Shown piece by piece: positions 1 through 64,000 of a DNA stretch of 64,000 nt. The stretch is from Pusillibacter faecalis. Its GTDB lineage: Bacteria; Bacillota; Clostridia; Oscillospirales; Oscillospiraceae. The notes below the pieces were generated by a model. It was not told the DNA's origin. It was given only the letters and a program-made list of their open reading frames with translations, and searched no databases. Within the stretch, counting starts at the first letter, position 1. Every line of letters starts with the position of its first letter. The translations under genes and the position numbers were made by a program. The stretch spans positions 310,001-374,000 of the forward strand of contig NZ_AP023421.1 in assembly GCF_018408705.1 (NCBI RefSeq), in the 5' to 3' direction.

Positions 1-405
1 CACACCGAAAATCGCGTCGATCAGCACATGGCTCTTCCCACACCAGGCGCGCTGTTCTTCGTTTTCCGGCTCAAAGTGTTCCAGCTCCAAGCCGCACTCG
101 CTGAGGCGGCGTGTCTCCTCCAAGGCATCCTGTGTCAGCTTCTCGTAGCTGCCTACCAGAAAGGCCCTCACATGGACCCCCTTGAGGAACAGCTTTCTTG
201 CAGCCGAAATACCGTCTCCGCCGTTATTTCCCGCGCCGCACAGCACTGCCGCCCGGCACTTTCCGGGCCGCCTCGGCAACAGTTCCAGAGCAGTCTGGAC
301 AATCCCATCCGCTGCCTGCTCCATCAAATCTATGGAGGGAATTCCATCCTCCTCTGTCGCCAGACGGTCCAATTCTCGCATCTGTACCGCTGTGGCCAGT
401 TTCAT
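1..405 (-). CDS. nnrE: NAD(P)H-hydrate epimerase domain (N-terminal part, cut by window edge)
   Basis: Reads 135 codons without a stop from an ATG at 405 to the window edge, so the C-terminus is missing. The protein begins MKLATAVQMRELDRLATEE and carries the YjeF_N signature GAGNNGGDG at residues 57-65 and a LIDAIFG motif near 127-133. This domain epimerises damaged R-NAD(P)HX to the S form. In Firmicutes it is commonly fused to an ADP/ATP-dependent NAD(P)HX dehydratase domain, which would lie outside the window; the fusion is inference. It is divergent from the XRE gene at 611, with about 205 bp of shared upstream DNA. Confidence 0.9.
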   Translation of the reverse strand, partial: MKLATAVQMRELDRLATEEDGIPSIDLMEQAADGIVQTALELLPRRPGKCRAAVLCGAGNNGGDGISAARKLFLKGVHVRAFLVGSYEKLTQDALEETRRLSECGLELEHFEPENEEQRAWCGKSHVLIDAIFGV

Positions 406-610
406 AATCGCCGCCTCCCGTCTTTTTCTCCATTATAAAAACGACGGCTTACTTTTGCAATGATTTTTCTTTTCCGAAACCGAAAACTCTGATAAAATCA
501 AGGATGCAACCGCAACTGTACATATCGCGCGTGAAACGCAACCTGAAATCGCTGGCATTGCGGCCCTTGCTTTCCTACAATCATTCCATCAATACACAGG
601 AGGTTTTCTC

Positions 611-1510
611 ATGGCATTTCCTGAAAATCTGCAGTTTATCCGCGCTCGGGTGGGGCTGACCCAGGAGCAGCTGGCAGAGCAGCTTGAGGTCTCCCGGCAG
701 TCCGTCAGCAAATGGGAGGGTGGGCAGAGCTTCCCTGAGATGGAGACGCTGCTGCACATTTGCAACCTATATGATGTAAATCTGGATGTCCTGCTGCGTG
801 GCAGCGTGGAGGAAAGTCAAGTGGCAGATACTGCACAATATGACGCTTTTATGAATCGCTTTTCCAGACAAATATCCTTTGCCGTCGGCGGCATTCTCGC
901 CGGTGTTGGCGGGATGTTGCTGCTTCAGGCCTGGGGCGGCTTTCCTGATGGGTTGTCCGGCGCGCTCTTTCTTTTTGTGGTGTCCATATGCGTGGTGGTC
1001 ATTGTAGCTTCTGGGATGCAGCAGCAGAACTTTTGCAAACGGCATCCGGTGATCGCGGATTTCTATACCCAGGAGGAAAAAGAGGTTTTTCACCAGAAAT
1101 TCGTCTGGTACATCGCCGGCGGCGTCGGAGCCATTCTCTTTGGCGCGGTACTGCTGATCCTCTCCTGTACCTATCTGCCGGAACGGGAGCCTTACGAAAC
1201 TCTGGTGGTGGGCTGTTTCATGCTGATCGTGGCAGGGGCTGTGACAGCCCTGGTTTACGGCGGGATGCAGGATGACAAATACAAAATATGGAAGTATAAC
1301 CGCGACAACAATCCCACGCCGGAGGCCAGACGGCGCCTGAATCTGATCGGCGCCGCCTGCGGCGTCGTCATGCTGCTGGCAACCGCCGTCTATGTGGGGC
1401 TGGGTCTCACCAAGGAACTGTGGGGCAGCGCCTGGTGGGTGTTTCCCGTGGGCGGCCTTCTCTGCGGCGTGGTCCATGTCATTCTGGACCCCTATAAGGG
1501 GGAGGAATAA
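611..1510 (+). CDS. XRE-family regulator with C-terminal membrane domain
   Basis: 299 aa. Residues 1-62 form a helix-turn-helix with the pattern RVGLTQEQLAEQL...SRQSVSKWEGG, typical of the XRE/Cro family. The rest contains about six hydrophobic segments (roughly 93-114, 119-138, 165-190, 196-220, 245-268, 275-293), so the protein is probably a membrane-tethered DNA-binding regulator. The ATG at 611 follows an aggaggt ribosome site. It stands alone, with a hairpin downstream. The signal or target genes cannot be told from the sequence. This architecture recurs in Clostridia without an assigned role. Confidence 0.85.
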   Translation: MAFPENLQFIRARVGLTQEQLAEQLEVSRQSVSKWEGGQSFPEMETLLHICNLYDVNLDVLLRGSVEESQVADTAQYDAFMNRFSRQISFAVGGILAGVGGMLLLQAWGGFPDGLSGALFLFVVSICVVVIVASGMQQQNFCKRHPVIADFYTQEEKEVFHQKFVWYIAGGVGAILFGAVLLILSCTYLPEREPYETLVVGCFMLIVAGAVTALVYGGMQDDKYKIWKYNRDNNPTPEARRRLNLIGAACGVVMLLATAVYVGLGLTKELWGSAWWVFPVGGLLCGVVHVILDPYKGEE

Positions 1511-1512
1511 CA

Positions 1513-1547
1513 GCATCCCCATTCCAGCAAAAGCGGAATGGGGATGC
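1513..1547. terminator. Hairpin between convergent genes
   Basis: A 13-bp perfect inverted repeat (GCATCCCCATTCC and its complement) around a 9-nt loop lies 2 bp after the XRE stop. There is no strong T-tract. It separates this gene from the convergent acetyltransferase. Confidence 0.6.
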
Positions 1548-1582
1548 ATCCATATTCCATGTTTGCAAGCAGGCTGATAAAC

Positions 1583-2227
1583 TTATGACAGCGAGTTGAT
1601 AACCTCCTGCACCTCATTAAAAAATCTAGATAGGTGGAAGCCGTCTGCAACGGCGTGATGGATGTTCATCGTGAGCGGCATCATCAGCTCCCCATGCTCC
1701 CTTTCATACTTCCCCCACGTTACAACAGGTGCCAGAAACTTTCCTTCATCAAAAACGTGCACATCAAAATGCTGGTATCTCACCCATGGCAGACAGGACG
1801 CGTCAAAAAAATTAGGCGGCTGGCGCTCCATCACAGCGCGCGCGTTTTTATACCGCTCCCTGTCAGCCAGGAACCTGGCATGAAATTCAAAGAGATCGTC
1901 CGAGTATTCCGTGACCAGCGTGACCAGTTTGGTAAAATTTTGATCCTCCTGATGGAAGCCGGCATAGGAGGGGGACACAGAGTCCCACTTGATAAGATGT
2001 CCTTCCTCATCCCAGCTGTACTTGAATTCATCATGGGCGTTGATCACCCTGGATACCACCCACAGCATGGAGGGATAAAATTTCAGATGGTGGTCTTTGA
2101 TGTATGCGTCCAGCGGCGTTACAGAAATCTCCACGGTCAGGCTCATGACGATGCGCATGTTGTTAATATAGAATTGAAAGAGCTTTCCCCGGTCCCAGCT
2201 ATCCAGATCTATTCTTGTACATTTCAT
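1583..2227 (-). CDS. CatA-like O-acetyltransferase (chloramphenicol acetyltransferase family)
   Basis: 214 aa from the ATG at 2227, which is preceded by ggaggaaaccat; the open frame extends much further upstream but the upstream part lies across the T-box leader in antisense and is not convincing. The C-terminal HHAVADGFH (about residues 190-198) is the CAT catalytic HHxxxDG motif, and the central PSYAGFHQEDQNF region and length (about 215 aa) match type-A CAT. The family transfers acetyl from acetyl-CoA to chloramphenicol or other acceptors. Chromosomal members often have unknown substrates, so resistance is not assured. Confidence 0.85.
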   Translation of the reverse strand: MKCTRIDLDSWDRGKLFQFYINNMRIVMSLTVEISVTPLDAYIKDHHLKFYPSMLWVVSRVINAHDEFKYSWDEEGHLIKWDSVSPSYAGFHQEDQNFTKLVTLVTEYSDDLFEFHARFLADRERYKNARAVMERQPPNFFDASCLPWVRYQHFDVHVFDEGKFLAPVVTWGKYEREHGELMMPLTMNIHHAVADGFHLSRFFNEVQEVINSLS

Positions 2228-2398
2228 ATGGTTTCCTCCAGATTTCTCATTGGAATCATATAATACCATACAGTGACGCTCTCTGACAAATTCTTTTACA
2301 TCGCAATCCTGTACCGGAGAACCGCACCAGCGTCTCTCCAACGGAGGATTTTGGATTTTCCTCTTGCATTTCCTCGGTTTCTGTGCTATAAAAGATAC

Positions 2399-2427
2399 TT
2401 GACACAAGCTATGAACGGGAAAATAAC
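2399..2427 (+). promoter_or_regulatory. Putative pheST promoter
   Basis: TTGACA at 2399-2404, 17-bp spacer, and a weak -10 (AATAAC) at 2422-2427, just upstream of the T-box leader. Confidence 0.45.
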
Positions 2428-2432
2428 CATGA

Positions 2433-2633
2433 AACGCCGCCAAGAGAGGTCTGGTCACCGGCTGCAAGCCAGACTGTGGACGCCTGGTTTGGTTCGCCCG
2501 GGAGCCGCCGTGGAGACACGGCCGGTGGCCCTCCGTTACCGGGGCTGCAAGTGCACGGGAGATTCCGTGAATTTGGGTGGTACCGCGGAAGCAAAGCCTT
2601 TCGTCCCAAGATAGAGGGACGGAGGGCTTTTTG
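2433..2633 (+). ncRNA. T-box riboswitch upstream of pheS (tRNA-Phe sensing)
   Basis: The T-box sequence GGGTGGTACCGCG lies at about 2575-2587 and is followed by a Rho-independent terminator (arms GCCTTTCGTCCC / GGGACGGAGGGC, 2595-2633) with a T-run. The GAGAGG / stem-loop-rich region from about 2440 is the presumed stem I. T-box leaders read uncharged tRNA and relieve termination; the downstream pheST operon implies tRNA-Phe. The specifier codon (expected TTC) was not fixed by structure. Confidence 0.88.
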
Positions 2634-2685
2634 TTTTGCCTCTGTACAGCTTGTTGATCCACATCCAAGTAAAGGAGCTTTTGAT

Positions 2686-3711
2686 ATGAAGGAACAACTG
2701 GAAGCCATTCGCAAGCATGCGCTGGAAGCCATCGCCGCTACTCGGGAGGCCGCCGAGCTGGAGTCTCTGCGGGTCAAATACCTGGGCAAAAAGGGAGAGC
2801 TGACCGCTGTTCTCAAACAGATGGGTACTCTCTCTGCCGAGCTGCGCCCCGTGATGGGGCAGATGGCCAACGAGGTCCGCGCCAACGTGGAAAAGGCCAT
2901 GGAGTCTCAGGCCTCCATTCTCTCCCAAAAGGCCATGGAGGCCCAGCTCAAGCTGGAGACAGTGGATGTCACTATCCCCGGCCGGAAAATTGAAATCGGC
3001 CACAAGCACCCTATGTACAGCGTGCTGGACGAGATCAAAGAAATTTTTATCAACATGGGCTTTGAGATCATGGATGGTCCCGAGGTGGAGGAGGCCGACT
3101 ACAACTTCACCAAGCTCAATACCCCCGACGACCACCCGGCCCGGGAGTGGTCCGACACGTTCTATCTGGACCCGGACTCTAAAACTCTGCTCCGGACTCA
3201 GACCTCCCCCATGCAGATTCGGGCCATGGAGACCTATGGCGTCCCTATCCGGATGATCTCTCCTGGTCGGGTATACCGCAAGGACGAGGTGGACGCCACC
3301 CACTCCCCCATGTTCCACCAGATCGAAGGCCTGGTAGTAGACAGGGGCATCACCATGGCAGATTTAAAGGGTACCTTGAACGCCGTTATCCGGGAAATCT
3401 ACGGTCCTGAGACTAAGACCCGGTTCCGTCCCCACCACTTCCCCTTCACCGAGCCCAGCTGCGAGGTGGACATCCAGTGCCACAAATGTGGCGGCAAAGG
3501 CTGCCCCACCTGCAAGGGAGAGGGCTGGATCGAGGTCCTCGGTGCTGGGATGGTTCATCCCAAGGTTCTCTCCGGCTGTGGCGTTGACCCGGATGAATAC
3601 TCTGGCTTTGCTTTCGGCATGGGCCTGGAGCGGCTGGCTATGGGGCAGTTCAAGATCAGCGACCTGCGGCTGATCTTTGAAAACGACATGCGGTTCCTGA
3701 GCCAGTTCTGA
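2686..3711 (+). CDS. pheS: Phenylalanine--tRNA ligase alpha subunit
   Basis: 341 aa from the ATG at 2686 behind aaaggagc; an open frame runs further upstream through the T-box leader and is not used. The N-terminal coiled coil (tRNA-binding arm, residues 1-90) is followed by the class II aminoacyl-tRNA synthetase core, with motifs such as HKHPMYSVLDEIKEIF, RTQTSPMQIR and the C-terminal GFAFGMGLERLAM (motif 3). A CxxCGGKGCPTCKGEGW segment with four cysteines is common in Firmicutes PheS. With PheT it forms the alpha2beta2 enzyme charging tRNA-Phe. It is the first gene of the T-box-controlled operon, 18 bp before pheT. Confidence 0.98.
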   Translation: MKEQLEAIRKHALEAIAATREAAELESLRVKYLGKKGELTAVLKQMGTLSAELRPVMGQMANEVRANVEKAMESQASILSQKAMEAQLKLETVDVTIPGRKIEIGHKHPMYSVLDEIKEIFINMGFEIMDGPEVEEADYNFTKLNTPDDHPAREWSDTFYLDPDSKTLLRTQTSPMQIRAMETYGVPIRMISPGRVYRKDEVDATHSPMFHQIEGLVVDRGITMADLKGTLNAVIREIYGPETKTRFRPHHFPFTEPSCEVDIQCHKCGGKGCPTCKGEGWIEVLGAGMVHPKVLSGCGVDPDEYSGFAFGMGLERLAMGQFKISDLRLIFENDMRFLSQF

Positions 3712-3729
3712 GAAAGGAGAGTAAAAACA

Positions 3730-6417
3730 ATGTTATTGTCCCGTAAATGGTTAAATGAGTTCGTCCAAGTGGAAGCAGACGACAAGGAGTTTTCTGAGGC
3801 GATGACGCTCTCCGGCTCCAAGGTGGAGAACACAGAGGTATTGAACGCTTCCTTGAAAAATGTGGTGGCGGGACGCATCATCAAGCTGGAGCGCCACCCG
3901 GACTCCGACCACATGTGGGTCTGTCAGATCGACGTGGGGGAAGCGGAGCCTGTTCAGATTGTCACCGGAGCCTGGAATATCCACGAGGGGGACTTGGTCC
4001 CCGTGGCCAAACACAACTCTTTGCTCCCCGGCGGCATGAAGATTGAAAAGGGCAAGCTCCGGGGTGTTGTCTCCAACGGCATGCTCTGTTCTCTCAAGGA
4101 GCTGAATCTTACCGTGGAACACGATTACCCTGATGCCGCTATCCTCGCCGCAGCAATTCTGGATGACTACAAGCCTTTGGACCCGGAAAAGCCCTCCATC
4201 CCGGCGGATATTCAGCCCGGACATAAGATCTATGGGCCTGTGGTGTGCGGCAGGATGCTGGAGGTAATGCCGCTCTCCGACGGTTCCTTCCACACCTGTG
4301 TAGACTTGGGCGACGCAACCGCCGTGCCGGACACCCGCTGTCAGAATCTCCACATGGGGGACTTGGTGGCCTATAACACCAAGGAAGATACCATCTGCAC
4401 CTTGGCCGACCTCCGGGCAGAGCCTGCCGAATTCCCTCACTGCATCCCGGACGGTATCTGGATTTTGAACCAGGAAGGCGTTCATCCGGGAGACGACATC
4501 GCCGCTCTGATCGGCGCGGATGACCATGTGGTGGAGTTCGAGATCACCCCCAACCGGCCTGACTGCCTCAGCGTCATCGGCCTTGCCCGGGAAGCCAGCG
4601 CCACCTTCGGCGCGGAGCTGAAACTTCACACCCCGGAGATCAAGGGCTGCGGCGGCGCTGTCACCGACCATCTGGACATCGAGATTGAGGACGGAGACCT
4701 GTGCCCCCGCTACACCGCCCGTCTGGTCAAAAATGTGAAAATCCAGCCCTCCCCCGCCTGGATGCGGGAACGGCTGCGGAACTCTGGCGTCCGCCCCATC
4801 AACAATATTGTGGATATCACCAACTACGTCATGCTGGAATACGGCCAGCCGATGCACGCCTTTGACTTCTCCTGCGTGGACGGTGGCAAGATTGTCGTCC
4901 GCACCGCCCGGGAGGGCGAGTCCATCCAGACTCTGGACGGCAAGGACCACGCCCTCTCAACCAGCATGCTCTGCATCTGCGACGAAACAAAGCCCGTGTG
5001 TGTTGCCGGCGTGATGGGCGGCGCTAACAGTGAAATCATTGGAGACACCGCCATGGTGCTCTTTGAATCTGCTAATTTCAACGGCGCCTCCGTCCGGCGC
5101 ACCGCCACCGCCCTGAATATGCGCACCGAGGCATCCGCCCGTTATGAAAAGGGCTTAGACCCCATGAATACGCTGAAGGCCGTGCAGCGGGCCTGTGAAC
5201 TGGTGGAATTGCTGGGTGCCGGTGAGGTGGTAGATGGTGTACTGGATGTGATCGCACAAGATACTGCTCCCACGGTTGTAAAGTTGGAGCCGGACAAAGT
5301 CAACCGGCTGCTGGGTACGGAAATTTCCGAGTCCGAGATGCGCCGCATTCTGCTGTCCCTAGGCTTTGAGCTGGACGGCGATGAGATACACGTCCCCTCT
5401 TGGCGTGCCGATGTGGAGCACTACTCCGATATTGCGGAGGAGGTGGCCCGTTTCTACGGCTACAACCGGATTCCAAGCACCCTCTCCGCCGGCGTGAATC
5501 CCCGCCGCGGCTTCTCCCCCGTCCAGAAGGCGGAGAATACCATCGGCGCTTTGTGCCGCACGGCGGGCTATAACGAGATCATCACCTATTCCTTCATCAG
5601 CCCCACGTATTACGACAAGATCCATCTGCCCGCGAACTCTCCCCTGCGCAATTCTCTGCGGATTCTCAATCCCCTGGGAGAGGACACTTCCATCATGCGG
5701 ACGACCACGCTGCCCTCTATGCTGGAGATTCTGACCCGGAACTACAACTACCGAAACAAGTCCGCCAAGCTCTATGAGCTGGGCCGCACCTACTTCGCAA
5801 GGCCAGACGGCCTCGCTGACGAGCCAAAGGTGCTCTCGCTTGGTGCCTATGGCCCGGATGTGGACTTTTTCGCCCTGAAGGGTGCGGTGGAGGCAGTCCT
5901 GGATGGCCTGCGCATTCCCGGCATCCGGTATACGGCGGAGCGGGAGAACCCCTCCTATCACCCCGGCCGCTGCGCCAAAGTCTGGTGCGGCAATGCTCTC
6001 CTGGGGGTTCTGGGCCAGATTCATCCTCAGGTCGCCGTCAGTTATGGCGTAGACTGTGAGCTCTACGCCGCAGAATTAAGCTTTGACGCGCTGTATGCGC
6101 ATGCGGGCGGCAAACCGGTCTATCAGCCTCTGCCCAAATTCCCGGCTGTGACCCGGGATATCGCAGTGGTATGCGATCAGTCCATTCCTGTGGCTGACCT
6201 TGAGGATTGCATCCGCCGCGGCGCCAGAGGGCTTTTGAAATCCGTCACCCTCTTTGACATCTACACTGGTGTCGGGATTCCAGCGGAAAAGAAAAGCGTC
6301 GCTTTCAATCTGGAACTCCGCTCCGACGAGCGCAACCTCACCGCCGAGGAAGCCAACGAGGACGTCAATCACATTTTAGCCCTGCTGCAATCGGAATTAG
6401 GCGCGGTTCTGCGCTGA
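3730..6417 (+). CDS. pheT: Phenylalanine--tRNA ligase beta subunit, with extra OB-like segment
   Basis: 895 aa, longer than the usual roughly 800. The order is the tRNA-binding EMAP/OB-fold (about 40-125), B3/B4 editing region, B5 domain, catalytic-like core and C-terminal FDX-ACB domain (from about 800, KFPAVTRDIAVVCDQ). Between residues about 145 and 235 there is an insertion before FEITPNRPDCLSVIGLARE. The inserted part (171-213) repeats landmarks of the OB-fold (VVxGR, SD, C, D-x-G-D/E-A, N-x-H-x-G-D-L-V), suggesting a partial domain duplication. The ATG follows gaaaggag. A strong hairpin terminator follows the stop. Confidence 0.97.
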   Translation: MLLSRKWLNEFVQVEADDKEFSEAMTLSGSKVENTEVLNASLKNVVAGRIIKLERHPDSDHMWVCQIDVGEAEPVQIVTGAWNIHEGDLVPVAKHNSLLPGGMKIEKGKLRGVVSNGMLCSLKELNLTVEHDYPDAAILAAAILDDYKPLDPEKPSIPADIQPGHKIYGPVVCGRMLEVMPLSDGSFHTCVDLGDATAVPDTRCQNLHMGDLVAYNTKEDTICTLADLRAEPAEFPHCIPDGIWILNQEGVHPGDDIAALIGADDHVVEFEITPNRPDCLSVIGLAREASATFGAELKLHTPEIKGCGGAVTDHLDIEIEDGDLCPRYTARLVKNVKIQPSPAWMRERLRNSGVRPINNIVDITNYVMLEYGQPMHAFDFSCVDGGKIVVRTAREGESIQTLDGKDHALSTSMLCICDETKPVCVAGVMGGANSEIIGDTAMVLFESANFNGASVRRTATALNMRTEASARYEKGLDPMNTLKAVQRACELVELLGAGEVVDGVLDVIAQDTAPTVVKLEPDKVNRLLGTEISESEMRRILLSLGFELDGDEIHVPSWRADVEHYSDIAEEVARFYGYNRIPSTLSAGVNPRRGFSPVQKAENTIGALCRTAGYNEIITYSFISPTYYDKIHLPANSPLRNSLRILNPLGEDTSIMRTTTLPSMLEILTRNYNYRNKSAKLYELGRTYFARPDGLADEPKVLSLGAYGPDVDFFALKGAVEAVLDGLRIPGIRYTAERENPSYHPGRCAKVWCGNALLGVLGQIHPQVAVSYGVDCELYAAELSFDALYAHAGGKPVYQPLPKFPAVTRDIAVVCDQSIPVADLEDCIRRGARGLLKSVTLFDIYTGVGIPAEKKSVAFNLELRSDERNLTAEEANEDVNHILALLQSELGAVLR

Positions 6418-6421
6418 AAAA

Positions 6422-6456
6422 AGCACCGGCTGGATAAAAAGTCCAGCCGGTGCTTT
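6422..6456. terminator. Terminator after pheT, shared with the convergent gene
   Basis: Perfect 13-bp stem (AGCACCGGCTGGA and complement) with a TTAAAA-type loop, flanked by AAAA on one side and TTTC on the other. It can serve both convergent transcripts. Confidence 0.85.
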
Positions 6457-6458
6457 CA

Positions 6459-7116
6459 TCATTGGATATGCGCGCCCAAAAAGCTGAATAACCGCAGGAG
6501 CGGCTCCCAGAGGTCTGGATGGTGCTCTTTAAGAAACTGTTCCACCTGAACGGCAGCCAAACCGTTTCCCCATAACAACGTGTGCTGCCCCGTAGCCTCC
6601 TGGCCAATCGCTGTCTGCCCCATGGCTGCAACGCCCACTGCAATCTGGTCGCCCACTGCAGCAACGCCTCCTGCGTAAACTCCCACAGCGGCGGAGCCAA
6701 AGGCAGCCACGCCTACCGCAAGAGCCCCCAGGGAACAGACCCCCGCGGCCAGCGCGCCGATGGAAAGAACCCCCACAGAGAACGCGCCCAAGCTGAACGC
6801 TCCCACGGAAGCGGCCCCCAGCGCTACAACCCCCACCGCCGCATTGCCAATGGCGATAATTCCCTTTGCTACACTCTCCCTGCCAAAAAGCCCGTGGCGT
6901 GTCAAACGGATAGACACCAGCGGAATCCCGAACACGCGCGTCTTACTGTCGTAGGTATATCCTTTCATATACCGCGCCAGGTCCGCAACGGTCTCCTCCA
7001 AGCGTTCGGCGTTGGCGCTGGCTTCCTCTTCCACCCAGTCCTTTACCAGATAGTCCACACTGACCTCAAACAGCTCCGAGAGAGCGATCAGCTTGCCGAG
7101 CTCCGGCACCGCTGTG
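6459..7116 (-). pseudogene. 3' part of an XRE regulator gene with pentad repeats, split by mobile element 1
   Basis: Encodes the C-terminal part of an XRE protein (PELGKLIALSELFEVSVDYL..., the end of the HTH domain) followed by an unusual repeat region in which about every fifth residue is glycine, pattern [A/S]-hydrophobic-G-x-x, over roughly 80 residues. The reading frame enters from element DNA and meets a stop at 7133; no ribosome site supports the internal GTG at 7109. The missing N-terminus, ending ...SVSKWESG, lies at 14642-14752 on the same strand. Joining the two at a GG dinucleotide restores SKWESG-TAVPELGKL, a normal XRE sequence of about 256 aa. Confidence 0.88.
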
Positions 7117-7149
7117 CCGGTATCACATAGTTAAAGATATTGGTATCAT

Positions 7150-8772
7150 TCAATCAATTTTGCCGATAAAGCGGTAGAAGATTTCTACCTCCTGTTCCCG
7201 GCTTCCGTCCTCACCTTTGACCGCTTCATGGACAACGATTTTTTCAATCAGCATATTCAAAAGTTCGGCGGTCAGTTCTGTTGGATTGACGCACTCTTTC
7301 ATCAAGGCAATCCATTTTTCTGCGTCTACGGCGTTCTGGCTTTCAGTGGCGATAGCGGATTGAAGCTGTTCAATCTTTTCGTCCAGTTCAGCCTGTTCGC
7401 TTTGGTACTTCCCGGACAGCATAGAGAAGTTGTATTCCGTGATACGCCCCGCCGCCCAGTCCTCATACATCCGGGCAAACAAAGTATCGACTTCGGCTTT
7501 TCGCTTCTCTGCCTTTTTCAGTTCTGCGGCCTGCTTCTTTCTTGCGGCAGCCTGTCCCTTATCAGTGGCATTTAACAGCTGCTTCAAGAGCCGTTCTTCA
7601 TCATGCTGTACCAGCCCCGACCAGTATTGCAGACGGGAGAGGACATAGGCATAAAGCACATCATAACGGATATAGTGCATGGAGCATTGGCGTGTGCCCT
7701 GCCCGTACTTGCTACAATGATAATGGCCGTAAGGCTTGCTGTTCTGCCTGTTCTCCCCATAGGACAGCGACCAGCCGCAATCCGCACATTTTACCAATCC
7801 GGAAAAAATCTGCGTTGTACCATCCTTGCACTTCCTGCGGCGGTTTGCTATCTGCTCCTGTACCTGCCGGAAAACCTGCTCGCTGATAATCGGCTCCTGC
7901 GTGTTCTCCACCCGCACCCATTCACTTTGGGGCTTGCGTACCCTCCGCTTGTTCTTAAAGGAAATGTTCGTTTCCCGGTAATGAATGGTATGGCCGATAT
8001 AGGTTTCGTCTTTCATAATGCTCTTGACCTGGGCTATCGTCCATGCGTAGCTTTTTTCCTCCGGCGCACCCGCATAGATGTTTGCAAAAGTCCCGTCACG
8101 CTGGAAGTTGATAAATCCCGGTGTGGGAACCTTTTCCGCAATCAGTATTCTTGTGATACTGGCCGCCCCTCTGCCATGAATAGCAAGGTCAAAAATCTTC
8201 TCCACTATCCAGCGGGTTTCCTCGTCGATTATCAGCTTGTTTTTGATTTCCGGGTGTTTCCTGTACCCGATGGGAGCATAGGCGCCGATACGCTGTCCTG
8301 TGGCAAACTTTGCTTTGAAAGCGGCCTTTACCTTGCGGCTTGTATCTTTCGCAAACCATTCATTGAACAGGTTTTTGAACGGGACAAAATCGGAAAGCCC
8401 TTTCTCTGTGTCCTCATTCTCCGCAACGGCGATGTAGCGAACCCGTTTCTCCGGGAACAGAAATTCCAGATAGTAGTCCATCATCACATGTTCCCGCCCG
8501 AAACGGGACAGGTCTTTCGTGACAATGCAGTTTACTTTTCCGGCTTCCATATCGTCCATCATGCGCTGAAAATCCGGCCGTTCAAAGTTCGTCCCCGACC
8601 AGCCATCGTCCACATACTCACCGACTACATGAAGCCCCTGTTCCTTTGCGTACTGTTGCAGGATTGTCCGCTGTGTTTCAATGCTTACGCTGTCACCATA
8701 GTTTTCATCGTCCCGGCTCAATCTCATATAAAGCGCCGTGTTGTAAATCGTAGTATTGTAAGGTTGTTTCAC
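7150..8772 (-). CDS. Large serine recombinase of element 1 (TnpX/TndX-like)
   Basis: 540 aa from a GTG at 8772 behind aaggaggattttt. The resolvase domain is at residues 10-160 with catalytic Ser19 in Y-x-R-L-S and downstream RFGRE/arginine motifs. The recombinase domain follows (about 180-300), then a zinc ribbon beginning CADCG near 343, a coiled coil (about 400-490) and a C-terminal DUF4368-like segment. Such enzymes cut at a 2-bp core and integrate or excise circular elements, which fits the GG core deduced at the element borders. It is the terminal gene, 32 bp inside the left border, as in Tn4451-type elements. Confidence 0.95.
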   Translation of the reverse strand: MKQPYNTTIYNTALYMRLSRDDENYGDSVSIETQRTILQQYAKEQGLHVVGEYVDDGWSGTNFERPDFQRMMDDMEAGKVNCIVTKDLSRFGREHVMMDYYLEFLFPEKRVRYIAVAENEDTEKGLSDFVPFKNLFNEWFAKDTSRKVKAAFKAKFATGQRIGAYAPIGYRKHPEIKNKLIIDEETRWIVEKIFDLAIHGRGAASITRILIAEKVPTPGFINFQRDGTFANIYAGAPEEKSYAWTIAQVKSIMKDETYIGHTIHYRETNISFKNKRRVRKPQSEWVRVENTQEPIISEQVFRQVQEQIANRRRKCKDGTTQIFSGLVKCADCGWSLSYGENRQNSKPYGHYHCSKYGQGTRQCSMHYIRYDVLYAYVLSRLQYWSGLVQHDEERLLKQLLNATDKGQAAARKKQAAELKKAEKRKAEVDTLFARMYEDWAAGRITEYNFSMLSGKYQSEQAELDEKIEQLQSAIATESQNAVDAEKWIALMKECVNPTELTAELLNMLIEKIVVHEAVKGEDGSREQEVEIFYRFIGKID

Positions 8773-8872
8773 CGTTAAAAATCCTCCTTCTAAAGAAACA
8801 ACCCACGCTTACAATACTTTTGCTCTATGGCAATTATATCATAAGCGTGGGCGTGTTATCAATGATGGGCTA

Positions 8873-9067
8873 TCAGGTTGAAGCGGCTTTTTCTGCGGTA
8901 TGCCGCACCACATCTACAATCAGATCACCGAGGGGCTTCCCGCCTGCGGCGAAGTGTTCGGAGATTTTTATACGGTTGTTCCCACATACAAAATACTGCG
9001 TGCCGTTCTCTGCTTGTATGACCTGCCCTGTCCGGGGTGTGAAAATATCGCTTTCGCTTTTTGCCAT
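8873..9067 (-). CDS. Small transposon-encoded TnpW-like protein
   Basis: 64 aa from the ATG at 9067 behind atggaggacactgg; a longer in-frame start at 9109 lacks a ribosome site. The protein contains a G-T-x-Y-x-V...GGKPLGDLI pattern that recalls the small TnpW-type proteins encoded next to the recombinase in Tn4451-like elements. Function unknown; a role as accessory or directionality factor is only a suggestion from its position 100 bp upstream of the recombinase. The related small protein of element 2 occupies the same place. Confidence 0.7.
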   Translation of the reverse strand: MAKSESDIFTPRTGQVIQAENGTQYFVCGNNRIKISEHFAAGGKPLGDLIVDVVRHTAEKAAST

Positions 9068-9139
9068 CCAGTGTCCTCCATATTCAGTTTTCAAGGTACA
9101 ATGCCGCACAAAGGCGGCGAAAATTTCTGCTTATATCTA

Positions 9140-10085
9140 TCACCTTTCCTTTACCGTGTGCCGCTGCTGACGTTTCAGTTCCGCCAGTATATCCGGCGGG
9201 ATACGGTCAACCAGCCGCTGTAAATTGTCCAGTTCGCTTTTCAGCTTTGCCCGTTCCATCGTATCTTTCATCTTTCCTTTTTCGCTGGCCTTTGCCCTTG
9301 CTTCCAGCTTCTCATTCTCCGCCAACAGGTCATTGATTGTGACCTTGTACTTTTTCAGTTGCCCGGAGAAGTTCTCCATCTGCGGGAACCACTTTTTCAG
9401 CATGGAGAGGGCTTCCTCTTTTTTCTTTCCGGCGTTCAGCGGGTTAATGCCGTCAAGGGCGGCTTCAATGGCTCTTGCCTGCCGGGAGAGGGAAACCGCC
9501 TGTTTGAAAATCCGGGTGGGGATATGCTTCCGGCCTGTCTTGCTGGCACTTTCCCCACGCTCCAAGTCGGGATATTTCTCCACCATATAGGCGTGAAAAT
9601 CGTCCTGCCACTTCGTCAGGTTTGCCCGGTTGCCGATAATCTCCTTAGCGCACAGGCGGTTGTCCTTTGTCAGCGGAACAAAGGTCAAATGCAGGTGGGG
9701 CGTTTTTCTCGTCCATGTGTACCACCGCCGACACGATATTTTCCCGTCCTACCCGGCCAATGAGGAAATCTGCCGCCCTTTGGAAGAACGCCTGTATCTC
9801 TTTTGGGGATTTCCCCTTGAAGAACTCCGGGCTGGCGGTTATCAGCGTATCGACAAACCGTGTGCTGTCTTTCCTCGTCCGGCATCCAGCCTGCTCGATA
9901 CGGCTCTGAATGAAGTGGTAATAGCGTCCCTCCGGCTTGACGATATGGAAGTTGTATTTACTCCGGCTTGTGTCAATGTCGGGGTTGCTGGCGTATTGTT
10001 CTTTCTGTCTTTCGTGATGGGCTTCCAGCGGCCTTGCCGGGTTGCCCTTGTGCTTCTCAAACCGCAAAATTGCGTGTTGTGCCAT
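9140..10085 (-). pseudogene. MobV-family relaxase, frameshifted in the catalytic motif
   Basis: Two overlapping frames together make one MobV/Pre relaxase of about 315 aa. The first (ATG 10085, behind aaaggagcaga) begins MAQHAILRFEKHKGNP and runs to VVHMDEK; the second continues as TFVPLTKDNRLCAKEIIG and ends at 9140 after a coiled-coil tail. The frame changes at the run of five A (T at 9703-9707 on the plus strand). Removing one A restores HMDEKTPHLHLTFVPLTKD, the conserved MobV metal-binding motif. The enzyme would nick the oriT at about 14438-14474 and lead DNA transfer. Either the gene is truly broken or the A count is a read error. Confidence 0.88.
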
Positions 10086-10269
10086 TCTGCTCCTTTCCCC
10101 ATTCCTTTCCTATCCGGGGTTTTCCACAGGGAAAATCCCGCCGGAATTATCTCTGATACGATAGGAATGGAATGGATATAAATAAATCATTTTAATCTTT
10201 GTATTTCTATATACCGTCCGGTTTTCGTACTTCAAGAGGGGCGGTTTCCGTACTTCATGGGTACGGTTT

Positions 10270-10665
10270 TCAGTCCTCCGGCGTACCAGAACGGGATTTC
10301 TTGAAGTCAGTGTTTGGAACCGCTTCATAGGATTTTGGGAAAATGCGGTTGGGTTTTCCACAGCCCTGCTTCTGGATTTCCACCAGTCCGGCGTATTGCA
10401 GTTCCCGCAGGGTGTTCACCGCTTTCTGCCGCCCACAGTGGAGCAGGTCAACCACCTCGCAGATGGGGTAATACAGGAAAATCCGTCCGCAGTCATCCGC
10501 CCACCCATTCTTGCGGGACAACTCTGTCCGGCGCAGGATAAAGGCGTACAGAACCTTTGCCTCGTTGGACAGGGGCTTGAATGTGGGGGCTTCAAAGAGG
10601 AAATTCGGGAGCCGGGTGAAGCTGAACGCCTTTTCCGGCTGATGGATATAGATGGTATTTGTCAT
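10270..10665 (-). CDS. Short RepA_N-type replication initiator protein
   Basis: 131 aa. The sequence KAFSFTRLPNFLFEAPTFKPLSNEAKVLYAFILRRTELSRKNGW...LLHCGRQKAVNTLRELQYAGLVE is the winged-helix RepA_N domain found in theta-type plasmid initiators and in mobile elements of Clostridia. Longer relatives have a C-terminal region after this domain, which is missing here; the protein stops shortly after the domain. Whether it still starts replication of the circular form is uncertain. No clear ribosome site is seen before the ATG at 10665. It is 184 bp upstream of the relaxase on the same strand. Confidence 0.75.
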   Translation of the reverse strand: MTNTIYIHQPEKAFSFTRLPNFLFEAPTFKPLSNEAKVLYAFILRRTELSRKNGWADDCGRIFLYYPICEVVDLLHCGRQKAVNTLRELQYAGLVEIQKQGCGKPNRIFPKSYEAVPNTDFKKSRSGTPED

Positions 10666-10776
10666 AGTGCGTTTTGTGGACGGTTAGAAGCCCGTTTTCC
10701 GGGGCGGGCGATACTTTATACCACCTGCCCCGGTTTGGGGCTTGCAAAGCCTGATAAATCAAGGCTTTTTTCGCTC

Positions 10777-11190
10777 CTAACTGTCCACAGCAGACCTCCT
10801 TTTCCGTTCACTTTCTGTTTTCTGCCGCCTGTGAACTCTGGCGGCACAGCCGGGGCAGTATTTTGCCCGGTTGGATTTGGGGACGAACACACCGCCGCAG
10901 ACCACACAGCGTTTCAAGTCCTTATCCCGGAAAATCTCCGCTTCCAGCGTCCCGTCCAGCGGCAAGACCGCCCAGCGGAACCACTTACAGCAGACCGAGA
11001 AAGAAACCGTCTGCGGGCAGGTGCAGGTGTCCCCATCGTCAAGGACAATGCAGTTGCCGTCCTCACAGCAACAGCACTCCCGGCGTATCAGGCTGGCCGC
11101 CTGTTTCCTCTGTGCCGGTGTCATGCGGTAAAGGGAACCGTCCGGCCTGCGTTCCAGCGGCGGCAAGTCTTTATAGGGGTTATTTCTCAT
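10777..11190 (-). CDS. Cysteine-rich VLP-domain protein
   Basis: 137 aa. It has a central ECCCCEDGNC cluster, a WAVLPLDGTLEAEIF segment and a C-terminal zinc-finger-like C-x2-C...C-x2-C followed by a basic tail (RRQKTESERKRR). This matches the cysteine-rich VLP family, small proteins carried by Firmicutes mobile elements next to rep/mob genes. A DNA-binding, metal-dependent role is plausible, but no function is established. It is in line with repA and mob on the minus strand. Confidence 0.75.
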   Translation of the reverse strand: MRNNPYKDLPPLERRPDGSLYRMTPAQRKQAASLIRRECCCCEDGNCIVLDDGDTCTCPQTVSFSVCCKWFRWAVLPLDGTLEAEIFRDKDLKRCVVCGGVFVPKSNRAKYCPGCAARVHRRQKTESERKRRSAVDS

Positions 11191-11504
11191 GCGTTCCCTC
11201 CATTTTGCTTTCCGTTGCCGTTTTCCCCGAAAGGATTTCCAGCTTTGGCACGCTCCCCGCAGCTTCGGGACATTTTGTCCCGAAGTCCGGCTCCTTGCGG
11301 TGCTTCCCCAGCCGGGGTATTCCTTTTCGGACGGTCATTCTGTTTTCAAGGTGCTGTCCATCGATGAACTATCCTAAGTCTACACGAAAAAAATGCAATC
11401 CCCGGAATTTTGCGAGAATTGCATTTTGATGAAGTTTACACTTTGGAAATTGCATTTTTGCAATCATCCTGTATAATGGAAGTATGCGGAGGAGGTGCGT
11501 GTCT
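11191..11504. other. Intergenic region of element 1 with hairpin and XRE control region
   Basis: No gene seen. Holds a perfect hairpin CTTCGGGACA-TTT-TGTCCCGAAG (11261-11283) and the divergent control region of the XRE gene (11391-11477). Confidence 0.6.
11391..11477 (+). promoter_or_regulatory. Promoter and likely operators of the element 1 XRE gene
   Basis: TATAAT at 11472-11477 and TTGCAT at 11450-11455, 16-bp spacer. The motif AATTGCATTTT occurs at 11417-11427 and 11448-11459, 31 bp apart, with an inverted copy AAATGCAAT at 11391-11399. The last direct copy covers the -35 box, so autorepression by the downstream XRE protein is likely. Confidence 0.6.
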
Positions 11505-12029
11505 ATGGCTTTACCCGGAACACCCGGACAGCGGATTTCCGATTTATGCAACGGAAACCATATCACACAAAAGGAACTTGCGGAGAAGATAGGCGTTTCC
11601 GCTTCCCAGTTGAGCCGCATTGTCAGCGGCGAAACGAGAACGGTCAGCAGTGATATTCTCATAGGTGTGGCAAAGGAATTTAAGGTATCGACAGACTACA
11701 TACTGGGCTTGTCTACCGTGAGCGTCCGCAAAAGCTACGATATTTCTGAATTAGGCTTGTCCGAGGGAGCCGTGAGGGGGCTTGTGACGGGTGCTGTTGA
11801 TGTGCAAATACTCAATCGCTTACTGGAACACAGGAATTTTCCCAAGCTGATAGATTTGATACGGATTTATTTTCAGGACACGGCGGCAAAGGGGATAATG
11901 GCACGAAACCAGCTTATCGAGATGGCAACGGCTTCCCTGTCCGACCTGATGAAAGAACACCCGGAACACCGGGCGGAAGCAAAGCAGGATTTACAGCTTT
12001 TGAACGCTCAGAAGATGGGGGGAACATGA
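11505..12029 (+). CDS. XRE-family regulator of element 1
   Basis: 174 aa from the ATG at 11505, behind ggaggaggtgcgtgtct; an earlier ATG at 11484 has no ribosome site. The HTH (ITQKELAEKIGVSASQLSRIVSGETRTVSSDILIGVAKEFKVSTDYILG) spans about residues 18-70. The remaining 100 residues are helical and unassigned. It sits divergent from the replication/mobilization genes, with repeated AATTGCATTTT boxes in its promoter, so it probably controls itself and perhaps the element's other genes. Confidence 0.88.
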   Translation: MALPGTPGQRISDLCNGNHITQKELAEKIGVSASQLSRIVSGETRTVSSDILIGVAKEFKVSTDYILGLSTVSVRKSYDISELGLSEGAVRGLVTGAVDVQILNRLLEHRNFPKLIDLIRIYFQDTAAKGIMARNQLIEMATASLSDLMKEHPEHRAEAKQDLQLLNAQKMGGT

Positions 12030-12055
12030 AGCGGAGATAGAGAAAATCAAAAAAT

Positions 12056-12307
12056 GTGTTCCTTGCTATCCTGCGGGACATTAAGAAAGACATTGACAAC
12101 GGGGAACAGCCGGGAGAAGCTGTGACCGCCGCTATGTTCCAAGCCATGCGGGACACTATGGCGGAGCAGAAACAAAACCCGCTTTCCATTGACGATGTAA
12201 CAGCGATGATAGCCGGACAGATCGGACAGCTTGCGCCGATGGACAAAGAAACTGCCGACCTGTTCCAGCAGTTGGCGAAGAAGATGATTGAGCAGGCAGG
12301 AAAATAA
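12056..12307 (+). CDS. Small element-borne protein, unknown function
   Basis: 83 aa, predicted helical and acidic (AILRDIKKDIDNGEQPGEAVTAAM...). The only available start is a GTG at 12056, with a poor ribosome site 18 bp upstream. An ATG overlapping the XRE stop (12026) hits a stop after four codons, so an indel may have separated the true start from the body. It follows the XRE gene by 26 bp, probably in one transcript. Family not recognised. Confidence 0.55.
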   Translation: MFLAILRDIKKDIDNGEQPGEAVTAAMFQAMRDTMAEQKQNPLSIDDVTAMIAGQIGQLAPMDKETADLFQQLAKKMIEQAGK

Positions 12308-12332
12308 AACATAAAATTCAAAGGAGATACTT

Positions 12333-12962
12333 ATGGCAACAAAAATATTTGTTCACGGCTCAGGACACAAAGCAACAAGTTGGGAAAAAACAATTTCATA
12401 CATGACAAACAACGAAGATATTGTATGTCCAAATTTATCCTCCATCCTTGAAGGGAAAGAGGCAAGCTACGAAAATCTATATTCTTCATTTGTAAAATAT
12501 TGTAACGAATTTGACGGACAAATTCATTTATGCGGTCTTTCATTAGGTGGTATTTTGGCTCTGAATTTTGCTTTGGATTTCCCGCAAAAAGTGAAAACAT
12601 TAGTTTTAATCGGAACGCCATATAAAGTCCCGAAAGTAGCATTTAGTTTTCAAAATATAATTTTCAGATTTTTACCAAAATCTATTTTTGAAACTATGGC
12701 ATTTGATAAAAAGAACACATTTGCTTTAGGGGACACTATGAAGAATTTAGATTTCAGTGATAGGGTGAAAAATATTAAGTGCCCCACTTTAATTCTTTGC
12801 GGAAAGAAAGACAGTGCAAATATGAAATCAGCGGATTACTTATCACAAAGTATTAGAAGCGCAGAATTGAAAATTATTGAGAATACAGGCCATGTTGTCA
12901 ATGAAGAAAATCCAAAAGCCTTAGCAGATATATTGAATGAATACTATTTGAAAAATTCTTAA
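12333..12962 (+). CDS. Alpha/beta hydrolase (cargo)
   Basis: 209 aa. An N-terminal VHGSGHKATSW oxyanion-type motif, nucleophile elbow GLSLGG (Ser70), late Asp in CPTLILCGKKDSAN and His in ENTGHVVNEENP give a complete alpha/beta hydrolase triad. Substrate unknown. The gene is strikingly AT-rich compared with the rest of the element, with ATT/AAA-type codons, which suggests recent acquisition from a low-GC host together with the adjacent ANT(6) gene. The ATG follows aaaggagatactt. Confidence 0.85.
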   Translation: MATKIFVHGSGHKATSWEKTISYMTNNEDIVCPNLSSILEGKEASYENLYSSFVKYCNEFDGQIHLCGLSLGGILALNFALDFPQKVKTLVLIGTPYKVPKVAFSFQNIIFRFLPKSIFETMAFDKKNTFALGDTMKNLDFSDRVKNIKCPTLILCGKKDSANMKSADYLSQSIRSAELKIIENTGHVVNEENPKALADILNEYYLKNS

Positions 12963-13015
12963 ACAATTCTGAAAGAAACTCGAAAACTACAAGCATAAAA
13001 GTTTAGAAAATAAAT

Positions 13016-13098
13016 AGCAAAGCCAGCCGAGCCAGTCAATGGTCAAGATGAACGGCGCATTTCATGCGCCGCCGTTGACAGTCCCGCCCGTCTTTGCT
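13016..13098 (+). repeat. Structured repeat, copy 1 (AGCAAAG...CTTTGCT)
   Basis: Closing stem AGCAAAG/CTTTGCT, inner stem GTCAA/TTGAC, a loop sequence GGTCAAGATGAACG and a further stem CGGCGCAT/ATGCGCCG. The same layout occurs at 60947-61019 in element 2. Non-coding; probably an RNA structure or terminator-like element carried by conjugative-type transposons. Confidence 0.6.
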
Positions 13099-13167
13099 AA
13101 AGGGTAATCAAGGCGGGAAAGCCCTAAAATGGTTTCACACCTATTTCAATAATTGGAGGAGATAAAA

Positions 13168-14019
13168 ATGAGATCAGAAAAGGAAGTTTATGATATTGTT
13201 TTGAATTTTGCAAAAACAGACAAACGCATTCGCATGGTTACTTTGGAAGGATCTAGAACAAATACAAATATTCCGCCTGATGATTTTCAGGATTTTGATA
13301 TTACTTTTTTTGTTACGGATATGGACAGCTTCACAAGTGATGATAAATGGCTAGATATATTTGGTGAAAGGTTGATTCTGCAAAAGCCGGAAGATATGGA
13401 ATTATTTCCAGCTGTAGAAAAGGGATTTTCATATTTAATGCTGTTTACTGATGATGTTAAGATAGATTTAACTTTGCTGCCGCTGGAACTGATAGACGAG
13501 TATTTTACATGGGATAAACTGGTAAAGTTACTGTTGGATAAAGACAACCGTATCGTAAAGCCGCCAATACCAACGGATATAGACTACCACTTGCAGAAGC
13601 CTACTCAAAGAATGTTTGACGATTGCTGTAATGAATTTTGGAATACTACAACATATGTAGTAAAGGGCTTATGCCGCAAAGAAATTCTTTTTGCTATTGA
13701 CCATATGAATGATATAGTACGAAAAGAATTGCTTCGCATGATTTCCTGGCTGATTGGTATCAAACAGGGATTTCATTTCAGTTTGGGAAAAAACTATAAA
13801 TTTATGAAGCAATATGTCCCAGAGGAATTGTGGGAACGACTTATGTCCACTTATAATATGGATTCCTATCCCCATATGTGGGAATCCTTTGAACAATGTA
13901 TGGCATTGTTCCGGGAGGTTTCGTCAGAAGTGGCATGCCAGTTGGATTACCAGTATCCACTATATGATGAAAAAATCAGTAATTATGTGATTCGGCAAAA
14001 GAAAAAAATATGGCATTGA
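13168..14019 (+). CDS. ant(6)-Ib: Aminoglycoside 6-adenylyltransferase, ANT(6)-Ib type
   Basis: 283 aa from the ATG at 13168 behind ggaggagataaaa; a TTG at 13153 is in frame but lies over the ribosome site. The N-terminal nucleotidyltransferase region reads VTLEGSRTNTNIPPDDFQDFDITFFV, giving the GSR and DxD metal-binding motifs, with KIDLTLLPLE following. It ends NYVIRQKKK, as do ANT(6)-Ib-type proteins rather than the longer ANT(6)-Ia. The family transfers AMP from ATP to the 6-hydroxyl of streptomycin. The length looks complete and no frame break is seen, so resistance is probable. AT-rich, like the hydrolase upstream. Confidence 0.93.
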   Translation: MRSEKEVYDIVLNFAKTDKRIRMVTLEGSRTNTNIPPDDFQDFDITFFVTDMDSFTSDDKWLDIFGERLILQKPEDMELFPAVEKGFSYLMLFTDDVKIDLTLLPLELIDEYFTWDKLVKLLLDKDNRIVKPPIPTDIDYHLQKPTQRMFDDCCNEFWNTTTYVVKGLCRKEILFAIDHMNDIVRKELLRMISWLIGIKQGFHFSLGKNYKFMKQYVPEELWERLMSTYNMDSYPHMWESFEQCMALFREVSSEVACQLDYQYPLYDEKISNYVIRQKKKIWH

Positions 14020-14437
14020 AGATGATAACAAATAAAAATTTTTTTCAATCGAAAAAAATTTATTTTGATTATTCAATTTTGAAAAACTGAATACCTCAAA
14101 ATCAGAAAGAGCGCGGACAAGCACTTTGAGGGATTGGCCGCCTTGTCCACCCATTCAGTGGGACGGCGGGTGGCGGTCAAGGCCGGGTGTAAACCCGTTC
14201 ATTTCAGCCTTGACGGTTACCCGCTGTCCTGTTACTTTTCCGGGAGTGTAGCCACAACTTCGGGACACTTTGTCCACAAGTCGGAGCGTAGGACGAGGGA
14301 CGGGGGCTTTCATATACGCCCTGTCTGCTGATGAAAACAGACCTGCGCTTGCGGCTCCACGCCACACAAGCACAGCCCTGTTTTCCTGCCGCCCCTCCCC
14401 GGCGGCAACGGCATTTTCACGGCAACGCCGACAGAGC

Positions 14438-14474
14438 GTATAACACACTACACTTTGCTTCGCAAAGTCGTGTG
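14438..14474 (-). other. oriT of pMV158/MobV type
   Basis: On the minus strand: ACTTTGC-gaa-GCAAAGT followed by GTAGTGTGTTATAC. The TAGTGTG/TTA string is the nick sequence of the pMV158 MobM family, and its placement 3' of an ACTTT/AAAGT hairpin is the same. It fits the MobV relaxase at 9140-10085. Confidence 0.8.
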
Positions 14475-14510
14475 CCAAATGGGGGCGTTGCCCCCTTTGG
14501 AAACCCCCCA

Positions 14511-14562
14511 CAAGAAAAGGCGGTACGCTACCCCTCTACGGGGCGCATACCGCCTTTTCTTG
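14511..14562. terminator. Long hairpin near right end of element 1
   Basis: Near-perfect inverted repeat with arms CAAGAAAAGGCGGTACGC / GCATACCGCCTTTTCTTG. It is A-rich on one side and T-rich on the other, so it could terminate in both directions and insulate the element. Confidence 0.6.
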
Positions 14563-14641
14563 TTATCCAGCCCTCCGGCTGTATCGGTTGAGCAAAAGTC
14601 AGCGTGGGAATGGTGTGGTATCTTTATCTAAGTGAATCCCC

Positions 14642-14752
14642 GCTCTCCCACTTGCTGACGGACTGCCGGGTGACACCCAGTTGATCTGCCAGCTGCTCCT
14701 GACTCAGGCCCGCTTTCCGGCGAAGCTGGGATAACTTTTCTGAAAACTGCAT
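14642..14752 (-). pseudogene. 5' part of the XRE gene split by element 1
   Basis: Encodes MQFSEKLSQLRRKAGLSQEQ and the rest of the HTH up to SVSKWESG, 37 codons from the ATG at 14752, then runs into the element and stops at 14624. It is the missing N-terminus of the fragment at 6459-7116. The short product could still fold as an HTH stub, but it lacks the end of the domain. Confidence 0.88.
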
Positions 14753-14879
14753 CTTTGTGACACTCACCTTCCCTTTGGATGCCCCCATCATAGACCACCT
14801 GCCGTGTTCCGGCAAGAACGCGGCAGGTGGAACTTTGTCAACTGATGGTTGCATCCCTTGTGCCGCAGCCCTCTCGCCT

Positions 14880-15890
14880 TTACCAGATTCCCAGGAGATG
14901 CTGCACGCCAAGGCTCACGCCCGCAATCGCCACCCAGCAGCAAAACCCCATGAAAATCGGCTTGCCGCCTGTCTTCACCAGCTTGATGAGATCGGTGTTC
15001 AGCCCGATTGCCGCCATGGCCATGACGATGAAAAACTTACTGGCGTCTTTCAGGAAGGCCACCACTGCCGCAGGGATCGGCACCACAGTTGTCACCACGG
15101 AGGCCAGCAGGAAAAACAGGACAAACCACGGGAAGATCTTCTTGAGATTGACCTGGGCTCCTCCGCTGCGATCGCTCTTCCCGGCCCGGCGGAGAGCCAG
15201 AACCAGTGTGATAGGAATGATAGCAAGAGTTCTGGTCATCTTAACAATGGCTGCGGTGTCCAGTGTGTTGGCCCCCGGGTGCATACCATCCCAGGCGGCG
15301 GCCGCCGCTGTGACAGAGGAGGTGTCGTTCACTGCCGTACCTGCGAAGAGGCCGAACCCCTCGTTGGACAGTCCCAGCGCACTGCCAAGCGTTGGGAAGA
15401 TCAGCGCGGCCAGCACATTGAAGAGGAAGATCACCGAGATTGCCTGTGCAATCTCCTCGTCGTCCGCGGCAATCACGGGGGCCGTGGCGGCAATGGCGCT
15501 TCCGCCACAGATAGAGGACCCCACACCGATCAGCGTGGAAATATGAGCGTCCATCTTCATGGCCCGATAGAGGACATAGGCGACGATCAGCGAGGTTGCA
15601 ATGGTGGAGAGGATGATGGGCAGGGACTGTCCTCCTACCTGCAGGACGCTGGCAAGGTTCATGCCAAAGCCCAGCAGTACCACCGCCAGCTGCAAAATTT
15701 TCTTGGAGGTATAAGTAATCCCGGGCTTGGCTCCACCCTGCTCCTTCCAAAACAGCGCAATCACCATGCCGATCAGAATGGCGAATACGGGTCCGCCCAC
15801 CACCTCAAAGCGCTTTCCCAGCAGCCACGCGGGAACGGCAATCACCAGGCAGAGCAAAATTCCCCATGCATATTTCTTCAAAAAATTCAT
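14880..15890 (-). CDS. yeiH: YeiH/UPF0324-family membrane transporter (putative sulfate exporter family)
   Basis: 336 aa with about ten membrane segments. The conserved [19 protein letters not shown] motif near residues 122-140, the [14 protein letters not shown] segment and [11 protein letters not shown] identify the conserved hypothetical 698/YeiH family. Members have been linked to sulfate or sulfonate export, but the substrate is not established. The ATG follows gggaggaatct. It is a single gene, transcribed toward the split regulator. Confidence 0.88.
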
Positions 15891-15968
15891 AGATTCCTCC
15901 CAGATGAAAATTTTTTAACACATGGTTGTTTATGATACCACTTGATTCCCAGTTTGTCAAAAAATTTG

Positions 15969-15999
15969 GAGCGGCCCGCTATCTTGGGCCGCTCCTTTT
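15969..15999. terminator. Terminator after the ECF-partner gene
   Basis: GAGCGGCCC / GGGCCGCTC stem with a 7-nt loop. On the minus strand it is followed by AAATTTTTT, just after the stop at 16004. Confidence 0.8.
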
Positions 16000-16003
16000 C
16001 TAT

Positions 16004-17101
16004 TTAGGTAAGTGGAATCCGTGTTTCTCCCCATAAAAGATAGTCAGCTTCTGTCAAGGCAACAGGCTGTGCAAATGTAGTGGACACCTGATGGCGATTT
16101 CCGCTGCCCAAAGAGCTGAATCCGCCGTTGAATTCCATCTGGCTTCCGTCCTCCATCACCAGAGAGAGCTTCGCAGAGGGCGTGATAGAAACAGCCATGG
16201 GTGTAGTGCTCCCATCCTCTCCAACCATGCCAACCACGGCGTCTTCCTCTTGTATGGCCCGCTCAGCTTCTTTTGCCGCCTCAGCTACCGCTTCATCGTA
16301 GTGGTACGTGTACTCCACCCGCACAGGCGAAATCCGCAGACTGTCCATGACAATGGGACCATACGGGGTCTCTGTGGTCAGGCCCGCTGCATCTAGAGTC
16401 CAAACCAGTTCCTGGCTCATGCTCTCTGTGATTGGGAACAGCCACTCCCCTTCCGCTATGGCAACAGTCTCTTCCCCATTTATCTCCCAGAGGCCTGGAA
16501 TCCGCAGGGTCTTTCCAACCAGCGTGCCATCGGCGTGGATCTCCACCACCATGCGAATCCGGTTATCGTCTGGGTCTAAATCCTCCAAGTAGTCGTCAGC
16601 AATCATATATCCAAGGAACTCGGCTTCCTCCAAACCGTTCGAATTCACCAAGGTAATCCGGTTTTCCAGGTTCTTTCCATCCATCAGCGTATAGCATGCG
16701 TCCTCGCCGTCCAACAGGGGGAGCATGGTTCCCTCTGGAGTCTGAATCTCCAGCATGAGATAAAATACGCCATCCGCCCCAAAGGCAGCCAGAGGCTTCA
16801 TTGTGGTTCCGCCACAGGTCACAGGGGGCGGCAGCTCCCCACTCAGTTCTTCCATCAAATCCCGTTCGTTTGCACTCAGGCTTCCAAAATACGCCTCCCA
16901 AAGCGGCGCGGCGACGGCGGTCGCCGTGCCGATCAAAAGCACTGCCGCGAGAACCCCAGCCAAGCTTCGCCGCCCCCAGCCGCAGCGCCGTCTGGAGGAG
17001 TGAAATGCCGACTGTGTTAGGAGAGCCGTTTTCAGGGCGGCCTTTCCCTCCGCCGTATAACGCACCTGATTCAGCTCATTTTGATAAACATTCTTCTCCA
17101 T
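16004..17101 (-). CDS. Membrane-anchored partner of the ECF sigma factor (anti-sigma-like, DUF4179-type)
   Basis: 365 aa. A cytoplasmic N-terminus of about 45 residues (YTAEGKAALKTALL) precedes one membrane helix (SLAGVLAAVLLIGTATAVAAPL, about 46-67) and a large outer domain with repeated beta-type sequence. Its start overlaps the sigma gene by 26 bp. The architecture is that of RsgI/DUF4179-like proteins that hold an ECF sigma factor at the membrane. The anti-sigma role is inferred from position and shape, not from a catalytic motif. Confidence 0.7.
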   Translation of the reverse strand: MEKNVYQNELNQVRYTAEGKAALKTALLTQSAFHSSRRRCGWGRRSLAGVLAAVLLIGTATAVAAPLWEAYFGSLSANERDLMEELSGELPPPVTCGGTTMKPLAAFGADGVFYLMLEIQTPEGTMLPLLDGEDACYTLMDGKNLENRITLVNSNGLEEAEFLGYMIADDYLEDLDPDDNRIRMVVEIHADGTLVGKTLRIPGLWEINGEETVAIAEGEWLFPITESMSQELVWTLDAAGLTTETPYGPIVMDSLRISPVRVEYTYHYDEAVAEAAKEAERAIQEEDAVVGMVGEDGSTTPMAVSITPSAKLSLVMEDGSQMEFNGGFSSLGSGNRHQVSTTFAQPVALTEADYLLWGETRIPLT

Positions 17102-17654
17102 AAATGCCTCCCAGCATGGTCCGTAATTTTGCCTTGCCCCGGTAGAGATAGGTGCTGACCTGAGTAGCCTTGCATCCCATCAGCTCCGCGATCTCAGCGG
17201 GCTCATACTCCTCGTAATAGCGCAGGTATACTGCCTGCCGATACCGCTCCGGTAAAGACTGAACTGCCCGCAGAACCGGAGTGTCCTCCGGCTCCGGCAG
17301 ATAAACTGCCGCATCTGCGGCGGCATCCAGAGATACCCGCTTTCGAAACCAAGCAGATTTTTTCCAGTCCTTACAGCAGTTCACCGCCACCCGGATGACC
17401 CAGGCTCGTTCCAGCCGCTCTTCAGAAAAACACCGTCGGTTTGTCAGCAGCTTCAACAGTACTATTTGACAGATATCCTGTGCGTCGTGGATACTGCCTG
17501 TCCAGGTCCATGCAATCCGCAGGACCGTGTCTGACCACCGCTCCACGAGCGCTTCGGCCTCCTGGTGGGAATATAGAATCTGCTCCGTAATATCATCTCC
17601 TTTTGAAGGGCCCGTTCTGCTAATAAAACGAAGGAATCTCTGCCAATCTGACAT
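17076..17654 (-). CDS. ECF-type sigma-70 factor
   Basis: 192 aa from the ATG at 17654. Region 2 (ALVERWSDTVLRIAWTWTGSIHDAQDICQIVLLKLL) and region 4 (LPERYRQAVYLRYYEEYEPAEIAELMGCKATQVSTYLYRGKAKLR) are clear, without regions 1 or 3. The start is unsure: ATGs at 17654 and upstream have no ribosome site, whereas a good aaaggag lies 5 bp before an in-frame ATT at 17591 (I-T-E-Q-I-L-Y). It forms an operon with the membrane protein that follows. Confidence 0.88.
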   Translation of the reverse strand: MSDWQRFLRFISRTGPSKGDDITEQILYSHQEAEALVERWSDTVLRIAWTWTGSIHDAQDICQIVLLKLLTNRRCFSEERLERAWVIRVAVNCCKDWKKSAWFRKRVSLDAAADAAVYLPEPEDTPVLRAVQSLPERYRQAVYLRYYEEYEPAEIAELMGCKATQVSTYLYRGKAKLRTMLGGIYGEECLSK

Positions 17655-17666
17655 GTGGATAAAAAA

Positions 17667-17690
17667 CATCCGCCGGATTACCGGCGGATG
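17667..17690 (-). terminator. Terminator after the FAD-protein gene
   Basis: CATCCGCCGG / CCGGCGGATG stem followed on the minus strand by a T-run (TTTTTTATCC), 29 bp past the stop at 17719. It also argues that the sigma gene starts below 17667. Confidence 0.85.
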
Positions 17691-17718
17691 CATCATACTA
17701 GTGGCAATGATGGAGCGC

Positions 17719-19116
17719 TCAGCCCTCCTCAGAAATTTTTCGTCCCATCAGTACACCCATGATGGAGGCCATCATCAGTCCCCGGGTCCAACCAGAGCTG
17801 TCTCCCAGACAGTGAAGCCCTTGCAGGCTCGTATTGAAATCCGTGTCCATCTTGACGCGGTTGGAGTAGAACTTCAGCTCCGGGGAGTACAGCAGCGTCT
17901 CATAGGCAGCAAAACCCGGCACCACGTAGTCCATGGCCTGGATAAAGCCGATGATGTTGGTCATGGCCCGGTAGGGCATGGCGGCGGTAATATCTCCCGC
18001 CACAGCGTCTGGCAGCGTGGGACGGATGTTGGACTGAGCCAGTTCCTTCTGCCAGGTGCGCTTGCCGTCCAAGATGTCCCCAAAGCGCTGGACCAGAATC
18101 TGTCCGTTGGCCAGCATATTAGTCAGCTCACCCACCTTCTGGGCATAGGCGATGGGCTGGTTAAAGGGGATCGAGAAATTATGAGAACAGAGAATCGAGA
18201 GGTTCGTATTGTCGCTCTTCAAATCCTTATAGGAGTGTCCGTTCACTACTGCCAAGTTGTTATCGTAGTTCTCCTGGCTGACAAAGCCGCCAGGGTTCTG
18301 GCAGAAGGTCCGGACCTTATTCTTAAAGGGCTTGGGGTAGCCTACCAGCTTGGACTCATACAACACCCGGTTCACTGTCTCCATCACCTCGTTGCGGACC
18401 TCCACCCGCACGCCGATATCCACCGTGCCGGGAGCGTGGGCGATGTTATGCTCCGCGCAAAGTTTCTCCAGCCAGTCCGCGCCCCGGCGGCCCGTGGCTA
18501 CCACCGTGTGCTTGGCATAAATCTCCAAGTCCGTCTTTCCGTTGGTAATGGAAACGCCTTTACAGGTCTCATTTTCCAGGATCAAATTTTGGCATTCGTA
18601 GCCAAAGTAGATCTCCACACCGTTCTCCTGCAAGAATCGTTCAATCGCGAGATAAATCTCCTGAGCCTTCTCCGTTCCCATGTGGCGGATGGGACAGTCC
18701 ACCAGCTTCAAACCGGCGTGGATGGCCCGCTTGCGAATCTCCTTGCGCTCCTCTTCGTGCTCCAACCCCTCAATATGAGTATCCGCACCAAATTCCAGAT
18801 AAATCTGATCCGCGTAGTGGATCGTCTCTTGGGCCAGCTCCGCCCCAATCAGTGTAGGAAGGTCGCCGCCCACCTCATAGCTGAGGGAGAGCTTTCCGTC
18901 CGAAAAAGCTCCGGCCCCAGAAAAGCCTGTCGTAATGTGGCAGTAAGGCTTGCAGTTCACACATTTATGGGTCTTGTCCTTCGGACAATGGCGATTTTCA
19001 ATTGCCTGGCCCTTTTCCACCATGATAATCTTCTGTTTACTTCCCTGTTTGAGCATTTCCAACGCGGTAAAAATTCCGGCGGGGCCAGCTCCCACGATCA
19101 CAACATCTGTATTCAT
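17719..19116 (-). CDS. FAD-dependent NAD(P)-oxidoreductase-like protein (COG2509 type)
   Basis: 465 aa. The N-terminal Rossmann motif is VIVGAGPAGI at residues 6-15, a cysteine cluster CPKDKTHKCVNCKPYC lies near 46-61, then TGFSGAGAFSDGKLSLS, and a C-terminal FAD motif GLHCLGDSSGWTRGLMMASIMG. This is the uncharacterised FAD-utilising dehydrogenase family found across anaerobes. No substrate is known; the cysteine cluster may bind a metal or cluster. The ATG follows aaaaggggaaagacat, 18 bp downstream of the U32 gene in the same direction. Confidence 0.85.
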   Translation of the reverse strand: MNTDVVIVGAGPAGIFTALEMLKQGSKQKIIMVEKGQAIENRHCPKDKTHKCVNCKPYCHITTGFSGAGAFSDGKLSLSYEVGGDLPTLIGAELAQETIHYADQIYLEFGADTHIEGLEHEEERKEIRKRAIHAGLKLVDCPIRHMGTEKAQEIYLAIERFLQENGVEIYFGYECQNLILENETCKGVSITNGKTDLEIYAKHTVVATGRRGADWLEKLCAEHNIAHAPGTVDIGVRVEVRNEVMETVNRVLYESKLVGYPKPFKNKVRTFCQNPGGFVSQENYDNNLAVVNGHSYKDLKSDNTNLSILCSHNFSIPFNQPIAYAQKVGELTNMLANGQILVQRFGDILDGKRTWQKELAQSNIRPTLPDAVAGDITAAMPYRAMTNIIGFIQAMDYVVPGFAAYETLLYSPELKFYSNRVKMDTDFNTSLQGLHCLGDSSGWTRGLMMASIMGVLMGRKISEEG

Positions 19117-19134
19117 ATGTCTTTCCCCTTTTTC

Positions 19135-20364
19135 TTATTTCGCCGATAACTCTACCGCATGGCGCACAAGTGTATAGGGCGGCACCGCCTGCGGTAATTT
19201 CATATGGAAGATCATCTGCGGCGTCCTGGGCTCTTCCAAAGGCTGTCCTTCGCTATCCGCCATCACCGGCACCGTGATGGAGAAAGGCCGCACACCAGGT
19301 CCTACCAACTCCACTGTGTCACCAGTATGGAATTTATTACGCAGAGATAGGGTTGCCTGCCCTTCCGCGTCGCATTCTATGACAAGCGCAACCACTTGCC
19401 AGTCCCTAAGATAGCGAGAATTTTCGTAATATTGACCGGGATAGCCATAATAAAACCCCGTGGAGTAAGGCCTGTGGCTCACATGCTCCACTTCTTTCCG
19501 CCAGACCGGATCTACCGGCCGCCCTGCTAAAACGTCATCCAAACAGTGACGGTAACAGGCAGTAACAACGGCCGCATAATAGGCAGATTTGGCCCGTCCT
19601 TCAATTTTCAGGCTGTCCAGTCCCGCCTGTACCAAATCCTCCAAGTGATCTATCATGCACATGTCCCGAGAATTGAGGATATAGGCCCCCTGGTCATCTT
19701 CCTCAATGGGAAAGTATTCGCCGGGACGCTTTTCTTCCATCAGCGCATAGCGGTAGCGGCAAGGCTGGGCGCATGCCCCCCGGCTGGCATCCCGGCCTGT
19801 CATATAGTTGGAGAGCAAGCACCGTCCTGAGTAGCTCACGCACATGGCACCATGGATAAATGCTTCTATTTCCAATGCTTCAGGTACCTTCTCCCGAATT
19901 TCCCGGATTTCCTCCAGGCTTAACTCTCGGGCCAAAATAACCCGAGAGGCTCCCAACTCATACCAAGCCCGTGCGGTCTCATAATTGCAAATGCTGGCCT
20001 GGGTGGAGATATGCCGCTGGCATCTGGGCGCGTATTTCCCTGCCAGGGTAAAGGCTCCCATATCCGCCACAATCAAGGCGTCCACTCCTGCATCATTTAA
20101 CCGCTCCAGGTGCTCCGGGAGCCGGGCGATCTCATCGTTCCGTGGCATCGTATTGATGGTACAGTGCACTCGGACACCATGGCTGTGGGCAAAGTCCACC
20201 GCTGGCTGCAGTTGCTCTGCCGGGAAGTTCCCGGCAAAAGCCCGCATGCCAAAGTCCGTCCCAGCCAGGTACACCGCATCCGCGCCATAGAGAACAGCCA
20301 TCTTCAGCCGTTCCATGTCCCCCGCCGGCGCCAGCAGCTCTGGTTTTCTCTGTTTATCCGCCAT
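19135..20364 (-). CDS. U32-family peptidase (TrhP/YrrO-like, tRNA hydroxylation)
   Basis: 409 aa from the ATG at 20364 (MADKQRKPELLAPAGDMERL), inside the 3' end of mltG with an 11-bp overlap; a longer open frame upstream is antisense-like and unsupported. Landmarks: ELLAPAGD at the start, GADAVYLAG, and the U32 signature EAFIHGAMCVSYSGRCLLSNYMTGRDASRGACAQPCR around residues 156-195, here described by its C..C..C positions. In Bacillus the equivalent yrrN-yrrO genes near mltG (yrrL) are needed for 5-hydroxyuridine formation in tRNA. Confidence 0.9.
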   Translation of the reverse strand: MADKQRKPELLAPAGDMERLKMAVLYGADAVYLAGTDFGMRAFAGNFPAEQLQPAVDFAHSHGVRVHCTINTMPRNDEIARLPEHLERLNDAGVDALIVADMGAFTLAGKYAPRCQRHISTQASICNYETARAWYELGASRVILARELSLEEIREIREKVPEALEIEAFIHGAMCVSYSGRCLLSNYMTGRDASRGACAQPCRYRYALMEEKRPGEYFPIEEDDQGAYILNSRDMCMIDHLEDLVQAGLDSLKIEGRAKSAYYAAVVTACYRHCLDDVLAGRPVDPVWRKEVEHVSHRPYSTGFYYGYPGQYYENSRYLRDWQVVALVIECDAEGQATLSLRNKFHTGDTVELVGPGVRPFSITVPVMADSEGQPLEEPRTPQMIFHMKLPQAVPPYTLVRHAVELSAK

Positions 20365-21511
20365 ATTGGTCACTGTTGAGGAAGCTGGTAAAGTCGCTGT
20401 AATTGGTGAAGAAGTGGTGGAGCCCATCCGTTCCCAGCGCGTAATAGTAGTAGTCCGTGCTCTCCGGCTCCAGCGCTGCCTCGATGGAAGCAAGACCTGG
20501 GTTGGCAATCGGCGTGGGAGGAAGTCCCGCATACTTATAGAGGTTATAGGGGGTGTCGGTCTGCAGGTCCGCATTGGTGATGGTACCCTCATGATCCTCC
20601 AAACCATAGAGCAGCGATGCATCGATCTGCAGCATCCCATAGGTGCCCGCCTTGTCACCGGGGCCCTCCAAACGGTTATAGATCACAGAAGCAATCCGCT
20701 CTCGGTCCGTACCATCGGTCTCCTTTTCGATCAGGGAGGCGATGGTGACGATATCTTTCAGATCATAGCCACGAGTCTCCGCCTCCGCCAGCAGGTCGTC
20801 GTCCAGCTTGCTGTTGAAGTTGGAGAGCAGCTTGTCCAGTGCATTTTCCGGTTTGGACATGTTCGTATAGAACTCATAGGTGTCTGGGAAGAGATAGCCC
20901 TCCAGTCGACTGAGGTCTTCTGAAGCGTTGTCAATGAAATCGTAGCTGAAATCATAGGTCTTGGCGGCCTCCAACAAGGCTTCCTCCGTGGCCACACCGT
21001 TTTTCGCCAGCAGCTGAATGGTCTGCATCACTGTGTATCCCTCCGGAATTGTCACCGTAACCGTGTTGCTGTTCATATTGCCGGAGGAGCTCTGCATGGC
21101 CATGATCAGCGCCCGATAGTCCATCTCTGTATTGAGCTCATAGGTGCCCATGCCGATCTTTTCATCGGCATTTGCCACCGCAGCAAAAAGGCGGAAAAAC
21201 CACTTGTACTTAATTAAGCCGGCTTCTTGCAGCTTGTCAGCCACAGAACCAATGCTGTCATCTGCTGTAATCTCCACCGTAGTGGTCATCGCCTCCTTGT
21301 TAAAGGCGCACAGGTCCGAGGCCAGCAGCCAGCCAACTCCGGCCAGAATCGCCGAGGAGAGCACCACACACAGTGCATATAGCAGTGGGTTCACCCGCCG
21401 GCGTCTGCGCCGCTTCCGACCGGTTTGCTGTGCGCTTTGACGGGACCGCTCACTTTGGCGGACCTGCTCCTTATCCCAGCTTGCGGTATCCCCGCGTTTG
21501 TAATCAGCCAT
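20354..21511 (-). CDS. mltG: Endolytic murein transglycosylase MltG
   Basis: 385 aa from the ATG at 21511 behind ggaggattcc. A basic cytoplasmic segment (GRKRRRRRR) precedes one membrane helix (LLYALCVVLSSAILAGVGWLL, about 40-62), a LysM-like part (EITADDSIGSVADKLQEAGLIKYKW) and the YceG catalytic domain with IASLIEKET, whose Glu is the catalytic residue, then NLYKYAGLPPTPIANPG. The enzyme cleaves nascent glycan strands and sets their length. It overlaps the U32 gene, as in the Bacillus yrrL cluster. Confidence 0.95.
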   Translation of the reverse strand: MADYKRGDTASWDKEQVRQSERSRQSAQQTGRKRRRRRRVNPLLYALCVVLSSAILAGVGWLLASDLCAFNKEAMTTTVEITADDSIGSVADKLQEAGLIKYKWFFRLFAAVANADEKIGMGTYELNTEMDYRALIMAMQSSSGNMNSNTVTVTIPEGYTVMQTIQLLAKNGVATEEALLEAAKTYDFSYDFIDNASEDLSRLEGYLFPDTYEFYTNMSKPENALDKLLSNFNSKLDDDLLAEAETRGYDLKDIVTIASLIEKETDGTDRERIASVIYNRLEGPGDKAGTYGMLQIDASLLYGLEDHEGTITNADLQTDTPYNLYKYAGLPPTPIANPGLASIEAALEPESTDYYYYALGTDGLHHFFTNYSDFTSFLNSDQYGG

Positions 21512-21653
21512 GGAATCCTCCGTTCCTCTCCGTCTGTTCCAACGGAGTACATCGCAATCTTTACTTGTCCCACAGAGTATTTTCAAAAGGCCAGGCTCTC
21601 CGTGGAACGACGGTGCATAGAATATCTCAAAGTCTCAAAGTGAGGTGACAAAG

Positions 21654-21821
21654 ATGTGGTTTAACAACGGAAACAACGATTGTTCCTGCCTGTGGATCAT
21701 CCTTCTCATCGTCCTGATCTGTTGCTGCTGCGGGAACAACGGCTTCAGCAACGGCAGCTGTGGCTGTAATTGCGGCTGCAACCATAACTGCAACTGCGGC
21801 TGCAATGACACTTGCTGCTAA
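21654..21821 (+). CDS. Cysteine/asparagine-rich membrane miniprotein, 55 aa
   Basis: Starts MWFNNGNNDCSCLWIILLIV. An N-terminal Asn-rich segment is followed by one short membrane helix (about 13-23), a CCCC cluster and a tail of alternating C-x-C and C-x3-C with Asn and Gly; 15 of 55 residues are Cys. The ATG follows gaggtgacaaag and a strong terminator follows the stop, so it is a complete monocistronic gene. The composition resembles small spore-coat or metal-binding proteins, but no family is recognised. Divergent from mltG. Confidence 0.8.
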   Translation: MWFNNGNNDCSCLWIILLIVLICCCCGNNGFSNGSCGCNCGCNHNCNCGCNDTCC

Positions 21822-21837
21822 GGGTTCTCTTAGCGAG

Positions 21838-21858
21838 GCGGGACGCTCTGCGTCCCGC
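21838..21858. terminator. Terminator after the Cys-rich miniprotein
   Basis: GCGGGACGC-tct-GCGTCCCGC followed by TCTTT; lies between the miniprotein and the convergent tmk gene. Confidence 0.8.
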
Positions 21859-21884
21859 TCTTTCCGCAGCACGCCGGGACATGC

Positions 21885-22550
21885 CTACAGAATTTTCATT
21901 GCCAGCTCCAAAACCTGACGATGAATATCCTCCGGTGATCTGGGCTTTCCCCCAGAGGCACAGTGAATCACAGACCAGCTGCACAGCCGCGCCACCTCCT
22001 CCGCATTGGTATGGCAGTGCTCCAGATACTCCTCATCCTGTTCGTGGATGTCTGCTTGAGCGCCAGTAGATTGCTCCCGCCTGCGCAGCATCTGTTCTGT
22101 CAGCAGGGTTGGCATCTCCAGGTAAACCACTAGGTCCGGCTTCGGCAGGCCCAGCAGCCGATACTCTATGTCAAAAAGCCAGTCCAGATAAGGCTTTCTC
22201 TCCGCATCAGGGAGCTTTGCAGCCTGGTGGACCGCATTGGATGTGGTGTAGCGGTCCGCCACAATCAGTCCGCCGCTCTCGTAAAACTTTCCCCAGTCTT
22301 GCCGATAGGATGCATAGCGGTCTACCGCATAAAACAACGATGCAGCATAGGCATTCACGTCGCCAGGGTGTTTGCCAAGATTTCCGGCCAGATACTCCTG
22401 CACCATGGCGGCAGAGGGCTGTCCGTACCGCGGGAAATCCACCTTGCGATAGGGGATACCATACTGCTCCAAATAGCGGCACAGAAGCTTTGTCTGCGTC
22501 GCCTTACCGGAGCCATCTGTTCCCTCAAATACAATCAATTTTCCGCTCAT
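21885..22550 (-). CDS. tmk: Thymidylate kinase
   Basis: 221 aa from the ATG at 22550 (MSGKLIVFEGTDGSGKATQT). P-loop GTDGSGKATQ at residues 10-19; VDFPRYGQPSA, the DR motif in IVADRYTTSN, and PDLVVYLEMP identify dTMP kinase, here of the longer, YYY/FPRYG-type variant seen in Clostridia. It makes dTDP from dTMP for DNA synthesis. Its ATG overlaps the stop of the upstream tagA gene (ATGA), implying translational coupling. Confidence 0.93.
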   Translation of the reverse strand: MSGKLIVFEGTDGSGKATQTKLLCRYLEQYGIPYRKVDFPRYGQPSAAMVQEYLAGNLGKHPGDVNAYAASLFYAVDRYASYRQDWGKFYESGGLIVADRYTTSNAVHQAAKLPDAERKPYLDWLFDIEYRLLGLPKPDLVVYLEMPTLLTEQMLRRREQSTGAQADIHEQDEEYLEHCHTNAEEVARLCSWSVIHCASGGKPRSPEDIHRQVLELAMKIL

Positions 22551-23266
22551 TTTCGCCTCTTTTCCTGCTTCACATGTACCAAAAACAGCGGCAGCTTCAT
22601 CATACGGCCAATACGCCTCGGCTCCTTGCAGAGCCGGTAAAACCACTCTAAGCCGTGCTTCCGCCAGAATTCAGGCGCACGCTCCACAGTCCCGGCAAAT
22701 ACATCCAGACTGCCGCCAAGTCCGCACAGCAGCCGTGCTCCAGTGGCCGGACCATATTCCGCCATCCAAAGCTCCTGCTTGGGTGCACCCAGACACACGA
22801 ACACCACATCAGCACCACTGTGGGCAATTTCAGCGGCTACGGGATCACTCTCTCGGAAGTAACCGTCGTGAACGCCGGCAATCTGCAGCCCGGGATATTG
22901 AGCCGCCAGTCGCTGCGCGGCCGTCTCCGCCACCCCCGGCTTCGCTCCCAGTAAAAAAAGGGATTTCCCCTCTGCCGCCATACGCTTCATCAGCCGGGCG
23001 GCAAATTCAATACCGGGAGTTCTTTCCTTCAAGGGGGTTCCCAGCATGGCCGCGCCCTTGATGACGCCGATGCCATCCGGAAGCACCAGAGCTGCCCCAT
23101 TGACCGCAGCTCTGGCCGCCGGATTTTCGCGGCACACCTCTACAATCTCTGGATTGGGGGTGACTACATAGCGGGCCTGATCTCCATCCAGAAATTTCAC
23201 GGCCCGGCCCACCGCCTCATCCATCGTGACATTATCAAATCCGACGCCCAGCACATCGACGCGCAT
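22547..23266 (-). CDS. tagA: WecG/TagA/CpsF-family glycosyltransferase
   Basis: 239 aa from the ATG at 23266 behind gagaggtggtacc. Family marks: VVTPNPEIVEVCRENP, LPDGIGVIKGAAMLG, FLLGAKPGVAETAA, VCLGAPKQELWM and GLGGSLDVFAGTVERAPEFWRKHGLEW. These enzymes add N-acetylmannosamine or a related sugar to undecaprenyl-PP-GlcNAc in wall teichoic acid or polymer synthesis. Coupled to tmk by an ATGA overlap. The UDP-GlcNAc 2-epimerase that would supply ManNAc donor is also in the window, at its far end. Confidence 0.92.
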   Translation of the reverse strand: MRVDVLGVGFDNVTMDEAVGRAVKFLDGDQARYVVTPNPEIVEVCRENPAARAAVNGAALVLPDGIGVIKGAAMLGTPLKERTPGIEFAARLMKRMAAEGKSLFLLGAKPGVAETAAQRLAAQYPGLQIAGVHDGYFRESDPVAAEIAHSGADVVFVCLGAPKQELWMAEYGPATGARLLCGLGGSLDVFAGTVERAPEFWRKHGLEWFYRLCKEPRRIGRMMKLPLFLVHVKQEKRRK

Positions 23267-23399
23267 GGTACCACCTCTCAACATACTCATACAGTTTGAT
23301 AGTATACCACAAACTATTGGGGTTGTTCAACCCTAAATCGGCACTCTTCCGACAATCCACAGCAAGAAGGCGGAGAGCTTCCTCCCCGCCTTTCAAGAC

Positions 23400-24308
23400 T
23401 TATAAAAAAACTCGCTTTCGGTCCGGTAACTGGGCCAAAACCACCGCCGCCAGCATAAATACACATCCTACATATTCCCGTCCACTCATTTGATCATGCA
23501 GGAGGATCACCCCCGCCACCGTGGCAAACACGGATTCCAGGCTCAGCAGCAGCGACACAACCGTTGGATTGGAATCTTTCTGCGCCAGGATCTGAAGCGT
23601 GTAGCCCACCCCGCTGGAGAAAAATCCCGCATAGAGAATCGGCCACGTGCACATCCGCAGAGCCCCCCAGGAGGGGGATTCTGTCAAAAGCATTCCGGCT
23701 GCGGAGAGAACCGCTGCCACCAAAAACTGCACGCAGGAGAGCTCGACTCCATCTACTTTTTTTGTAAAGTGGTCAATGATCAGAATATGGGCGGAAAAAC
23801 ACAGGGCACATACCATCGTATAACAGTCGCCCTCATTTATAGAGAAGCCCTCTGTGATGCAAAGGCAGTATAGTCCCGCCACCGCCAGCACCACGCTGAG
23901 CCAAACAGTCCGTGGAGCCTTCTTTTTTAGAAAAACCCCCGCAATGGGTACAATGACAATATAGAGCGCCGTGATAAACCCCGACTTCCCAGCGGTTGTC
24001 GTCTCCAACCCTTTTTGCTGGAAATAGGAGGCCATGGTCAGCGCAGCACCGCAGCAAATCCCTCCCAAGAGCAGTTCCCGTCTGGCCGCAGATGGTACTT
24101 CCACAGCTCCTTGGAAATCCCGCTGCCGAATCTGGCGCAAAAGGAACGTCAGCGCCAACAGAGACAAAAATGCCACGATAGAGCGCGCGGCGTTGAAAGT
24201 AAAGGGCCCGATATGATCTGTGCTCACGCTCTGGGCCACAAAGGAGGTGCCCCAGATGAACGCTGTCAGCAGAGGGAATACCGTTTGGCGAATTTGATTG
24301 GCTTTCAT
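23400..24308 (-). CDS. DMT/EamA-family permease
   Basis: 302 aa with ten predicted membrane segments in two EamA halves, starting FPLLTAFIWGTSFVAQS; the second half begins GDCYTMVCALCFSAHILIIDHF. The family exports metabolites or amino acids, but the substrate cannot be assigned. A GC-rich hairpin (about 23369-23395) follows the stop. Divergent from the 3-methyladenine glycosylase gene with a 117-bp shared upstream region. Confidence 0.9.
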   Translation of the reverse strand: MKANQIRQTVFPLLTAFIWGTSFVAQSVSTDHIGPFTFNAARSIVAFLSLLALTFLLRQIRQRDFQGAVEVPSAARRELLLGGICCGAALTMASYFQQKGLETTTAGKSGFITALYIVIVPIAGVFLKKKAPRTVWLSVVLAVAGLYCLCITEGFSINEGDCYTMVCALCFSAHILIIDHFTKKVDGVELSCVQFLVAAVLSAAGMLLTESPSWGALRMCTWPILYAGFFSSGVGYTLQILAQKDSNPTVVSLLLSLESVFATVAGVILLHDQMSGREYVGCVFMLAAVVLAQLPDRKRVFL

Positions 24309-24425
24309 TGGACTTGCTCCACACTCTCTTCCGTGATATACTGGGAAATCAAGAATTCATGCGCCCCGCTGCATTGGTCAGCAGACGGTCAAAACAGTTT
24401 TTTATTGTAGCACTGAGGTGATAAA

Positions 24426-25043
24426 ATGGCAAGGCTTTCCCGGGAATTTTACAGCGGCAATACCGTCGAGACCGCCCAAAACCTGTTGGGCAAAGTTCTC
24501 GTCCGACAATGGAAGGGTAGGTTTCTCGCCGGCCGCATCACAGAGACCGAGGCCTATATTGGCCGATGCGACAAAGCCTGCCACGCCTACCATTACCGGC
24601 GGACTGCACGGACGGAAACTCTTTTTCTCGCTCCAGGCCATGCCTATATCTATCTGATCTACGGTATGTACCACTGCCTGAATTTTGTGACAGAGCCGGA
24701 GGGCGAGCCGGCGGCGGTCCTGGTGCGCTCTGTGGAGCCTGTCGCGGGGACGGAGTGGATGCAGCAGCTTCGGTATGGGGAAAAGCCGCTTACGGCCTAT
24801 CGTTTGAAAAACTTTTTGAACGGTCCTGGAAAGGTCTGCCAGGGTTTTTCCCTGACCAGACACGAAAACGGCCTGGACCTGACTGGTGATACCCTTTTTG
24901 TATGCGACGGTCCCGAGGACATCGGTCTGCCTGCTCCCATACCAGCTAAGGAGCGGCTTTGTTCCGGCCCCCGCATCGGCGTGGACTACGCGGAGGAGGC
25001 CCGGGACTTTCCCTGGAGGTTCTGGTTGGAAAAAGAGGTGTAA
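24426..25043 (+). CDS. DNA-3-methyladenine glycosylase (AAG/MPG type)
   Basis: 205 aa behind gaggtgataaa. Typical marks: LSREFYSGNTVETAQNLLGK, ITETEAYIG, the catalytic region HAYHYRRTARTETLFLAPGHAYIYLIYGMYHCLNFV (positions about 54-88, tyrosine- and histidine-rich), GPGKVCQG and CSGPRIGVDYAEEARDFPWRFW. It removes alkylated or deaminated purines to start base-excision repair. It lies 3 bp upstream of the HAD gene, so probably in one operon. Confidence 0.95.
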   Translation: MARLSREFYSGNTVETAQNLLGKVLVRQWKGRFLAGRITETEAYIGRCDKACHAYHYRRTARTETLFLAPGHAYIYLIYGMYHCLNFVTEPEGEPAAVLVRSVEPVAGTEWMQQLRYGEKPLTAYRLKNFLNGPGKVCQGFSLTRHENGLDLTGDTLFVCDGPEDIGLPAPIPAKERLCSGPRIGVDYAEEARDFPWRFWLEKEV

Positions 25044-25046
25044 AGT

Positions 25047-25694
25047 ATGTTTTTATTCGATTTAGACGGTACTTTGATTGACTCTAACGGCATCTGGAAG
25101 AACGTGGACCGGGAGTTTTTGGCCAGGAGAGGCCTTCCTTACACCCATGCCTATTATGAGGGCGTGGCCCATACCATTTTTCCTCTAGCCGCCAAGTTTA
25201 CCAAAGAGTTCTGCAATCTCCCGGAGAGCTGCGAGGAAATCATGGCGGAGTGGATGGAGCTTGCAGAGGACCTCTACGCCCACGTCAGCATCAAACCCGG
25301 CGTCCGCGCCTATCTCAAGCAGTGCAAAGCCGAGGGTCGGCGGCTGGCCGTGGTGACATCCAGCGTACCGGAACATTGCCGCACGGCGCTCAAGGCCCTG
25401 AGCCTGGAGAAGTATTTTGAGAATATCACCTTCGCCCATGACCTGGGCCTTGAGAAAAAGTCGCCGGAGATCTGGCTGACTGCAGCCAAGGCCGGCGGCG
25501 TCCGTCCGGAGGACTGCACGGTGTTTGACGACAGTCTCGCCGCCTGCTGGGGCGCTCGGGCCGCTAAAATGCGGGTTGTTGGCGTGTATGACAACTATTT
25601 CGCTCAGGACGAAAAAGAGATGCGGAGCTTTTGCGACGTATATATCAGGAGCTTTGAGGAGCTTTTGTGGCTGCCGGAGCAGCGGCGCAGATGA
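25047..25694 (+). CDS. HAD-superfamily phosphatase
   Basis: 215 aa. Motif I FDLDGTLIDSNG at residues 4-15, motif II TSSVPEHCR, and motif IV VFDDSLAAC fit a class IA HAD hydrolase of the beta-phosphoglucomutase/phosphoglycolate phosphatase type. The substrate is not predictable. Its ribosome site (agaggtg) lies at the 3' end of the glycosylase gene, and its stop overlaps the next start. Confidence 0.88.
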   Translation: MFLFDLDGTLIDSNGIWKNVDREFLARRGLPYTHAYYEGVAHTIFPLAAKFTKEFCNLPESCEEIMAEWMELAEDLYAHVSIKPGVRAYLKQCKAEGRRLAVVTSSVPEHCRTALKALSLEKYFENITFAHDLGLEKKSPEIWLTAAKAGGVRPEDCTVFDDSLAACWGARAAKMRVVGVYDNYFAQDEKEMRSFCDVYIRSFEELLWLPEQRRR

Positions 25695-26305
25695 GCGAGG
25701 AGCTGTATCAAGTCCTTCAGGCCGCCCGGGAGAGCGGAGACCGGCTGGAGGATCTGACCCTGGAACATACAGTGGTGGAACAAGCCGATTTTTCGGAGCT
25801 CACCTGCAGAAATGTCCATCTCCATGCCTGCCGGTTCCTGGGCTGTGACTTCTCCGGTGCGTCCCTTTATGACGCCTGTTTTCAGAACTGTCAGTTTGAA
25901 AGCTGCCGCCTGTCCCGCAGTTATTGGCAGCGTGTGCTCCTTGATGGCTGTAAAGCGGACGGCGCCGACTTCCGGAAGGCGCGCTTTAAAAGCTGCCGTT
26001 TGGAGGGTGGGCGGTTCCGCTACGGAAATTATGTCGGCACGGTATGGGACCACTGCACGCTTGATAGCAGCAGCTTCACGGAATCTACCCTGGCGGAGAG
26101 CCGAATTGGGAAAACCGTCTTTCAGCACGTGGATTTTACCGGTGCTGATTTCTTCCGAACGAGCCTCCGGGGATGCGACCTCTCTACCTGTACGCTGGAC
26201 CGCATTACCCTCTCAGAGACCTGTTCCGAACTCAAAGGCGCCAGGATCGACGCAAGTCAGGCTGCCGTGGTTGCCCGGATTTTAGGTATTGAGGTTGTGC
26301 CCTGA
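25691..26305 (+). CDS. Pentapeptide-repeat protein
   Basis: 204 aa from the ATG at 25691, which overlaps the HAD stop (ATGA). From about residue 28 the chain runs in five-residue steps of the A(D/N)(L/F)xx kind (HTVVEQADFSELTCRNVHLH, GCDFSGASLYDACF, GADFRKARFKSC), predicting a right-handed quadrilateral beta-helix. Some such proteins protect gyrase; most have no known role. It could be a repair-related accessory given the glycosylase upstream, but this is only context. Confidence 0.88.
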   Translation: MSEELYQVLQAARESGDRLEDLTLEHTVVEQADFSELTCRNVHLHACRFLGCDFSGASLYDACFQNCQFESCRLSRSYWQRVLLDGCKADGADFRKARFKSCRLEGGRFRYGNYVGTVWDHCTLDSSSFTESTLAESRIGKTVFQHVDFTGADFFRTSLRGCDLSTCTLDRITLSETCSELKGARIDASQAAVVARILGIEVVP

Positions 26306-26380
26306 GCGCGGCAAGGAATCCTTGCTTGACCGCAAAGATCTTCCCGTGATATTCTCTGATGTGGGAAAGGAGGGCATTCC

Positions 26381-26854
26381 ATGTTCCGGAAACATACCAA
26401 TCTGGTAGGGCAGCGGATCTGCGCGGAACGCAAGCGTTCCGGCCTGTCTCAGGAGGCGCTGGCGGCCCAACTCTACGTGACGCGGCAGACGATCTCCAAT
26501 TGGGAGGTTGGGAAAACCATGCCCGATCTTGAGAGTCTGAAGCTGCTTGCCCTGGCGCTGTCGGTTCCCATTGAGCGCCTGATCTATGGGGAGCCGCTGG
26601 GATTCCCTGTTCCCTGGTATCAGAGGATTCCGTGGGAACTCTGGTGCCGTTGGCTGGGTGTTGTTGTGTGGGCTGTTGGGCTGCTCTCCGGCATTTGGGC
26701 CGGCAGCGGGGCCGTTCAGACTCCGGATGGCGGCGTCGGCTGGGGTTTCCAGTGGAAGAGCGCTCTTTCCATCTGGTATCCGGCTCTGATCCGGGGTGTG
26801 GTTTTGCTGTCATTATCCAGGATTTTAAGCGTTGGGAAACAGCAGGAGCCGTGA
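26381..26854 (+). CDS. XRE-family regulator with two membrane helices
   Basis: 157 aa behind aaaggagggcattcc. HTH at about residues 8-65 (RICAERKRSGLSQEALAAQL...TRQTISNWEVGK), then two hydrophobic stretches (WCRWLGVVVWAVGLLSGIWAG at about 88-108 and WYPALIRGVVLLSLSRIL at 132-149). Likely a membrane-bound regulator like the one at 611. Single gene, ended by a perfect palindromic terminator. Confidence 0.85.
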   Translation: MFRKHTNLVGQRICAERKRSGLSQEALAAQLYVTRQTISNWEVGKTMPDLESLKLLALALSVPIERLIYGEPLGFPVPWYQRIPWELWCRWLGVVVWAVGLLSGIWAGSGAVQTPDGGVGWGFQWKSALSIWYPALIRGVVLLSLSRILSVGKQQEP

Positions 26855-26876
26855 ACACGTGTTCACGGCTCCTGCT
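26841..26876. terminator. Perfect 36-bp palindromic terminator
   Basis: 18-bp arms (AGCAGGAGCCGTGAACAC and exact complement) with no loop bases of their own, overlapping the last codons of the XRE gene and lying next to the stop of the convergent pcrA gene. It serves both transcripts. Confidence 0.85.
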
Positions 26877-26877
26877 T

Positions 26878-29313
26878 TCATAATTTTTTCAGGTGGTTCC
26901 CGGCGGATTTCAGCATCAGCTTCTTGGTCCCCATCTGATCAAAGGCCACCTCCAGCAAGGCATCTCCCCCCATGGGACGGACGGACAGCACCATGCCCTT
27001 TCCAAAGGCGGTATGCTCAACCATATCGCCCTGATTAAGCTGCAGCATAGGGGCAGCGCCGCTCCCCCGCGAGAGTGTTTGGGCGCGCTGGGACCTTACC
27101 CACACGCCACTCCGTGCAGTGGAAGGCGCGCCGTATCCGCCGGAAGCGCCGCCCTCCCAGCGGTCGCCGCCAAAGGTCGCCTCCATTCCGCCAAAGCGCG
27201 GCTCGGGCTTGCCCTCCCAGCGCATGTTGTCCTCCGGAATCTCCTCCAGGAAGCGGGAGGGGCGGTTGGCGCTGGTGCGGCCGTACAGCATCCGCTGCCG
27301 AGCGTTGGTAAGGGTCAGCTTCTCCTTGGCGCGGGTCATAGCCACATAGCACAGCCGTCGCTCCTCCTCCAGCTCCTCCTGGTCGTACTGGGCGGAGGCG
27401 CCGGGGAAAATGCCCTCCTCCATCCCCACCACATAGACCGTCGGGAATTCCAGGCCCTTGGCGGAATGGATCGTCATCATGGTGACGCAGTCGTCCCCCG
27501 CCTCCACGCTGTCGAGATCCGTGTACAGGGCGATCTCGTTCAAAAAGCCGGAGAGAGTGGCGTCCTCCGGGTCCTGCTCCAGAAAGCCCAGGATGTTGGA
27601 CTTGAGCTCCTGGACGTTTTCAATCCGGCCCCGGCTCTCCATGTCGTTCTTCTCCTCTAGGGCCCGGACGTATCCGGTCTGGTCGCACACCACGTCGTAA
27701 AACTCCGGCAGGGCTAGCTCCGCCCCCTGGCGGCGGAGCCCGTCGATGAGGTCCGCGAATTTCAGCAGCTTGACGGAGGCGCTTTTGAGATCCGGGAACA
27801 GGTCCGCATTACGGATGATCTCGTAAAGCGACGCCCCCTGGCTCTCCGCCAGGACCGCCACCTTGTCCATGGTGGTAGCGCCGATACCCCGGGCTGGGTT
27901 GTTGATGATCCGCCGCAGCCGCAGGTCATCTAACGGATTGTTCAGCACACAGAGATAGGCCAGCACATCCTTGACCTCCGCCCGGTCGAAGAACTTCATG
28001 CCTCCCACCACTCTATAAGGGATGCCGTTGCGCTTCATGGCGTATTCCAGTGCGTTGGACTGCGCATTCATTCGGTAGAGCACCGCTGTGTCCCGGAAGC
28101 GCCGCCCCCGGTTCACGCCCATCAGGATATCTCCTACCACGAAGTTGGCCTCGTCTCCCTCGTTGAAGGAGGTCTTGACGGTTACAACTTCCCCACCGCC
28201 GTTGTCGGTCCAGAGAGTCTTACCTTTACGGCCCACATTGTTTTGAATGACGGCGTTGGCGGCATCCAGAATGTTCTGGGTGGAACGGTAGTTCTGCTCC
28301 AGGCGGATCACCCGGGCGTCTGGATACTGCTGCTCAAAGCTCAAAATATTCTCAATGTTAGCGCCCCGGAAACGGTAGATGGACTGGTCGTCATCGCCCA
28401 CCACACAGAGATTCCTGTACCCGCCCGCCAGGAGGCTTGTGAGGAGATATTGGAGATGGTTGGTGTCCTGATACTCATCCACCAGCACATAGCGGAACTT
28501 ATTTTGATAGTACCGCAGGACCTCCGGCTCCCGCTGCAGCAGTGTTACAGTGTGAAAGATAATGTCATCAAAGTCCAGCGCGTTAGCAGTCATCAGTTTT
28601 TTCTGGTAGGCGGCATAGATTTTTGCAATCCGGCTCTTTTTCCAGTCGTTTTCTGTCTCACAGCGCCGGGCAAAATCCTCCGGCGTCTCGTACTGGTCCT
28701 TGGCGTGGCTGATGGCGGCCAGGACGCTCTTGGGCTGGAAAGCCTTTTCGTCCAGGTTCTGCTCCTTCACGATATCCTTGATGACTCGCTTAGCATCGTC
28801 GGTATCGTAGATCGTAAAGTCCTTGTCAAAACCGATGCGGTCAATGTCCCGCCGAAGAATCCGGACACAGGCGGAGTGGAAGGTGGAGGCCCAGACGTCG
28901 TTGGCCATCGGCCCCAGACGGGCCGCGAGGCGCTCCTTCAGTTCCCCCGCCGCCTTGTTGGTAAAGGTGATGGCGATAATCTCCCAGGGCCGGGGCACAT
29001 CTACGGCGCACAGACGGTGAGCCCGGTCAAGCTCCAGATCCGTAGGCCGGTCCGGAAACGCCTCCAAAAAGTGGATGTCTTCCTCCTCTGCCCACTCTGG
29101 TACCTCTTCTGAGTCGCTACCCCGCCCATAGGTCAAAAGTGTATACACCCGCTGGATGAGCACCGTGGTCTTGCCGCTGCCGGCGCCCGCCAGCAGGAGA
29201 AGCGGCCCCTCCGTAGTCATGGCGGCTTTGCGCTGCATGGGGTTAAGTCTCTGAAGGTCCCGAGCGATCACTGCTTTGCGCGCGGCGATGTATCGGGAAT
29301 TGAAGTCTTGCAT
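26878..29313 (-). CDS. pcrA: ATP-dependent DNA helicase PcrA/UvrD
   Basis: 811 aa behind atggagatcacat. Walker A GAGSGKTT at about residues 43-50, Walker B VLVDEYQDTNH, QNYRST, and the C-terminal VTMMTIHSAKGLEFPTVYVVGMEEG and YVAMTRAKEKLTL motifs of superfamily 1A helicases. It works in nucleotide excision repair, replication and removal of RecA filaments. The tail is Gly-rich and ends with the short Tudor-like PcrA/RNAP-interaction segment (GDMVEHTAFGKGMVLSV). Confidence 0.97.
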   Translation of the reverse strand: MQDFNSRYIAARKAVIARDLQRLNPMQRKAAMTTEGPLLLLAGAGSGKTTVLIQRVYTLLTYGRGSDSEEVPEWAEEEDIHFLEAFPDRPTDLELDRAHRLCAVDVPRPWEIIAITFTNKAAGELKERLAARLGPMANDVWASTFHSACVRILRRDIDRIGFDKDFTIYDTDDAKRVIKDIVKEQNLDEKAFQPKSVLAAISHAKDQYETPEDFARRCETENDWKKSRIAKIYAAYQKKLMTANALDFDDIIFHTVTLLQREPEVLRYYQNKFRYVLVDEYQDTNHLQYLLTSLLAGGYRNLCVVGDDDQSIYRFRGANIENILSFEQQYPDARVIRLEQNYRSTQNILDAANAVIQNNVGRKGKTLWTDNGGGEVVTVKTSFNEGDEANFVVGDILMGVNRGRRFRDTAVLYRMNAQSNALEYAMKRNGIPYRVVGGMKFFDRAEVKDVLAYLCVLNNPLDDLRLRRIINNPARGIGATTMDKVAVLAESQGASLYEIIRNADLFPDLKSASVKLLKFADLIDGLRRQGAELALPEFYDVVCDQTGYVRALEEKNDMESRGRIENVQELKSNILGFLEQDPEDATLSGFLNEIALYTDLDSVEAGDDCVTMMTIHSAKGLEFPTVYVVGMEEGIFPGASAQYDQEELEEERRLCYVAMTRAKEKLTLTNARQRMLYGRTSANRPSRFLEEIPEDNMRWEGKPEPRFGGMEATFGGDRWEGGASGGYGAPSTARSGVWVRSQRAQTLSRGSGAAPMLQLNQGDMVEHTAFGKGMVLSVRPMGGDALLEVAFDQMGTKKLMLKSAGNHLKKL

Positions 29314-29671
29314 ATGTGATCTCCATTATATCTAAAAATTCTCAGCTCCTATTTTACGGCAAAATGCGGGGCGGGTCAACCGCAAAAACAGCCTTATAGC
29401 TTCTCCCCCTCTGCCATCGCCGAAACCTTTTATCAGACAGATGGCTTACATAGGATTTCTTTTCTACATTCCCTTTCGTCTGCCGGAATACGAGTTCTAT
29501 ACCCTGGGGATTGTATGTATGCTCTGCTGCTTTGGGGGTACTGATTTCTCCTGACGGCAGGACAGGTACTGCCTGTTCCGTCATTTTTTGTAACTATTTT
29601 GAGGTTGACAAACGTCTACCTCTCTGATATGTTTCTGGTAGACAATTGTATACCATCTAGGAGGTGAGAAC
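29314..29671. other. Intergenic region between pcrA and blaI
   Basis: About 358 bp. A 76-codon minus-strand frame (29354-29584) lacks a ribosome site and recognisable features, so it is not called. The right half holds the blaI promoter/operator. Confidence 0.5.
29605..29653 (+). promoter_or_regulatory. blaI-M56 promoter and operator
   Basis: TTGACA at 29605-29610, 17-bp spacer, TATGTT at 29628-29633. Immediately downstream lies the near-perfect palindrome GTAGACAATTGTATAC (29638-29653), and GTCTACC at 29614-29620 pairs with GGTAGAC at 29637-29643. These fit autorepression by a BlaI dimer. Confidence 0.65.
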
Positions 29672-30049
29672 ATGCACGTCAATTTGTCCGACAGCGAGTG
29701 GAAGCTGATGAACCACCTGTGGGCCCGCTCGCCACAGACCATCACAGAGCTGACGGCGGTCCTGCGGGCGGAGACCGGCTGGAGCAAGAATACCATCATC
29801 ACCATGCTCTCCCGGCTGGAGACCAAAGGCGCTGTTCGGTATGAACCCGGTGGCAGGGCGCGGCGCTACTTCCCCTCCGTGCAGCGAGAGGACGCGGCCC
29901 TAGCGGAGACGGAGAGCTTTCTCTCCAAAGTTTACGGTGGCAGCCTGGGACTGATGGTCAGTAGCCTGGTGGAGAGCCGTGCACTGAGTGAGGAGGACCT
30001 AGCGGAGCTTGCTGCTATCCTGGAAAGGGCAGAAGGTGCACAGTCATGA
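29672..30049 (+). CDS. BlaI/MecI/CopY-family repressor
   Basis: 125 aa behind taggaggtgagaac. Winged helix of the BlaI family (LSDSEWKLMNHLWARSPQTITEL...WSKNTIITMLSRLETKGAVRYE) followed by a C-terminal dimerisation region. The gene overlaps the M56 peptidase gene (ATGA at 30046). In known systems the membrane metalloprotease senses an extracellular signal, and its activation leads to repressor cleavage. No beta-lactamase gene lies nearby, so the regulon is unclear. Confidence 0.93.
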   Translation: MHVNLSDSEWKLMNHLWARSPQTITELTAVLRAETGWSKNTIITMLSRLETKGAVRYEPGGRARRYFPSVQREDAALAETESFLSKVYGGSLGLMVSSLVESRALSEEDLAELAAILERAEGAQS

Positions 30050-33000
30050 AAGAAGTTCTTTTCACATCCTCCGTATTGATTGCAGCACTGCTGCTTTTGC
30101 GGTGGCTTTTCCGCAATTCCATTCCCCGGCGTGTGCAGTATGCCCTGTGGGGGTTGGTTTTGGCGAGGCTGCTGTTACCGGTAAGCCTCCCCGCCGTGGA
30201 CTTCTCCGTGTTGACAGCAGCAGAGCCAATGGGACGGCAGATCGGTTCCCAAGCTCTCTATATTGAGCCTATTCGGGAAAGTGTTACCGCACCAGACAGC
30301 ACACCTGTTCAGGAGCGAACTCCATCGGACTATCAGCGGATCGCCCTGGATCGTGCAACCCAAGATAACACCCGTGTTTTCACGGATCAAAAAGACGTCA
30401 CCCATACGGTGCAATATGCCCGCCAAATCAGCCTGGAAGCCTTTCTGTACTCTGTCTGGCTGGCTGGCATGTCTGGCATGGCAGTCTGGCTGCTGGTCTC
30501 TAACTTACGCTTTTGGCGCAAGCTTTGTAAAGTGAGAATACCTTATCAGGTAGAAGGTTTCAAATATCCAGTCTATTGGGTGGATGCTGGACTGCCCTCC
30601 CCCTGCTTGTTTGGCCTGCTGCGCCCCGCCATTTATGTGACGCCGGCGGCAGCTGCCTCGCCGGAGAACCTGCGGTATGTGCTGGCCCATGAGGAGACTC
30701 ACGCCCGGCATTTCGATCCCCTCTGGTCGCTGCTGCGCGTCGTGTGCCTAGCGGTATACTGGTTCCATCCGCTGGTGTGGGCAGCAGCCGCGGCATCTAA
30801 AACCGATTGTGAGCTGGCGTGCGATGAGGCGGTTCTGGCCCGCCTGAATGCAGAGGAGCGTATTGCCTATGGACGGACGCTGCTGGCTCTGATCCCCGTT
30901 CGAAGAGGCCCGTCCTCTCCCCTGCTCTCCGCCACCACCATGACCTCAGACAAGCGGCATCTACGGGACCGGATCACCCGGATTGCCGAGAACCGCCAGA
31001 CCAAGAGCGCCGCCTTGTTCCTGGTGCTGGCTCTGGCAGCGGTGGTATGCGCCGTCACCTTTACCGGAGCCAAGCAGCCGGAAGCCCGCCCCCTCACCGG
31101 CGACGAGCTGGCGTATTTCAATGAGGAATTTTTCAATAACGACGTCTCCGGCACAAATATCCGCAATCAGTTCCTGGTTTCTCTCTATGAGCGGCCGGAG
31201 GACATCGACCTCTATGAGCTGTTCTACTGCGGCATCCCCAACAGCAGCACATTTGACGGCATCACCGGTTCCAGTGCCGAAGAAGACTCCCTGGTCTATG
31301 GCAGTGAACTGCCGGACTGCCCACGGTACAAGGCCACGACCTCCGATATGGACACTCTGTTGAATCAGTACACTGGCTTGAGCGTGGAGGAAACCACCGG
31401 CAAGGGACTGGAAAACTTCACATATCTCTCGCAGTATGACGCCTATTACTGGGCCCATGGCGATACCAACTATTTCGCCAACGTCCTCATCACCGCCGGA
31501 GAACGGATCGGGAACACCATCCAGCTCTACTACCGCTCTGCAGGTGTATATGGTTCCGGCGCTCCCGGCTGGGCTTTTGAGGATGCAGCCTGGACGGATG
31601 CGGAATATCCCTGGGCCTGCGTAACGCTGGAGGAGCAGCCGGACGGGAGCTTTTGGTTTGTGTCCAACCTCCCCAGTAAAAGGCCCGTGATTTCCACGGT
31701 GTTTCCGGAGGTAGAACCGGTGCTGACCATTCCTCTGACGGACTTGGCCCCCTATCAGCCAGAGCCAGTCGCCGTGACCCGCCGTATCGGAGACTGTGCA
31801 GAGCGGGGCGGCGGCATGCTCATCCACGGCATGGATGGCAGCGAGATTTCTTTCCGGCCCTATCTCTCCACCGACGGCAATCTCTACGCCGCCGTAATCT
31901 ATGACGAGGCCGTCGGAAATAGCCGGATGATCGCCTGGGACGCGGGCTGCTTCTTCACCTTCCCCGAGGGCACGGGCCTGGACGACGTCTCCATCGACTT
32001 CTTCTCCGACCTGTTTGGCTATGAGGGACTGGTGCTCTCCTATCTGACTCAGGAATCTATCCTGGATTACCAGCGAAGTATCATCCACGATTACTACTAT
32101 TTCCAGGACCCGGATACCCCTGTTCTATTGGCCCGGGTTTATGGAGGTGACACGGCAATTCTTGATTTGGACGGCGACGGCGCCAGCGAGTTGTTCACGG
32201 ATGGAAATCAACTGCTTTTCCAGCGGGGTGGGCAGCTTTACCATGCAGACATCACCGCGCTTTTGGAAAACAACTGGCCGGAAATGATCGGGTGGGACTA
32301 CAGCCTCATCGACACCAACCGTCGATGTCTGTTTCTGTGTGCCTCCGTCCCCCTCTCCGGTGAAGCAAATGTGTCCGGTACCGCCGTCCGCCGGATTTAT
32401 TTCGACGGAGAAAACCTGTTGGTCTACAAGGACACCGCTGCCTACACCGACCACATCGCAGACAGTATCGACGCGCCGGAAATGGTGCTCTCCGCCGCCC
32501 GGGAACATGTATTAGAGGAGCTTTCCTGGTGGCAGACCCATACCGGCCAGCAGTCCTATGTGAACGGCGTGTGGCATGATTCCGGCACTCAGGCGGAATG
32601 GGACGACTGGCGCATCACCTCTTTGGAGCTGGTGGATACCGCCCCTGCCTACCCAGAGCTTGGAATCCAGGTTTATTCCTACGGCTATGAGCTCCACACC
32701 GCCACCCCCGCACTGACTGTGATGGCCGGCGGCATGTACATGGACGAGGACGGCTGGGTGGGTGGCATGAACTCCGATAACCTCCTGGTGTTCCATACTC
32801 TGACCGACAGCGGCCCCACGCTGCTGGAGAGCAGCATCCCCACTGACGTGGGCAGAACCAGTGATAACCCCATGTTCGCCGCCTGCCTTGCCCGGGTGCT
32901 GCTGGAAAATGACCTGCTGCCCCCCTCCCAGGTCCGGCCCAGGGACCTCTACTATATGTTCTATGATAATCAGACCATCTTCCTGAATCTGATGGGCCGG

Positions 33001-33978
33001 TATGACACCCAGGAGCAGGAGGCGGCTCTTGGCAAGCTGACGGAATATGCCACCTCTATCGCCGATACGGATGACGGCTCCCTCTTCTCTGGCGGCCTCC
33101 AGAACCTGGAGTGGAATTCCTCCGCCCTGACAGAATCTGGCCGGGAGGCGTACGGCCAGCTGCTGGCGGCAGTGGCCGGCGCACCCACCGAGGCAGGCCG
33201 GACACTTCAGACGACGCTTGAACAGATGGCTGGCTCTGTCACGCTGGATCTAACCTTGGCAGACGGCCGGGGCGGCGGAGCCTATCCGGCAGCTTTGGAG
33301 GACTATTGGAGCTACCGGTTGGAAAACTACCCTTCGGACTTCCGCTGGACCTTTGCCGATAACCCTGTTCCACCGGAGAATGCCGCCTCCCTAACGCTGA
33401 GTTCCGGGAACGGTGCCGCTTCCGTCCAGTGTTGGCAAGGCGTTAATCTGGTCCGCTGCACGCTTCGAGATGAGACTGTCTGGCTGGCAGCCCCTATTAC
33501 GGGTGCGGACGCCGTTTATGACGGCACCCTCTTTTCTGCTTTGCGGGAGTGGTATGATGGCCTTGAATGGGATGCCCTTCAAGCAGATATTCTGATCCCA
33601 GATGAGGGGCAGAGCCATCTGAAGATCGCCCAGGCCTGGTCCGACGCGGCAACACAGTCTGCGCTGGCCGTTACCTCCGGCAGCATCTTTGCATGCACCT
33701 ATGTGCGGGCCATCGCCGGCGTGGACAGCTGGGCAGATATGCCGGAGACCTCTTATCCGGATGCCAGCGAAGGCCATGAGCGGTTCTGGTTCTCCTATAC
33801 CCGCATCTTTGTCCCGGAAACCCAGCATGCCCGGAACTACCAGATGGCGGGCAACACCGGGGACTATGACGGCCGGTACGGAGAGGCCCCGGAGGGCGCG
33901 TTTGAGAACTTTCAGGTGGGCGTCCTGTACAGGACGGAGGAGGGATGGCGGTGCGACGGCACTGGCACCGGTCCATAA
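30046..33978 (+). CDS. M56-family membrane metallopeptidase with very large outer region
   Basis: 1310 aa. The first 345 residues are BlaR1/MecR1-like: membrane helices at about 2-20 and 30-48, 128-150, the zinc motif HEETH at 215-219 and DCELACDEAVL near 256, and a helix at about 325-345. The remaining roughly 960 residues are predicted to be outside the cell. They contain a calcium-type DLDGDGASELF motif from residue 707 and no penicillin-binding SxxK domain as in BlaR1. It forms an operon with the BlaI-type repressor. The ligand is unknown, but the C-terminal region must be the sensor or a separate function. Confidence 0.88.
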   Translation: MKEVLFTSSVLIAALLLLRWLFRNSIPRRVQYALWGLVLARLLLPVSLPAVDFSVLTAAEPMGRQIGSQALYIEPIRESVTAPDSTPVQERTPSDYQRIALDRATQDNTRVFTDQKDVTHTVQYARQISLEAFLYSVWLAGMSGMAVWLLVSNLRFWRKLCKVRIPYQVEGFKYPVYWVDAGLPSPCLFGLLRPAIYVTPAAAASPENLRYVLAHEETHARHFDPLWSLLRVVCLAVYWFHPLVWAAAAASKTDCELACDEAVLARLNAEERIAYGRTLLALIPVRRGPSSPLLSATTMTSDKRHLRDRITRIAENRQTKSAALFLVLALAAVVCAVTFTGAKQPEARPLTGDELAYFNEEFFNNDVSGTNIRNQFLVSLYERPEDIDLYELFYCGIPNSSTFDGITGSSAEEDSLVYGSELPDCPRYKATTSDMDTLLNQYTGLSVEETTGKGLENFTYLSQYDAYYWAHGDTNYFANVLITAGERIGNTIQLYYRSAGVYGSGAPGWAFEDAAWTDAEYPWACVTLEEQPDGSFWFVSNLPSKRPVISTVFPEVEPVLTIPLTDLAPYQPEPVAVTRRIGDCAERGGGMLIHGMDGSEISFRPYLSTDGNLYAAVIYDEAVGNSRMIAWDAGCFFTFPEGTGLDDVSIDFFSDLFGYEGLVLSYLTQESILDYQRSIIHDYYYFQDPDTPVLLARVYGGDTAILDLDGDGASELFTDGNQLLFQRGGQLYHADITALLENNWPEMIGWDYSLIDTNRRCLFLCASVPLSGEANVSGTAVRRIYFDGENLLVYKDTAAYTDHIADSIDAPEMVLSAAREHVLEELSWWQTHTGQQSYVNGVWHDSGTQAEWDDWRITSLELVDTAPAYPELGIQVYSYGYELHTATPALTVMAGGMYMDEDGWVGGMNSDNLLVFHTLTDSGPTLLESSIPTDVGRTSDNPMFAACLARVLLENDLLPPSQVRPRDLYYMFYDNQTIFLNLMGRYDTQEQEAALGKLTEYATSIADTDDGSLFSGGLQNLEWNSSALTESGREAYGQLLAAVAGAPTEAGRTLQTTLEQMAGSVTLDLTLADGRGGGAYPAALEDYWSYRLENYPSDFRWTFADNPVPPENAASLTLSSGNGAASVQCWQGVNLVRCTLRDETVWLAAPITGADAVYDGTLFSALREWYDGLEWDALQADILIPDEGQSHLKIAQAWSDAATQSALAVTSGSIFACTYVRAIAGVDSWADMPETSYPDASEGHERFWFSYTRIFVPETQHARNYQMAGNTGDYDGRYGEAPEGAFENFQVGVLYRTEEGWRCDGTGTGP

Positions 33979-33991
33979 ATGTTCCTCAAGT

Positions 33992-34022
33992 AAAAAGAAC
34001 GCCCATTAGGGCGTTCTTTTTA
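33992..34022. terminator. Terminator after the M56 gene
   Basis: AAAAAGAACGCCC-atta-GGGCGTTCTTTTT, 14 bp past the stop. Confidence 0.9.
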
Positions 34023-34116
34023 CTATACAAAGCACAGCCAAATAACCATGTGCCCGCTGTTGACTGTTTGTCGTGGTACCCCACCCACCTATGGCGAGTT
34101 ATACGGCAAAGCCGCT

Positions 34117-35214
34117 TCACTGGGCCAGCAACACCAGGTTCCGGTCGGAGATGAAGTTCTGGGCGCTATACAACACCGCGATCCGGTCCATTCCATGTTT
34201 CTCAGCGTACTGGGCGGCAGAGGCCCGGTAGTAGCGTAGGTCCAGCAGATGCACCTCGGCAAAGCGCTGGGCCAGAAAAGGCGCTAGGGAATCCGCGTAG
34301 GAATCTCGGATGACCAGCACTTTCTCTCCCTCCGGAAGATTCTCATTTTTAATGACACAAAGTGGCTGATTACCACCCAGGAAGGCAGAGTACTTGTCTT
34401 TAACATTCAGATATGACCGGTCGTAGAGGGACGCAGGCTCCGGCTTCCCTGTCCGCCAGGAGGTCACGGTCAGGCCGTCCTCCTTCGCCCAAAACTCTAT
34501 GCTATCCGGTCTGAGCCAGTGGATACCAGACTGAGAGTAGAGGGTGCCATTGAAGCTGTCAGAGGCCGTTTCTGGCGTAAAGTCTTCTACCCTTAGTGGT
34601 TCTATTCCCCAAGTCTCCAGCAGAGCATTTGCCCCGTAAAAGGCCCCTAGTGTGGTCCAATGATGGTCCGTGCGGTAGAAAACTTGATCGCCGGCGTGGG
34701 TGGAGAGGGCCGTGAGAAAATCCACTCCGCTCTCCTCCAGCAGGTCTGTCTGATCCCAGCTGGCCGCGCCATCAGGCAGCTTGTCCTTCCAGACCTCCGC
34801 CGCCGACGGGATCAGGCCAAAGGTCACTGGAACGGCGGTACTCTCCGCCAGCCGCTTCACATAAGAGAGATTCTTCTCCACCTGCTCCGCATCCGGTGTT
34901 TCCACCCTGGAGATCAGTGTGTCCCCGCAGAGATACACGCCGTTGAACTCTGATTTTCCAAGGAGCTGTTCCGTTCTGGCCTTCAGGCCCGTCCAACCAT
35001 CCCGGAGGGGAAACTGGTCAGCAAAATACTCCTCCACCGCCGCGGTGTAGCTACCGTCCACCAGCGCCGCCCAGGAAAAGTCCGGCCGTTGGGCCAGGGT
35101 GCGGTTCTCCGTCTCTGAGCTTGCCCGGTCCGGCAGCAGAATGTGCCATACCAAGAGTCCTCCCAGAAAAAGGCAGAAAAACGCAGACAAAAAGCGGCTG
35201 TATCTTGTTGTCAT
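34117..35214 (-). CDS. DHHW-family protein (AlgJ/AlgX-like acyl-transfer partner)
   Basis: 365 aa behind ggaggacgagcc. An N-terminal membrane anchor (FLSAFFCLFLGGLLVWHILL, 8-27) precedes an SGNH-like domain with FYRTDHHWTTLGAFYGA (the DHHW motif, about 199-215) and VIRDSYADSLAPFL near 311. With the MBOAT protein upstream it would form an AlgI/AlgJ-type system that O-acetylates an extracellular polymer; the polymer is unknown. The 12-bp spacing to the MBOAT gene supports one operon. Confidence 0.88.
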   Translation of the reverse strand: MTTRYSRFLSAFFCLFLGGLLVWHILLPDRASSETENRTLAQRPDFSWAALVDGSYTAAVEEYFADQFPLRDGWTGLKARTEQLLGKSEFNGVYLCGDTLISRVETPDAEQVEKNLSYVKRLAESTAVPVTFGLIPSAAEVWKDKLPDGAASWDQTDLLEESGVDFLTALSTHAGDQVFYRTDHHWTTLGAFYGANALLETWGIEPLRVEDFTPETASDSFNGTLYSQSGIHWLRPDSIEFWAKEDGLTVTSWRTGKPEPASLYDRSYLNVKDKYSAFLGGNQPLCVIKNENLPEGEKVLVIRDSYADSLAPFLAQRFAEVHLLDLRYYRASAAQYAEKHGMDRIAVLYSAQNFISDRNLVLLAQ

Positions 35215-35226
35215 GGCTCGTCCTCC

Positions 35227-36654
35227 TTAAAAGCGGAAATAGAGAAACGGATTGTAACTGCCGTCCACCAGATACGCCGTGCAGACTACCAGGGACAGTG
35301 CCATCAGGACCGGAGCCAGAATTCTCCGCGCCCGATCTGGAATGCGCGCCCAAGTCCGAGCCCCCCAATTTGTAGAGGCTACAACCAACAGCAGAAACGT
35401 GACAGCGTAGCTGCGGAGTGTATAGCCGTCCACTGCGCTCCAAGCCGGCGCCGCACCAAAGCAGGCCGCGAGATACCTCCCACACACTGACAGGTCCTCC
35501 ATAGCGAAGAGGCCCCAGCCTACAAACACCACTGCCAGTGTATACAAATGTTTGACTGCCGCCGGCGTCCGGGCCAGTAAATCCCGAAGGACATACTTTT
35601 CAAGAATCAGCCAGAGAGCAAAGTAGAGCCCCCATAAGATGAAATTCCAGCTGGCTCCATGCCAGAAGCCCGTGCAGAACCAGACAATCAGGAGGTTGCG
35701 CAGCGTCTTGGCGATCCCACCACGGTTGCCCCCCAGCGGGATATACAGGTACTCCCGAAACCAGCTGGTGAGGGACATATGCCACCGCCGCCAAAATTCC
35801 GTCACAGAGGCGGCGAGGTAGGGGTAATCAAAGTTCTCGTTGAAGCGGAAGCCCAGCATCCGCCCCAGACCGATAGCCATATCGGAATAACCGGAGAAAT
35901 CAAAGTAGATCTGGAAGCCAAACGCCAGCAGCCCCATCCAGCCGCCGAAGACCGTCAGCGTCCCGGCGGACTGGGCCGCCAGCTGCGCTTCCCACAGCGC
36001 GCCGATGGAGTTGGCCAGCAGCACCTTTTTGGCAAGTCCCACGCAGAAGCGCTGGGCGCCAAGTGCGAACTGCTCCATGGTATATGTCCGGTGCTCCAGC
36101 TCCGCCGCCACAGTCTTATATTTGACAATGGGGCCAGCGATCAGCTGAGGGAACATAGTGACAAAAGCTCCAAACGTAACAGGATTTCTCTGCACTGGAG
36201 CGTCCCGACGGTAGACATCAATGGTGTAGCTCATGGTCTGGAAAGTATAAAAAGAGATTCCGATAGGCAGCGGCACTCCCAGAAGCGGCACCGTAACCCC
36301 CAGAACTGTTACGCTCTCCGGGATCTGGATTCCAGTAAGCAGATACAGATTTTCGGCGAGAAAGGTCCCGTACTTGAAAAAGCCCAGCAAAAACAGGTTG
36401 AAGATGATCGACTGGGTCACAAACCAGCGGGCCTTTTTGTCGTTGTCTCGGTATTTTTCCACTAGCAGCCCATGGGTATAGTCAATCAGAATGGAGAGGA
36501 GCATGATGGTGATATAGACCGGCTCCCCCCAGCCATAAAAGAACAGGCTGACCAGCAGCAAAATGAGATTTCGCCACCGCAGCGACACAAGAAAATAGAC
36601 CGCCAGCGTCAGCGGCAAATAGGCAAAGAGAAAGGTCAGACTGCTGAATATCAA
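35227..36654 (-). CDS. MBOAT-family O-acyltransferase (AlgI/DltB-like)
   Basis: 475 aa from a TTG at 36654 (MIFSSLTFLFAYLPLTLAVYF) with aggagg 10 bp upstream; no ATG fits. About ten membrane helices, FRENFDYPYLA-like and SVTEFWRRWHMSLTSWFREYLYIPLGGNRGG motifs, and the MBOAT histidine in FCTGFWHGASWNF. It moves acyl groups across the membrane to the DHHW protein encoded next. Confidence 0.93.
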   Translation of the reverse strand: MIFSSLTFLFAYLPLTLAVYFLVSLRWRNLILLLVSLFFYGWGEPVYITIMLLSILIDYTHGLLVEKYRDNDKKARWFVTQSIIFNLFLLGFFKYGTFLAENLYLLTGIQIPESVTVLGVTVPLLGVPLPIGISFYTFQTMSYTIDVYRRDAPVQRNPVTFGAFVTMFPQLIAGPIVKYKTVAAELEHRTYTMEQFALGAQRFCVGLAKKVLLANSIGALWEAQLAAQSAGTLTVFGGWMGLLAFGFQIYFDFSGYSDMAIGLGRMLGFRFNENFDYPYLAASVTEFWRRWHMSLTSWFREYLYIPLGGNRGGIAKTLRNLLIVWFCTGFWHGASWNFILWGLYFALWLILEKYVLRDLLARTPAAVKHLYTLAVVFVGWGLFAMEDLSVCGRYLAACFGAAPAWSAVDGYTLRSYAVTFLLLVVASTNWGARTWARIPDRARRILAPVLMALSLVVCTAYLVDGSYNPFLYFRF

Positions 36655-36682
36655 GGGGTCTCATCCTCCTAAACAGACTAAA

Positions 36683-36709
36683 ACAGCCGCAGCGGGGCGC
36701 TGCGGCTGT
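36683..36709 (-). terminator. Hairpin between the DUF4358 and MBOAT genes
   Basis: ACAGCCGCAGCG-ggg-CGCTGCGGCTGT, followed on the minus strand by TTTTAGTCTG. It lies after the DUF4358 stop and before the MBOAT start, so it could be an attenuator within the cluster. Confidence 0.65.
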
Positions 36710-36716
36710 CCGCTTG

Positions 36717-37250
36717 TCACTGGAACTGCTGCTGGAATTTCTCGGCAATGTCCGCCTGGTGCTCGGCCGAGGCGATCATGGCTACATAGGTCCCCTCCCG
36801 GATGACCTGCGCTTGCTTCCAGGACTCAATGGATTCCGGATACCAGGCTCCTCCGGGGTTGGTTTCATCTCCCACTTGGTAGTCAATGCGTTTCTGAAGA
36901 ATTTCCGCAGCCTTGTCCGCGTCCTCGTCTGTCTCACATTGTAGGAAAACCACCTCGTTCACAACAGCGGACATCAGCGGCGCCTTCGCCACCAGCTGCT
37001 TGGTAGCAATTTCACTCAGCCCGGGGTAGTAGGAGTCCAGCATTTCTCCCTCTATGTTGCTCAGCAGCAGCTCGTCTGCCTCACTGGCAGCCGCATCCTC
37101 TGTCCAGTGGTATTCCTCTGCCAGCCCCGCATAAAAGCTGTCCAACGCCACCTCCGAACTATCTGCGTTCTCCTTGTCAGAATTGCCGCCGCAGGCGGTC
37201 ATGGCCGTCAGCAGTACCAGGGCCGCGGCCAGCATCATCCATTTTTTCAT
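36717..37250 (-). CDS. DUF4358 lipoprotein
   Basis: 177 aa. The signal peptide has a lipobox LTAMTAC with Cys20, then an acidic linker and a DUF4358-type domain (FYAGLAEEYHWTEDA..., LQKRIDYQVGD...YPESIESWKQAQVIREGTYVAMIAS). Such lipoproteins occur beside MBOAT/DHHW genes in Clostridia; the role is unknown, perhaps helping polymer acylation. It is first of the three cluster genes in the direction of transcription. Confidence 0.82.
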   Translation of the reverse strand: MKKWMMLAAALVLLTAMTACGGNSDKENADSSEVALDSFYAGLAEEYHWTEDAAASEADELLLSNIEGEMLDSYYPGLSEIATKQLVAKAPLMSAVVNEVVFLQCETDEDADKAAEILQKRIDYQVGDETNPGGAWYPESIESWKQAQVIREGTYVAMIASAEHQADIAEKFQQQFQ

Positions 37251-37409
37251 ATTGCACTTCCTTTCTCGTTGTATGACGAACGGAGTCTTGAAAAAGTTCC
37301 CTATTCAGTATTCCCCGTTTCCAAAAAAATACCACTTTCTACCCTTGCATTTATACAGGATGCGCGCTATGATTGCAACATCAAAATTGTAACAAAGTGG
37401 TGAAAATCT

Positions 37410-38435
37410 ATGTACAGTTTCCGTAACGATTACAGCGAAGGCGCCCACCCTCAAGTTCTCCAGGCTCTTCTTGACAGCAATTTGGAGCAGACTGTAGGCT
37501 ACGGTCTGGACCCGTACTGCGAAGCCGCTCGGTCACTGATCCGTGAGCTCTGCGGTGCGCCTGGAGCCGGTGTCCATTTTTTTGTAGGCGGTACCCAGAC
37601 GAACCTAGTGACCATTTCTGCTCTGCTCCAGTCCTATGAGGCGGTGATCGCCGCCCAGACCGGCCATATCTGCGTTCATGAGACTGGTGCCATTGAGGCC
37701 GCCGGTCACAAGGTCTGCACCGTTCCCACGGAGGACGGTAAGCTGACACCTGCTGAGATTGAGAACGTCCTGGCCAGCCACAGCACCGAACATATGGTTG
37801 AGCCACGGCTGGTCTATCTCTCAGACTCTACCGAGGTAGGCACGGTTTATACCAAAGCCGAGCTCGTCGCCCTGCGGGATTGCTGTGACACTCACGGTCT
37901 CCTTCTCTATTTGGACGGCGCACGGCTGGGCTCAGCCCTTACATCGCCGGAGAGTGATCTCACTCTGTCGGACCTGGCAGCGCTGACAGATGCGTTCTAT
38001 ATCGGCGGCACGAAAAATGGCGCCCTTTTTGGGGAGGCCCTAGTGATGACACTTCCACACGACCGCTTCCGTTGGCACATGAAACAGCGGGGCGCGGTCT
38101 TGGCGAAAGGCCGGCTGTTGGGATTGCAGTTTCAGGCCCTGCTGAAAGACGGGCTTTACTGGGAGCTGGCCCGCCGCGCTAACGAGATGGCCTTCCGCCT
38201 GCGGGATGGGCTGTCCGCTTTGGGCTGCGCGTTCCCGCTGCCCTCCCCCACTAATCAGCAGTTCCCCGTACTGCCGAATTCGGTTGTCAAAGGCCTGCAA
38301 GCTGCGGGATATCGCTTTGAAGTTGACCACGCGGAGGGGCCAGATCAAACCTGTATTCGGCTTGTGACCAGCTGGGCAACTCCGGAAGATGCAGTAAACA
38401 CCTTTCTCCAAAGTCTGGCCGATTGCAAAGAATAA
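37410..38435 (+). CDS. ltaE: Low-specificity L-threonine aldolase
   Basis: 341 aa. PLP fold type I of the beta-eliminating lyase family: NDYSEGAHPQVLQAL, VHFFVGGTQTNLV, HICVHETGAIEAAGH, LYLDGARLGSAL and YIGGTKNGALFGEA, where Lys202 binds PLP. It splits threonine or allo-threonine to glycine and acetaldehyde. Single gene with a strong terminator. Confidence 0.92.
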   Translation: MYSFRNDYSEGAHPQVLQALLDSNLEQTVGYGLDPYCEAARSLIRELCGAPGAGVHFFVGGTQTNLVTISALLQSYEAVIAAQTGHICVHETGAIEAAGHKVCTVPTEDGKLTPAEIENVLASHSTEHMVEPRLVYLSDSTEVGTVYTKAELVALRDCCDTHGLLLYLDGARLGSALTSPESDLTLSDLAALTDAFYIGGTKNGALFGEALVMTLPHDRFRWHMKQRGAVLAKGRLLGLQFQALLKDGLYWELARRANEMAFRLRDGLSALGCAFPLPSPTNQQFPVLPNSVVKGLQAAGYRFEVDHAEGPDQTCIRLVTSWATPEDAVNTFLQSLADCKE

Positions 38436-38463
38436 AGAGACGGCTTTGCCGTCTCTTTTTTTG
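38436..38463 (+). terminator. Terminator after ltaE
   Basis: AGAGACGGC-ttt-GCCGTCTCT followed by an uninterrupted T-run. Confidence 0.92.
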
Positions 38464-38479
38464 TCCCTTTTCAGGAATC

Positions 38480-38549
38480 GAAATTTTGTTCGATTTTATG
38501 CTTGACAAGAACAATTGTTCGAGCTAAAATAGTCGCAGAACAAAAGTTC
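38480..38549 (+). promoter_or_regulatory. SOS (LexA)-type promoter
   Basis: TTGACA at 38502-38507 and TAAAAT at 38525-38530, 17-bp spacer. LexA/DinR boxes of the GAAC-N4-GTTC type: GAACAATTGTTC at 38509-38520 (between -35 and -10), GAACAAAAGTTC at 38538-38549, and a near match GAAATTTTGTTC at 38480-38491. This strongly suggests LexA repression and induction by DNA damage. Confidence 0.85.
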
Positions 38550-38565
38550 GATACAGGAGGTATGT

Positions 38566-38694
38566 ATGATGACTGGTTGGACACTCTTCTTGATTCTGAT
38601 AGGTGTGGCTTTTTTGACCGCCCAGCTTTTCCGGATTGTGGATGCCATTGAGCGTCCCACCCGGCATTGCCGCCGGAGGACCCGCAGCTGCTGA
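38566..38694 (+). CDS. 42-aa membrane peptide, SOS operon leader gene
   Basis: Starts MMTGWTLFLILIGVAFLTAQ; one membrane helix (about 5-22) and a basic Cys/Arg-rich tail (RPTRHCRRRTRSC). The ATG follows a strong aggagg, and its stop overlaps the start of the radical-SAM gene (TGATG at 38692-38696), so the two are translationally coupled. The layout recalls small SOS-induced membrane peptides that delay division, such as Bacillus YneA or TisB-type toxins, but there is no clear homology. Confidence 0.65.
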   Translation: MMTGWTLFLILIGVAFLTAQLFRIVDAIERPTRHCRRRTRSC

Positions 38695-39953
38695 TGGATG
38701 TCCTGGACAAGCTGACCATCCTAACTGATGCCGCCAAGTATGACGCAGCCTGCACCTCCAGCGGTGGCAATCGCGGGTCCAAAGTAGGGTATGTGGGCAA
38801 CACTTCGTCTTCCGTGGCAGGGTGCTGCCATTCCTTTTCCGCAGACGGGCGGTGCGTGACACTGCTGAAGGTCCTGCTAACCAACCGCTGTATCTATGAC
38901 TGTAAATACTGCGTCAACCGCCGCAGCAATGATACCCGGAGGGCAGCCTTTACGCCGGAGGAACTGGCAGATCTGACAATCCAGTTTTATCGCCGGAACT
39001 ATATTGAGGGACTGTTCCTCTCCTCTGGCGTCTTCCGCTCCCCAGACTATACCACTGAGCTGATGATCCGCGCTCTGCGGCTTTTGCGGGAGCAATACCG
39101 CTTTAATGGATATATCCACGCCAAGACCATTCCAGGAACTGCACCAGAGCTGGTGGAGCAATTGGGTCTGTTGGCGGACCGGCTCAGCGTGAATATTGAG
39201 CTGCCGTCGGAGGCAGGGTTGCGAACGCTGGCACCGGAAAAAACAAAGGGAGCCATTCTGGCTCCCATGCGTCAGATTCAGGTGCGGAGCCGGCAAAACC
39301 GAGAGGAATTGGTCAAGTACCGCCATGCCCCCAAATTTGCACCGGCCGGGCAGAGCACTCAGCTGATCGTGGGCGCTACGCCGGACTCTGATTTCCATAT
39401 TTTGCGTCTGACACAGGGTTTATACGACCGCTACCGTCTCAAACGCGTGTTCTACTCCGCCTACGTGCCGGTAGTAGAGCACGCCTTATTGCCGGACAGC
39501 AAGCCCCCTTTACTACGAGAACACCGGCTTTACCAGGCGGACTGGCTGCTGCGGTTTTATGGTTTCCGGGCTGAGGAACTGCTGGATGAGCAAAACCAGG
39601 ATTTTGACCCCAGGGTAGACCCAAAATGTAGCTGGGCTCTGGCTCATTTGGATTTCTTTCCGGTCGAGGTCAACACGGCAGATTATGAGACTCTTCTACG
39701 CATTCCCGGCATAGGTGTGGTTTCCGCCAGACGCATCCTGGCGGCTAGGCGCGTGGGACCGCTCCATACGGAGCACCTCAAAAAACTGGGAGTCGTCATG
39801 AAACGTGCCCAGTATTTCCTGACAGCTTCCGGGCAAATGACGGAGGGCCTGCGGTTTACTCCGGACAGTTTGCTGCGAAGCCTGATCGCAGCAGAGCGAC
39901 CTCTGCTGCCCCAGCAGGAGATGGTGCAGCTTTCCCTGTTTGACAGTGCCTAA
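38694..39953 (+). CDS. Putative DNA modification/repair radical-SAM protein
   Basis: 419 aa from the ATG at 38694, which overlaps the previous stop; an in-frame TTG at 38667 is less likely. The N-terminus KLTILTDAAKYDAACTSSGGNR and the radical-SAM cluster motif C-IYD-C-KY-C (C66, C70, C73) match the family annotated as DNA modification/repair radical SAM (TIGR03916 type). A helix-hairpin-helix (LRIPGIGVVSARRILAAR) near 345 suggests DNA binding. It is always paired with the gene that follows. The SOS-type promoter upstream supports a repair role. Confidence 0.92.
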   Translation: MDVLDKLTILTDAAKYDAACTSSGGNRGSKVGYVGNTSSSVAGCCHSFSADGRCVTLLKVLLTNRCIYDCKYCVNRRSNDTRRAAFTPEELADLTIQFYRRNYIEGLFLSSGVFRSPDYTTELMIRALRLLREQYRFNGYIHAKTIPGTAPELVEQLGLLADRLSVNIELPSEAGLRTLAPEKTKGAILAPMRQIQVRSRQNREELVKYRHAPKFAPAGQSTQLIVGATPDSDFHILRLTQGLYDRYRLKRVFYSAYVPVVEHALLPDSKPPLLREHRLYQADWLLRFYGFRAEELLDEQNQDFDPRVDPKCSWALAHLDFFPVEVNTADYETLLRIPGIGVVSARRILAARRVGPLHTEHLKKLGVVMKRAQYFLTASGQMTEGLRFTPDSLLRSLIAAERPLLPQQEMVQLSLFDSA

Positions 39954-39962
39954 GGTGATTCT

Positions 39963-40820
39963 ATGACAGAAATGATTTATGATTATGACGGCAGCTTTGA
40001 TGGGCTGCTCTCTTGTATCTTTGACAGCTATGCCTATCGGGAGAGCCCCACTGCCATTTTTTGCACTGAGGACGCAGTACCGACACTGTTCCCCTCCCGT
40101 ACTGTCCAGACAAACCACGACCACGCCAAGCGCGTTCTGAGAAAGGTGGCAGCCTGTTCCCCTGATGCACTGGATTTGCTGCGCAAAGGGTTCCTCACCT
40201 GCCTGCCGGATAAGGAGCTGTGTTTATACCGCCTGGTTGCAAAGCTCCTGCAGGATGGCCCCGGGTTCCTGCGGAACTTTTCCGATGAGACCATGTACCC
40301 CATTCTCTCCGCAGTGCGCCACCTGAACGGCGAGGCTCACCTGCTCAAAGGATTTGTGCGCTTTTCCGAACTAGGAGGTGTTCTTGGCAGCGAAATTGAG
40401 CCCAAGAATCGTGTTCTGCCTCTTCTACGGAAGCATTTTTGTACCCGATATCAAAACGAAGCCTTTTTCATCTATGACCGCACCCACCGGGAAGCGTTGT
40501 TTTATGCAGCCGGAAAGTCCACAATCCGCCCCCTGGAGGTCTTTCATATGGCGCCGCCAGATGAAACGGAAGCCCGCTACCGCATTCTCTGGAAACGCTT
40601 CTATGATACCATTGCCATTCCAGAGCGTGAAAACCCTAAATGCCGGATGACCAATATGCCAAAGCGCTATTGGCGCACAATGACAGAATTTCAGAATGAG
40701 AGCTATTTCACGGTCCAACACTCTCCCGCAGCCGTTTCAAGCCCCTGCGCTCCAGCCGGGATATCTGCACCTGAGATACCCCCAGAACACGGGCCGTCTG
40801 CTCCTGTGTCATCCCCTTGA
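39963..40820 (+). CDS. Radical-SAM-associated DNA metabolism protein (TIGR03915/DUF4130 type)
   Basis: 285 aa behind aaggtgattct. Begins IYDYDGSFDGLLSCIFDSY and has the conserved YPILSAVRHLNGEAHLLKGFVRFSEL, VLPLLRKHF and the C-terminal YRILWKRFYDTIAIPERENPKCRMTNMPKRYWRTMTEF, matching the partner of the radical-SAM protein; the domain is related to uracil-DNA-glycosylase-like folds. After about residue 250 the tail (Pro/Ser-rich) is read from DNA antisense to the end of sigF, a 113-bp convergent overlap, and may be a late stop rather than functional sequence. Confidence 0.88.
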   Translation: MTEMIYDYDGSFDGLLSCIFDSYAYRESPTAIFCTEDAVPTLFPSRTVQTNHDHAKRVLRKVAACSPDALDLLRKGFLTCLPDKELCLYRLVAKLLQDGPGFLRNFSDETMYPILSAVRHLNGEAHLLKGFVRFSELGGVLGSEIEPKNRVLPLLRKHFCTRYQNEAFFIYDRTHREALFYAAGKSTIRPLEVFHMAPPDETEARYRILWKRFYDTIAIPERENPKCRMTNMPKRYWRTMTEFQNESYFTVQHSPAAVSSPCAPAGISAPEIPPEHGPSAPVSSP

Positions 40821-41412
40821 AATAGCGGAGTAAAATGGTCATTCGCTCCTTCTCCGGCAGAGCGTCGATAGCTTCCCGCAGGGCGATGCGCTCAACCAGT
40901 CCTTCCTCAGGAGCCTCTGTCCCCAAGGTCCCTTCCAGAGTCAGTCCATCTGCGGTTTCCTGCTGCAGGGATTCCGGTGTGTCTGTTGCCAATTCAATCT
41001 GAGCAATTTCCTCAGGCATGAATCCGGTGGCTTCGGACAGCTCAGAGAGAGTAGGTTCCCGCCCAAACTGATGTCTCAGGCGTTCTCTCGCGCTGTAAAG
41101 TGTTTGAGCTTGCTCCCTGATGACACGTCCGACTTTTACTGTACCATCGTCCCGCAAAAAACGCCGAATCTCACCAGCAATTTTGGGTACGGCATAGGTG
41201 GAAAAACAGGTTCCATAGTCAAAGTCAAAGCCCTGCACTGCTTTTAGAAATCCCAAACATCCCAACTGATAGAGGTCATCCGGCTCCACACCTCGTCCAT
41301 AGTACCGCCGCACCACACTCCAGATCAAGCCGTTATTTTCAAGAACAACCTGTTCGCAGGCATCCCGGTTGCCTTTTTGCGCCTCCCGAAGCAGTTCCAG
41401 TGTGGCACTCAT
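40708..41412 (-). CDS. sigF: Sporulation sigma factor F
   Basis: 234 aa. Sigma-70 regions 2 (YGRGVEPDDLYQLGCLGFLKAVQGFDFDYGTCFSTYAVPKIAGEIRRFLRDDG, about 40-90), 3 and 4 (LPEKERMTILLRYFKGMTQEQTARVLGVSQVQISRLERRGLKRLR). As third gene after spoIIAA and spoIIAB it is the forespore-specific sigma factor. Its start overlaps the spoIIAB stop. The 3' end overlaps the convergent DNA metabolism gene by 113 bp. Confidence 0.97.
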   Translation of the reverse strand: MSATLELLREAQKGNRDACEQVVLENNGLIWSVVRRYYGRGVEPDDLYQLGCLGFLKAVQGFDFDYGTCFSTYAVPKIAGEIRRFLRDDGTVKVGRVIREQAQTLYSARERLRHQFGREPTLSELSEATGFMPEEIAQIELATDTPESLQQETADGLTLEGTLGTEAPEEGLVERIALREAIDALPEKERMTILLRYFKGMTQEQTARVLGVSQVQISRLERRGLKRLRESVGP

Positions 41413-41858
41413 TTGGCCGCTTTCACGCGGGACGCCAGGCGCTTTTTCATGACGACAGTTGTCCCCTTTCCCGCTGCGGAACGAACGCTCAGCTGGTCCA
41501 TGAAGCTCTCCATGATTGTAAAGCCCATACCGCTGCGCTCTGCACCGCCAGTGGTAAACATGGGCTGTCGCGCTTTTTCTACATCCGGGATTCCCCGCCC
41601 ATGGTCCCGCACAGTGATTTCAAGCACATTGCCCGGACAAATCCTGACCTTAAGCAGTACCTTTCCGAGATCATCTGGATATGCATGAACGATGGCGTTT
41701 GTCACCGCTTCACTGACGGAGGTTTTGATATCCTCTAATTCATTGAGAGTTGGGTCAAGCTGTGCGGCAAAGCAGGCAACTGCAGAACGGGCAAATCCCT
41801 CGTTGCTGCTTCGGCTTGGAAATTCCAGGGTGACTTCATTGATTGCTTTGACTTTCAT
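41409..41858 (-). CDS. spoIIAB: Anti-sigma F factor / serine kinase SpoIIAB
   Basis: 149 aa from the ATG at 41858 behind gggaggtttacata. GHKL ATPase marks: EAVTNAIVHAYP (N box), VRDHGRGIPDVEKA (G1) and GGAERSGMGFTIMESFMD (G2). It binds sigma F and phosphorylates SpoIIAA. The ATGA-type overlap with sigF secures stoichiometric expression. Confidence 0.97.
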   Translation of the reverse strand: MKVKAINEVTLEFPSRSSNEGFARSAVACFAAQLDPTLNELEDIKTSVSEAVTNAIVHAYPDDLGKVLLKVRICPGNVLEITVRDHGRGIPDVEKARQPMFTTGGAERSGMGFTIMESFMDQLSVRSAAGKGTTVVMKKRLASRVKAAK

Positions 41859-41872
41859 TATGTAAACCTCCC

Positions 41873-42178
41873 TCATTTAATCGTAACCAGCCGTCCAATT
41901 CCGGCTGCATCTAAAACCCGGCGCGCCTGAGCCGGCACATTGCAGACCAGAATGCTTCCGTCCAAAAGCTGCATTCGTTGCTGTGCCCGCAGAATCAAGG
42001 CAATGCCAGAGCTGTCCATAAATGTAATACCGGACATGTCCAGTACCAGGACCTTTGGCAGCGCCGCATCTACTGCCATCTCCAGTTCCCGCAGGGCATT
42101 CCTTGCGCCGTGATGGTCTAATTCTCCACGAAACTCCAGCAGAAGATTTCTGTCTGCACTTGTTGCTTGCATTTCCAT
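41873..42178 (-). CDS. spoIIAA: Anti-anti-sigma factor SpoIIAA
   Basis: 101 aa. STAS domain with ITFMDSSGIALILRAQQRM, where Ser56/Ser57 includes the phosphorylation site. The dephosphorylated form releases sigma F from SpoIIAB. It is the first gene of the spoIIA operon, 15 bp before spoIIAB's start, with gaagaggaatcagtc before the ATG. Confidence 0.96.
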   Translation of the reverse strand: MEMQATSADRNLLLEFRGELDHHGARNALRELEMAVDAALPKVLVLDMSGITFMDSSGIALILRAQQRMQLLDGSILVCNVPAQARRVLDAAGIGRLVTIK

Positions 42179-42351
42179 GACTGATTCCTCTTCCGTGTGT
42201 ATTTACCCAAATGGGTATCTCCATTCACATGCCTACGCTGTAAAGCCGCAGTGACGTGTGAATATCTCTGTGTGCCTCACTCACCATTTCATATCTCTGG
42301 TCATAGATTCCCATCATCATGTGTATACCGGTTTTCTATGCTATATATGAA

Positions 42352-42383
42352 AATCACCGTAAGGTACTTTACCTTACGGTGAT
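42352..42383. repeat. Perfect inverted repeat upstream of spoIIA
   Basis: ATCACCGTAAGGTA-cttt-TACCTTACGGTGAT, without an adjacent T-run. It could be a regulator site or a weak terminator. Confidence 0.6.
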
Positions 42384-42781
42384 CATAGCATGTTCCATTT
42401 TGGCATTCTGTCGAAAAGTTGAAGGGAATCCATAATTTTCTATATTTTTGCCTTTCGGCGGGGATTTAAAGAGTTTTCAGCCCCCCGCTTCCCTTCTGAT
42501 TCCACTACGGTCTTGGATTTTTTAGCAAATCCAAGTGTTCGCAGTTCCGGCGATATTTTCCTGGACTTCCCCAGCCCGAGGTATGCTGCTCTCAGTGTCC
42601 AGCGGCGCCTCTCTTCAGATGCGGGCTGTAACGAAGCCGCCTACCTCAAACTGTTCCCAGCAGACAAGATTCGCTTCTGGTAGTGATACCACCAATACTG
42701 TCATGATACAAAAGTAACTCCTCTGTGCCCGTCCACTCAAGCCAACAGTACCATGAAAAATTTTTACACTCTAACATAGGG

Positions 42782-42817
42782 AACCATCGTCCCCGCGTAA
42801 ACGCGGGGACGATGGTT
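42782..42817. terminator. Terminator near the end of valS
   Basis: 17-bp stem AACCATCGTCCCCGCGT / complement with an AA loop, and TTTTT on the plus side, 5 bp past the valS stop. Confidence 0.75.
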
Positions 42818-42821
42818 TTTC

Positions 42822-45473
42822 TTATGCCTGCATTGCTTTGGCGGATTCCTCCAGCTTGACGATCAATTCACGATATTTGGCTGCCTTCTCCTTTTCTGCG
42901 TTGACCACTGCCTCTGGCGCCCGAGAGACAAACTTCTCGTTGGAGAGCTTCTGCTCCACCAGGCGCAGGCCGTTTTCTGCTTTCTCCCGCTCCTTGGCAA
43001 TTCGTTCCAGCTCCGCCTGGATGTCCACCAGCTCACTCAGCGGCATATAAACCGTGGCATTATGGGTGACAACAGTGACCTGCCCAGAGAGATCCGTTGG
43101 CGCTGCCTCCGCAAAAGAGATCTCACTGGCGTAGGCCAGACGCTGAATGAAGTGCAGTCCCTGGGTGTAGATCTCCGGAGAGGCTGTCACCAGCAGCACC
43201 TCCGCCTTCCGGGAGGGTGGTACGTTCATCTCTGAACGGCGGGCGCGAATGGCTTTGATGGTGTCCATCACAGCCTCTATGGCCGCCTCCTCTGCAGGGA
43301 AGCACAAGCTTTGCTGATACTCCGGCCACCGGCTGGTCATGAGAAAGCGAGTCTCAGCGCCGCCAGCCTGTCGGGGCAGTGCCTGGAAAATCTCCTCCGT
43401 GATGAAGGGCATGAAGGGATGCAGCAACTTCAAAAGCTCTACCAAAACGTAGCACAGCACATTCTGGGCCGCCAAGCTGCCACCTGTATCTTCTCCATTC
43501 AGCCGGGTTTTGGTCAGCTCAATATACCAGTCGCAATAGGTGTCCCAAAGGAAGTCATAGACCTTGGCGGAGGCCACCCCGATCTCATAGACATCCAGGT
43601 TCTCCGTAACATCCCGTACCAGGGTGTTCAGCTTAGAGAGCACCCACTTGTCCTCTGCGGCCAACTCCTCCGCAGCAGGCAGACGATACTGGTCTATGGT
43701 CAAATTCATCATCACAAACCGGCTGGCGTTCCAGACCTTGTTTGCGAAGTTCCGCATGGCCTCGCATTTTTCTGTATAGAAGCGCATGTCGTTTCCGGGG
43801 CTGTTGCCGGTAATGAGGTTAAAGCGCAGTGCGTCGGCGCCGTACTTCTCCGCGATTTCCAGCGGGTCAATGCCATTGCCCAGGGACTTGGACATTTTAC
43901 GGCCCTTGTCATCCCGCACCAAACCGTGGATCAGGACTGTGTGGAAAGGAATCTCTTTCATCTGCTCACAGCCAGAGAAGATCATCCGAGCCACCCAGAA
44001 GAAAATAATATCATAGCCAGTGACCATCACGGATGTTGGATAGTAGAAGTCCAAATCCCCGGTCTTATCAGGCCAGCCCAAGGTGGAGAAGGGCCACAGG
44101 GCGGAGGAGAACCAGGTGTCCAGCACGTCGCTGTCCCGGGTCAGGTGGGTGGAACCGCACTTGGCACATGCCGTCGGGTCTTCTCGAGAGACATTGATAT
44201 GGCCGCAGTCGTCGCAATACCAAGCAGGAATCTGATGCCCCCACCAGAGCTGCCGGGAGATACACCAGTCATGGACATTTTCCATCCAGTTGATATAGGT
44301 CTTGGAAAAGCGCTCCGGGACGAACTTCACCTCACCGTCCCGCACCACCCGAAGAGCCTCTTTCGCCAGCGGCTCCATCTTGACAAACCACTGGGCGGAG
44401 ATCAGCGGCTCCACGTCGTTATGGCAGCGGTAGCAGGTGCCGACGTTGTGGTTGTAAGCTTCCGTCTTCACAAGATACCCCTGTTCCTCCAGGTCCTTCA
44501 CGATCTGCTTGCGGCACTCATAGCGGTCCATTCCATGGTAAGGTCCGCCGTTTTCATTGATTCTGCCATCGTCGCCGATGCAGCGGATCATCTCCAGATG
44601 GTGCCGCTGGCCCACCTCAAAGTCATTGGGATCGTGGGCGGGGGTCATCTTCACTGCGCCGGTTCCAAAGCCCAGCTCCACGTAGTCGTCTGCCACAATG
44701 GGAATCTCCCGGTTCATGATGGGCAGGATGCAGGTCTTTCCGACCAGGTGCTGAAACCGCTCGTCCTCCGGGTTCACGGCAACGCCGGTGTCTCCCATCA
44801 TCGTCTCAGGCCGGGTGGTGGCCACCACCAGATCCCCGGAGCCATCAGAGAGAGGGTAGCGAATATGCCAGAGATGACCAGGCTTGTCCACATACTCCAC
44901 CTCCGCGTCGGAGAGGGCGGTGACACAGTGGGGACACCAATTGATAATTCGGCTTCCCTTGTAGATGAGCCCCTTATCATACAGCTCGCAGAAGGTCTCC
45001 CGCACCGCTTTGGAGCAGCCCTCGTCCATGGTGAAGCGGGCTCGGCTCCAGTCACAGGAAACGCCCATCTTTTTCTGCTGGGCAACGATTCGCCCGCCAT
45101 AGGTCTCCTTCCACTTCCATACCCGCTGGAGGAACTTCTCCCGCCCCAGGTCATAGCGGGTCAGGCCCTCCTTGGTGCGCAGCTCCTCTTCCACCTTGAT
45201 CTGGGTAGCGATGCCGGCGTGATCAGTGCCAGGAACCCAGAGTGTGGAGTAGCCCTGCATCCGCTTAAAGCGGGTCAGGATGTCCTGGAGGGTGCAGTCC
45301 ATGGCGTGACCCATGTGGAGCTGCCCCGTTACATTGGGGGGCGGCATGACAATGGAAAAGGGCTTTTTCGCGGGATCAGGGTCTCCGTTAAAGCAGCCGC
45401 CCTGCTCCCACATCGCATAGATGCGCTCTTCCACCTGCTGCGGTTCATACACCTTTGGCAGTTCTTTGTTCAT
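42822..45473 (-). CDS. valS: Valine--tRNA ligase
   Basis: 883 aa. Class I synthetase with HIGH-type PPPNVTGQLHMGHAMDCT (about 48-65), KMSKSLGNGIDP (KMSKS) near 527, the editing domain (TTRPETMMGDTGVAVNP), an anticodon-binding domain and a C-terminal coiled coil (ELERIAKEREKAENGLRLVEQKLSNEKF). The ATG follows ggagaatgccaag. It is second in a T-box-controlled operon behind a GNAT acetyltransferase. Confidence 0.98.
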   Translation of the reverse strand: MNKELPKVYEPQQVEERIYAMWEQGGCFNGDPDPAKKPFSIVMPPPNVTGQLHMGHAMDCTLQDILTRFKRMQGYSTLWVPGTDHAGIATQIKVEEELRTKEGLTRYDLGREKFLQRVWKWKETYGGRIVAQQKKMGVSCDWSRARFTMDEGCSKAVRETFCELYDKGLIYKGSRIINWCPHCVTALSDAEVEYVDKPGHLWHIRYPLSDGSGDLVVATTRPETMMGDTGVAVNPEDERFQHLVGKTCILPIMNREIPIVADDYVELGFGTGAVKMTPAHDPNDFEVGQRHHLEMIRCIGDDGRINENGGPYHGMDRYECRKQIVKDLEEQGYLVKTEAYNHNVGTCYRCHNDVEPLISAQWFVKMEPLAKEALRVVRDGEVKFVPERFSKTYINWMENVHDWCISRQLWWGHQIPAWYCDDCGHINVSREDPTACAKCGSTHLTRDSDVLDTWFSSALWPFSTLGWPDKTGDLDFYYPTSVMVTGYDIIFFWVARMIFSGCEQMKEIPFHTVLIHGLVRDDKGRKMSKSLGNGIDPLEIAEKYGADALRFNLITGNSPGNDMRFYTEKCEAMRNFANKVWNASRFVMMNLTIDQYRLPAAEELAAEDKWVLSKLNTLVRDVTENLDVYEIGVASAKVYDFLWDTYCDWYIELTKTRLNGEDTGGSLAAQNVLCYVLVELLKLLHPFMPFITEEIFQALPRQAGGAETRFLMTSRWPEYQQSLCFPAEEAAIEAVMDTIKAIRARRSEMNVPPSRKAEVLLVTASPEIYTQGLHFIQRLAYASEISFAEAAPTDLSGQVTVVTHNATVYMPLSELVDIQAELERIAKEREKAENGLRLVEQKLSNEKFVSRAPEAVVNAEKEKAAKYRELIVKLEESAKAMQA

Positions 45474-45485
45474 CTTGGCATTCTC

Positions 45486-46025
45486 CTATTCTAAAGCAAT
45501 CTGTTTCTGCATGGAATCTGCTAGATCGGTCTTCTCATACGCAAGTCTGGGGCTTCCCTGGTAGGAAATCACGCCGCACTTCTCAAAGCCGTTTTTGACA
45601 AGGATATGCTGCATCCTTCGGTTGTCAAAGCCTGTATCCGCGCGGAGGCTGCAACTCTCTCTGGCAAGGCACAACTCCCCCGCCAGGCGAAACGCCGCAT
45701 CTCCCAGCCCTCTTCCCCGGAAGTCGCTGCTGAGTGCCAGCCGGTGCACTACCGCATAGGGCCCCGCGGTCCGCCAGGCTCCGTCAATGTTCTCATAGGC
45801 AGGCTCACCTGCAAAATCAATGCAGAGATAGCCCGCGATGGCTCCGTCCACCAGCAAAGCATAGCCTCTCTGGAACCGGATATCCTCCAGAATCGTGTCC
45901 CGGTTTGGGTAGTTTTCCGTCCACTGAATAAACCCTTGCTCCTGCTGAAATCTCCGCCCAGCGCGGAGAATTTCCTCATATTGTTCCAGGTGCTCTGCTT
46001 TTGCCGTCTCCAGCTGTATCTCCAT
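45486..46025 (-). CDS. GNAT-family N-acetyltransferase
   Basis: 179 aa from the ATG at 46025 behind gcggaggggacgag. Acetyl-CoA motif A reads VVHRLALSSDFRGRGLGDAAFRLA (about 108-130) and the C-terminal HILVKNGFEKCGVISYQG follows the family pattern. It lies between the T-box leader and valS, 12 bp before valS, so it is induced by valine-tRNA starvation together with the synthetase. Substrate unknown; possibly an aminoacyl or amino-acid acetyltransferase, but that is only a suggestion from context. Confidence 0.88.
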   Translation of the reverse strand: MEIQLETAKAEHLEQYEEILRAGRRFQQEQGFIQWTENYPNRDTILEDIRFQRGYALLVDGAIAGYLCIDFAGEPAYENIDGAWRTAGPYAVVHRLALSSDFRGRGLGDAAFRLAGELCLARESCSLRADTGFDNRRMQHILVKNGFEKCGVISYQGSPRLAYEKTDLADSMQKQIALE

Positions 46026-46052
46026 CTCGTCCCCTCCGCTACGGTATATCAA

Positions 46053-46315
46053 AAAACGCCCTGAGCCTTTTGGCTCAGGGCGGACAAAATCATCCGTGGT
46101 ACCACCTGAATTCGGGAAATTCCCGCACTTATGGGCGCAGCACGCCCTTCCCGATAACGGAGGGACTTCCGCCGTAGCTTACTTGTCCGTTTCAGCTCCG
46201 GTGCTCCGGGGCGACTTCGCCGGCTGCTGCGCGAGCGCTCTCACCAACCGCGCCCTCTCTTGGCTTTCGCAAACCGGGTACTGCTCCCCATCTCAGCAGT
46301 TCTTCTGATATACTT
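46053..46315 (-). ncRNA. T-box riboswitch for the GNAT-valS operon
   Basis: On the minus strand AGGTGGTACCACGG (46094-46107) is the T-box, followed by terminator arms CGCCCTGAGCC / GGCTCAGGGCG (46057-46082) and a run of T. About 210 nt of leader precede it, holding stem I. The downstream valS implies tRNA-Val sensing. Confidence 0.9.
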
Positions 46316-46320
46316 CCGTC

Positions 46321-46349
46321 AGTATAATATACCCAGTTTGGATTGTCAA
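46321..46349 (-). promoter_or_regulatory. Promoter of the T-box-GNAT-valS operon
   Basis: On the minus strand TTGACA (46344-46349), 17-bp spacer, TATACT (46321-46326): a near-consensus sigma-A promoter placed just before the leader. Confidence 0.85.
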
Positions 46350-46352
46350 GCG

Positions 46353-47045
46353 TCAGCTCATCCGTAAAATTTCCTTTTTCAGCCTGGAAATAATGCGCTT
46401 TTCCAGCCGGGAGATATAGCTCTGGGAAATTCCTAGCTGATCCGCCACTTCCTTTTGGGTCTGCTCGTTTCCGCCGCCCAGTCCAAAGCGCATGGTAATA
46501 ATCTGTTTTTCTCTGGGTGAGAGCAGATCAATCGCCGCTGCCAAAAGGCTGCGGTCCACATCTTCCTCAATGGGGCGCATAACAACATCTGCATCAGTCC
46601 CCAGCACATCCGAGAGCAGCAGCTCATTGCCATCCCAATCCGTGTTTAAGGGCTCATCAAAGGACACCTCTCCTCTCCGGTTAGCATTTTTCCGCAGGTA
46701 CATGAGGATTTCATTCTCAATACACCGTGAGGCATATGTCGCCAGCTTGATATTTTTATCCGCCCGATAGGTGCCCACCGCCTTAATCAAGCCAATCGTC
46801 CCAATCGAGATCAAGTCCTCGATATTGATTCCTGTATTCTCAAAGCGTCTTGCGATGTATACCACCAACCGCAAATTATGTTCAATCAGCTCCTGCCGGG
46901 CGCTCTCCTCCTCCATGTGCTTGAGAAGTTCCGCTTCCCGCTCCTTGCTCAGAGGCGGTGGAAGTGTATCGCTGCCGCCGATATAATGAATGGGTGGTGT
47001 CAGTCCCAGCTTTCTCAGCAGCCATTGCAAAATGTTGACGTCCAT
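46353..47045 (-). CDS. sigE: Sporulation sigma factor E (pro-form)
   Basis: 230 aa behind gggaggcaggt. The start [20 protein letters not shown] before [13 protein letters not shown] is the pro-sequence removed by SpoIIGA, a little shorter than in Bacillus. The core ([36 protein letters not shown]; region 4 [22 protein letters not shown]) is nearly diagnostic of mother-cell sigma E. It is encoded directly after spoIIGA, whose frame overlaps its 5' end. Confidence 0.97.
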
Positions 47046-47919
47046 ACCTGCCTCCCTTTCTCACTTCGCCGCCCCAAAGGGCCGCATAACCTGATCCCAA
47101 CGCAGAAGGGGCCAGCGCCACGGGCGCGCCCTGGTAGCATATACCGCCCACCTCCACCCAATCCGTCCGGATAACCAGCAAGAACCCACTGTCTGTCCCC
47201 ACTGCGTGGTAGGGTAACAGGCGCGGCCGCAGACCAGGCATGGCTGCCATCAATGGCTCCAGCAGCTCTGTGGGTCGCCCCAGCCTCTCCCGCGTGAGAA
47301 TCTGCCGGACCGGCCGCGGTAAAACGGTGTCCAGTGCCCCATAAGCCAACACTAGAACCGGACGGCCTCCCATAGGCTCTCGTAGGCTGTTCCCATTATC
47401 CCGCAGTGCCGCGAGCTTGATAGTCTTTCCCTCCATGCAAATCCGCACCGTCAGCACTTCCCCTTCTATATTGTGACGTGCCGCCGCACGAAAAACCACT
47501 GTCAATACCAAATCCGCACTGCCAGCCGCAATCAGCAAAACCTTTGTATCCACATCCGTATAAAAAATTCCGTTCACCATCGGAACCGCGCTGCCGGCCA
47601 GTACCCCCAGAGCCATCACGCACCCCGCCAAGGCACAGGAGAGCGCAAAAAGCAGCAGCGTCAGCCTTGCCAAATGCTCCTCCCCGCCATAGGCGATCAG
47701 AGTCACACAAACGCCCACCGCAAGCTTCACCGGCGCCGCCGCTAAAAAACCGCATCCCGGCAAAAACACTGCCACCGCATAGCCTCCACCTGCCAGCGCA
47801 GCCAGCAGATATCGACGGCGCCGCAGGGGAATGCCCGCCAGCCGTGCTGTTACCAGACAGAGCAGATAATCCATCAACGTATTGAGCACAAATACGCTGT
47901 CTATGTATACCACCGTCAT
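46882..47919 (-). CDS. spoIIGA: Sigma-E processing peptidase SpoIIGA
   Basis: 345 aa. Five N-terminal membrane helices (residues 1-145) and a C-terminal aspartic-protease-like domain with [12 protein letters not shown], active Asp174. It cleaves pro-sigma E in the mother cell. The conserved domain ends around [10 protein letters not shown] (about 280); the last 54 residues come from the frame overlapping the first 164 bp of sigE and look like unselected sequence, so an indel may have removed the normal stop just before sigE. Confidence 0.93.
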
Positions 47920-47959
47920 CGCTCCACTCCCTCCCTGTCCAAGAGGACAGCGTGCTCCT

Positions 47960-47994
47960 ATTATAGAGCAAGCCCTTTAGAAAAGCCGTCGCAA
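47960..47994 (-). promoter_or_regulatory. Putative spoIIG promoter with long spacer
   Basis: TATAAT at 47960-47965 (minus strand). No -35 at 17 bp; TTGCGA lies 23 bp upstream (47989-47994). Bacillus spoIIG also has an over-long spacer that requires Spo0A. Confidence 0.45.
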
Positions 47995-48010
47995 AAAGGG
48001 GGTAAACTAG

Positions 48011-48038
48011 AGGGCGGGCAGCTTTCGCCGCCCGCCCA
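48011..48038. terminator. GC-rich hairpin after the 30-aa peptide gene
   Basis: GGGCGGGCAGC / GCCGCCCGCCC stem with a tttc loop; weak T-run on either side. Confidence 0.5.
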
Positions 48039-48042
48039 GACC

Positions 48043-48135
48043 TCATATGTATGGCACAATCATGGAGGCCGCTAATGCCACGACCATCACCACAACCAGT
48101 ACGAGGGCAATCGCCCTGCTTACCTTCCTATTCAT
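48043..48135 (-). CDS. 30-aa single-helix membrane peptide
   Basis: MNRKVSRAIALVLVVVMVVA followed by LAASMIVPYI. A basic N-terminus and one membrane helix, ending after PYI. The ribosome site (gaggaagacc) lies in the 3' end of the DUF951 gene, whose stop overlaps this start (ATGAATAG). Size and shape recall the stressosome miniprotein Prli42 of Firmicutes, but this is a resemblance only. Confidence 0.6.
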   Translation of the reverse strand: MNRKVSRAIALVLVVVMVVALAASMIVPYI

Positions 48136-48322
48136 GGTCTTCCTCCTCTTTCAAAATTTTACGGATGCTCTTCTCCGCTTTGCTGCGGGGTAACATCAGC
48201 TCGTGGCCGCAGCCTAAGCATTTGAGCTTGATATCCATGCCCACCCGCAGAATCTCCCAGTGTGTACTTCCACAGGGATGGGGCTTTTTCATCTCCACCT
48301 TATCATGTAGATGCAGGTCCAT
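48128..48322 (-). CDS. DUF951 protein
   Basis: 64 aa behind aggaggaagtgt. MDLHLHDKVEMKKPHPCGST, then W-x-I-x-R-x-G-x-D-I-K-L-K-C-x-G-C, which is the DUF951 signature with a CPxC-like zinc-ribbon spacing (Cys17, Cys35, Cys38). Highly conserved small Firmicutes protein, often near rpsF/spo0J or mscS, function unknown. Confidence 0.92.
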   Translation of the reverse strand: MDLHLHDKVEMKKPHPCGSTHWEILRVGMDIKLKCLGCGHELMLPRSKAEKSIRKILKEEEDHE

Positions 48323-48414
48323 ACACTTCCTCCTGTCAATCCATGCTTTCCTCGCGCATATAGTGGCCTATGCGAACATTACGCCGCAGACGCGGCAGAA
48401 TAGGATGCGATCAT

Positions 48415-49341
48415 ATGCCGGAAAACAAACAATTCCCACCCGAGGGCCTGCGCCCTCCCACCGCGTATACCATCGATACCCTCAAGGCGGCTGCGGACAG
48501 CGGTGAAATTCTAGAAGCCATCACCCAGCGGTGCGGCGCTGACCACACGCTTCATTTCTCCCTAGACGGTATTGCGGCCCGAATGCCGCGAGAGGAGGCC
48601 GTTGCCCCCTGGATCAGCGGCGCAACTCGGGAGATTGCTGTTCTTTCCCGGGTAGGACGGCCCACCTGCTTTGTGGTCTCCTCCCTCCAAAGCGATGCGA
48701 AAGGCGCACCGCTCGCGCTCCTCAGCCGCAGAGCCGCTCAGGAAACAGCCATGGAGTTCTTCTTAGAGCATCTAGAGCCTGGCATGGTACTCACATGTCG
48801 GGTCGTCCGGCTGGAATCCTTCGGTGCTTTTTTGGACATCGGCTGTGGTGTGGTTGCCATGCTGCCCATTGAGCACATCTCCGTCTCCCGCATCCACCAC
48901 TCAAACCAACGGTTCCAAGAGGGACAGAAGATTCTGGCGGCAGTCTACAGGATAGACCCGGAAAACCGCCGGATCACTATGAGCCATCGGGAGCTCCTAG
49001 GCACCTGGATGGAAAACGCCAGCCGATTCCAGCCCGGGGAGACGGTACGCGGCATTGTCCGCAGCGTCAAGCCTTACGGTAGCTTCATTGAGCTCTCGCC
49101 CAATCTCTCCGGCCTTGCGGACAGCCGCGAGGACCTGGAGGTCGGTGACGAGGTATCGGTCTTTATCAAGAATATCCGCCCGGAACGAATGAAAGTCAAG
49201 CTGCAGGTCATCGAAAAACTGCCGCTGACAGAATCCATTCCCCCGCTCGCTTATCAGATCACCGACGGAAAGCTGGACCGCTGGACTTACTCTCCTCCGG
49301 GCTGTGAAAAAGTCGTGGAGACAGTGTTTACTGCCCCTTGA
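48415..49341 (+). CDS. S1 RNA-binding-domain protein (ribosomal S1-like)
   Basis: 308 aa from the ATG at 48415 (MPENKQFPPEG); an upstream in-frame start at 48370 lacks a ribosome site. Two S1/OB domains: about 133-200 (GMVLTCRVVRLESFGAFLDIGCGVVAMLPIEHIS) and 214-275 (GETVRGIVRSVKPYGSFIELSPNLSGLAD). Shorter than RpsA, like the S1-like proteins of Clostridia that bind mRNA. The C-terminal residues overlap rarA by 14 bp, convergently. Confidence 0.9.
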   Translation: MPENKQFPPEGLRPPTAYTIDTLKAAADSGEILEAITQRCGADHTLHFSLDGIAARMPREEAVAPWISGATREIAVLSRVGRPTCFVVSSLQSDAKGAPLALLSRRAAQETAMEFFLEHLEPGMVLTCRVVRLESFGAFLDIGCGVVAMLPIEHISVSRIHHSNQRFQEGQKILAAVYRIDPENRRITMSHRELLGTWMENASRFQPGETVRGIVRSVKPYGSFIELSPNLSGLADSREDLEVGDEVSVFIKNIRPERMKVKLQVIEKLPLTESIPPLAYQITDGKLDRWTYSPPGCEKVVETVFTAP

Positions 49342-50596
49342 TCTTCTCCCAATATGTCCTAGCCGCCTGCTCGGTCTTGTTGTCTCCGTACTGATAATAG
49401 ACGACATCCTTCAGGGCATCCGGCAGATACTGCTGCCGAACCCAGTGCCCGGTGAAATTGTGTGGATAGAGGTAGCCTTGCTCCCGCTCCTGACCAGCGG
49501 TGTCCGCGTGGACGTTTTGAAGCTCTCGGGGAACATCCCCGGTGCGGCCGGCCTTCACGTCTGCCCAGGCGGCGGCAATCCCAGCCGAGGTACTGTTGGA
49601 CTTCGGCGCCGTGGCAAGCAGCACAGCGGCTTGGGCCAGGGGCAGCTGTGCCTCCGGCAGGCCCAGCTGCATAGCCGCGTCCACACAGGCTTTGACAATG
49701 ACAACCGCCTGGGGATAAGCCATGCCAATATCCTCACTGGCGGAACACAGCAGCCGCCTACAGGGGGTGATCAGATCTCCTGCCTCCAGAAAGCGGGCCA
49801 GGTAATGCAGCGCCGCGTCCGGGTCGCTGCCCCGGAGGGACTTCATCAGCGCCGAGGCCAAATCATACATGGCGTCGCCGCCCCGGTCATAGCGCATAGC
49901 GCTGCGCTGCGACACCTGTAAAGTATCTTCCCTCGTCAGCCTGAGTTTCCCGTCCACCGGAATAGCCGCCTGACAGAGAAGCTCTACCGCATTGATGGCC
50001 TTGCGCACATCGCCGCCGCAGGCAGTGGCGATGTGCCTGGGCACCTCATCCTCCCATTCCACAGGCAGATCCAACCGCTCCCGCTCCATATTCAACGCCC
50101 GCCGCACAGCAGGTTCCACCTCCGCCGGCGCCACGGGCTTGAACTCAAACACCGTGCTGCGGGAGAGAAGCGCCCCGTAGACATAGAAATACGGATTCTC
50201 CGTGGTAGAGGCAATCAGCGTTAAAGAGCCGTTCTCCATAAACTCCAACAGGCTCTGCTGCTGCTTTTTATTAAAATACTGAATCTCATCCAGATACAGC
50301 AGAATCCCGCCTGGAGCCAGCAGCGTCCCTACATCCGCGATGATATCCTTGATGTCCTGCAGCGAGGCTGTGGTGGCGTTGAGCCGGTGGAGGGTCTTAT
50401 GGGTCTGCTGGGCAATGATGTTGGCAATGGTCGTCTTTCCGGTGCCGGAGGGACCGTAAAAAACCATATTGACGTCAGTACCGCTCTCAATCAGGCGGCG
50501 GAGCACAGCGCCAGGGGCCAGTAAATGCCGCTGGCCCACTACCTCATCCAGGGTTTTGGGACGGATTTCGTCCGCCAGAGGCCGCTTCATAACCAT
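49328..50596 (-). CDS. rarA: Replication-associated recombination protein RarA/MgsA
   Basis: 422 aa. MKRPLADEIRPKTLDEVVGQRHLLAPG, Walker A GPSGTGKTTIAN (about 49-60), Walker B LYLDEIQYFNKKQQ, and the C-terminal RarA domain with MPEGR-like QLGLPEAQLPLAQAAVLLATAPKSN and a final PHNFTGHWVRQQYLPD. It acts at stalled replication forks. Divergent from nth. Confidence 0.95.
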   Translation of the reverse strand: MVMKRPLADEIRPKTLDEVVGQRHLLAPGAVLRRLIESGTDVNMVFYGPSGTGKTTIANIIAQQTHKTLHRLNATTASLQDIKDIIADVGTLLAPGGILLYLDEIQYFNKKQQQSLLEFMENGSLTLIASTTENPYFYVYGALLSRSTVFEFKPVAPAEVEPAVRRALNMERERLDLPVEWEDEVPRHIATACGGDVRKAINAVELLCQAAIPVDGKLRLTREDTLQVSQRSAMRYDRGGDAMYDLASALMKSLRGSDPDAALHYLARFLEAGDLITPCRRLLCSASEDIGMAYPQAVVIVKACVDAAMQLGLPEAQLPLAQAAVLLATAPKSNSTSAGIAAAWADVKAGRTGDVPRELQNVHADTAGQEREQGYLYPHNFTGHWVRQQYLPDALKDVVYYQYGDNKTEQAARTYWEKIKGQ

Positions 50597-50721
50597 TTCT
50601 CCTCTTTGGCTGAATTTGATCTAATTTTATGATTATACCATATCATACCTCAGATTACTATGATTTTTTCTCTGGCCTTTTGCTGAAAGTTGTGGTATTC
50701 TGTCGGCATGAGGTGATGATC

Positions 50722-51357
50722 ATGAAATCAAAAGCCGCTGTGCGCCGCATTATTGAAACGCTGAAAGGGATTTATCCAGACTCGCTTTGTTCTTTGCAGT
50801 ATGAAAAAGATTACGAACTGCTCTTCGCCGTGCGTCTGGCGGCCCAGTGCACCGACGAACGGGTCAATCAGGTGACACCGGCTCTCTACAGCCGCTTCCC
50901 TACGCTGGAGAGCTTTGCCGAGGCTGACCCAAAGGAAGTCGGTGAATACATCCACTCCTGCGGCTTTTTCAACGGAAAGGCCCGGGATATCGTGGCATGT
51001 GCCAAGCAGCTGATCGAAAAGCACGGCGGCAGGGTTCCCGGTACCATGGAGGAACTGACCGCCCTTCCCGGCGTTGGAAGGAAGACGGCAAATTTGATTC
51101 TGGGCGACATTTTCGGCCAGCCGGCCTATGTCTGTGATACCCACTGTATCCGGATCACCGGCAAGCTGGGGATTACGGACGGCTCTAAGGACCCCATCAA
51201 GGTGGAGCGGCAACTCCGTGAGTGTATCCCCCCGGAGGAGTCCAACAATTTCTGTCACCGGATGGTGCTGTTTGGGCGGGATACTTGTATGGCCAGAAGC
51301 CCCCGTTGTCAAGAATGCCCTCTCAAGCAGGATTGCGACACCGGAAAAAAAAGATAA
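50722..51357 (+). CDS. nth: Endonuclease III
   Basis: 211 aa from the ATG at 50722, 8 bp after gaggtg; the ATG at 50716 is too near. HhH-GPD fold with LPGVGRKTANLILGD (catalytic Lys in the helix-hairpin-helix), VCDTHCIRITGKLG (catalytic Asp) and a C-terminal iron-sulfur loop C-x6-C-x2-C-x5-C (CMARSPRCQECPLKQDC). It is the DNA glycosylase/AP lyase for oxidised pyrimidines. Confidence 0.96.
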   Translation: MKSKAAVRRIIETLKGIYPDSLCSLQYEKDYELLFAVRLAAQCTDERVNQVTPALYSRFPTLESFAEADPKEVGEYIHSCGFFNGKARDIVACAKQLIEKHGGRVPGTMEELTALPGVGRKTANLILGDIFGQPAYVCDTHCIRITGKLGITDGSKDPIKVERQLRECIPPEESNNFCHRMVLFGRDTCMARSPRCQECPLKQDCDTGKKR

Positions 51358-51364
51358 AAGAGCC

Positions 51365-51396
51365 AAGTGCCTGTGCGAAAGCGCAGGCACTTTTTT
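51365..51396 (+). terminator. Terminator after nth
   Basis: AAGTGCCTGTGC-gaaa-GCGCAGGCACTT followed by TTTTT. Confidence 0.92.
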
Positions 51397-51451
51397 GTCT
51401 CTTCATTCATATACTGGTTTGAAACAACTTTACAGGTATATAGGAGGCAGT

Positions 51452-51709
51452 ATGAACGACATGACGGCAAAGCTGGCCGAACAGCTCAAAAGCAACCCCG
51501 CCGCCCTCCGCTCCCTGATGCAGTCCCAGGATGGGCAGGCGCTGATCCGGATGCTGACCCAGGGAGACCGGGGCGCTGGGCTCCAACAGGCGGCCCAAGC
51601 GGCAGCCAAGGGCAATCCGGCCCAGCTAACAGACATGATCAACCGGATGATGCAGAGTCCGGAAGGCGCGGCGCTGATTGAGCGCATCAACAAGGCAGTG
51701 CAGAAGTAA
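51452..51709 (+). CDS. Small helical protein, unknown (first of three)
   Basis: 85 aa behind aggaggcagt. Gln/Ala/Met-rich amphipathic helices: MTAKLAEQLKSNPAALRSLM, then TDMINRMMQSPEGAALIERI. No family recognised. Followed after 18 bp by a related-looking gene, so probably an operon with the next two. It resembles the small helical proteins seen beside spore-related genes in Oscillospiraceae, an impression only. Confidence 0.75.
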   Translation: MNDMTAKLAEQLKSNPAALRSLMQSQDGQALIRMLTQGDRGAGLQQAAQAAAKGNPAQLTDMINRMMQSPEGAALIERINKAVQK

Positions 51710-51727
51710 GGAAAGGCAGGGCTGGCC

Positions 51728-52135
51728 ATGGCGGAATTTGACGACAAACTCAATAGCATTCTCTCGAATCCGGACGCCATGGCACAGATCATGCAGCTGG
51801 CTCAGTCCATTGGCGGCAATACGGATCAGCAGTCTCCGCCCTCTCCCCCGCCGCCGGCACCAATGCCAGCAGCAACACCGCCAGCGGCATCAAGCGGCGA
51901 CCTGCTCTCATCTCTAACCGGCGGGCTGGACCCGAAACTTCTGATGCGGCTGATGCCGCTGATTCAGGAGCTAGGCGGCCAACAGGACTCCAATGCGCGG
52001 CAGCTCCTATTTGCCCTGCGGCCATATCTCAAGGCCGAACGGCAGGAGAAAATTGAGCGGGCGCTCCAATTAGCCCGGCTGTTCCACATCGGGAGAAAAT
52101 TCCTGTCGGAATGGGAGGGCGGCAAGCATGTATAA
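51728..52135 (+). CDS. Small Pro-rich-linker protein, unknown (second of three)
   Basis: 135 aa. An N-terminal helix (MAEFDDKLNSILSNPDAMAQIM) like that of the upstream protein, a linker of Pro/Ala/Ser (about 36-60), and a C-terminal helical part (DPKLLMRLMPLIQELG...NARQLLFALRPYLKAERQEKIERALQLARL). Its stop overlaps the next start by 8 bp. Function unknown. Confidence 0.75.
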   Translation: MAEFDDKLNSILSNPDAMAQIMQLAQSIGGNTDQQSPPSPPPPAPMPAATPPAASSGDLLSSLTGGLDPKLLMRLMPLIQELGGQQDSNARQLLFALRPYLKAERQEKIERALQLARLFHIGRKFLSEWEGGKHV

Positions 52136-52481
52136 CCGCTATATCCGTAACGACGACGGTGTGTATACTCGAATCCCACAGGAAGATCGTCCACCTGCTT
52201 TCTCAGGTACGGGTCCGGAACGAAGCTCTCCCAGCGGCGGGCAGGTTCCTCCGCCAAACACCGGAGACACGTCTCCTCCCAAACAGGAGCAGCGTTCACC
52301 AGAGGGAGGCAGCCGCTGGTCTGATGGTTTGACGGGAATGCTGCGTCACTTCCTGGATCAACTCCACCTGGACCATGTGGACACAGGGGACCTCCTGCTG
52401 CTGGTGCTGCTATTCTTCCTCTTCCGGGAGGATGCCGATGAAGAGCTCCTTGTAGCTCTGGGGCTGCTGTTAATTCTATAA
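52128..52481 (+). CDS. Small protein with Leu-rich C-terminus, unknown (third of three)
   Basis: 117 aa. A hydrophilic N-terminus (MYNRYIRNDDGVYTRIPQED), a Pro/Ser/Gln-rich middle, and a hydrophobic end DLLLLVLLFFLF-REDADEE-LLVALGLLLIL, two membrane-type helices separated by an acidic turn. Overlaps the previous gene by 8 bp. It may anchor the other two at a membrane. No known family. Confidence 0.75.
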   Translation: MYNRYIRNDDGVYTRIPQEDRPPAFSGTGPERSSPSGGQVPPPNTGDTSPPKQEQRSPEGGSRWSDGLTGMLRHFLDQLHLDHVDTGDLLLLVLLFFLFREDADEELLVALGLLLIL

Positions 52482-52536
52482 ATGCGGTGCATCTTTTTTC
52501 CTCTCCGGATGCTTTTCGATTTCCCATAGAACCATA

Positions 52537-52552
52537 AAAACAGGGGTGAAGC
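52537..52552 (+). repeat. Left arm of the terminator split by element 2
   Basis: AAAACAGGGGTGAAGC. Its exact complement lies at 63067-63082. Together they would form a 16-bp terminator stem between the two convergent chromosomal genes. Confidence 0.8.
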
Positions 52553-52612
52553 ATAAGGATGTGCCCCTATAAGGAAGTAATTTGATTGTCGCAGGGCGGC
52601 ATGGCTGAAAGG

Positions 52613-54265
52613 TCATGCCGTCCTGTCTTTTCTTTGCCGTTCCACAGTCTGATCGTCGCCGGGCAGGTTGACTTCTCCAATGAAGTTCCAGACTAGTTCA
52701 ATCTTCTGCCTGCGGTGGCCGCTGGACTTATCCGGCGCATGGACGATAATCTTCTTTACAAACTCATTGACGATAGTGGGTGTCAATTCCCGGATACCTA
52801 CATATTTCCGTACAATGGCTGCAAAGCTGTCAAAGTCGGATCGATCCTGTTCAAAGGTTTCTACCACTTCCCGCCATGTCTTAATCTGCTCTGTCAGTTC
52901 TCTTTGTTCCGCTTCATAATCAGCGGAGAGTTTCAAGAACCGTTCATGGCTGATCGTCCCGCTGATGTCATCCTCATAGATGCGCTTGAAAATGCGGTCA
53001 AGTTCGCCAATACGCTTTTCCGCTTGGGCAATTTCACGCTTGCGTTTCTGAGCCTCTTTTTCGGCTTCTTGGAAGTGCTGCTTTTTCGCGGCTTCCTCAA
53101 ATGCCATAGCATCATCAAAGAACAGCGCCGTCACATCGAAAATCCGCTGCAAAACAAACAGTTTCAGCGTTTCTTCCCGGATGAAGTGCATGGTACAGTC
53201 GCCTGTATTGCTCTTATACCGGGAACACCGATAGCAGTCTTGCTGCGGCGTCATGTTTTTACCTGTGGCGAAATGCAGTTTGCTTCCGCAATCGGCGCAG
53301 TACAGCAGGCCAGAAAACAGCCCTTGCCGTTCAGCTTGCTTGGCCGGACGGCGCTTGTTCTCCCGCAATTCTTGTACCCGCACAAAGACTTGTTCATCAA
53401 TAATGGCAGGCTGTGTATTGGGGAAAATCCGCTGGTTTTCCGGGACGTTATGCAGTCGCTTTTTCAGTTTGTGGGACTTGGAATAGGTCTTGAAGTTCAC
53501 TGTACAGCCGGTGTACTCTGGACGCTCCAAGATCCCCGCCACAGATTTCGGGTCCCAGTGATACGGTTTTTCAGGCAGCGTTTTTCCGGCACGCTGGGCA
53601 TAATGTGCCTTGACAGTCAGGATGTGTTCGGCAGTCAGCAACTTGGCAATCTGCATGGGGCCTTTTCCCGCAATGCACAGGTCAAAAATACGCTTGACGA
53701 TCTCGGCAGCTTCCTCGTCCACAATCCACTTCTTTTTGTCCGCTGGGTCTTTCATATACCCGTAGGGCGGATTGGTGCAGAGGTGTTCCCCAGAGTTTCC
53801 TTTGGCACGCATGACGGCACGGATTTTCTTGCTGGTATCGCGGGCGTAGAAGTCGTTGAACAGATTGCGAAAAGGGGTAAAATCGTTGTCTCCCTTGTCG
53901 CTGTCCACACCGTCATTGATGGCGATATATCGAATATCACGTTCCGCAAAGAAACTCTCGGTATAGTAGCCCACTTTCAGGTAATCCCGCCCCATGCGGG
54001 ACATATCTTTGACAATAACGGTCTGGACTTTCCCCGCTTCTGCAAGGCGTATCATCTCATTCCAACCGGGTCTATCGAAAGTGACACCGGAAACGCCGTC
54101 ATCAATGAAAAATGTGGGATTGGAAAAATGATTGTCCGTTGCGTATTTGAGCAGGATTTTCTTCTGGTTGGCAATGCTGTTGCTCTCGCCGTCCAGCGCA
54201 TCCTCTTGGGACAGGCGGGCGTATAAAGCGGTGATGTTGTCGGGATATTTTGTGTTTGCTGTCAT
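52613..54265 (-). CDS. Large serine recombinase of element 2
   Basis: 550 aa. Resolvase domain with Ser in LYARLSQEDAL (about residue 18), SRMGRDYLKVGYY; recombinase domain about 180-300; zinc ribbon CADCG...CYRCSRYKSNTGDC near 340-385; a long coiled coil (about 400-475) and a DUF4368-like end. It is only distantly similar to the element 1 enzyme. Terminal gene, 58 bp inside the left border. Confidence 0.95.
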   Translation of the reverse strand: MTANTKYPDNITALYARLSQEDALDGESNSIANQKKILLKYATDNHFSNPTFFIDDGVSGVTFDRPGWNEMIRLAEAGKVQTVIVKDMSRMGRDYLKVGYYTESFFAERDIRYIAINDGVDSDKGDNDFTPFRNLFNDFYARDTSKKIRAVMRAKGNSGEHLCTNPPYGYMKDPADKKKWIVDEEAAEIVKRIFDLCIAGKGPMQIAKLLTAEHILTVKAHYAQRAGKTLPEKPYHWDPKSVAGILERPEYTGCTVNFKTYSKSHKLKKRLHNVPENQRIFPNTQPAIIDEQVFVRVQELRENKRRPAKQAERQGLFSGLLYCADCGSKLHFATGKNMTPQQDCYRCSRYKSNTGDCTMHFIREETLKLFVLQRIFDVTALFFDDAMAFEEAAKKQHFQEAEKEAQKRKREIAQAEKRIGELDRIFKRIYEDDISGTISHERFLKLSADYEAEQRELTEQIKTWREVVETFEQDRSDFDSFAAIVRKYVGIRELTPTIVNEFVKKIIVHAPDKSSGHRRQKIELVWNFIGEVNLPGDDQTVERQRKDRTA

Positions 54266-54268
54266 GGT

Positions 54269-54523
54269 TCATTCCTCCTGTAATGAACGCCCGACAAACA
54301 GGTTGCTGTCCTTATTATACCGTGCTTTGTGGTCTTTGTCAGCATCTGTGATGGTTTCTGAGCGGATGAGCCGCACCATTTTGTCATAGAGCGGTTCCGT
54401 TCCGCCGCAGGAAGTATGTACTTCATAGACCGTCCCGCCGAGCCTGTAACAGACAGTTTCTTGCAGCGGATTTCCCCGTTTTGGCAGATAATCGCTCTCT
54501 TTCCGGCTTCGTTTCTGTTCTAT
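54269..54523 (-). pseudogene. TnpW-like small protein without a normal start
   Basis: The frame codes ...QKRSRKESDYLPKRGNPLQETVC-YRLGGTVYEVHTSCGGTEPLYDKMVRLI, where G-T-x-Y-x-V and GG..PLxDK match the small protein of element 1. An aaaggacggg ribosome-like site precedes an ATA at 54523, exactly where a start is expected, so the start codon seems lost by one base change; no other start lies near. It sits directly upstream of the recombinase, with 3 bp between. Confidence 0.5.
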
Positions 54524-54837
54524 TCCGTTCCCGTCCTTTCTGGAAGAATCACAACAGAGCAAGCATAGGGAGTGTAACCACACTCCCGCAAAATCTCCGT
54601 TTCCGGCCTGCTGCCGGGGCGGAGATTTTTGCCTGTTGGGAGCTTCCCAAACCCTTGTTTTTTGCTTCGCCAATAATACGTTTACAAGGACGTAAATTGC
54701 CCGCTGAAACGGGGAGTCAAAAATATTTTTTATGCAGAAGCGGCCTTATGTGAAGTCCTCTGTTTCGCAGCTTTCGCATTTACACAAGAATAATACCGCA
54801 GAACGCTCAAACAAGCATTGTTTTCCGTAATACATTC

Positions 54838-54866
54838 TTGTATTGTCTGAAATAAAGCACTACAAT
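54838..54866 (+). promoter_or_regulatory. Promoter of the two-component genes
   Basis: TTGTAT at 54838-54843, 17-bp spacer, TACAAT at 54861-54866, ahead of aaaggagg. Confidence 0.7.
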
Positions 54867-54894
54867 AAAAACAGGTGAAAGGAGGCCCCTCTAT

Positions 54895-55563
54895 ATGGCA
54901 AATATTTTAATCGTGGAAGATGAAAAGAATATGCAGAGCATTATTGCCGAGTATATGCAGCGAGGCGGTCACTCCTGCTTTACGGCGGACGATGGCGTGG
55001 ACGCTTTAATGATCTTGAAAAACAATCCAATGGACTTAATGATACTGGATGTGATGATGCCCCACCTTGACGGTTTTTCCGTCTGCAAGATGGCAAGGGA
55101 AATGAGCAACCTCCCTATTATCATGCTGACTGCGAAAAGCGAGGAAGAAGATAAACTGAAAGGTTATGAGCTGGGAGCCGATGACTATATTACCAAACCA
55201 TTCAGTCCCAAAGTGTTACTGGCAAAGGTTGGCGCTTTGCTGCGCCGCTCCTCTATCACGCCTACCGATTCTATGAACGCCGGAAAAATTACGATCATCC
55301 CCACATCTCATAAGGTCTTTGTGGATGGACAGGAAATCACTTTGACCCACAAGGAATATGAACTACTGCATTTCTTCATGGTTAATCCCAGCCAGATATT
55401 CAGCAGAGAGCAGTTGCTTAATCGGATTTGGGACTACGACTTTGAGGGAACAACACGGACGGTAGATACCCATATCAAAACCCTGCGGCAGAAATTAGGC
55501 GATGAGGGCCAGCATATTGTTACCTTGATTCGTTCCGGCTACAAATTTGAGGTGAGCGTATGA
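54895..55563 (+). CDS. OmpR-family response regulator
   Basis: 222 aa. Receiver domain with Asp52 in ILDVMMPHLDG and Lys in YITKPFSP; C-terminal winged helix (LTHKEYELLHFFMVNPSQIFSREQLLNRIWDYDFEGTTRTVDTHIKTLRQKLG). The stop overlaps the kinase start (ATGA). Likely binds the 11-bp direct repeats at 56707-56755. Confidence 0.95.
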   Translation: MANILIVEDEKNMQSIIAEYMQRGGHSCFTADDGVDALMILKNNPMDLMILDVMMPHLDGFSVCKMAREMSNLPIIMLTAKSEEEDKLKGYELGADDYITKPFSPKVLLAKVGALLRRSSITPTDSMNAGKITIIPTSHKVFVDGQEITLTHKEYELLHFFMVNPSQIFSREQLLNRIWDYDFEGTTRTVDTHIKTLRQKLGDEGQHIVTLIRSGYKFEVSV

Positions 55564-56636
55564 AGATCAACGAAAACATGAACATCTTTACCATACGAAA
55601 GAAGATACTGCTGGCCTCCAAACTGATTGGCGTTGCCCTGATTTCTTCTTATATATTGTCCACCAAACTGCCAGTGAACACCGATATTTCCTTTGTGATA
55701 TGGTCGGCTTTTGTGGTGGTTCTGGTCTGTGCCATTGATCTGCTGATGGCCCGCTTTATCACAAAGCCGGTTTCGGAACTGAATGAAGCTGCCCGGAACA
55801 TGGCAGAGCTTAATTTTTCACACCCCTGCCAGGTGGAAAGCCGTGATGAATTTGGACAGCTTGCGGAGAGCCTGAACATGATGGCCGAAAACCTGCAACA
55901 GGCGTTTTCTTCTCTGGAAGATGCCAACCGGAAATTAGAGCAGGATGTGGAGCAGAAAAAAAGACTGCTTGCCGAGCGTAAGGAACTGGTGGACAACCTC
56001 TCCCATGAAATGAAAACTCCGCTGGGCGTGATCCGGGCCTATGCCGAGGGATTGCAAGACGAAACAGACGAAGCAAAACGGCAAAAGTATTCCGAGGTCA
56101 TCATAACGGAAACAGAACGCATGAGCCGCTTAATCACTACGCTGCTTGATCTGTCTGCATTGGAAAATGGGGCTACCCAGCTCCGCCCGGAGCGGTTCGA
56201 CTTTGTAGACTTTTTGGAAACGGTGGCAGGACGGCTGCTGATCGACACCCCGGACGCAGATTTTGTTTTGGAATATGAACTGCCGGAGCATCCTGTCTAT
56301 GTCAATACAGACAAAGGGCGGATGGAACAGGTCTTGAATAATCTGATCATCAATGCCAAACGAAATAACAGGCCGGGCGGGATTTTGAGATTGTCCCTGC
56401 TTGAAAAAGACGGCCTTTGGGACTTCTCTATCTTCAATCAGGGGCCGCCTATCCCGGAAGAAAGCCTGTCAAAGATATGGTCGAAATTCTATCGTGATAA
56501 AAATTCCAAATACAGCGGTTCCGGGCTGGGCCTTGCCATTGTTGCACAGGTCTTGTCCATGCAGCACCTACACTATGGCGCAGAAAATCAGCCGGGAGGC
56601 GTGGCCTTTTACTTCTCCCTCCCCACAGTAAAATAA
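55560..56636 (+). CDS. Sensor histidine kinase
   Basis: 358 aa. Two membrane helices (about 17-33 and 41-60) with almost no extracellular part, so it probably senses within the membrane or via the transporter. Then HAMP (about 62-110), HisKA with DNLSHEMKTPLGVIRAY, and HATPase (NNLIINAKRNN, SGSGLGLAIVAQVL). Intramembrane-sensing kinases of this kind pair with ABC exporters of antimicrobial peptides. Confidence 0.93.
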   Translation: MKINENMNIFTIRKKILLASKLIGVALISSYILSTKLPVNTDISFVIWSAFVVVLVCAIDLLMARFITKPVSELNEAARNMAELNFSHPCQVESRDEFGQLAESLNMMAENLQQAFSSLEDANRKLEQDVEQKKRLLAERKELVDNLSHEMKTPLGVIRAYAEGLQDETDEAKRQKYSEVIITETERMSRLITTLLDLSALENGATQLRPERFDFVDFLETVAGRLLIDTPDADFVLEYELPEHPVYVNTDKGRMEQVLNNLIINAKRNNRPGGILRLSLLEKDGLWDFSIFNQGPPIPEESLSKIWSKFYRDKNSKYSGSGLGLAIVAQVLSMQHLHYGAENQPGGVAFYFSLPTVK

Positions 56637-56706
56637 CAAGTTCATATTCTCTCATAGGCTCTGGTTTCCAAATGGAGATCAGGGCCTTTTCTTCTGCCGG
56701 GAAGAT

Positions 56707-56755
56707 TTCACACCAACTTCACAGCGACCTCACACCGACTTCAACGCATTTTCGT
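56707..56755 (+). promoter_or_regulatory. 11-bp direct repeats, likely response-regulator site
   Basis: TTCACACCAAC, TTCACAGCGAC, CTCACACCGAC, TTCAACGCATT and TTCGT follow each other in exact 11-bp phase upstream of the miniprotein-ABC genes. Tandem 11-bp half-sites are the usual target of OmpR/PhoB-family dimers. Confidence 0.65.
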
Positions 56756-56807
56756 ACCTTTATCCCACAAGGAGGGAGTGACCCTCCAGATAAAGGAGGT
56801 AGCGATT

Positions 56808-56969
56808 ATGTTTTTAGGTATGGAATGGTACTGGTGGCTTTTGATTGTTGTAGCGCTGGTGATCTGCATCCCGTTCAAGGTAAAGTTTATGAAATGGTGG
56901 AGCAAACGGGAACAGGAGAAGAAAAAGAACCAGACCGGAAAATGGGGTGATGAAGATGATCGAGGTTAA
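56808..56969 (+). CDS. 53-aa membrane miniprotein of the ABC operon
   Basis: MFLGMEWYWWLLIVVALVIC, then a basic tail (FMKWWSKREQEKKKN). One membrane helix. The ATG at 56808 follows aaaggaggtagcgatt. It precedes the ATPase gene and overlaps it by 14 bp. It may assist the transporter or sensor kinase; family unknown. Confidence 0.75.
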   Translation: MFLGMEWYWWLLIVVALVICIPFKVKFMKWWSKREQEKKKNQTGKWGDEDDRG

Positions 56970-57804
56970 AAACCTGACTTTTTCCTACGGAAAGGATAAG
57001 CAGGCGTTACATGGCTTGAATTTTTCTGTGGCAGATGGGGAGATTTTCGGATTTTTGGGGCCGAATGGTTCCGGGAAGTCCACCACCCAAAAGATATTGA
57101 CCGGCATCTTAAAAGGGCATGGCGGCGAGGTTTCCCTATTTGGAAAGGATTTGAGAACCGCACAGACGCAGGAGTTTTTTCAGCAGATCGGCGTCCTGTT
57201 TGAGTTTCCTTATCTGTACGCTAATTTAAGCGCAGTGGACAATCTGAACTATTTTGCGTCCTTTTATCCCAAAGAACAACTGCGGGATGTAAAAGAACTG
57301 CTGGAAGAACTGGAATTTAAGAAAGACTTTCTCAATAAGCCGGTGTCCTCCTACTCCAAAGGGATGCGGCAGCGTGTGAGCATGGCGAGGGCTTTGATCA
57401 GCAATCCGAAACTTTTATTTTTGGACGAACCCACCAGCGGCCTTGATCCCGCCGGCGCTGTGCTTTTTCGGAAAATCATCGAGAAAGAACGGCAAAAAGG
57501 CACAACGGTATTTCTCACAACACACAATATGCTGGACGCTGATCTGCTCTGTGATCGTGTGGCGTTTATCACGAATGGAAATATTGTTGCGCTGGACACG
57601 CCCCAAAATCTGAAAGAGAAAAACAGCAATCACCGCATTGTGGTTTCCTATCTTTATCAGGGCAAGCGAAAGGAGCAGACCATAGAAGCGCCTGAACTGA
57701 AAGCCGGTATTCCTTTCGCCTATGATGAAATCATCAGCATCCATTCGCAGGAGCCGACACTGGAAGATGTCTTTATCCAGTACACGGGAAGGGGGCTGTC
57801 TTAA
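56956..57804 (+). CDS. ABC transporter ATP-binding protein
   Basis: 282 aa from the ATG at 56956 (MIEVKNLTFSYGKDKQALHG); ATG/GTG codons 6-9 bp upstream are in frame but lie over the ribosome site. Walker A GPNGSGKST, Q-loop, signature SYSKGMRQR, Walker B LLFLDEPTSGLD and H-loop LTTHNM. ABC-2 exporter type. Its stop overlaps the start of the first permease. Confidence 0.95.
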   Translation: MIEVKNLTFSYGKDKQALHGLNFSVADGEIFGFLGPNGSGKSTTQKILTGILKGHGGEVSLFGKDLRTAQTQEFFQQIGVLFEFPYLYANLSAVDNLNYFASFYPKEQLRDVKELLEELEFKKDFLNKPVSSYSKGMRQRVSMARALISNPKLLFLDEPTSGLDPAGAVLFRKIIEKERQKGTTVFLTTHNMLDADLLCDRVAFITNGNIVALDTPQNLKEKNSNHRIVVSYLYQGKRKEQTIEAPELKAGIPFAYDEIISIHSQEPTLEDVFIQYTGRGLS

Positions 57805-58796
57805 TGTGGAAAAGCCTTTGTTCTCTGTTCAAAAAAGACTGCCGGATGATGATGTCCGGGAAATTCTTTCTGGTGGCACTGGGTTCCCTTGTTTTATATA
57901 CTCTGTTCATCAATTTCGGCTATGTGAAATTCATGGACGCCCAGCTCTACAATGTGTATCTGTATGATCCGGCTGGGACGCAGACAGAGTTTTCCTCTCT
58001 TGTCCGGCCCGTGTCCTCTTTGGAAGAACTGGATGCAGCCCTTGCCGGTGATGCAAACGGTGTCGGGATTGATGCCAGCGGCAAGACGCCTCATGTTCTG
58101 TTCTATGCGGCAACCGAAAAAGCGGACAGACACAGAACAGACTATGCGCTGTCCCTGCTTTCCCCGGATGGGAATGATACAGCAAAAACCGTCGGCAGCA
58201 ACAGTCCTGAAATGAAGCAGCGCCGGGAGATCACCTGTGAACTTCTCTTTATTGAGATTGTAGCTGTTGGATTTTTGGGAATTGCTTCGGTGCTGTTTAA
58301 GGAAAAGCAGATGGGCGTGATTCGCGTCCATGCCGTTATGCCACTGCATAAGAGCCTGTTTGTATGCTCCAAAATCATGCTCTTTCTAATTACCGATTTG
58401 GTTTTTGCGGCCTTAATGGTTCTGTTCAATGTGGGGCTGGGCGGGATGTCGGTTTTGCCTGCGGTGCTGGTGCAGACCGCTATCCTCTCCTTGATTATGG
58501 CACTGGCAGGCTTCGGCTGTACCATGCTTCTGCGGGACTTTAAGCAATTTTCACTGGCGTATCTGGTAATTGCGCTCTTTGCGGCTACGCCGGTATTTCT
58601 GGCGGCGAATACTTCTGTCAAGATGGCGTGGATTGACTATCACCCGTTTTACCATGTGTATATGGGCCTAAAAAATGCCTTTTTCGGCATCCCGACTACA
58701 AGCCCGGTCTACTATGCCGGTGCGATAGGCGCAATCATTCTACTCTTTATCCTTGTAGAAGCTGCGTTCCGCAAGGAAATGGGAAAGGAGGGCTGA
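57804..58796 (+). CDS. ABC-2 exporter permease 1
   Basis: 330 aa. An N-terminal helix (FLVALGSLVLYTLFINFGYV), a roughly 100-residue outer loop and five C-terminal helices. Similar in outline to the permeases annotated as fluoroquinolone or lantibiotic exporters in Firmicutes elements; the substrate is not known. Start overlaps the ATPase stop (TAATG). Confidence 0.88.
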   Translation: MWKSLCSLFKKDCRMMMSGKFFLVALGSLVLYTLFINFGYVKFMDAQLYNVYLYDPAGTQTEFSSLVRPVSSLEELDAALAGDANGVGIDASGKTPHVLFYAATEKADRHRTDYALSLLSPDGNDTAKTVGSNSPEMKQRREITCELLFIEIVAVGFLGIASVLFKEKQMGVIRVHAVMPLHKSLFVCSKIMLFLITDLVFAALMVLFNVGLGGMSVLPAVLVQTAILSLIMALAGFGCTMLLRDFKQFSLAYLVIALFAATPVFLAANTSVKMAWIDYHPFYHVYMGLKNAFFGIPTTSPVYYAGAIGAIILLFILVEAAFRKEMGKEG

Positions 58797-58798
58797 CA

Positions 58799-59809
58799 AT
58801 GAAAGGACTGATCTATCAACTGAAAAGTGTCCGAAAAGACAAGTTCTGTATCATGTCATTTCTCCTGCCTATCGTGGTCGCTGTGGCATTGAATTTTGTC
58901 GGCTCCATTGACCTTTCTTCATTGGGGGAATTTCATTTTGGAGTAACGGCAAAGGCCACCACTTCGGAAGTCAACACATGGCTGGAACGGTACGGTACTG
59001 TCACCGTTTATCCCACACAGGAAGAACTGATTGCGGCCATCAACGAACCGTCAACAAACCTGATCGGCGTGGAAATGGCTGACGGCAGCATCCAGACAAT
59101 CCTTTCCGGCGATGAACTGGATATGTTTCAGCAGACAGCAGGCACGCTCCCGGCTCTTTACGAGCAGAGGGAATGGGCGGCACAGGCCAGTGTGCAGGTA
59201 TTGGAGCGCCCGGATATGATGGCGGGCTATCAGAATATCTTTATTGCCATTACGCTGATTGTGGCAATGTTCATGGGCTGTACCTTTAATGCCATGAACA
59301 TTATTTCTGAAAAAGAGGATGGCGTTGCGCTGATCAATGAAATCCTGCCTATGACGCACAGACAGTACATGATGCAGAAAATCTTTGTGGGTTTTGTATT
59401 CGGCTGCCTGTCCGCTATTCTTACAGCGGCAATCTGTTTCCGGCTCTCTTTCACAGGGGCGGCGGTCATGCTGGCATTGATCGTCCTTTCCGCATTTGTG
59501 TCGGCCCTGATCGGTTTGTTTGTGGGCAAACTCTCCGATGGCATGATGGTAGGTGTGGTTTATATTAAAATCGTGATGATTGTATTTATGGCGGTTCCGA
59601 TTCTGAATTATCTGGTCGGTGCAAGAAACAAAGTCCTTTCCTACATTTGCCATCTGATCCCGTCCAGCGCCACCTTTGAGGGCATTATGGATTTGGCGAA
59701 TGGAACTGCATCAACAGCGGTTAAGGACATCATTATTCTCGCTCTCCATTGTGTCCTTTGGTTCTTGCTCTATCTGTTTGTATCTAAGCGGCAGAAAAAA
59801 CATATTTAA
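58799..59809 (+). CDS. ABC-2 exporter permease 2
   Basis: 336 aa behind aaaggagggctgaca. Same topology as permease 1: helix (FCIMSFLLPIVVAVALNFVG), outer loop, then helices from about 142, including IVAMFMGCTFNAMNIISEKEDGVALINEILPM. The pair probably makes a heterodimeric channel. Confidence 0.88.
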   Translation: MKGLIYQLKSVRKDKFCIMSFLLPIVVAVALNFVGSIDLSSLGEFHFGVTAKATTSEVNTWLERYGTVTVYPTQEELIAAINEPSTNLIGVEMADGSIQTILSGDELDMFQQTAGTLPALYEQREWAAQASVQVLERPDMMAGYQNIFIAITLIVAMFMGCTFNAMNIISEKEDGVALINEILPMTHRQYMMQKIFVGFVFGCLSAILTAAICFRLSFTGAAVMLALIVLSAFVSALIGLFVGKLSDGMMVGVVYIKIVMIVFMAVPILNYLVGARNKVLSYICHLIPSSATFEGIMDLANGTASTAVKDIIILALHCVLWFLLYLFVSKRQKKHI

Positions 59810-59827
59810 CTGATTATAATGTGCAAA

Positions 59828-59869
59828 CCTGCCCCTGACGGGGAAAGAAAAAAACCGTTGACAGGGGCA
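59828..59869. terminator. Hairpin after the ABC operon
   Basis: CCTGCCCCTG / CAGGGGCAGG arms around a 22-nt A-rich loop, 18 bp past the last permease gene; no long T-run. Confidence 0.5.
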
Positions 59870-60000
59870 GGGCGATATTCCATGTTTCAACGACCTTTTC
59901 ATTTCTGCGGCGGTTTTGAGTAGATCAAGGCCGCCGTTTCTTTTTGCTTCGACGACCCCTGCACCGTGTTCTGGCATGGCGGCTTTAGGAGGGAGCCGCC

Positions 60001-60108
60001 ATGCAACGAAAACCACTTCGACAAATTCTGACAGGGGTTAGCCTGTCAAAAAAAGCCGTCCCCCGGCAGCGGGGACAAGCGGCTGTGTATATGTACTATA
60101 CCATGTAG
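60001..60108 (+). CDS. 35-aa leader-type peptide
   Basis: MQRKPLRQILTGVSLSKKAV with an Arg/Lys-rich body and a C-terminal AVYMYYTM. A strong taggaggg lies 7-13 bp before the ATG. It is followed after 23 bp by a terminator-like hairpin and then a sigma-like gene, as expected for transcription attenuation. Could also be a small functional peptide. Confidence 0.55.
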   Translation: MQRKPLRQILTGVSLSKKAVPRQRGQAAVYMYYTM

Positions 60109-60131
60109 GAAAAGAACATATTGCTTTTTGT

Positions 60132-60163
60132 TTCGCCCAGCGGGTCTTTGACCTGCCGGGCGA
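60132..60163 (+). terminator. Attenuator-like hairpin before the sigma-like gene
   Basis: TTCGCCCAGCGGGT-ctttg-ACCTGCCGGGCGAA followed by TTTTGTTATTT: a typical intrinsic terminator located between the leader peptide and the next gene. Confidence 0.75.
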
Positions 60164-60280
60164 ATTTTGTTATTTCCTGCGGTTCTTCGGTGCGGGCTGG
60201 AGCCGCCGCATTGTTACAGATGAAAGGAGTGGTGAAAACAGCTTTATCTTCTCATTCTCCCGCAGATCGGGGGTGAGAAG

Positions 60281-60715
60281 ATGAAAGAATATACCCCTGA
60301 TTATGTGAAATGTTGTCAGTTCGACCATTACTGCAAGCTGGTTCTATACCATGAAGCGATTGACTACCTGCGGGAAATGCAGAGATACCGCAAGTACCAA
60401 ATATCCTTAGAGGATATTTCCCTGGCTCAATGGGACAAGTTCTCCACACGGGACGAGTACCCCAGCGACAGCTTTGTGTTCTCGGCCTTTGGCTATGCCC
60501 TACATATCCGGGATGAGCTGGTGGCCGGAGCCTTTGTCAAGCTGCCAGAGCAGGAGCAGCAAATTTTAATTCTGCATTATGTCGCAACTATGGCAGACAC
60601 CAACATTGGCCGTCTTATGGGAATGTCCCGCAGCGCCGTTCAGCGGCACCGTACCAAAGCCCTGAATGAATTGCGGAAACGATTGGAGGACGACGGAGGG
60701 AGAAAAGCGAAATGA
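60281..60715 (+). CDS. Sigma-70 region-4-like regulator of conjugative-transposon type
   Basis: 144 aa. Contains LPEQEQQILILHYVATMADTNIGRLMGMSRSAVQRHRTKALNELRKRL, a sigma region 4 HTH; no region 2. Matches the Tn916 Orf7-type factors of conjugative transposons. Its stop overlaps the next gene (ATGA). Here it is separated from any integrase of the tyrosine type, so it is likely a borrowed regulatory block. Confidence 0.85.
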   Translation: MKEYTPDYVKCCQFDHYCKLVLYHEAIDYLREMQRYRKYQISLEDISLAQWDKFSTRDEYPSDSFVFSAFGYALHIRDELVAGAFVKLPEQEQQILILHYVATMADTNIGRLMGMSRSAVQRHRTKALNELRKRLEDDGGRKAK

Positions 60716-60948
60716 AGCAGCCAACTTTCTACGGGCGGGAACTGTTGCCCTTGTCTGTGATCGAGGCGGCTCGCGCCGGTGATCCGCTGGCCGTGGAAAG
60801 TGTCTTGCGATATTATGACGGCTACATGAATAAACTGTGTACCCGGACACTCTACGATCTGGACGGTTTGCCTCATGTGCGGGTGGATGAATACATGAAA
60901 CACCGCTTGCAGGCAAAGCTCACGGAAGTCATCGTAAACAAGAAATAG
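60712..60948 (+). CDS. HTH_16-type conjugative-transposon protein (Tn916 Orf8-like)
   Basis: 78 aa. LLPLSVIEAARAGDPLAVESVLRYYDGYMNKLCTR is the helix-turn-helix domain common in conjugative transposon regulators next to Orf7-like sigma factors. It overlaps the sigma-like gene by 4 bp. The stop codon opens the structured repeat at 60947. Confidence 0.85.
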   Translation: MKQPTFYGRELLPLSVIEAARAGDPLAVESVLRYYDGYMNKLCTRTLYDLDGLPHVRVDEYMKHRLQAKLTEVIVNKK

Positions 60949-61019
60949 CAAAGACAAAGGAAGCCGTCAAGGGTCGGGATGAACGCTCCGCGCCCTTGAC
61001 GGCTTCCTCCACCTTTGCT
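60947..61019 (+). repeat. Structured repeat, copy 2 (AGCAAAG...CTTTGCT)
   Basis: Closing stem AGCAAAG/CTTTGCT, inner stem AGCCGTCAAGGG/CCCTTGACGGCT and the loop GGTCGGGATGAACG, as in element 1 at 13016-13098. It begins on the stop codon of the HTH gene. Confidence 0.65.
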
Positions 61020-61031
61020 GTGTGGTAACCA

Positions 61032-61064
61032 AGCGGGCGCAAGCAGAAATTCGCTTGCGCCCGC
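61032..61064. terminator. Hairpin downstream of the structured repeat
   Basis: AGCGGGCGCAAGC / GCTTGCGCCCGCT arms with a 7-nt loop; no T-run. Confidence 0.5.
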
Positions 61065-61209
61065 TGCTATTATGACGTTTGTGCCTACGCATTTAGAGGG
61101 TAGAAAGGCCCTATACTACTGGGCGTTTCTGGCGTGGTTGGGCTGCTGGAAGTACCATACCATTCTTACCCCTGTAAATGCAGTTTGAAATGCGTAGAAA
61201 TTTCTACAG

Positions 61210-62349
61210 TCAATCACCCTGAGTAAGTGGCAGAAAATTTGTAACGTTATTCATTACCCAATATCGTTCACTCATGTCAAGTTCGCCAGATACTGAAACC
61301 TCAAGTCCGTCTCTATGAGCATCACAAGCGATACGATATTGTGCATCTGATAGAGAAATTGTTACTGTACGCGGTGAGCCATTAAAAGTAGTATAAAGTC
61401 TAATGGTTTTTAAATCACTGTCAGATTCAGTTCTCTTTGACAACGAACGTATAATTCCTGTAAGATTAACGTCTTGAATTGCAACTTTATCTCTATAGAT
61501 CTTTGATAATTCATCAATAACAAGAAAATGATTGGCACGCATTTCAATTCTCTTAACTTGACCAGTTCGGTTAGTCAACGAGGAAGCAAATCGAATTGTT
61601 GTAGTAACCTTGTCTGCATCAGAAACAGGACGCATCTTTAAAAACGCGTCACACATATTGGCCGTAATACCATCTTCAAAGGCGGTTTCCGCCGTTTCAC
61701 TTAGTTGACATTGATTTTGAACAATAGCGTCTACTTGTCCAATAGCGGTTCCTATTCTTTCGATTACCTTGTGTTCAAAAGGCGTTGGAACATCACACTC
61801 ACACCCGTCTAACACAGTTTGCTCATTATTTTCATCAACAACCTGAATATCAACGTTCAGAATAAAGCTGCCTTTTTCTGTTTGTGCTAGTTTGAACTTG
61901 TTGAGTAATGACTTTGCATACTCTGTCGCACGATAACAAATAGGACGAGCAGATTGTTCCGCACAGACTGAATATAGAATGAGTTCTTTTAACCCCTCAA
62001 CGCAATCCGCTGCATATTCGAGAGGAATTTTCCCATCTTCCGTAATTTCAGAAATAACTCGAATTTCCAAACGGTCAATGAAAGTAGTAGTTATGTCTTT
62101 TATGATTTCATTCGCTGGGCGATTTTCCTTCTTTTGTAGCAATTCAATCACATTGCTAACAATTGAATAAAAATCGTCGAACTCTTCACTAGCAGGAATC
62201 GCTATGGTTTTCGGAGAGTTATTTCTGCTCGTATAAACCATCATATTGTGATTGGCAAAATCATAATTTCTTGTCCAACCATTAAGTTGTAAATATCTAT
62301 CCATAGAGGCTGCCGTTATGTTATAAATGCCGTATATATAACTTTTCAT
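61210..62349 (-). CDS. Unknown partner protein of the DUF4365 module
   Basis: 379 aa, AT-rich. Begins MKSYIYGIYNITAASMDRYL. It has a central segment L-A-Q-T-E-K-G-S-F-I-L (about 155-165), then PFEHKVIERIGTAIGQVD, FEDGITANMCDAFLKM and RIEMRANHFLVIDELSKIYR, and a beta-rich end (TVTISLSDAQYRIACDAHRDG...VSGELDM). From memory, an uncharacterised family across bacteria shares the Q-T-E-x-G-S-F and G-x-S-A-N-x-C landmarks; no domain name is claimed. Its ATG overlaps the stop of the DUF4365 gene, so the pair is one operon. No catalytic motif is evident. Confidence 0.6.
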   Translation of the reverse strand: MKSYIYGIYNITAASMDRYLQLNGWTRNYDFANHNMMVYTSRNNSPKTIAIPASEEFDDFYSIVSNVIELLQKKENRPANEIIKDITTTFIDRLEIRVISEITEDGKIPLEYAADCVEGLKELILYSVCAEQSARPICYRATEYAKSLLNKFKLAQTEKGSFILNVDIQVVDENNEQTVLDGCECDVPTPFEHKVIERIGTAIGQVDAIVQNQCQLSETAETAFEDGITANMCDAFLKMRPVSDADKVTTTIRFASSLTNRTGQVKRIEMRANHFLVIDELSKIYRDKVAIQDVNLTGIIRSLSKRTESDSDLKTIRLYTTFNGSPRTVTISLSDAQYRIACDAHRDGLEVSVSGELDMSERYWVMNNVTNFLPLTQGD

Positions 62350-62855
62350 AACGCTACACCCTCTTTCACTCTTTGCATCAATTGTACAAGAACCTCTGGC
62401 GTCAACTGCTGATCTAATGGAATATCAATTACTACTCGTTCTTTATTTTCGACTTCTGGGTGACCTTTTAATGAACACCACCATGCACATCTACGCAATA
62501 AAGTTTCTTCATTATTAACAGTCAACCACATATCTTTTTCTCGAGGCATTGAGTAGACAATTAAAATTCGTGGCGTTCCCACTCGAGTTTTGATCAGTTT
62601 ATGATAATTTTTGACTTCCAAACTATACTTTATGACTCCATTTTTAGGAGATGCATTAATGGTAGCTTTTAATTGAAAGTCAATTCCAAAACCTGTTTCT
62701 CCATATTCTTTGGTCGCTGCATCATATTCAATGTCCTTAAATGTGCCATCAAAGCCATAATCCAGTGACGAATTTGCCACTGTCATGCCTACGCGAGCAG
62801 CAAGCGCATTCACGTACGCTTTACTGATGAGTTCTTTTGTATGCGCCTCCGTCAC
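62346..62855 (-). CDS. DUF4365 (PD-(D/E)xK nuclease-like) protein
   Basis: 169 aa from a GTG at 62855 behind aaaggcggtgatttt. Core: SSLDYGFDGTF (D-x-G-x-D), GIDFQLKAT (D-x-Q-x-K), YSLEVKNYHKLI, RILIVYSMPRE; the spaced Asp/Gln-Lys residues fit the restriction-endonuclease-like fold of DUF4365. Such domains occur in phage-defence contexts, often beside a second protein of unknown function. It has its own good promoter. Confidence 0.8.
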   Translation of the reverse strand: MTEAHTKELISKAYVNALAARVGMTVANSSLDYGFDGTFKDIEYDAATKEYGETGFGIDFQLKATINASPKNGVIKYSLEVKNYHKLIKTRVGTPRILIVYSMPREKDMWLTVNNEETLLRRCAWWCSLKGHPEVENKERVVIDIPLDQQLTPEVLVQLMQRVKEGVAL

Positions 62856-62875
62856 AAAATCACCGCCTTTCCAAC

Positions 62876-62904
62876 ATTATACTATATCTACAAGATACGC
62901 ACAA
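62876..62904 (-). promoter_or_regulatory. Promoter of the DUF4365 module
   Basis: On the minus strand TTGTGC (62899-62904), 17-bp spacer, TATAAT (62876-62881). Confidence 0.75.
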
Positions 62905-62968
62905 CAAAATATGACATACTTTGAGAAAAATGTGTCCCCATTCCTAAGTAAATCAGTCCAATAAAAAT

Positions 62969-63002
62969 AGGCGCATCACATATCATTGTGATGCGCCTAT
63001 TA
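62969..63002. terminator. Hairpin near the right end of element 2
   Basis: ATAGGCGCATCACA-tatcat-TGTGATGCGCCTAT, a perfect 14-bp stem. Separates the module from the attachment end. The 250 bp from 62856 to 63108 hold no gene. Confidence 0.6.
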
Positions 63003-63066
63003 GCACCTGATTGTCAGCCGTTAAGTTTAATTCATTTTTGATACTTCCTTATCGGTATTCACCAAA

Positions 63067-63082
63067 GCTTCACCCCTGTTTT
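63067..63082 (-). repeat. Right arm of the terminator split by element 2
   Basis: GCTTCACCCCTGTTTT, exact complement of 52537-52552. Confidence 0.8.
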
Positions 63083-63108
63083 CTATTTGAAACTTGGAAG
63101 GCATCCCA

Positions 63109-63849
63109 TCACCACAAAAATGTTCCGTCCGGCAATGTGAACTCCGCCGCCGTAGGCTCTGTCTGATCCACAGTCAACGACAGCATCCGGTAAACTGTCT
63201 CGTCCCCCAGCAGCTTTTCCGCCGCCACCAGCAGCCCACTATCCACGCCGATCCAGTATCGCAGGGTATACTCCCCTGTCTGGGCCTCCGCATAAATACA
63301 AGCCACATTGGAGATGGTGCGGTAATCCGCAGCAATAATTGATTCTACATCCAGACTCAAGATATCTTCGTATGTGGGAATGGGAAGCTCATGATCCGCA
63401 GTGATGTCCCCCACGGGGCTGGTGTAAACCGCCGCCTCATTGTTATACCAAATATAGACATCCTCCGGGCCTGTAATCGTATGGCGCACCCGACCGTCCG
63501 GCATCGTACGGTCTGTCCGGGTCCAAGGACCGCTGACCGCCATTGCGATCTCATAAGAGCTGCTGCCGCCGGACCAAAACTGCTCCACCGTTACGGTCCG
63601 GCGATATGCCTCCGGCCGCGCCAGGGTTTCCACCGCGGCCTGCACCGTGGAGGGCGATACCTCCACCACAGCCAAGGCGCCATCAGGAGTCGGAATCTCC
63701 CCGGTCTGCCCGGATGTGGTGCTGGTATCCGGAAGAACCATACCATCCGGACCGTGCAGTGTGTCCATCAGCATCATCACCAGCACCAATACTGTCAGCA
63801 CAACAAAGACCCAGGTGATCCAGCTGAGCTTCCGCCTGTCCACACCCAT
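63109..63849 (-). CDS. Membrane-anchored outer protein, unknown
   Basis: 246 aa behind gggaaaggagag. One N-terminal membrane helix (WITWVFVVLTVLVLVMMLMD, about 10-29), a low-complexity linker (residues 35-60), then a beta-rich domain (VSPSTVQAAVETLARPEAYRRTVTVEQFWSGG..., YIWYNNEAAVYTSPVGD, YRMLSLTVDQTEP) that could fold like LolA/LppX lipid-binding proteins. Function unknown. Lies 21 bp downstream of wecB, so likely cotranscribed. Confidence 0.72.
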   Translation of the reverse strand: MGVDRRKLSWITWVFVVLTVLVLVMMLMDTLHGPDGMVLPDTSTTSGQTGEIPTPDGALAVVEVSPSTVQAAVETLARPEAYRRTVTVEQFWSGGSSSYEIAMAVSGPWTRTDRTMPDGRVRHTITGPEDVYIWYNNEAAVYTSPVGDITADHELPIPTYEDILSLDVESIIAADYRTISNVACIYAEAQTGEYTLRYWIGVDSGLLVAAEKLLGDETVYRMLSLTVDQTEPTAAEFTLPDGTFLW

Positions 63850-63870
63850 CTCTCCTTTCCCGGATGGCGG

Positions 63871-64000
63871 TTATCCCTGATAATCCGCAGGCCGTTCTCC
63901 CCGCTGGAAATGCCACAAAACCGCATCCGCAATCCGCCGGCAGGCCTGACCGTCTCCATAGGGATTCACTGCATGGGCCATGGCCGCATAGGCGTTCCGG
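63871..64000 (-). CDS. wecB: UDP-N-acetylglucosamine 2-epimerase (C-terminal end only)
   Basis: 43 codons to a stop at 63871; the gene continues outside the window. The sequence ...[22 protein letters not shown] is the conserved C-terminal end of the WecB/MnaA family (N-P-Y-G-D-G-x-A). The enzyme makes UDP-ManNAc, possibly the donor for the TagA glycosyltransferase at 22547-23266. Confidence 0.85.

Follow-up and report, generated by a model that had tools for sequence, protein, structure and literature searches.

Two adjacent genes, here called A and B, lie near the end of a mobile element in the 64,000-nucleotide stretch of Pusillibacter faecalis DNA that we analysed (the window). They raise the question of whether the pair is a defence system and, if so, how its two proteins share the work. 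A preliminary description had proposed a DUF4365 gene coupled by ATGA to a 379-aa gene, and the open reading frames bear this out in coordinates and strand (Table 1). PADLOC assigned A to PDC-M02A (PDLC04297, 6.7e-54, residues 1-167 of 169; 25 families match) and B to PDC-M02B (PDLC04319, 6.3e-187, residues 1-374 of 379), and the best 25 of the 35 families matching B were all PDC-M02B. Both genes match near full length, they are adjacent on one strand and no feature sets the pair apart. The module is thus a member of the PADLOC candidate defence family PDC-M02 and is already catalogued.

Table 1. Features of the element and of the gene pair, in window coordinates.
Feature	Position	Strand	Details and basis
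Integrative element, ~10.5 kb	52570-63051		Ends marked by the inverted repeat ATAAGGAAGTA (52569-52579 / 63042-63052)
Large serine recombinase	52613-54265	minus	Resolvase, Recombinase, zinc ribbon, DUF4368; ORF and Pfam
Left-hand cargo	54895-59809	plus	Response regulator, histidine kinase, ABC transporter ATPase, two permeases
Sigma-70 region 4-like protein	60281-60715	plus	Common to sister element
HTH_16 protein	60712-60948	plus	Common to sister element
Right-hand cargo slot	61200-63000		PDC-M02 here, PDC-M37AB in sister (L049), 42 bp in G503 (L071)
Gene B	61210-62349	minus	379 aa; PDC-M02B; ORF, profile match, structure model
ATGA overlap, A stop / B start	62346-62349	minus	4 nt; sequence
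Gene A	62346-62855	minus	169 aa, GTG start; DUF4365 / PDC-M02A; ORF, profile matches
Probable promoter	62876-62904	minus	-35 TTGTGC (62904-62899), 17-nt spacer, -10 TATAAT (62881-62876)
Terminator-like hairpin	62966-63001	minus	15 pairs and T-rich tail; upstream of pair

The description field of the PDC-M02 entry is empty and gives no mechanism, and a full-text search of open-licence papers for 'PDC-M02' returned no paper. The structural reading and modular build of B also appear in no paper found by our literature searches of that corpus. Passages on PDCs in two papers describe them as unvalidated candidates (PMC12988326; PMC11811056), found through embedding in known defence systems (PMC12988326), and native-host tests of PDC-M63 and PDC-S04, as given in the relevant passage of a third, saw no defence (PMC12409345). 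The idea of a candidate uncharacterised defence system stands in part: a nuclease-fold protein, a dedicated partner, conserved pairing, a mobile setting and a defence label all favour it, but that label pre-exists as PDC-M02. What this analysis adds is a picture of the two proteins, including B's modular build, and of the way in which the pair travels.

The pairing is conserved. A lay directly 5' of B on the same strand at 34 of 37 B loci, a set made up of the window, eight genome contigs, fourteen contigs of viral origin, thirteen loci on plasmids and phage LE1. Its members are not all independent of one another: L023 and L046, for example, each have the size of phage LE1, and L005/L012 and L016/L018 look the same. 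The gap between the genes was -11 to +4 nt in 33 of the 34 paired loci and -145 in L120, where the mechanically chosen B start is probably too early. Where A was missing, the contig end cuts B (L009), a transposase-domain ORF lies upstream (L116) or A was not found (L122). From the A side, B was directly 3' at 11 of 14 viral loci (seven on contigs of the first set); the sequence of L137 and L141 stops at A, and L147 lies near a contig end, with a B fragment there (L025). Co-occurrence thus holds from both directions, and the contrary situation, in which B usually lacks DUF4365, is not what the loci show. Searches of Pfam, NCBIfam, PHROGs and PADLOC linked the pair to no known family outside defence. 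Given 183 B homologues at E <= 0.001 and this conserved pairing, the gene pair is not a chance arrangement.

Relatives are spread patchily. B was present in one of 394 genomes of the order, namely the window's own, yet relatives occur in Bacillota, Pseudomonadota, Actinomycetota, Spirochaetota and Bdellovibrionota, with a short form in Cyanobacteriota. This pattern fits horizontal transfer. Leptospira phage LE1 has an A-B pair (L046 7453-9131).

Both ends of the integrative element were located, and the pair sits at the right one, confirming its proposed position at the cargo end. A sister element on contig C1 of the same genome (L049) is 86% identical in the recombinase region, 75% in the sigma/HTH_16 region and 82% over the right-end 67 bp. 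Its own cargo, between the sigma/HTH_16 region and the right end (L049 14711-17588), matches PDC-M37A (1.7e-125) and PDC-M37B (2.3e-153; DolB 1.8e-36). In G503 (L071) the two slot flanks are 42 bp apart and window position 61200 joins 63000, giving an empty slot. Because PDC-M02, PDC-M37 or nothing occupies it across the three elements in which it was seen, 61200-63000 is a swap-in cargo slot (a related sigma/HTH_16 region occurs in 13 stretches that were checked, and BLAST found the right end in L071 alone). The uninserted neighbourhood of the element is present in G406. Among the local observations, this exchange of cargo argues most strongly for an accessory, defence-like pair. Dodola is an established defence system. 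Dodola/PDC-M37 shares the slot and the element family with PDC-M02, but its proteins, an AAA ATPase and a membrane-type protein, are unrelated to A and B. The passage of one paper that covers it labels a single locus both PDC-M37 and Dodola (PMC11811056). Near-motifs of the right end in L072 and L073 were not confirmed on re-check, and megablast of 60900-63100 against plasmids gave no match.

The module also differs in base composition from both flanks, as had been claimed: its GC content in 1-kb windows was 37-41%, against 45-51% in the remaining element, 48-61% in the left 12 kb and 56% to the right. A private near-consensus promoter had been proposed, and it is near-consensus in one half. 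The -10 is perfect and lies at a 17-nt spacing, whilst the -35 is weak (fewer than 4 of 6 positions), giving 9 of 12 consensus matches, and a consensus scan did not list the site. An inverted repeat, TATCT-TGT-AGATA, occupies the spacer (62885-62897), and the arrangement TTGwGC-17-TATAAT recurs 5' of A in C. methylpentosum (L002). The terminator-like hairpin sits between this promoter and the same-strand chromosomal gene 63109-63849, from which it would shield the pair. Rfam gave no match over 52400-64000.

Defence genes adjoin the pair at some loci. HsdM, HsdS and HsdR of a type I restriction-modification system (Pfam) lie directly 5' of it in L007; two of three DUF262-annotated ORFs in L113 match GmrSD_N, with an Abi family protein close by; and L123 has as neighbours a DEAD helicase and an STY4851/ECs_5259 protein, which we take to be parts of Druantia. 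Elsewhere, for example in L047, ordinary plasmid genes surround the pair. Control stretches from the same plasmids (eight arbitrary, six of them annotated) held defence-type genes in two of the six (L126, L130), so no enrichment is claimed for plasmids. PADLOC at E <= 1e-15 gave 138 families for 94 ORFs around L002-L008 and 38 for the 88 ORFs of five control stretches; we draw no enrichment from these figures because a count of families is not a count of genes (a single methyltransferase can match many profiles) and the comparison covered 25 families of each list. The neighbourhoods thus neither establish nor rule out the expected enrichment near defence genes: particular loci have such genes beside the pair, and so do two of the six annotated controls. 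A type I restriction-modification system was not found at L008, whose tested ORFs had no such Pfam match, or at L003, whose ORFs BLAST did not match to any L007 subunit.

Next, the two proteins were considered individually. Pfam placed residues 9-161 of A in DUF4365 (PF14280; E 1.2e-21, 77.6 bits, cut-off 24.3). The D-x-G-x-D and D-x-Q-x-K residues noted earlier were found as D32-Y-G-F-D36 and D59-F-Q61-L-K63; across a 56-row alignment D32, D36, Q61 and K63 were invariant and D59 was present in at least 90%. The four invariant residues are the candidate active site. Structural modelling indicates that A is probably a nuclease of PD-(D/E)XK fold, like SPARDA DREN, with an acidic...QxK active-site pattern, and DREN domains are the closest structural relatives of the model. 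In PDB sequence searches nothing was significant, and glycerol kinase rows (E 0.7 and above), the only ones returned, were dismissed as chance; the link to SPARDA is therefore structural, together with a common Pfam name. A fold in common with a known nuclease does not itself establish the function of A.

A and the SPARDA nuclease share domain name (DUF4365), fold and active-site pattern. The SPARDA nuclease is however fused to APAZ and has a short pAgo as neighbour, whereas A has no APAZ and its neighbour is B, for which no Argonaute appeared in Pfam, NCBIfam or the best 25 of 35 PADLOC families. In NbaSPARDA, the DREN domain becomes active when it tetramerises on an Argonaute filament. Archaeal Hjc Holliday junction resolvase is also a structural match to A, lower than SPARDA. 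An Hjc-like resolvase working with an OB protein in replication, recombination or the upkeep of mobile elements and phages would be a non-defence reading of the pair. Hjc is not known to have a B-like partner. The pair in LE1 does not decide for such housekeeping since phages carry defence genes too, and the sporadic occurrence of B in the order, a slot that is empty or differently filled in related elements and the PADLOC listing as a defence candidate all argue against it. We hold this to be the least probable of the readings considered here.

The structure model of B (pLDDT 87.1) has three domains: an N-domain (~1-91), a middle domain (~92-290) and an OB fold (~291-379). B had been described as having an unknown fold, which no longer applies to the C-terminal quarter, modelled as a five-strand barrel plus helix (residues 291-379). 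OB folds are common. The model found no PDB row at E 0.001 or better. Pfam, NCBIfam and PHROGs offered no function for B; two PHROGs without an assigned function match, one to A and one to B. The single PDB sequence row for B, interleukin-33 at E 0.83, was dismissed as chance.

Only the N-domain was retained across all partners examined. Cyanobacterial partners, the short form, combine it with the OB fold and have no middle domain, and the Azospirillum partner joins it to a different C-terminus. Its modelled alpha-beta-beta-beta-alpha order, weakly HicA/dsRBD-like, prompted a comparison with HicA, which has a catalytic histidine. With hhalign the probability was 10-21% and the score 27.7, whereas 60 shuffles reached no more than 16.4. 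The N-domain HMM matched one of 17 HicA proteins at E <= 0.01, the 17 being drawn from 22 above-cut-off matches (28 in all) after five weak or partial matches and the six below cut-off were dropped. The B position aligned with the catalytic histidine, H34, has no majority residue in the 77-row B alignment. The HicA likeness is kept as a resemblance only.

Against BFVD, the model of B matched a DUF6575 viral protein (A0A8S5QA00, E 3.4e-7, TM-score 0.30) and a second, uncharacterised viral protein (E 1.4e-7). Two DUF6575 proteins match PADLOC PD-T4-10_B (1.5e-14 and 2.6e-10), with PD-T4-10_A matches just 5'. PD-T4-10, likewise a two-gene system, has a toxic second protein neutralised by the first in the account given in the relevant passage of PMC9519451. 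This likeness would suit a toxin-antitoxin mode in which either A or B is a toxin that its partner keeps neutralised until infection. The roles would have to be reversed, as the first gene of PDC-M02 is the nuclease whilst that of PD-T4-10 encodes the small PD-T4-10_A protein. The sequence match is also unconvincing: with the 77-row B alignment, hhalign against DUF6575 profiles scored 11.8, lower than shuffles, and with a wide one there was a weak, colinear match (2.4% probability), although none of 100 column shuffles attained its score. PF20215 (DUF6575) was absent among 25 of the 68 Pfam families listed for members of the 77-row alignment. A toxin-antitoxin arrangement seems to us rather improbable.

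A second alternative keeps A as the nuclease but changes its target. B would recognise foreign, structured or modified DNA and bring A to it, so that the invader alone is cut and the cell survives; in spirit this would be a two-gene relative of type IV restriction. The fold of A matches restriction enzymes, at lower Z than SPARDA (DpnI 7.0, EcoRV ~5), and B offers an OB fold and its weakly HicA/dsRBD-like N-domain. The element has no methyltransferase partner, so the trigger would have to be independent of modification, and our analysis pointed to no recognised modification or sequence. The DREN domains, the closest structural relatives of A, are described as nucleases with collateral activity in two papers (PMC12205087, PMC10810196). 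Such directed restriction is in our view unlikely.

A defence role in some form is likely for PDC-M02. Our preferred reading, which we put at about an even chance at most, is a two-protein anti-phage or anti-plasmid module in which B controls a collateral nuclease, A, released on infection. B would hold A in check through docking of its N-domain on A, and its middle domain and OB fold would sense infection, most simply via single-stranded or otherwise exposed nucleic acid. Sensing would lead B to free A and let it assemble into an active form, whose non-specific degradation of DNA would halt the phage and probably its host cell as well.

Within this collateral-nuclease module, a more specific proposal is offered tentatively, as possible rather than probable. 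PDC-M02 may be an Argonaute-free counterpart of SPARDA, in which a modular protein sensor replaces the guide-loaded Argonaute beside a DREN-type collateral nuclease, and DUF4365 may be a plug-in defence platform. The N-domain would be the constant adaptor and the rest an exchangeable sensor: middle domain plus OB fold here, OB fold alone in cyanobacteria and another C-terminus in Azospirillum. If true, a collateral nuclease whose action has so far been understood only beside short Argonautes also serves an unrelated modular partner, and effector and trigger are exchangeable. The catalogue entry is turned into specific claims about the part of B that holds the nuclease, the part that senses and the residues of A that cut. 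The cargo slot is a natural site in which to seek more candidate systems.

Several further observations concern the related catalogue entries and the element. In the DUF6575 proteins of two Bacillota loci (L111 823-2455, L112 1057-2706) the N-terminal part matches PD-T4-10_B and the rest PDC-M63B, which suggests that the PD-T4-10 and PDC-M63 entries are related; PDC-M63 is a related-looking candidate to PDC-M02. DUF6575 had no match in 117 genomes of the order and two in 398 of the phylum, and PDC-M63B had none in 197 genomes of the order, where the search controls likewise had no match.

The left-hand cargo of the element differs too: the two-component and ABC transporter genes of the window (called by Pfam for 54895-55563 and 57804-58796, the remaining genes by reading the sequence) are replaced in the sister element by MarR and ABC transporters (L049 8249-13131). 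Right before the cargo slot, an inverted CTACGCATTT / AAATGCGTAG repeat (61085-61094 and 61188-61197, ~110 bp apart) also occurs in G503 (L071), with a less exact copy in the sister element, and two GC-rich inverted repeats 3' of the HTH_16 gene (60947-61065) are kept in both. The element splits a 16-bp inverted repeat, AAAACAGGGGTGAAGC (52537-52552 / 63067-63082), whose joined flanks form a terminator-like hairpin of -34 kcal/mol. The joined flanks of the sister (L049 6037-6045 / 17701-17709) likewise form a terminator-like hairpin (-43 kcal/mol). As the joined flanks of both elements fold in this way, this serine recombinase seems to target intrinsic terminators.
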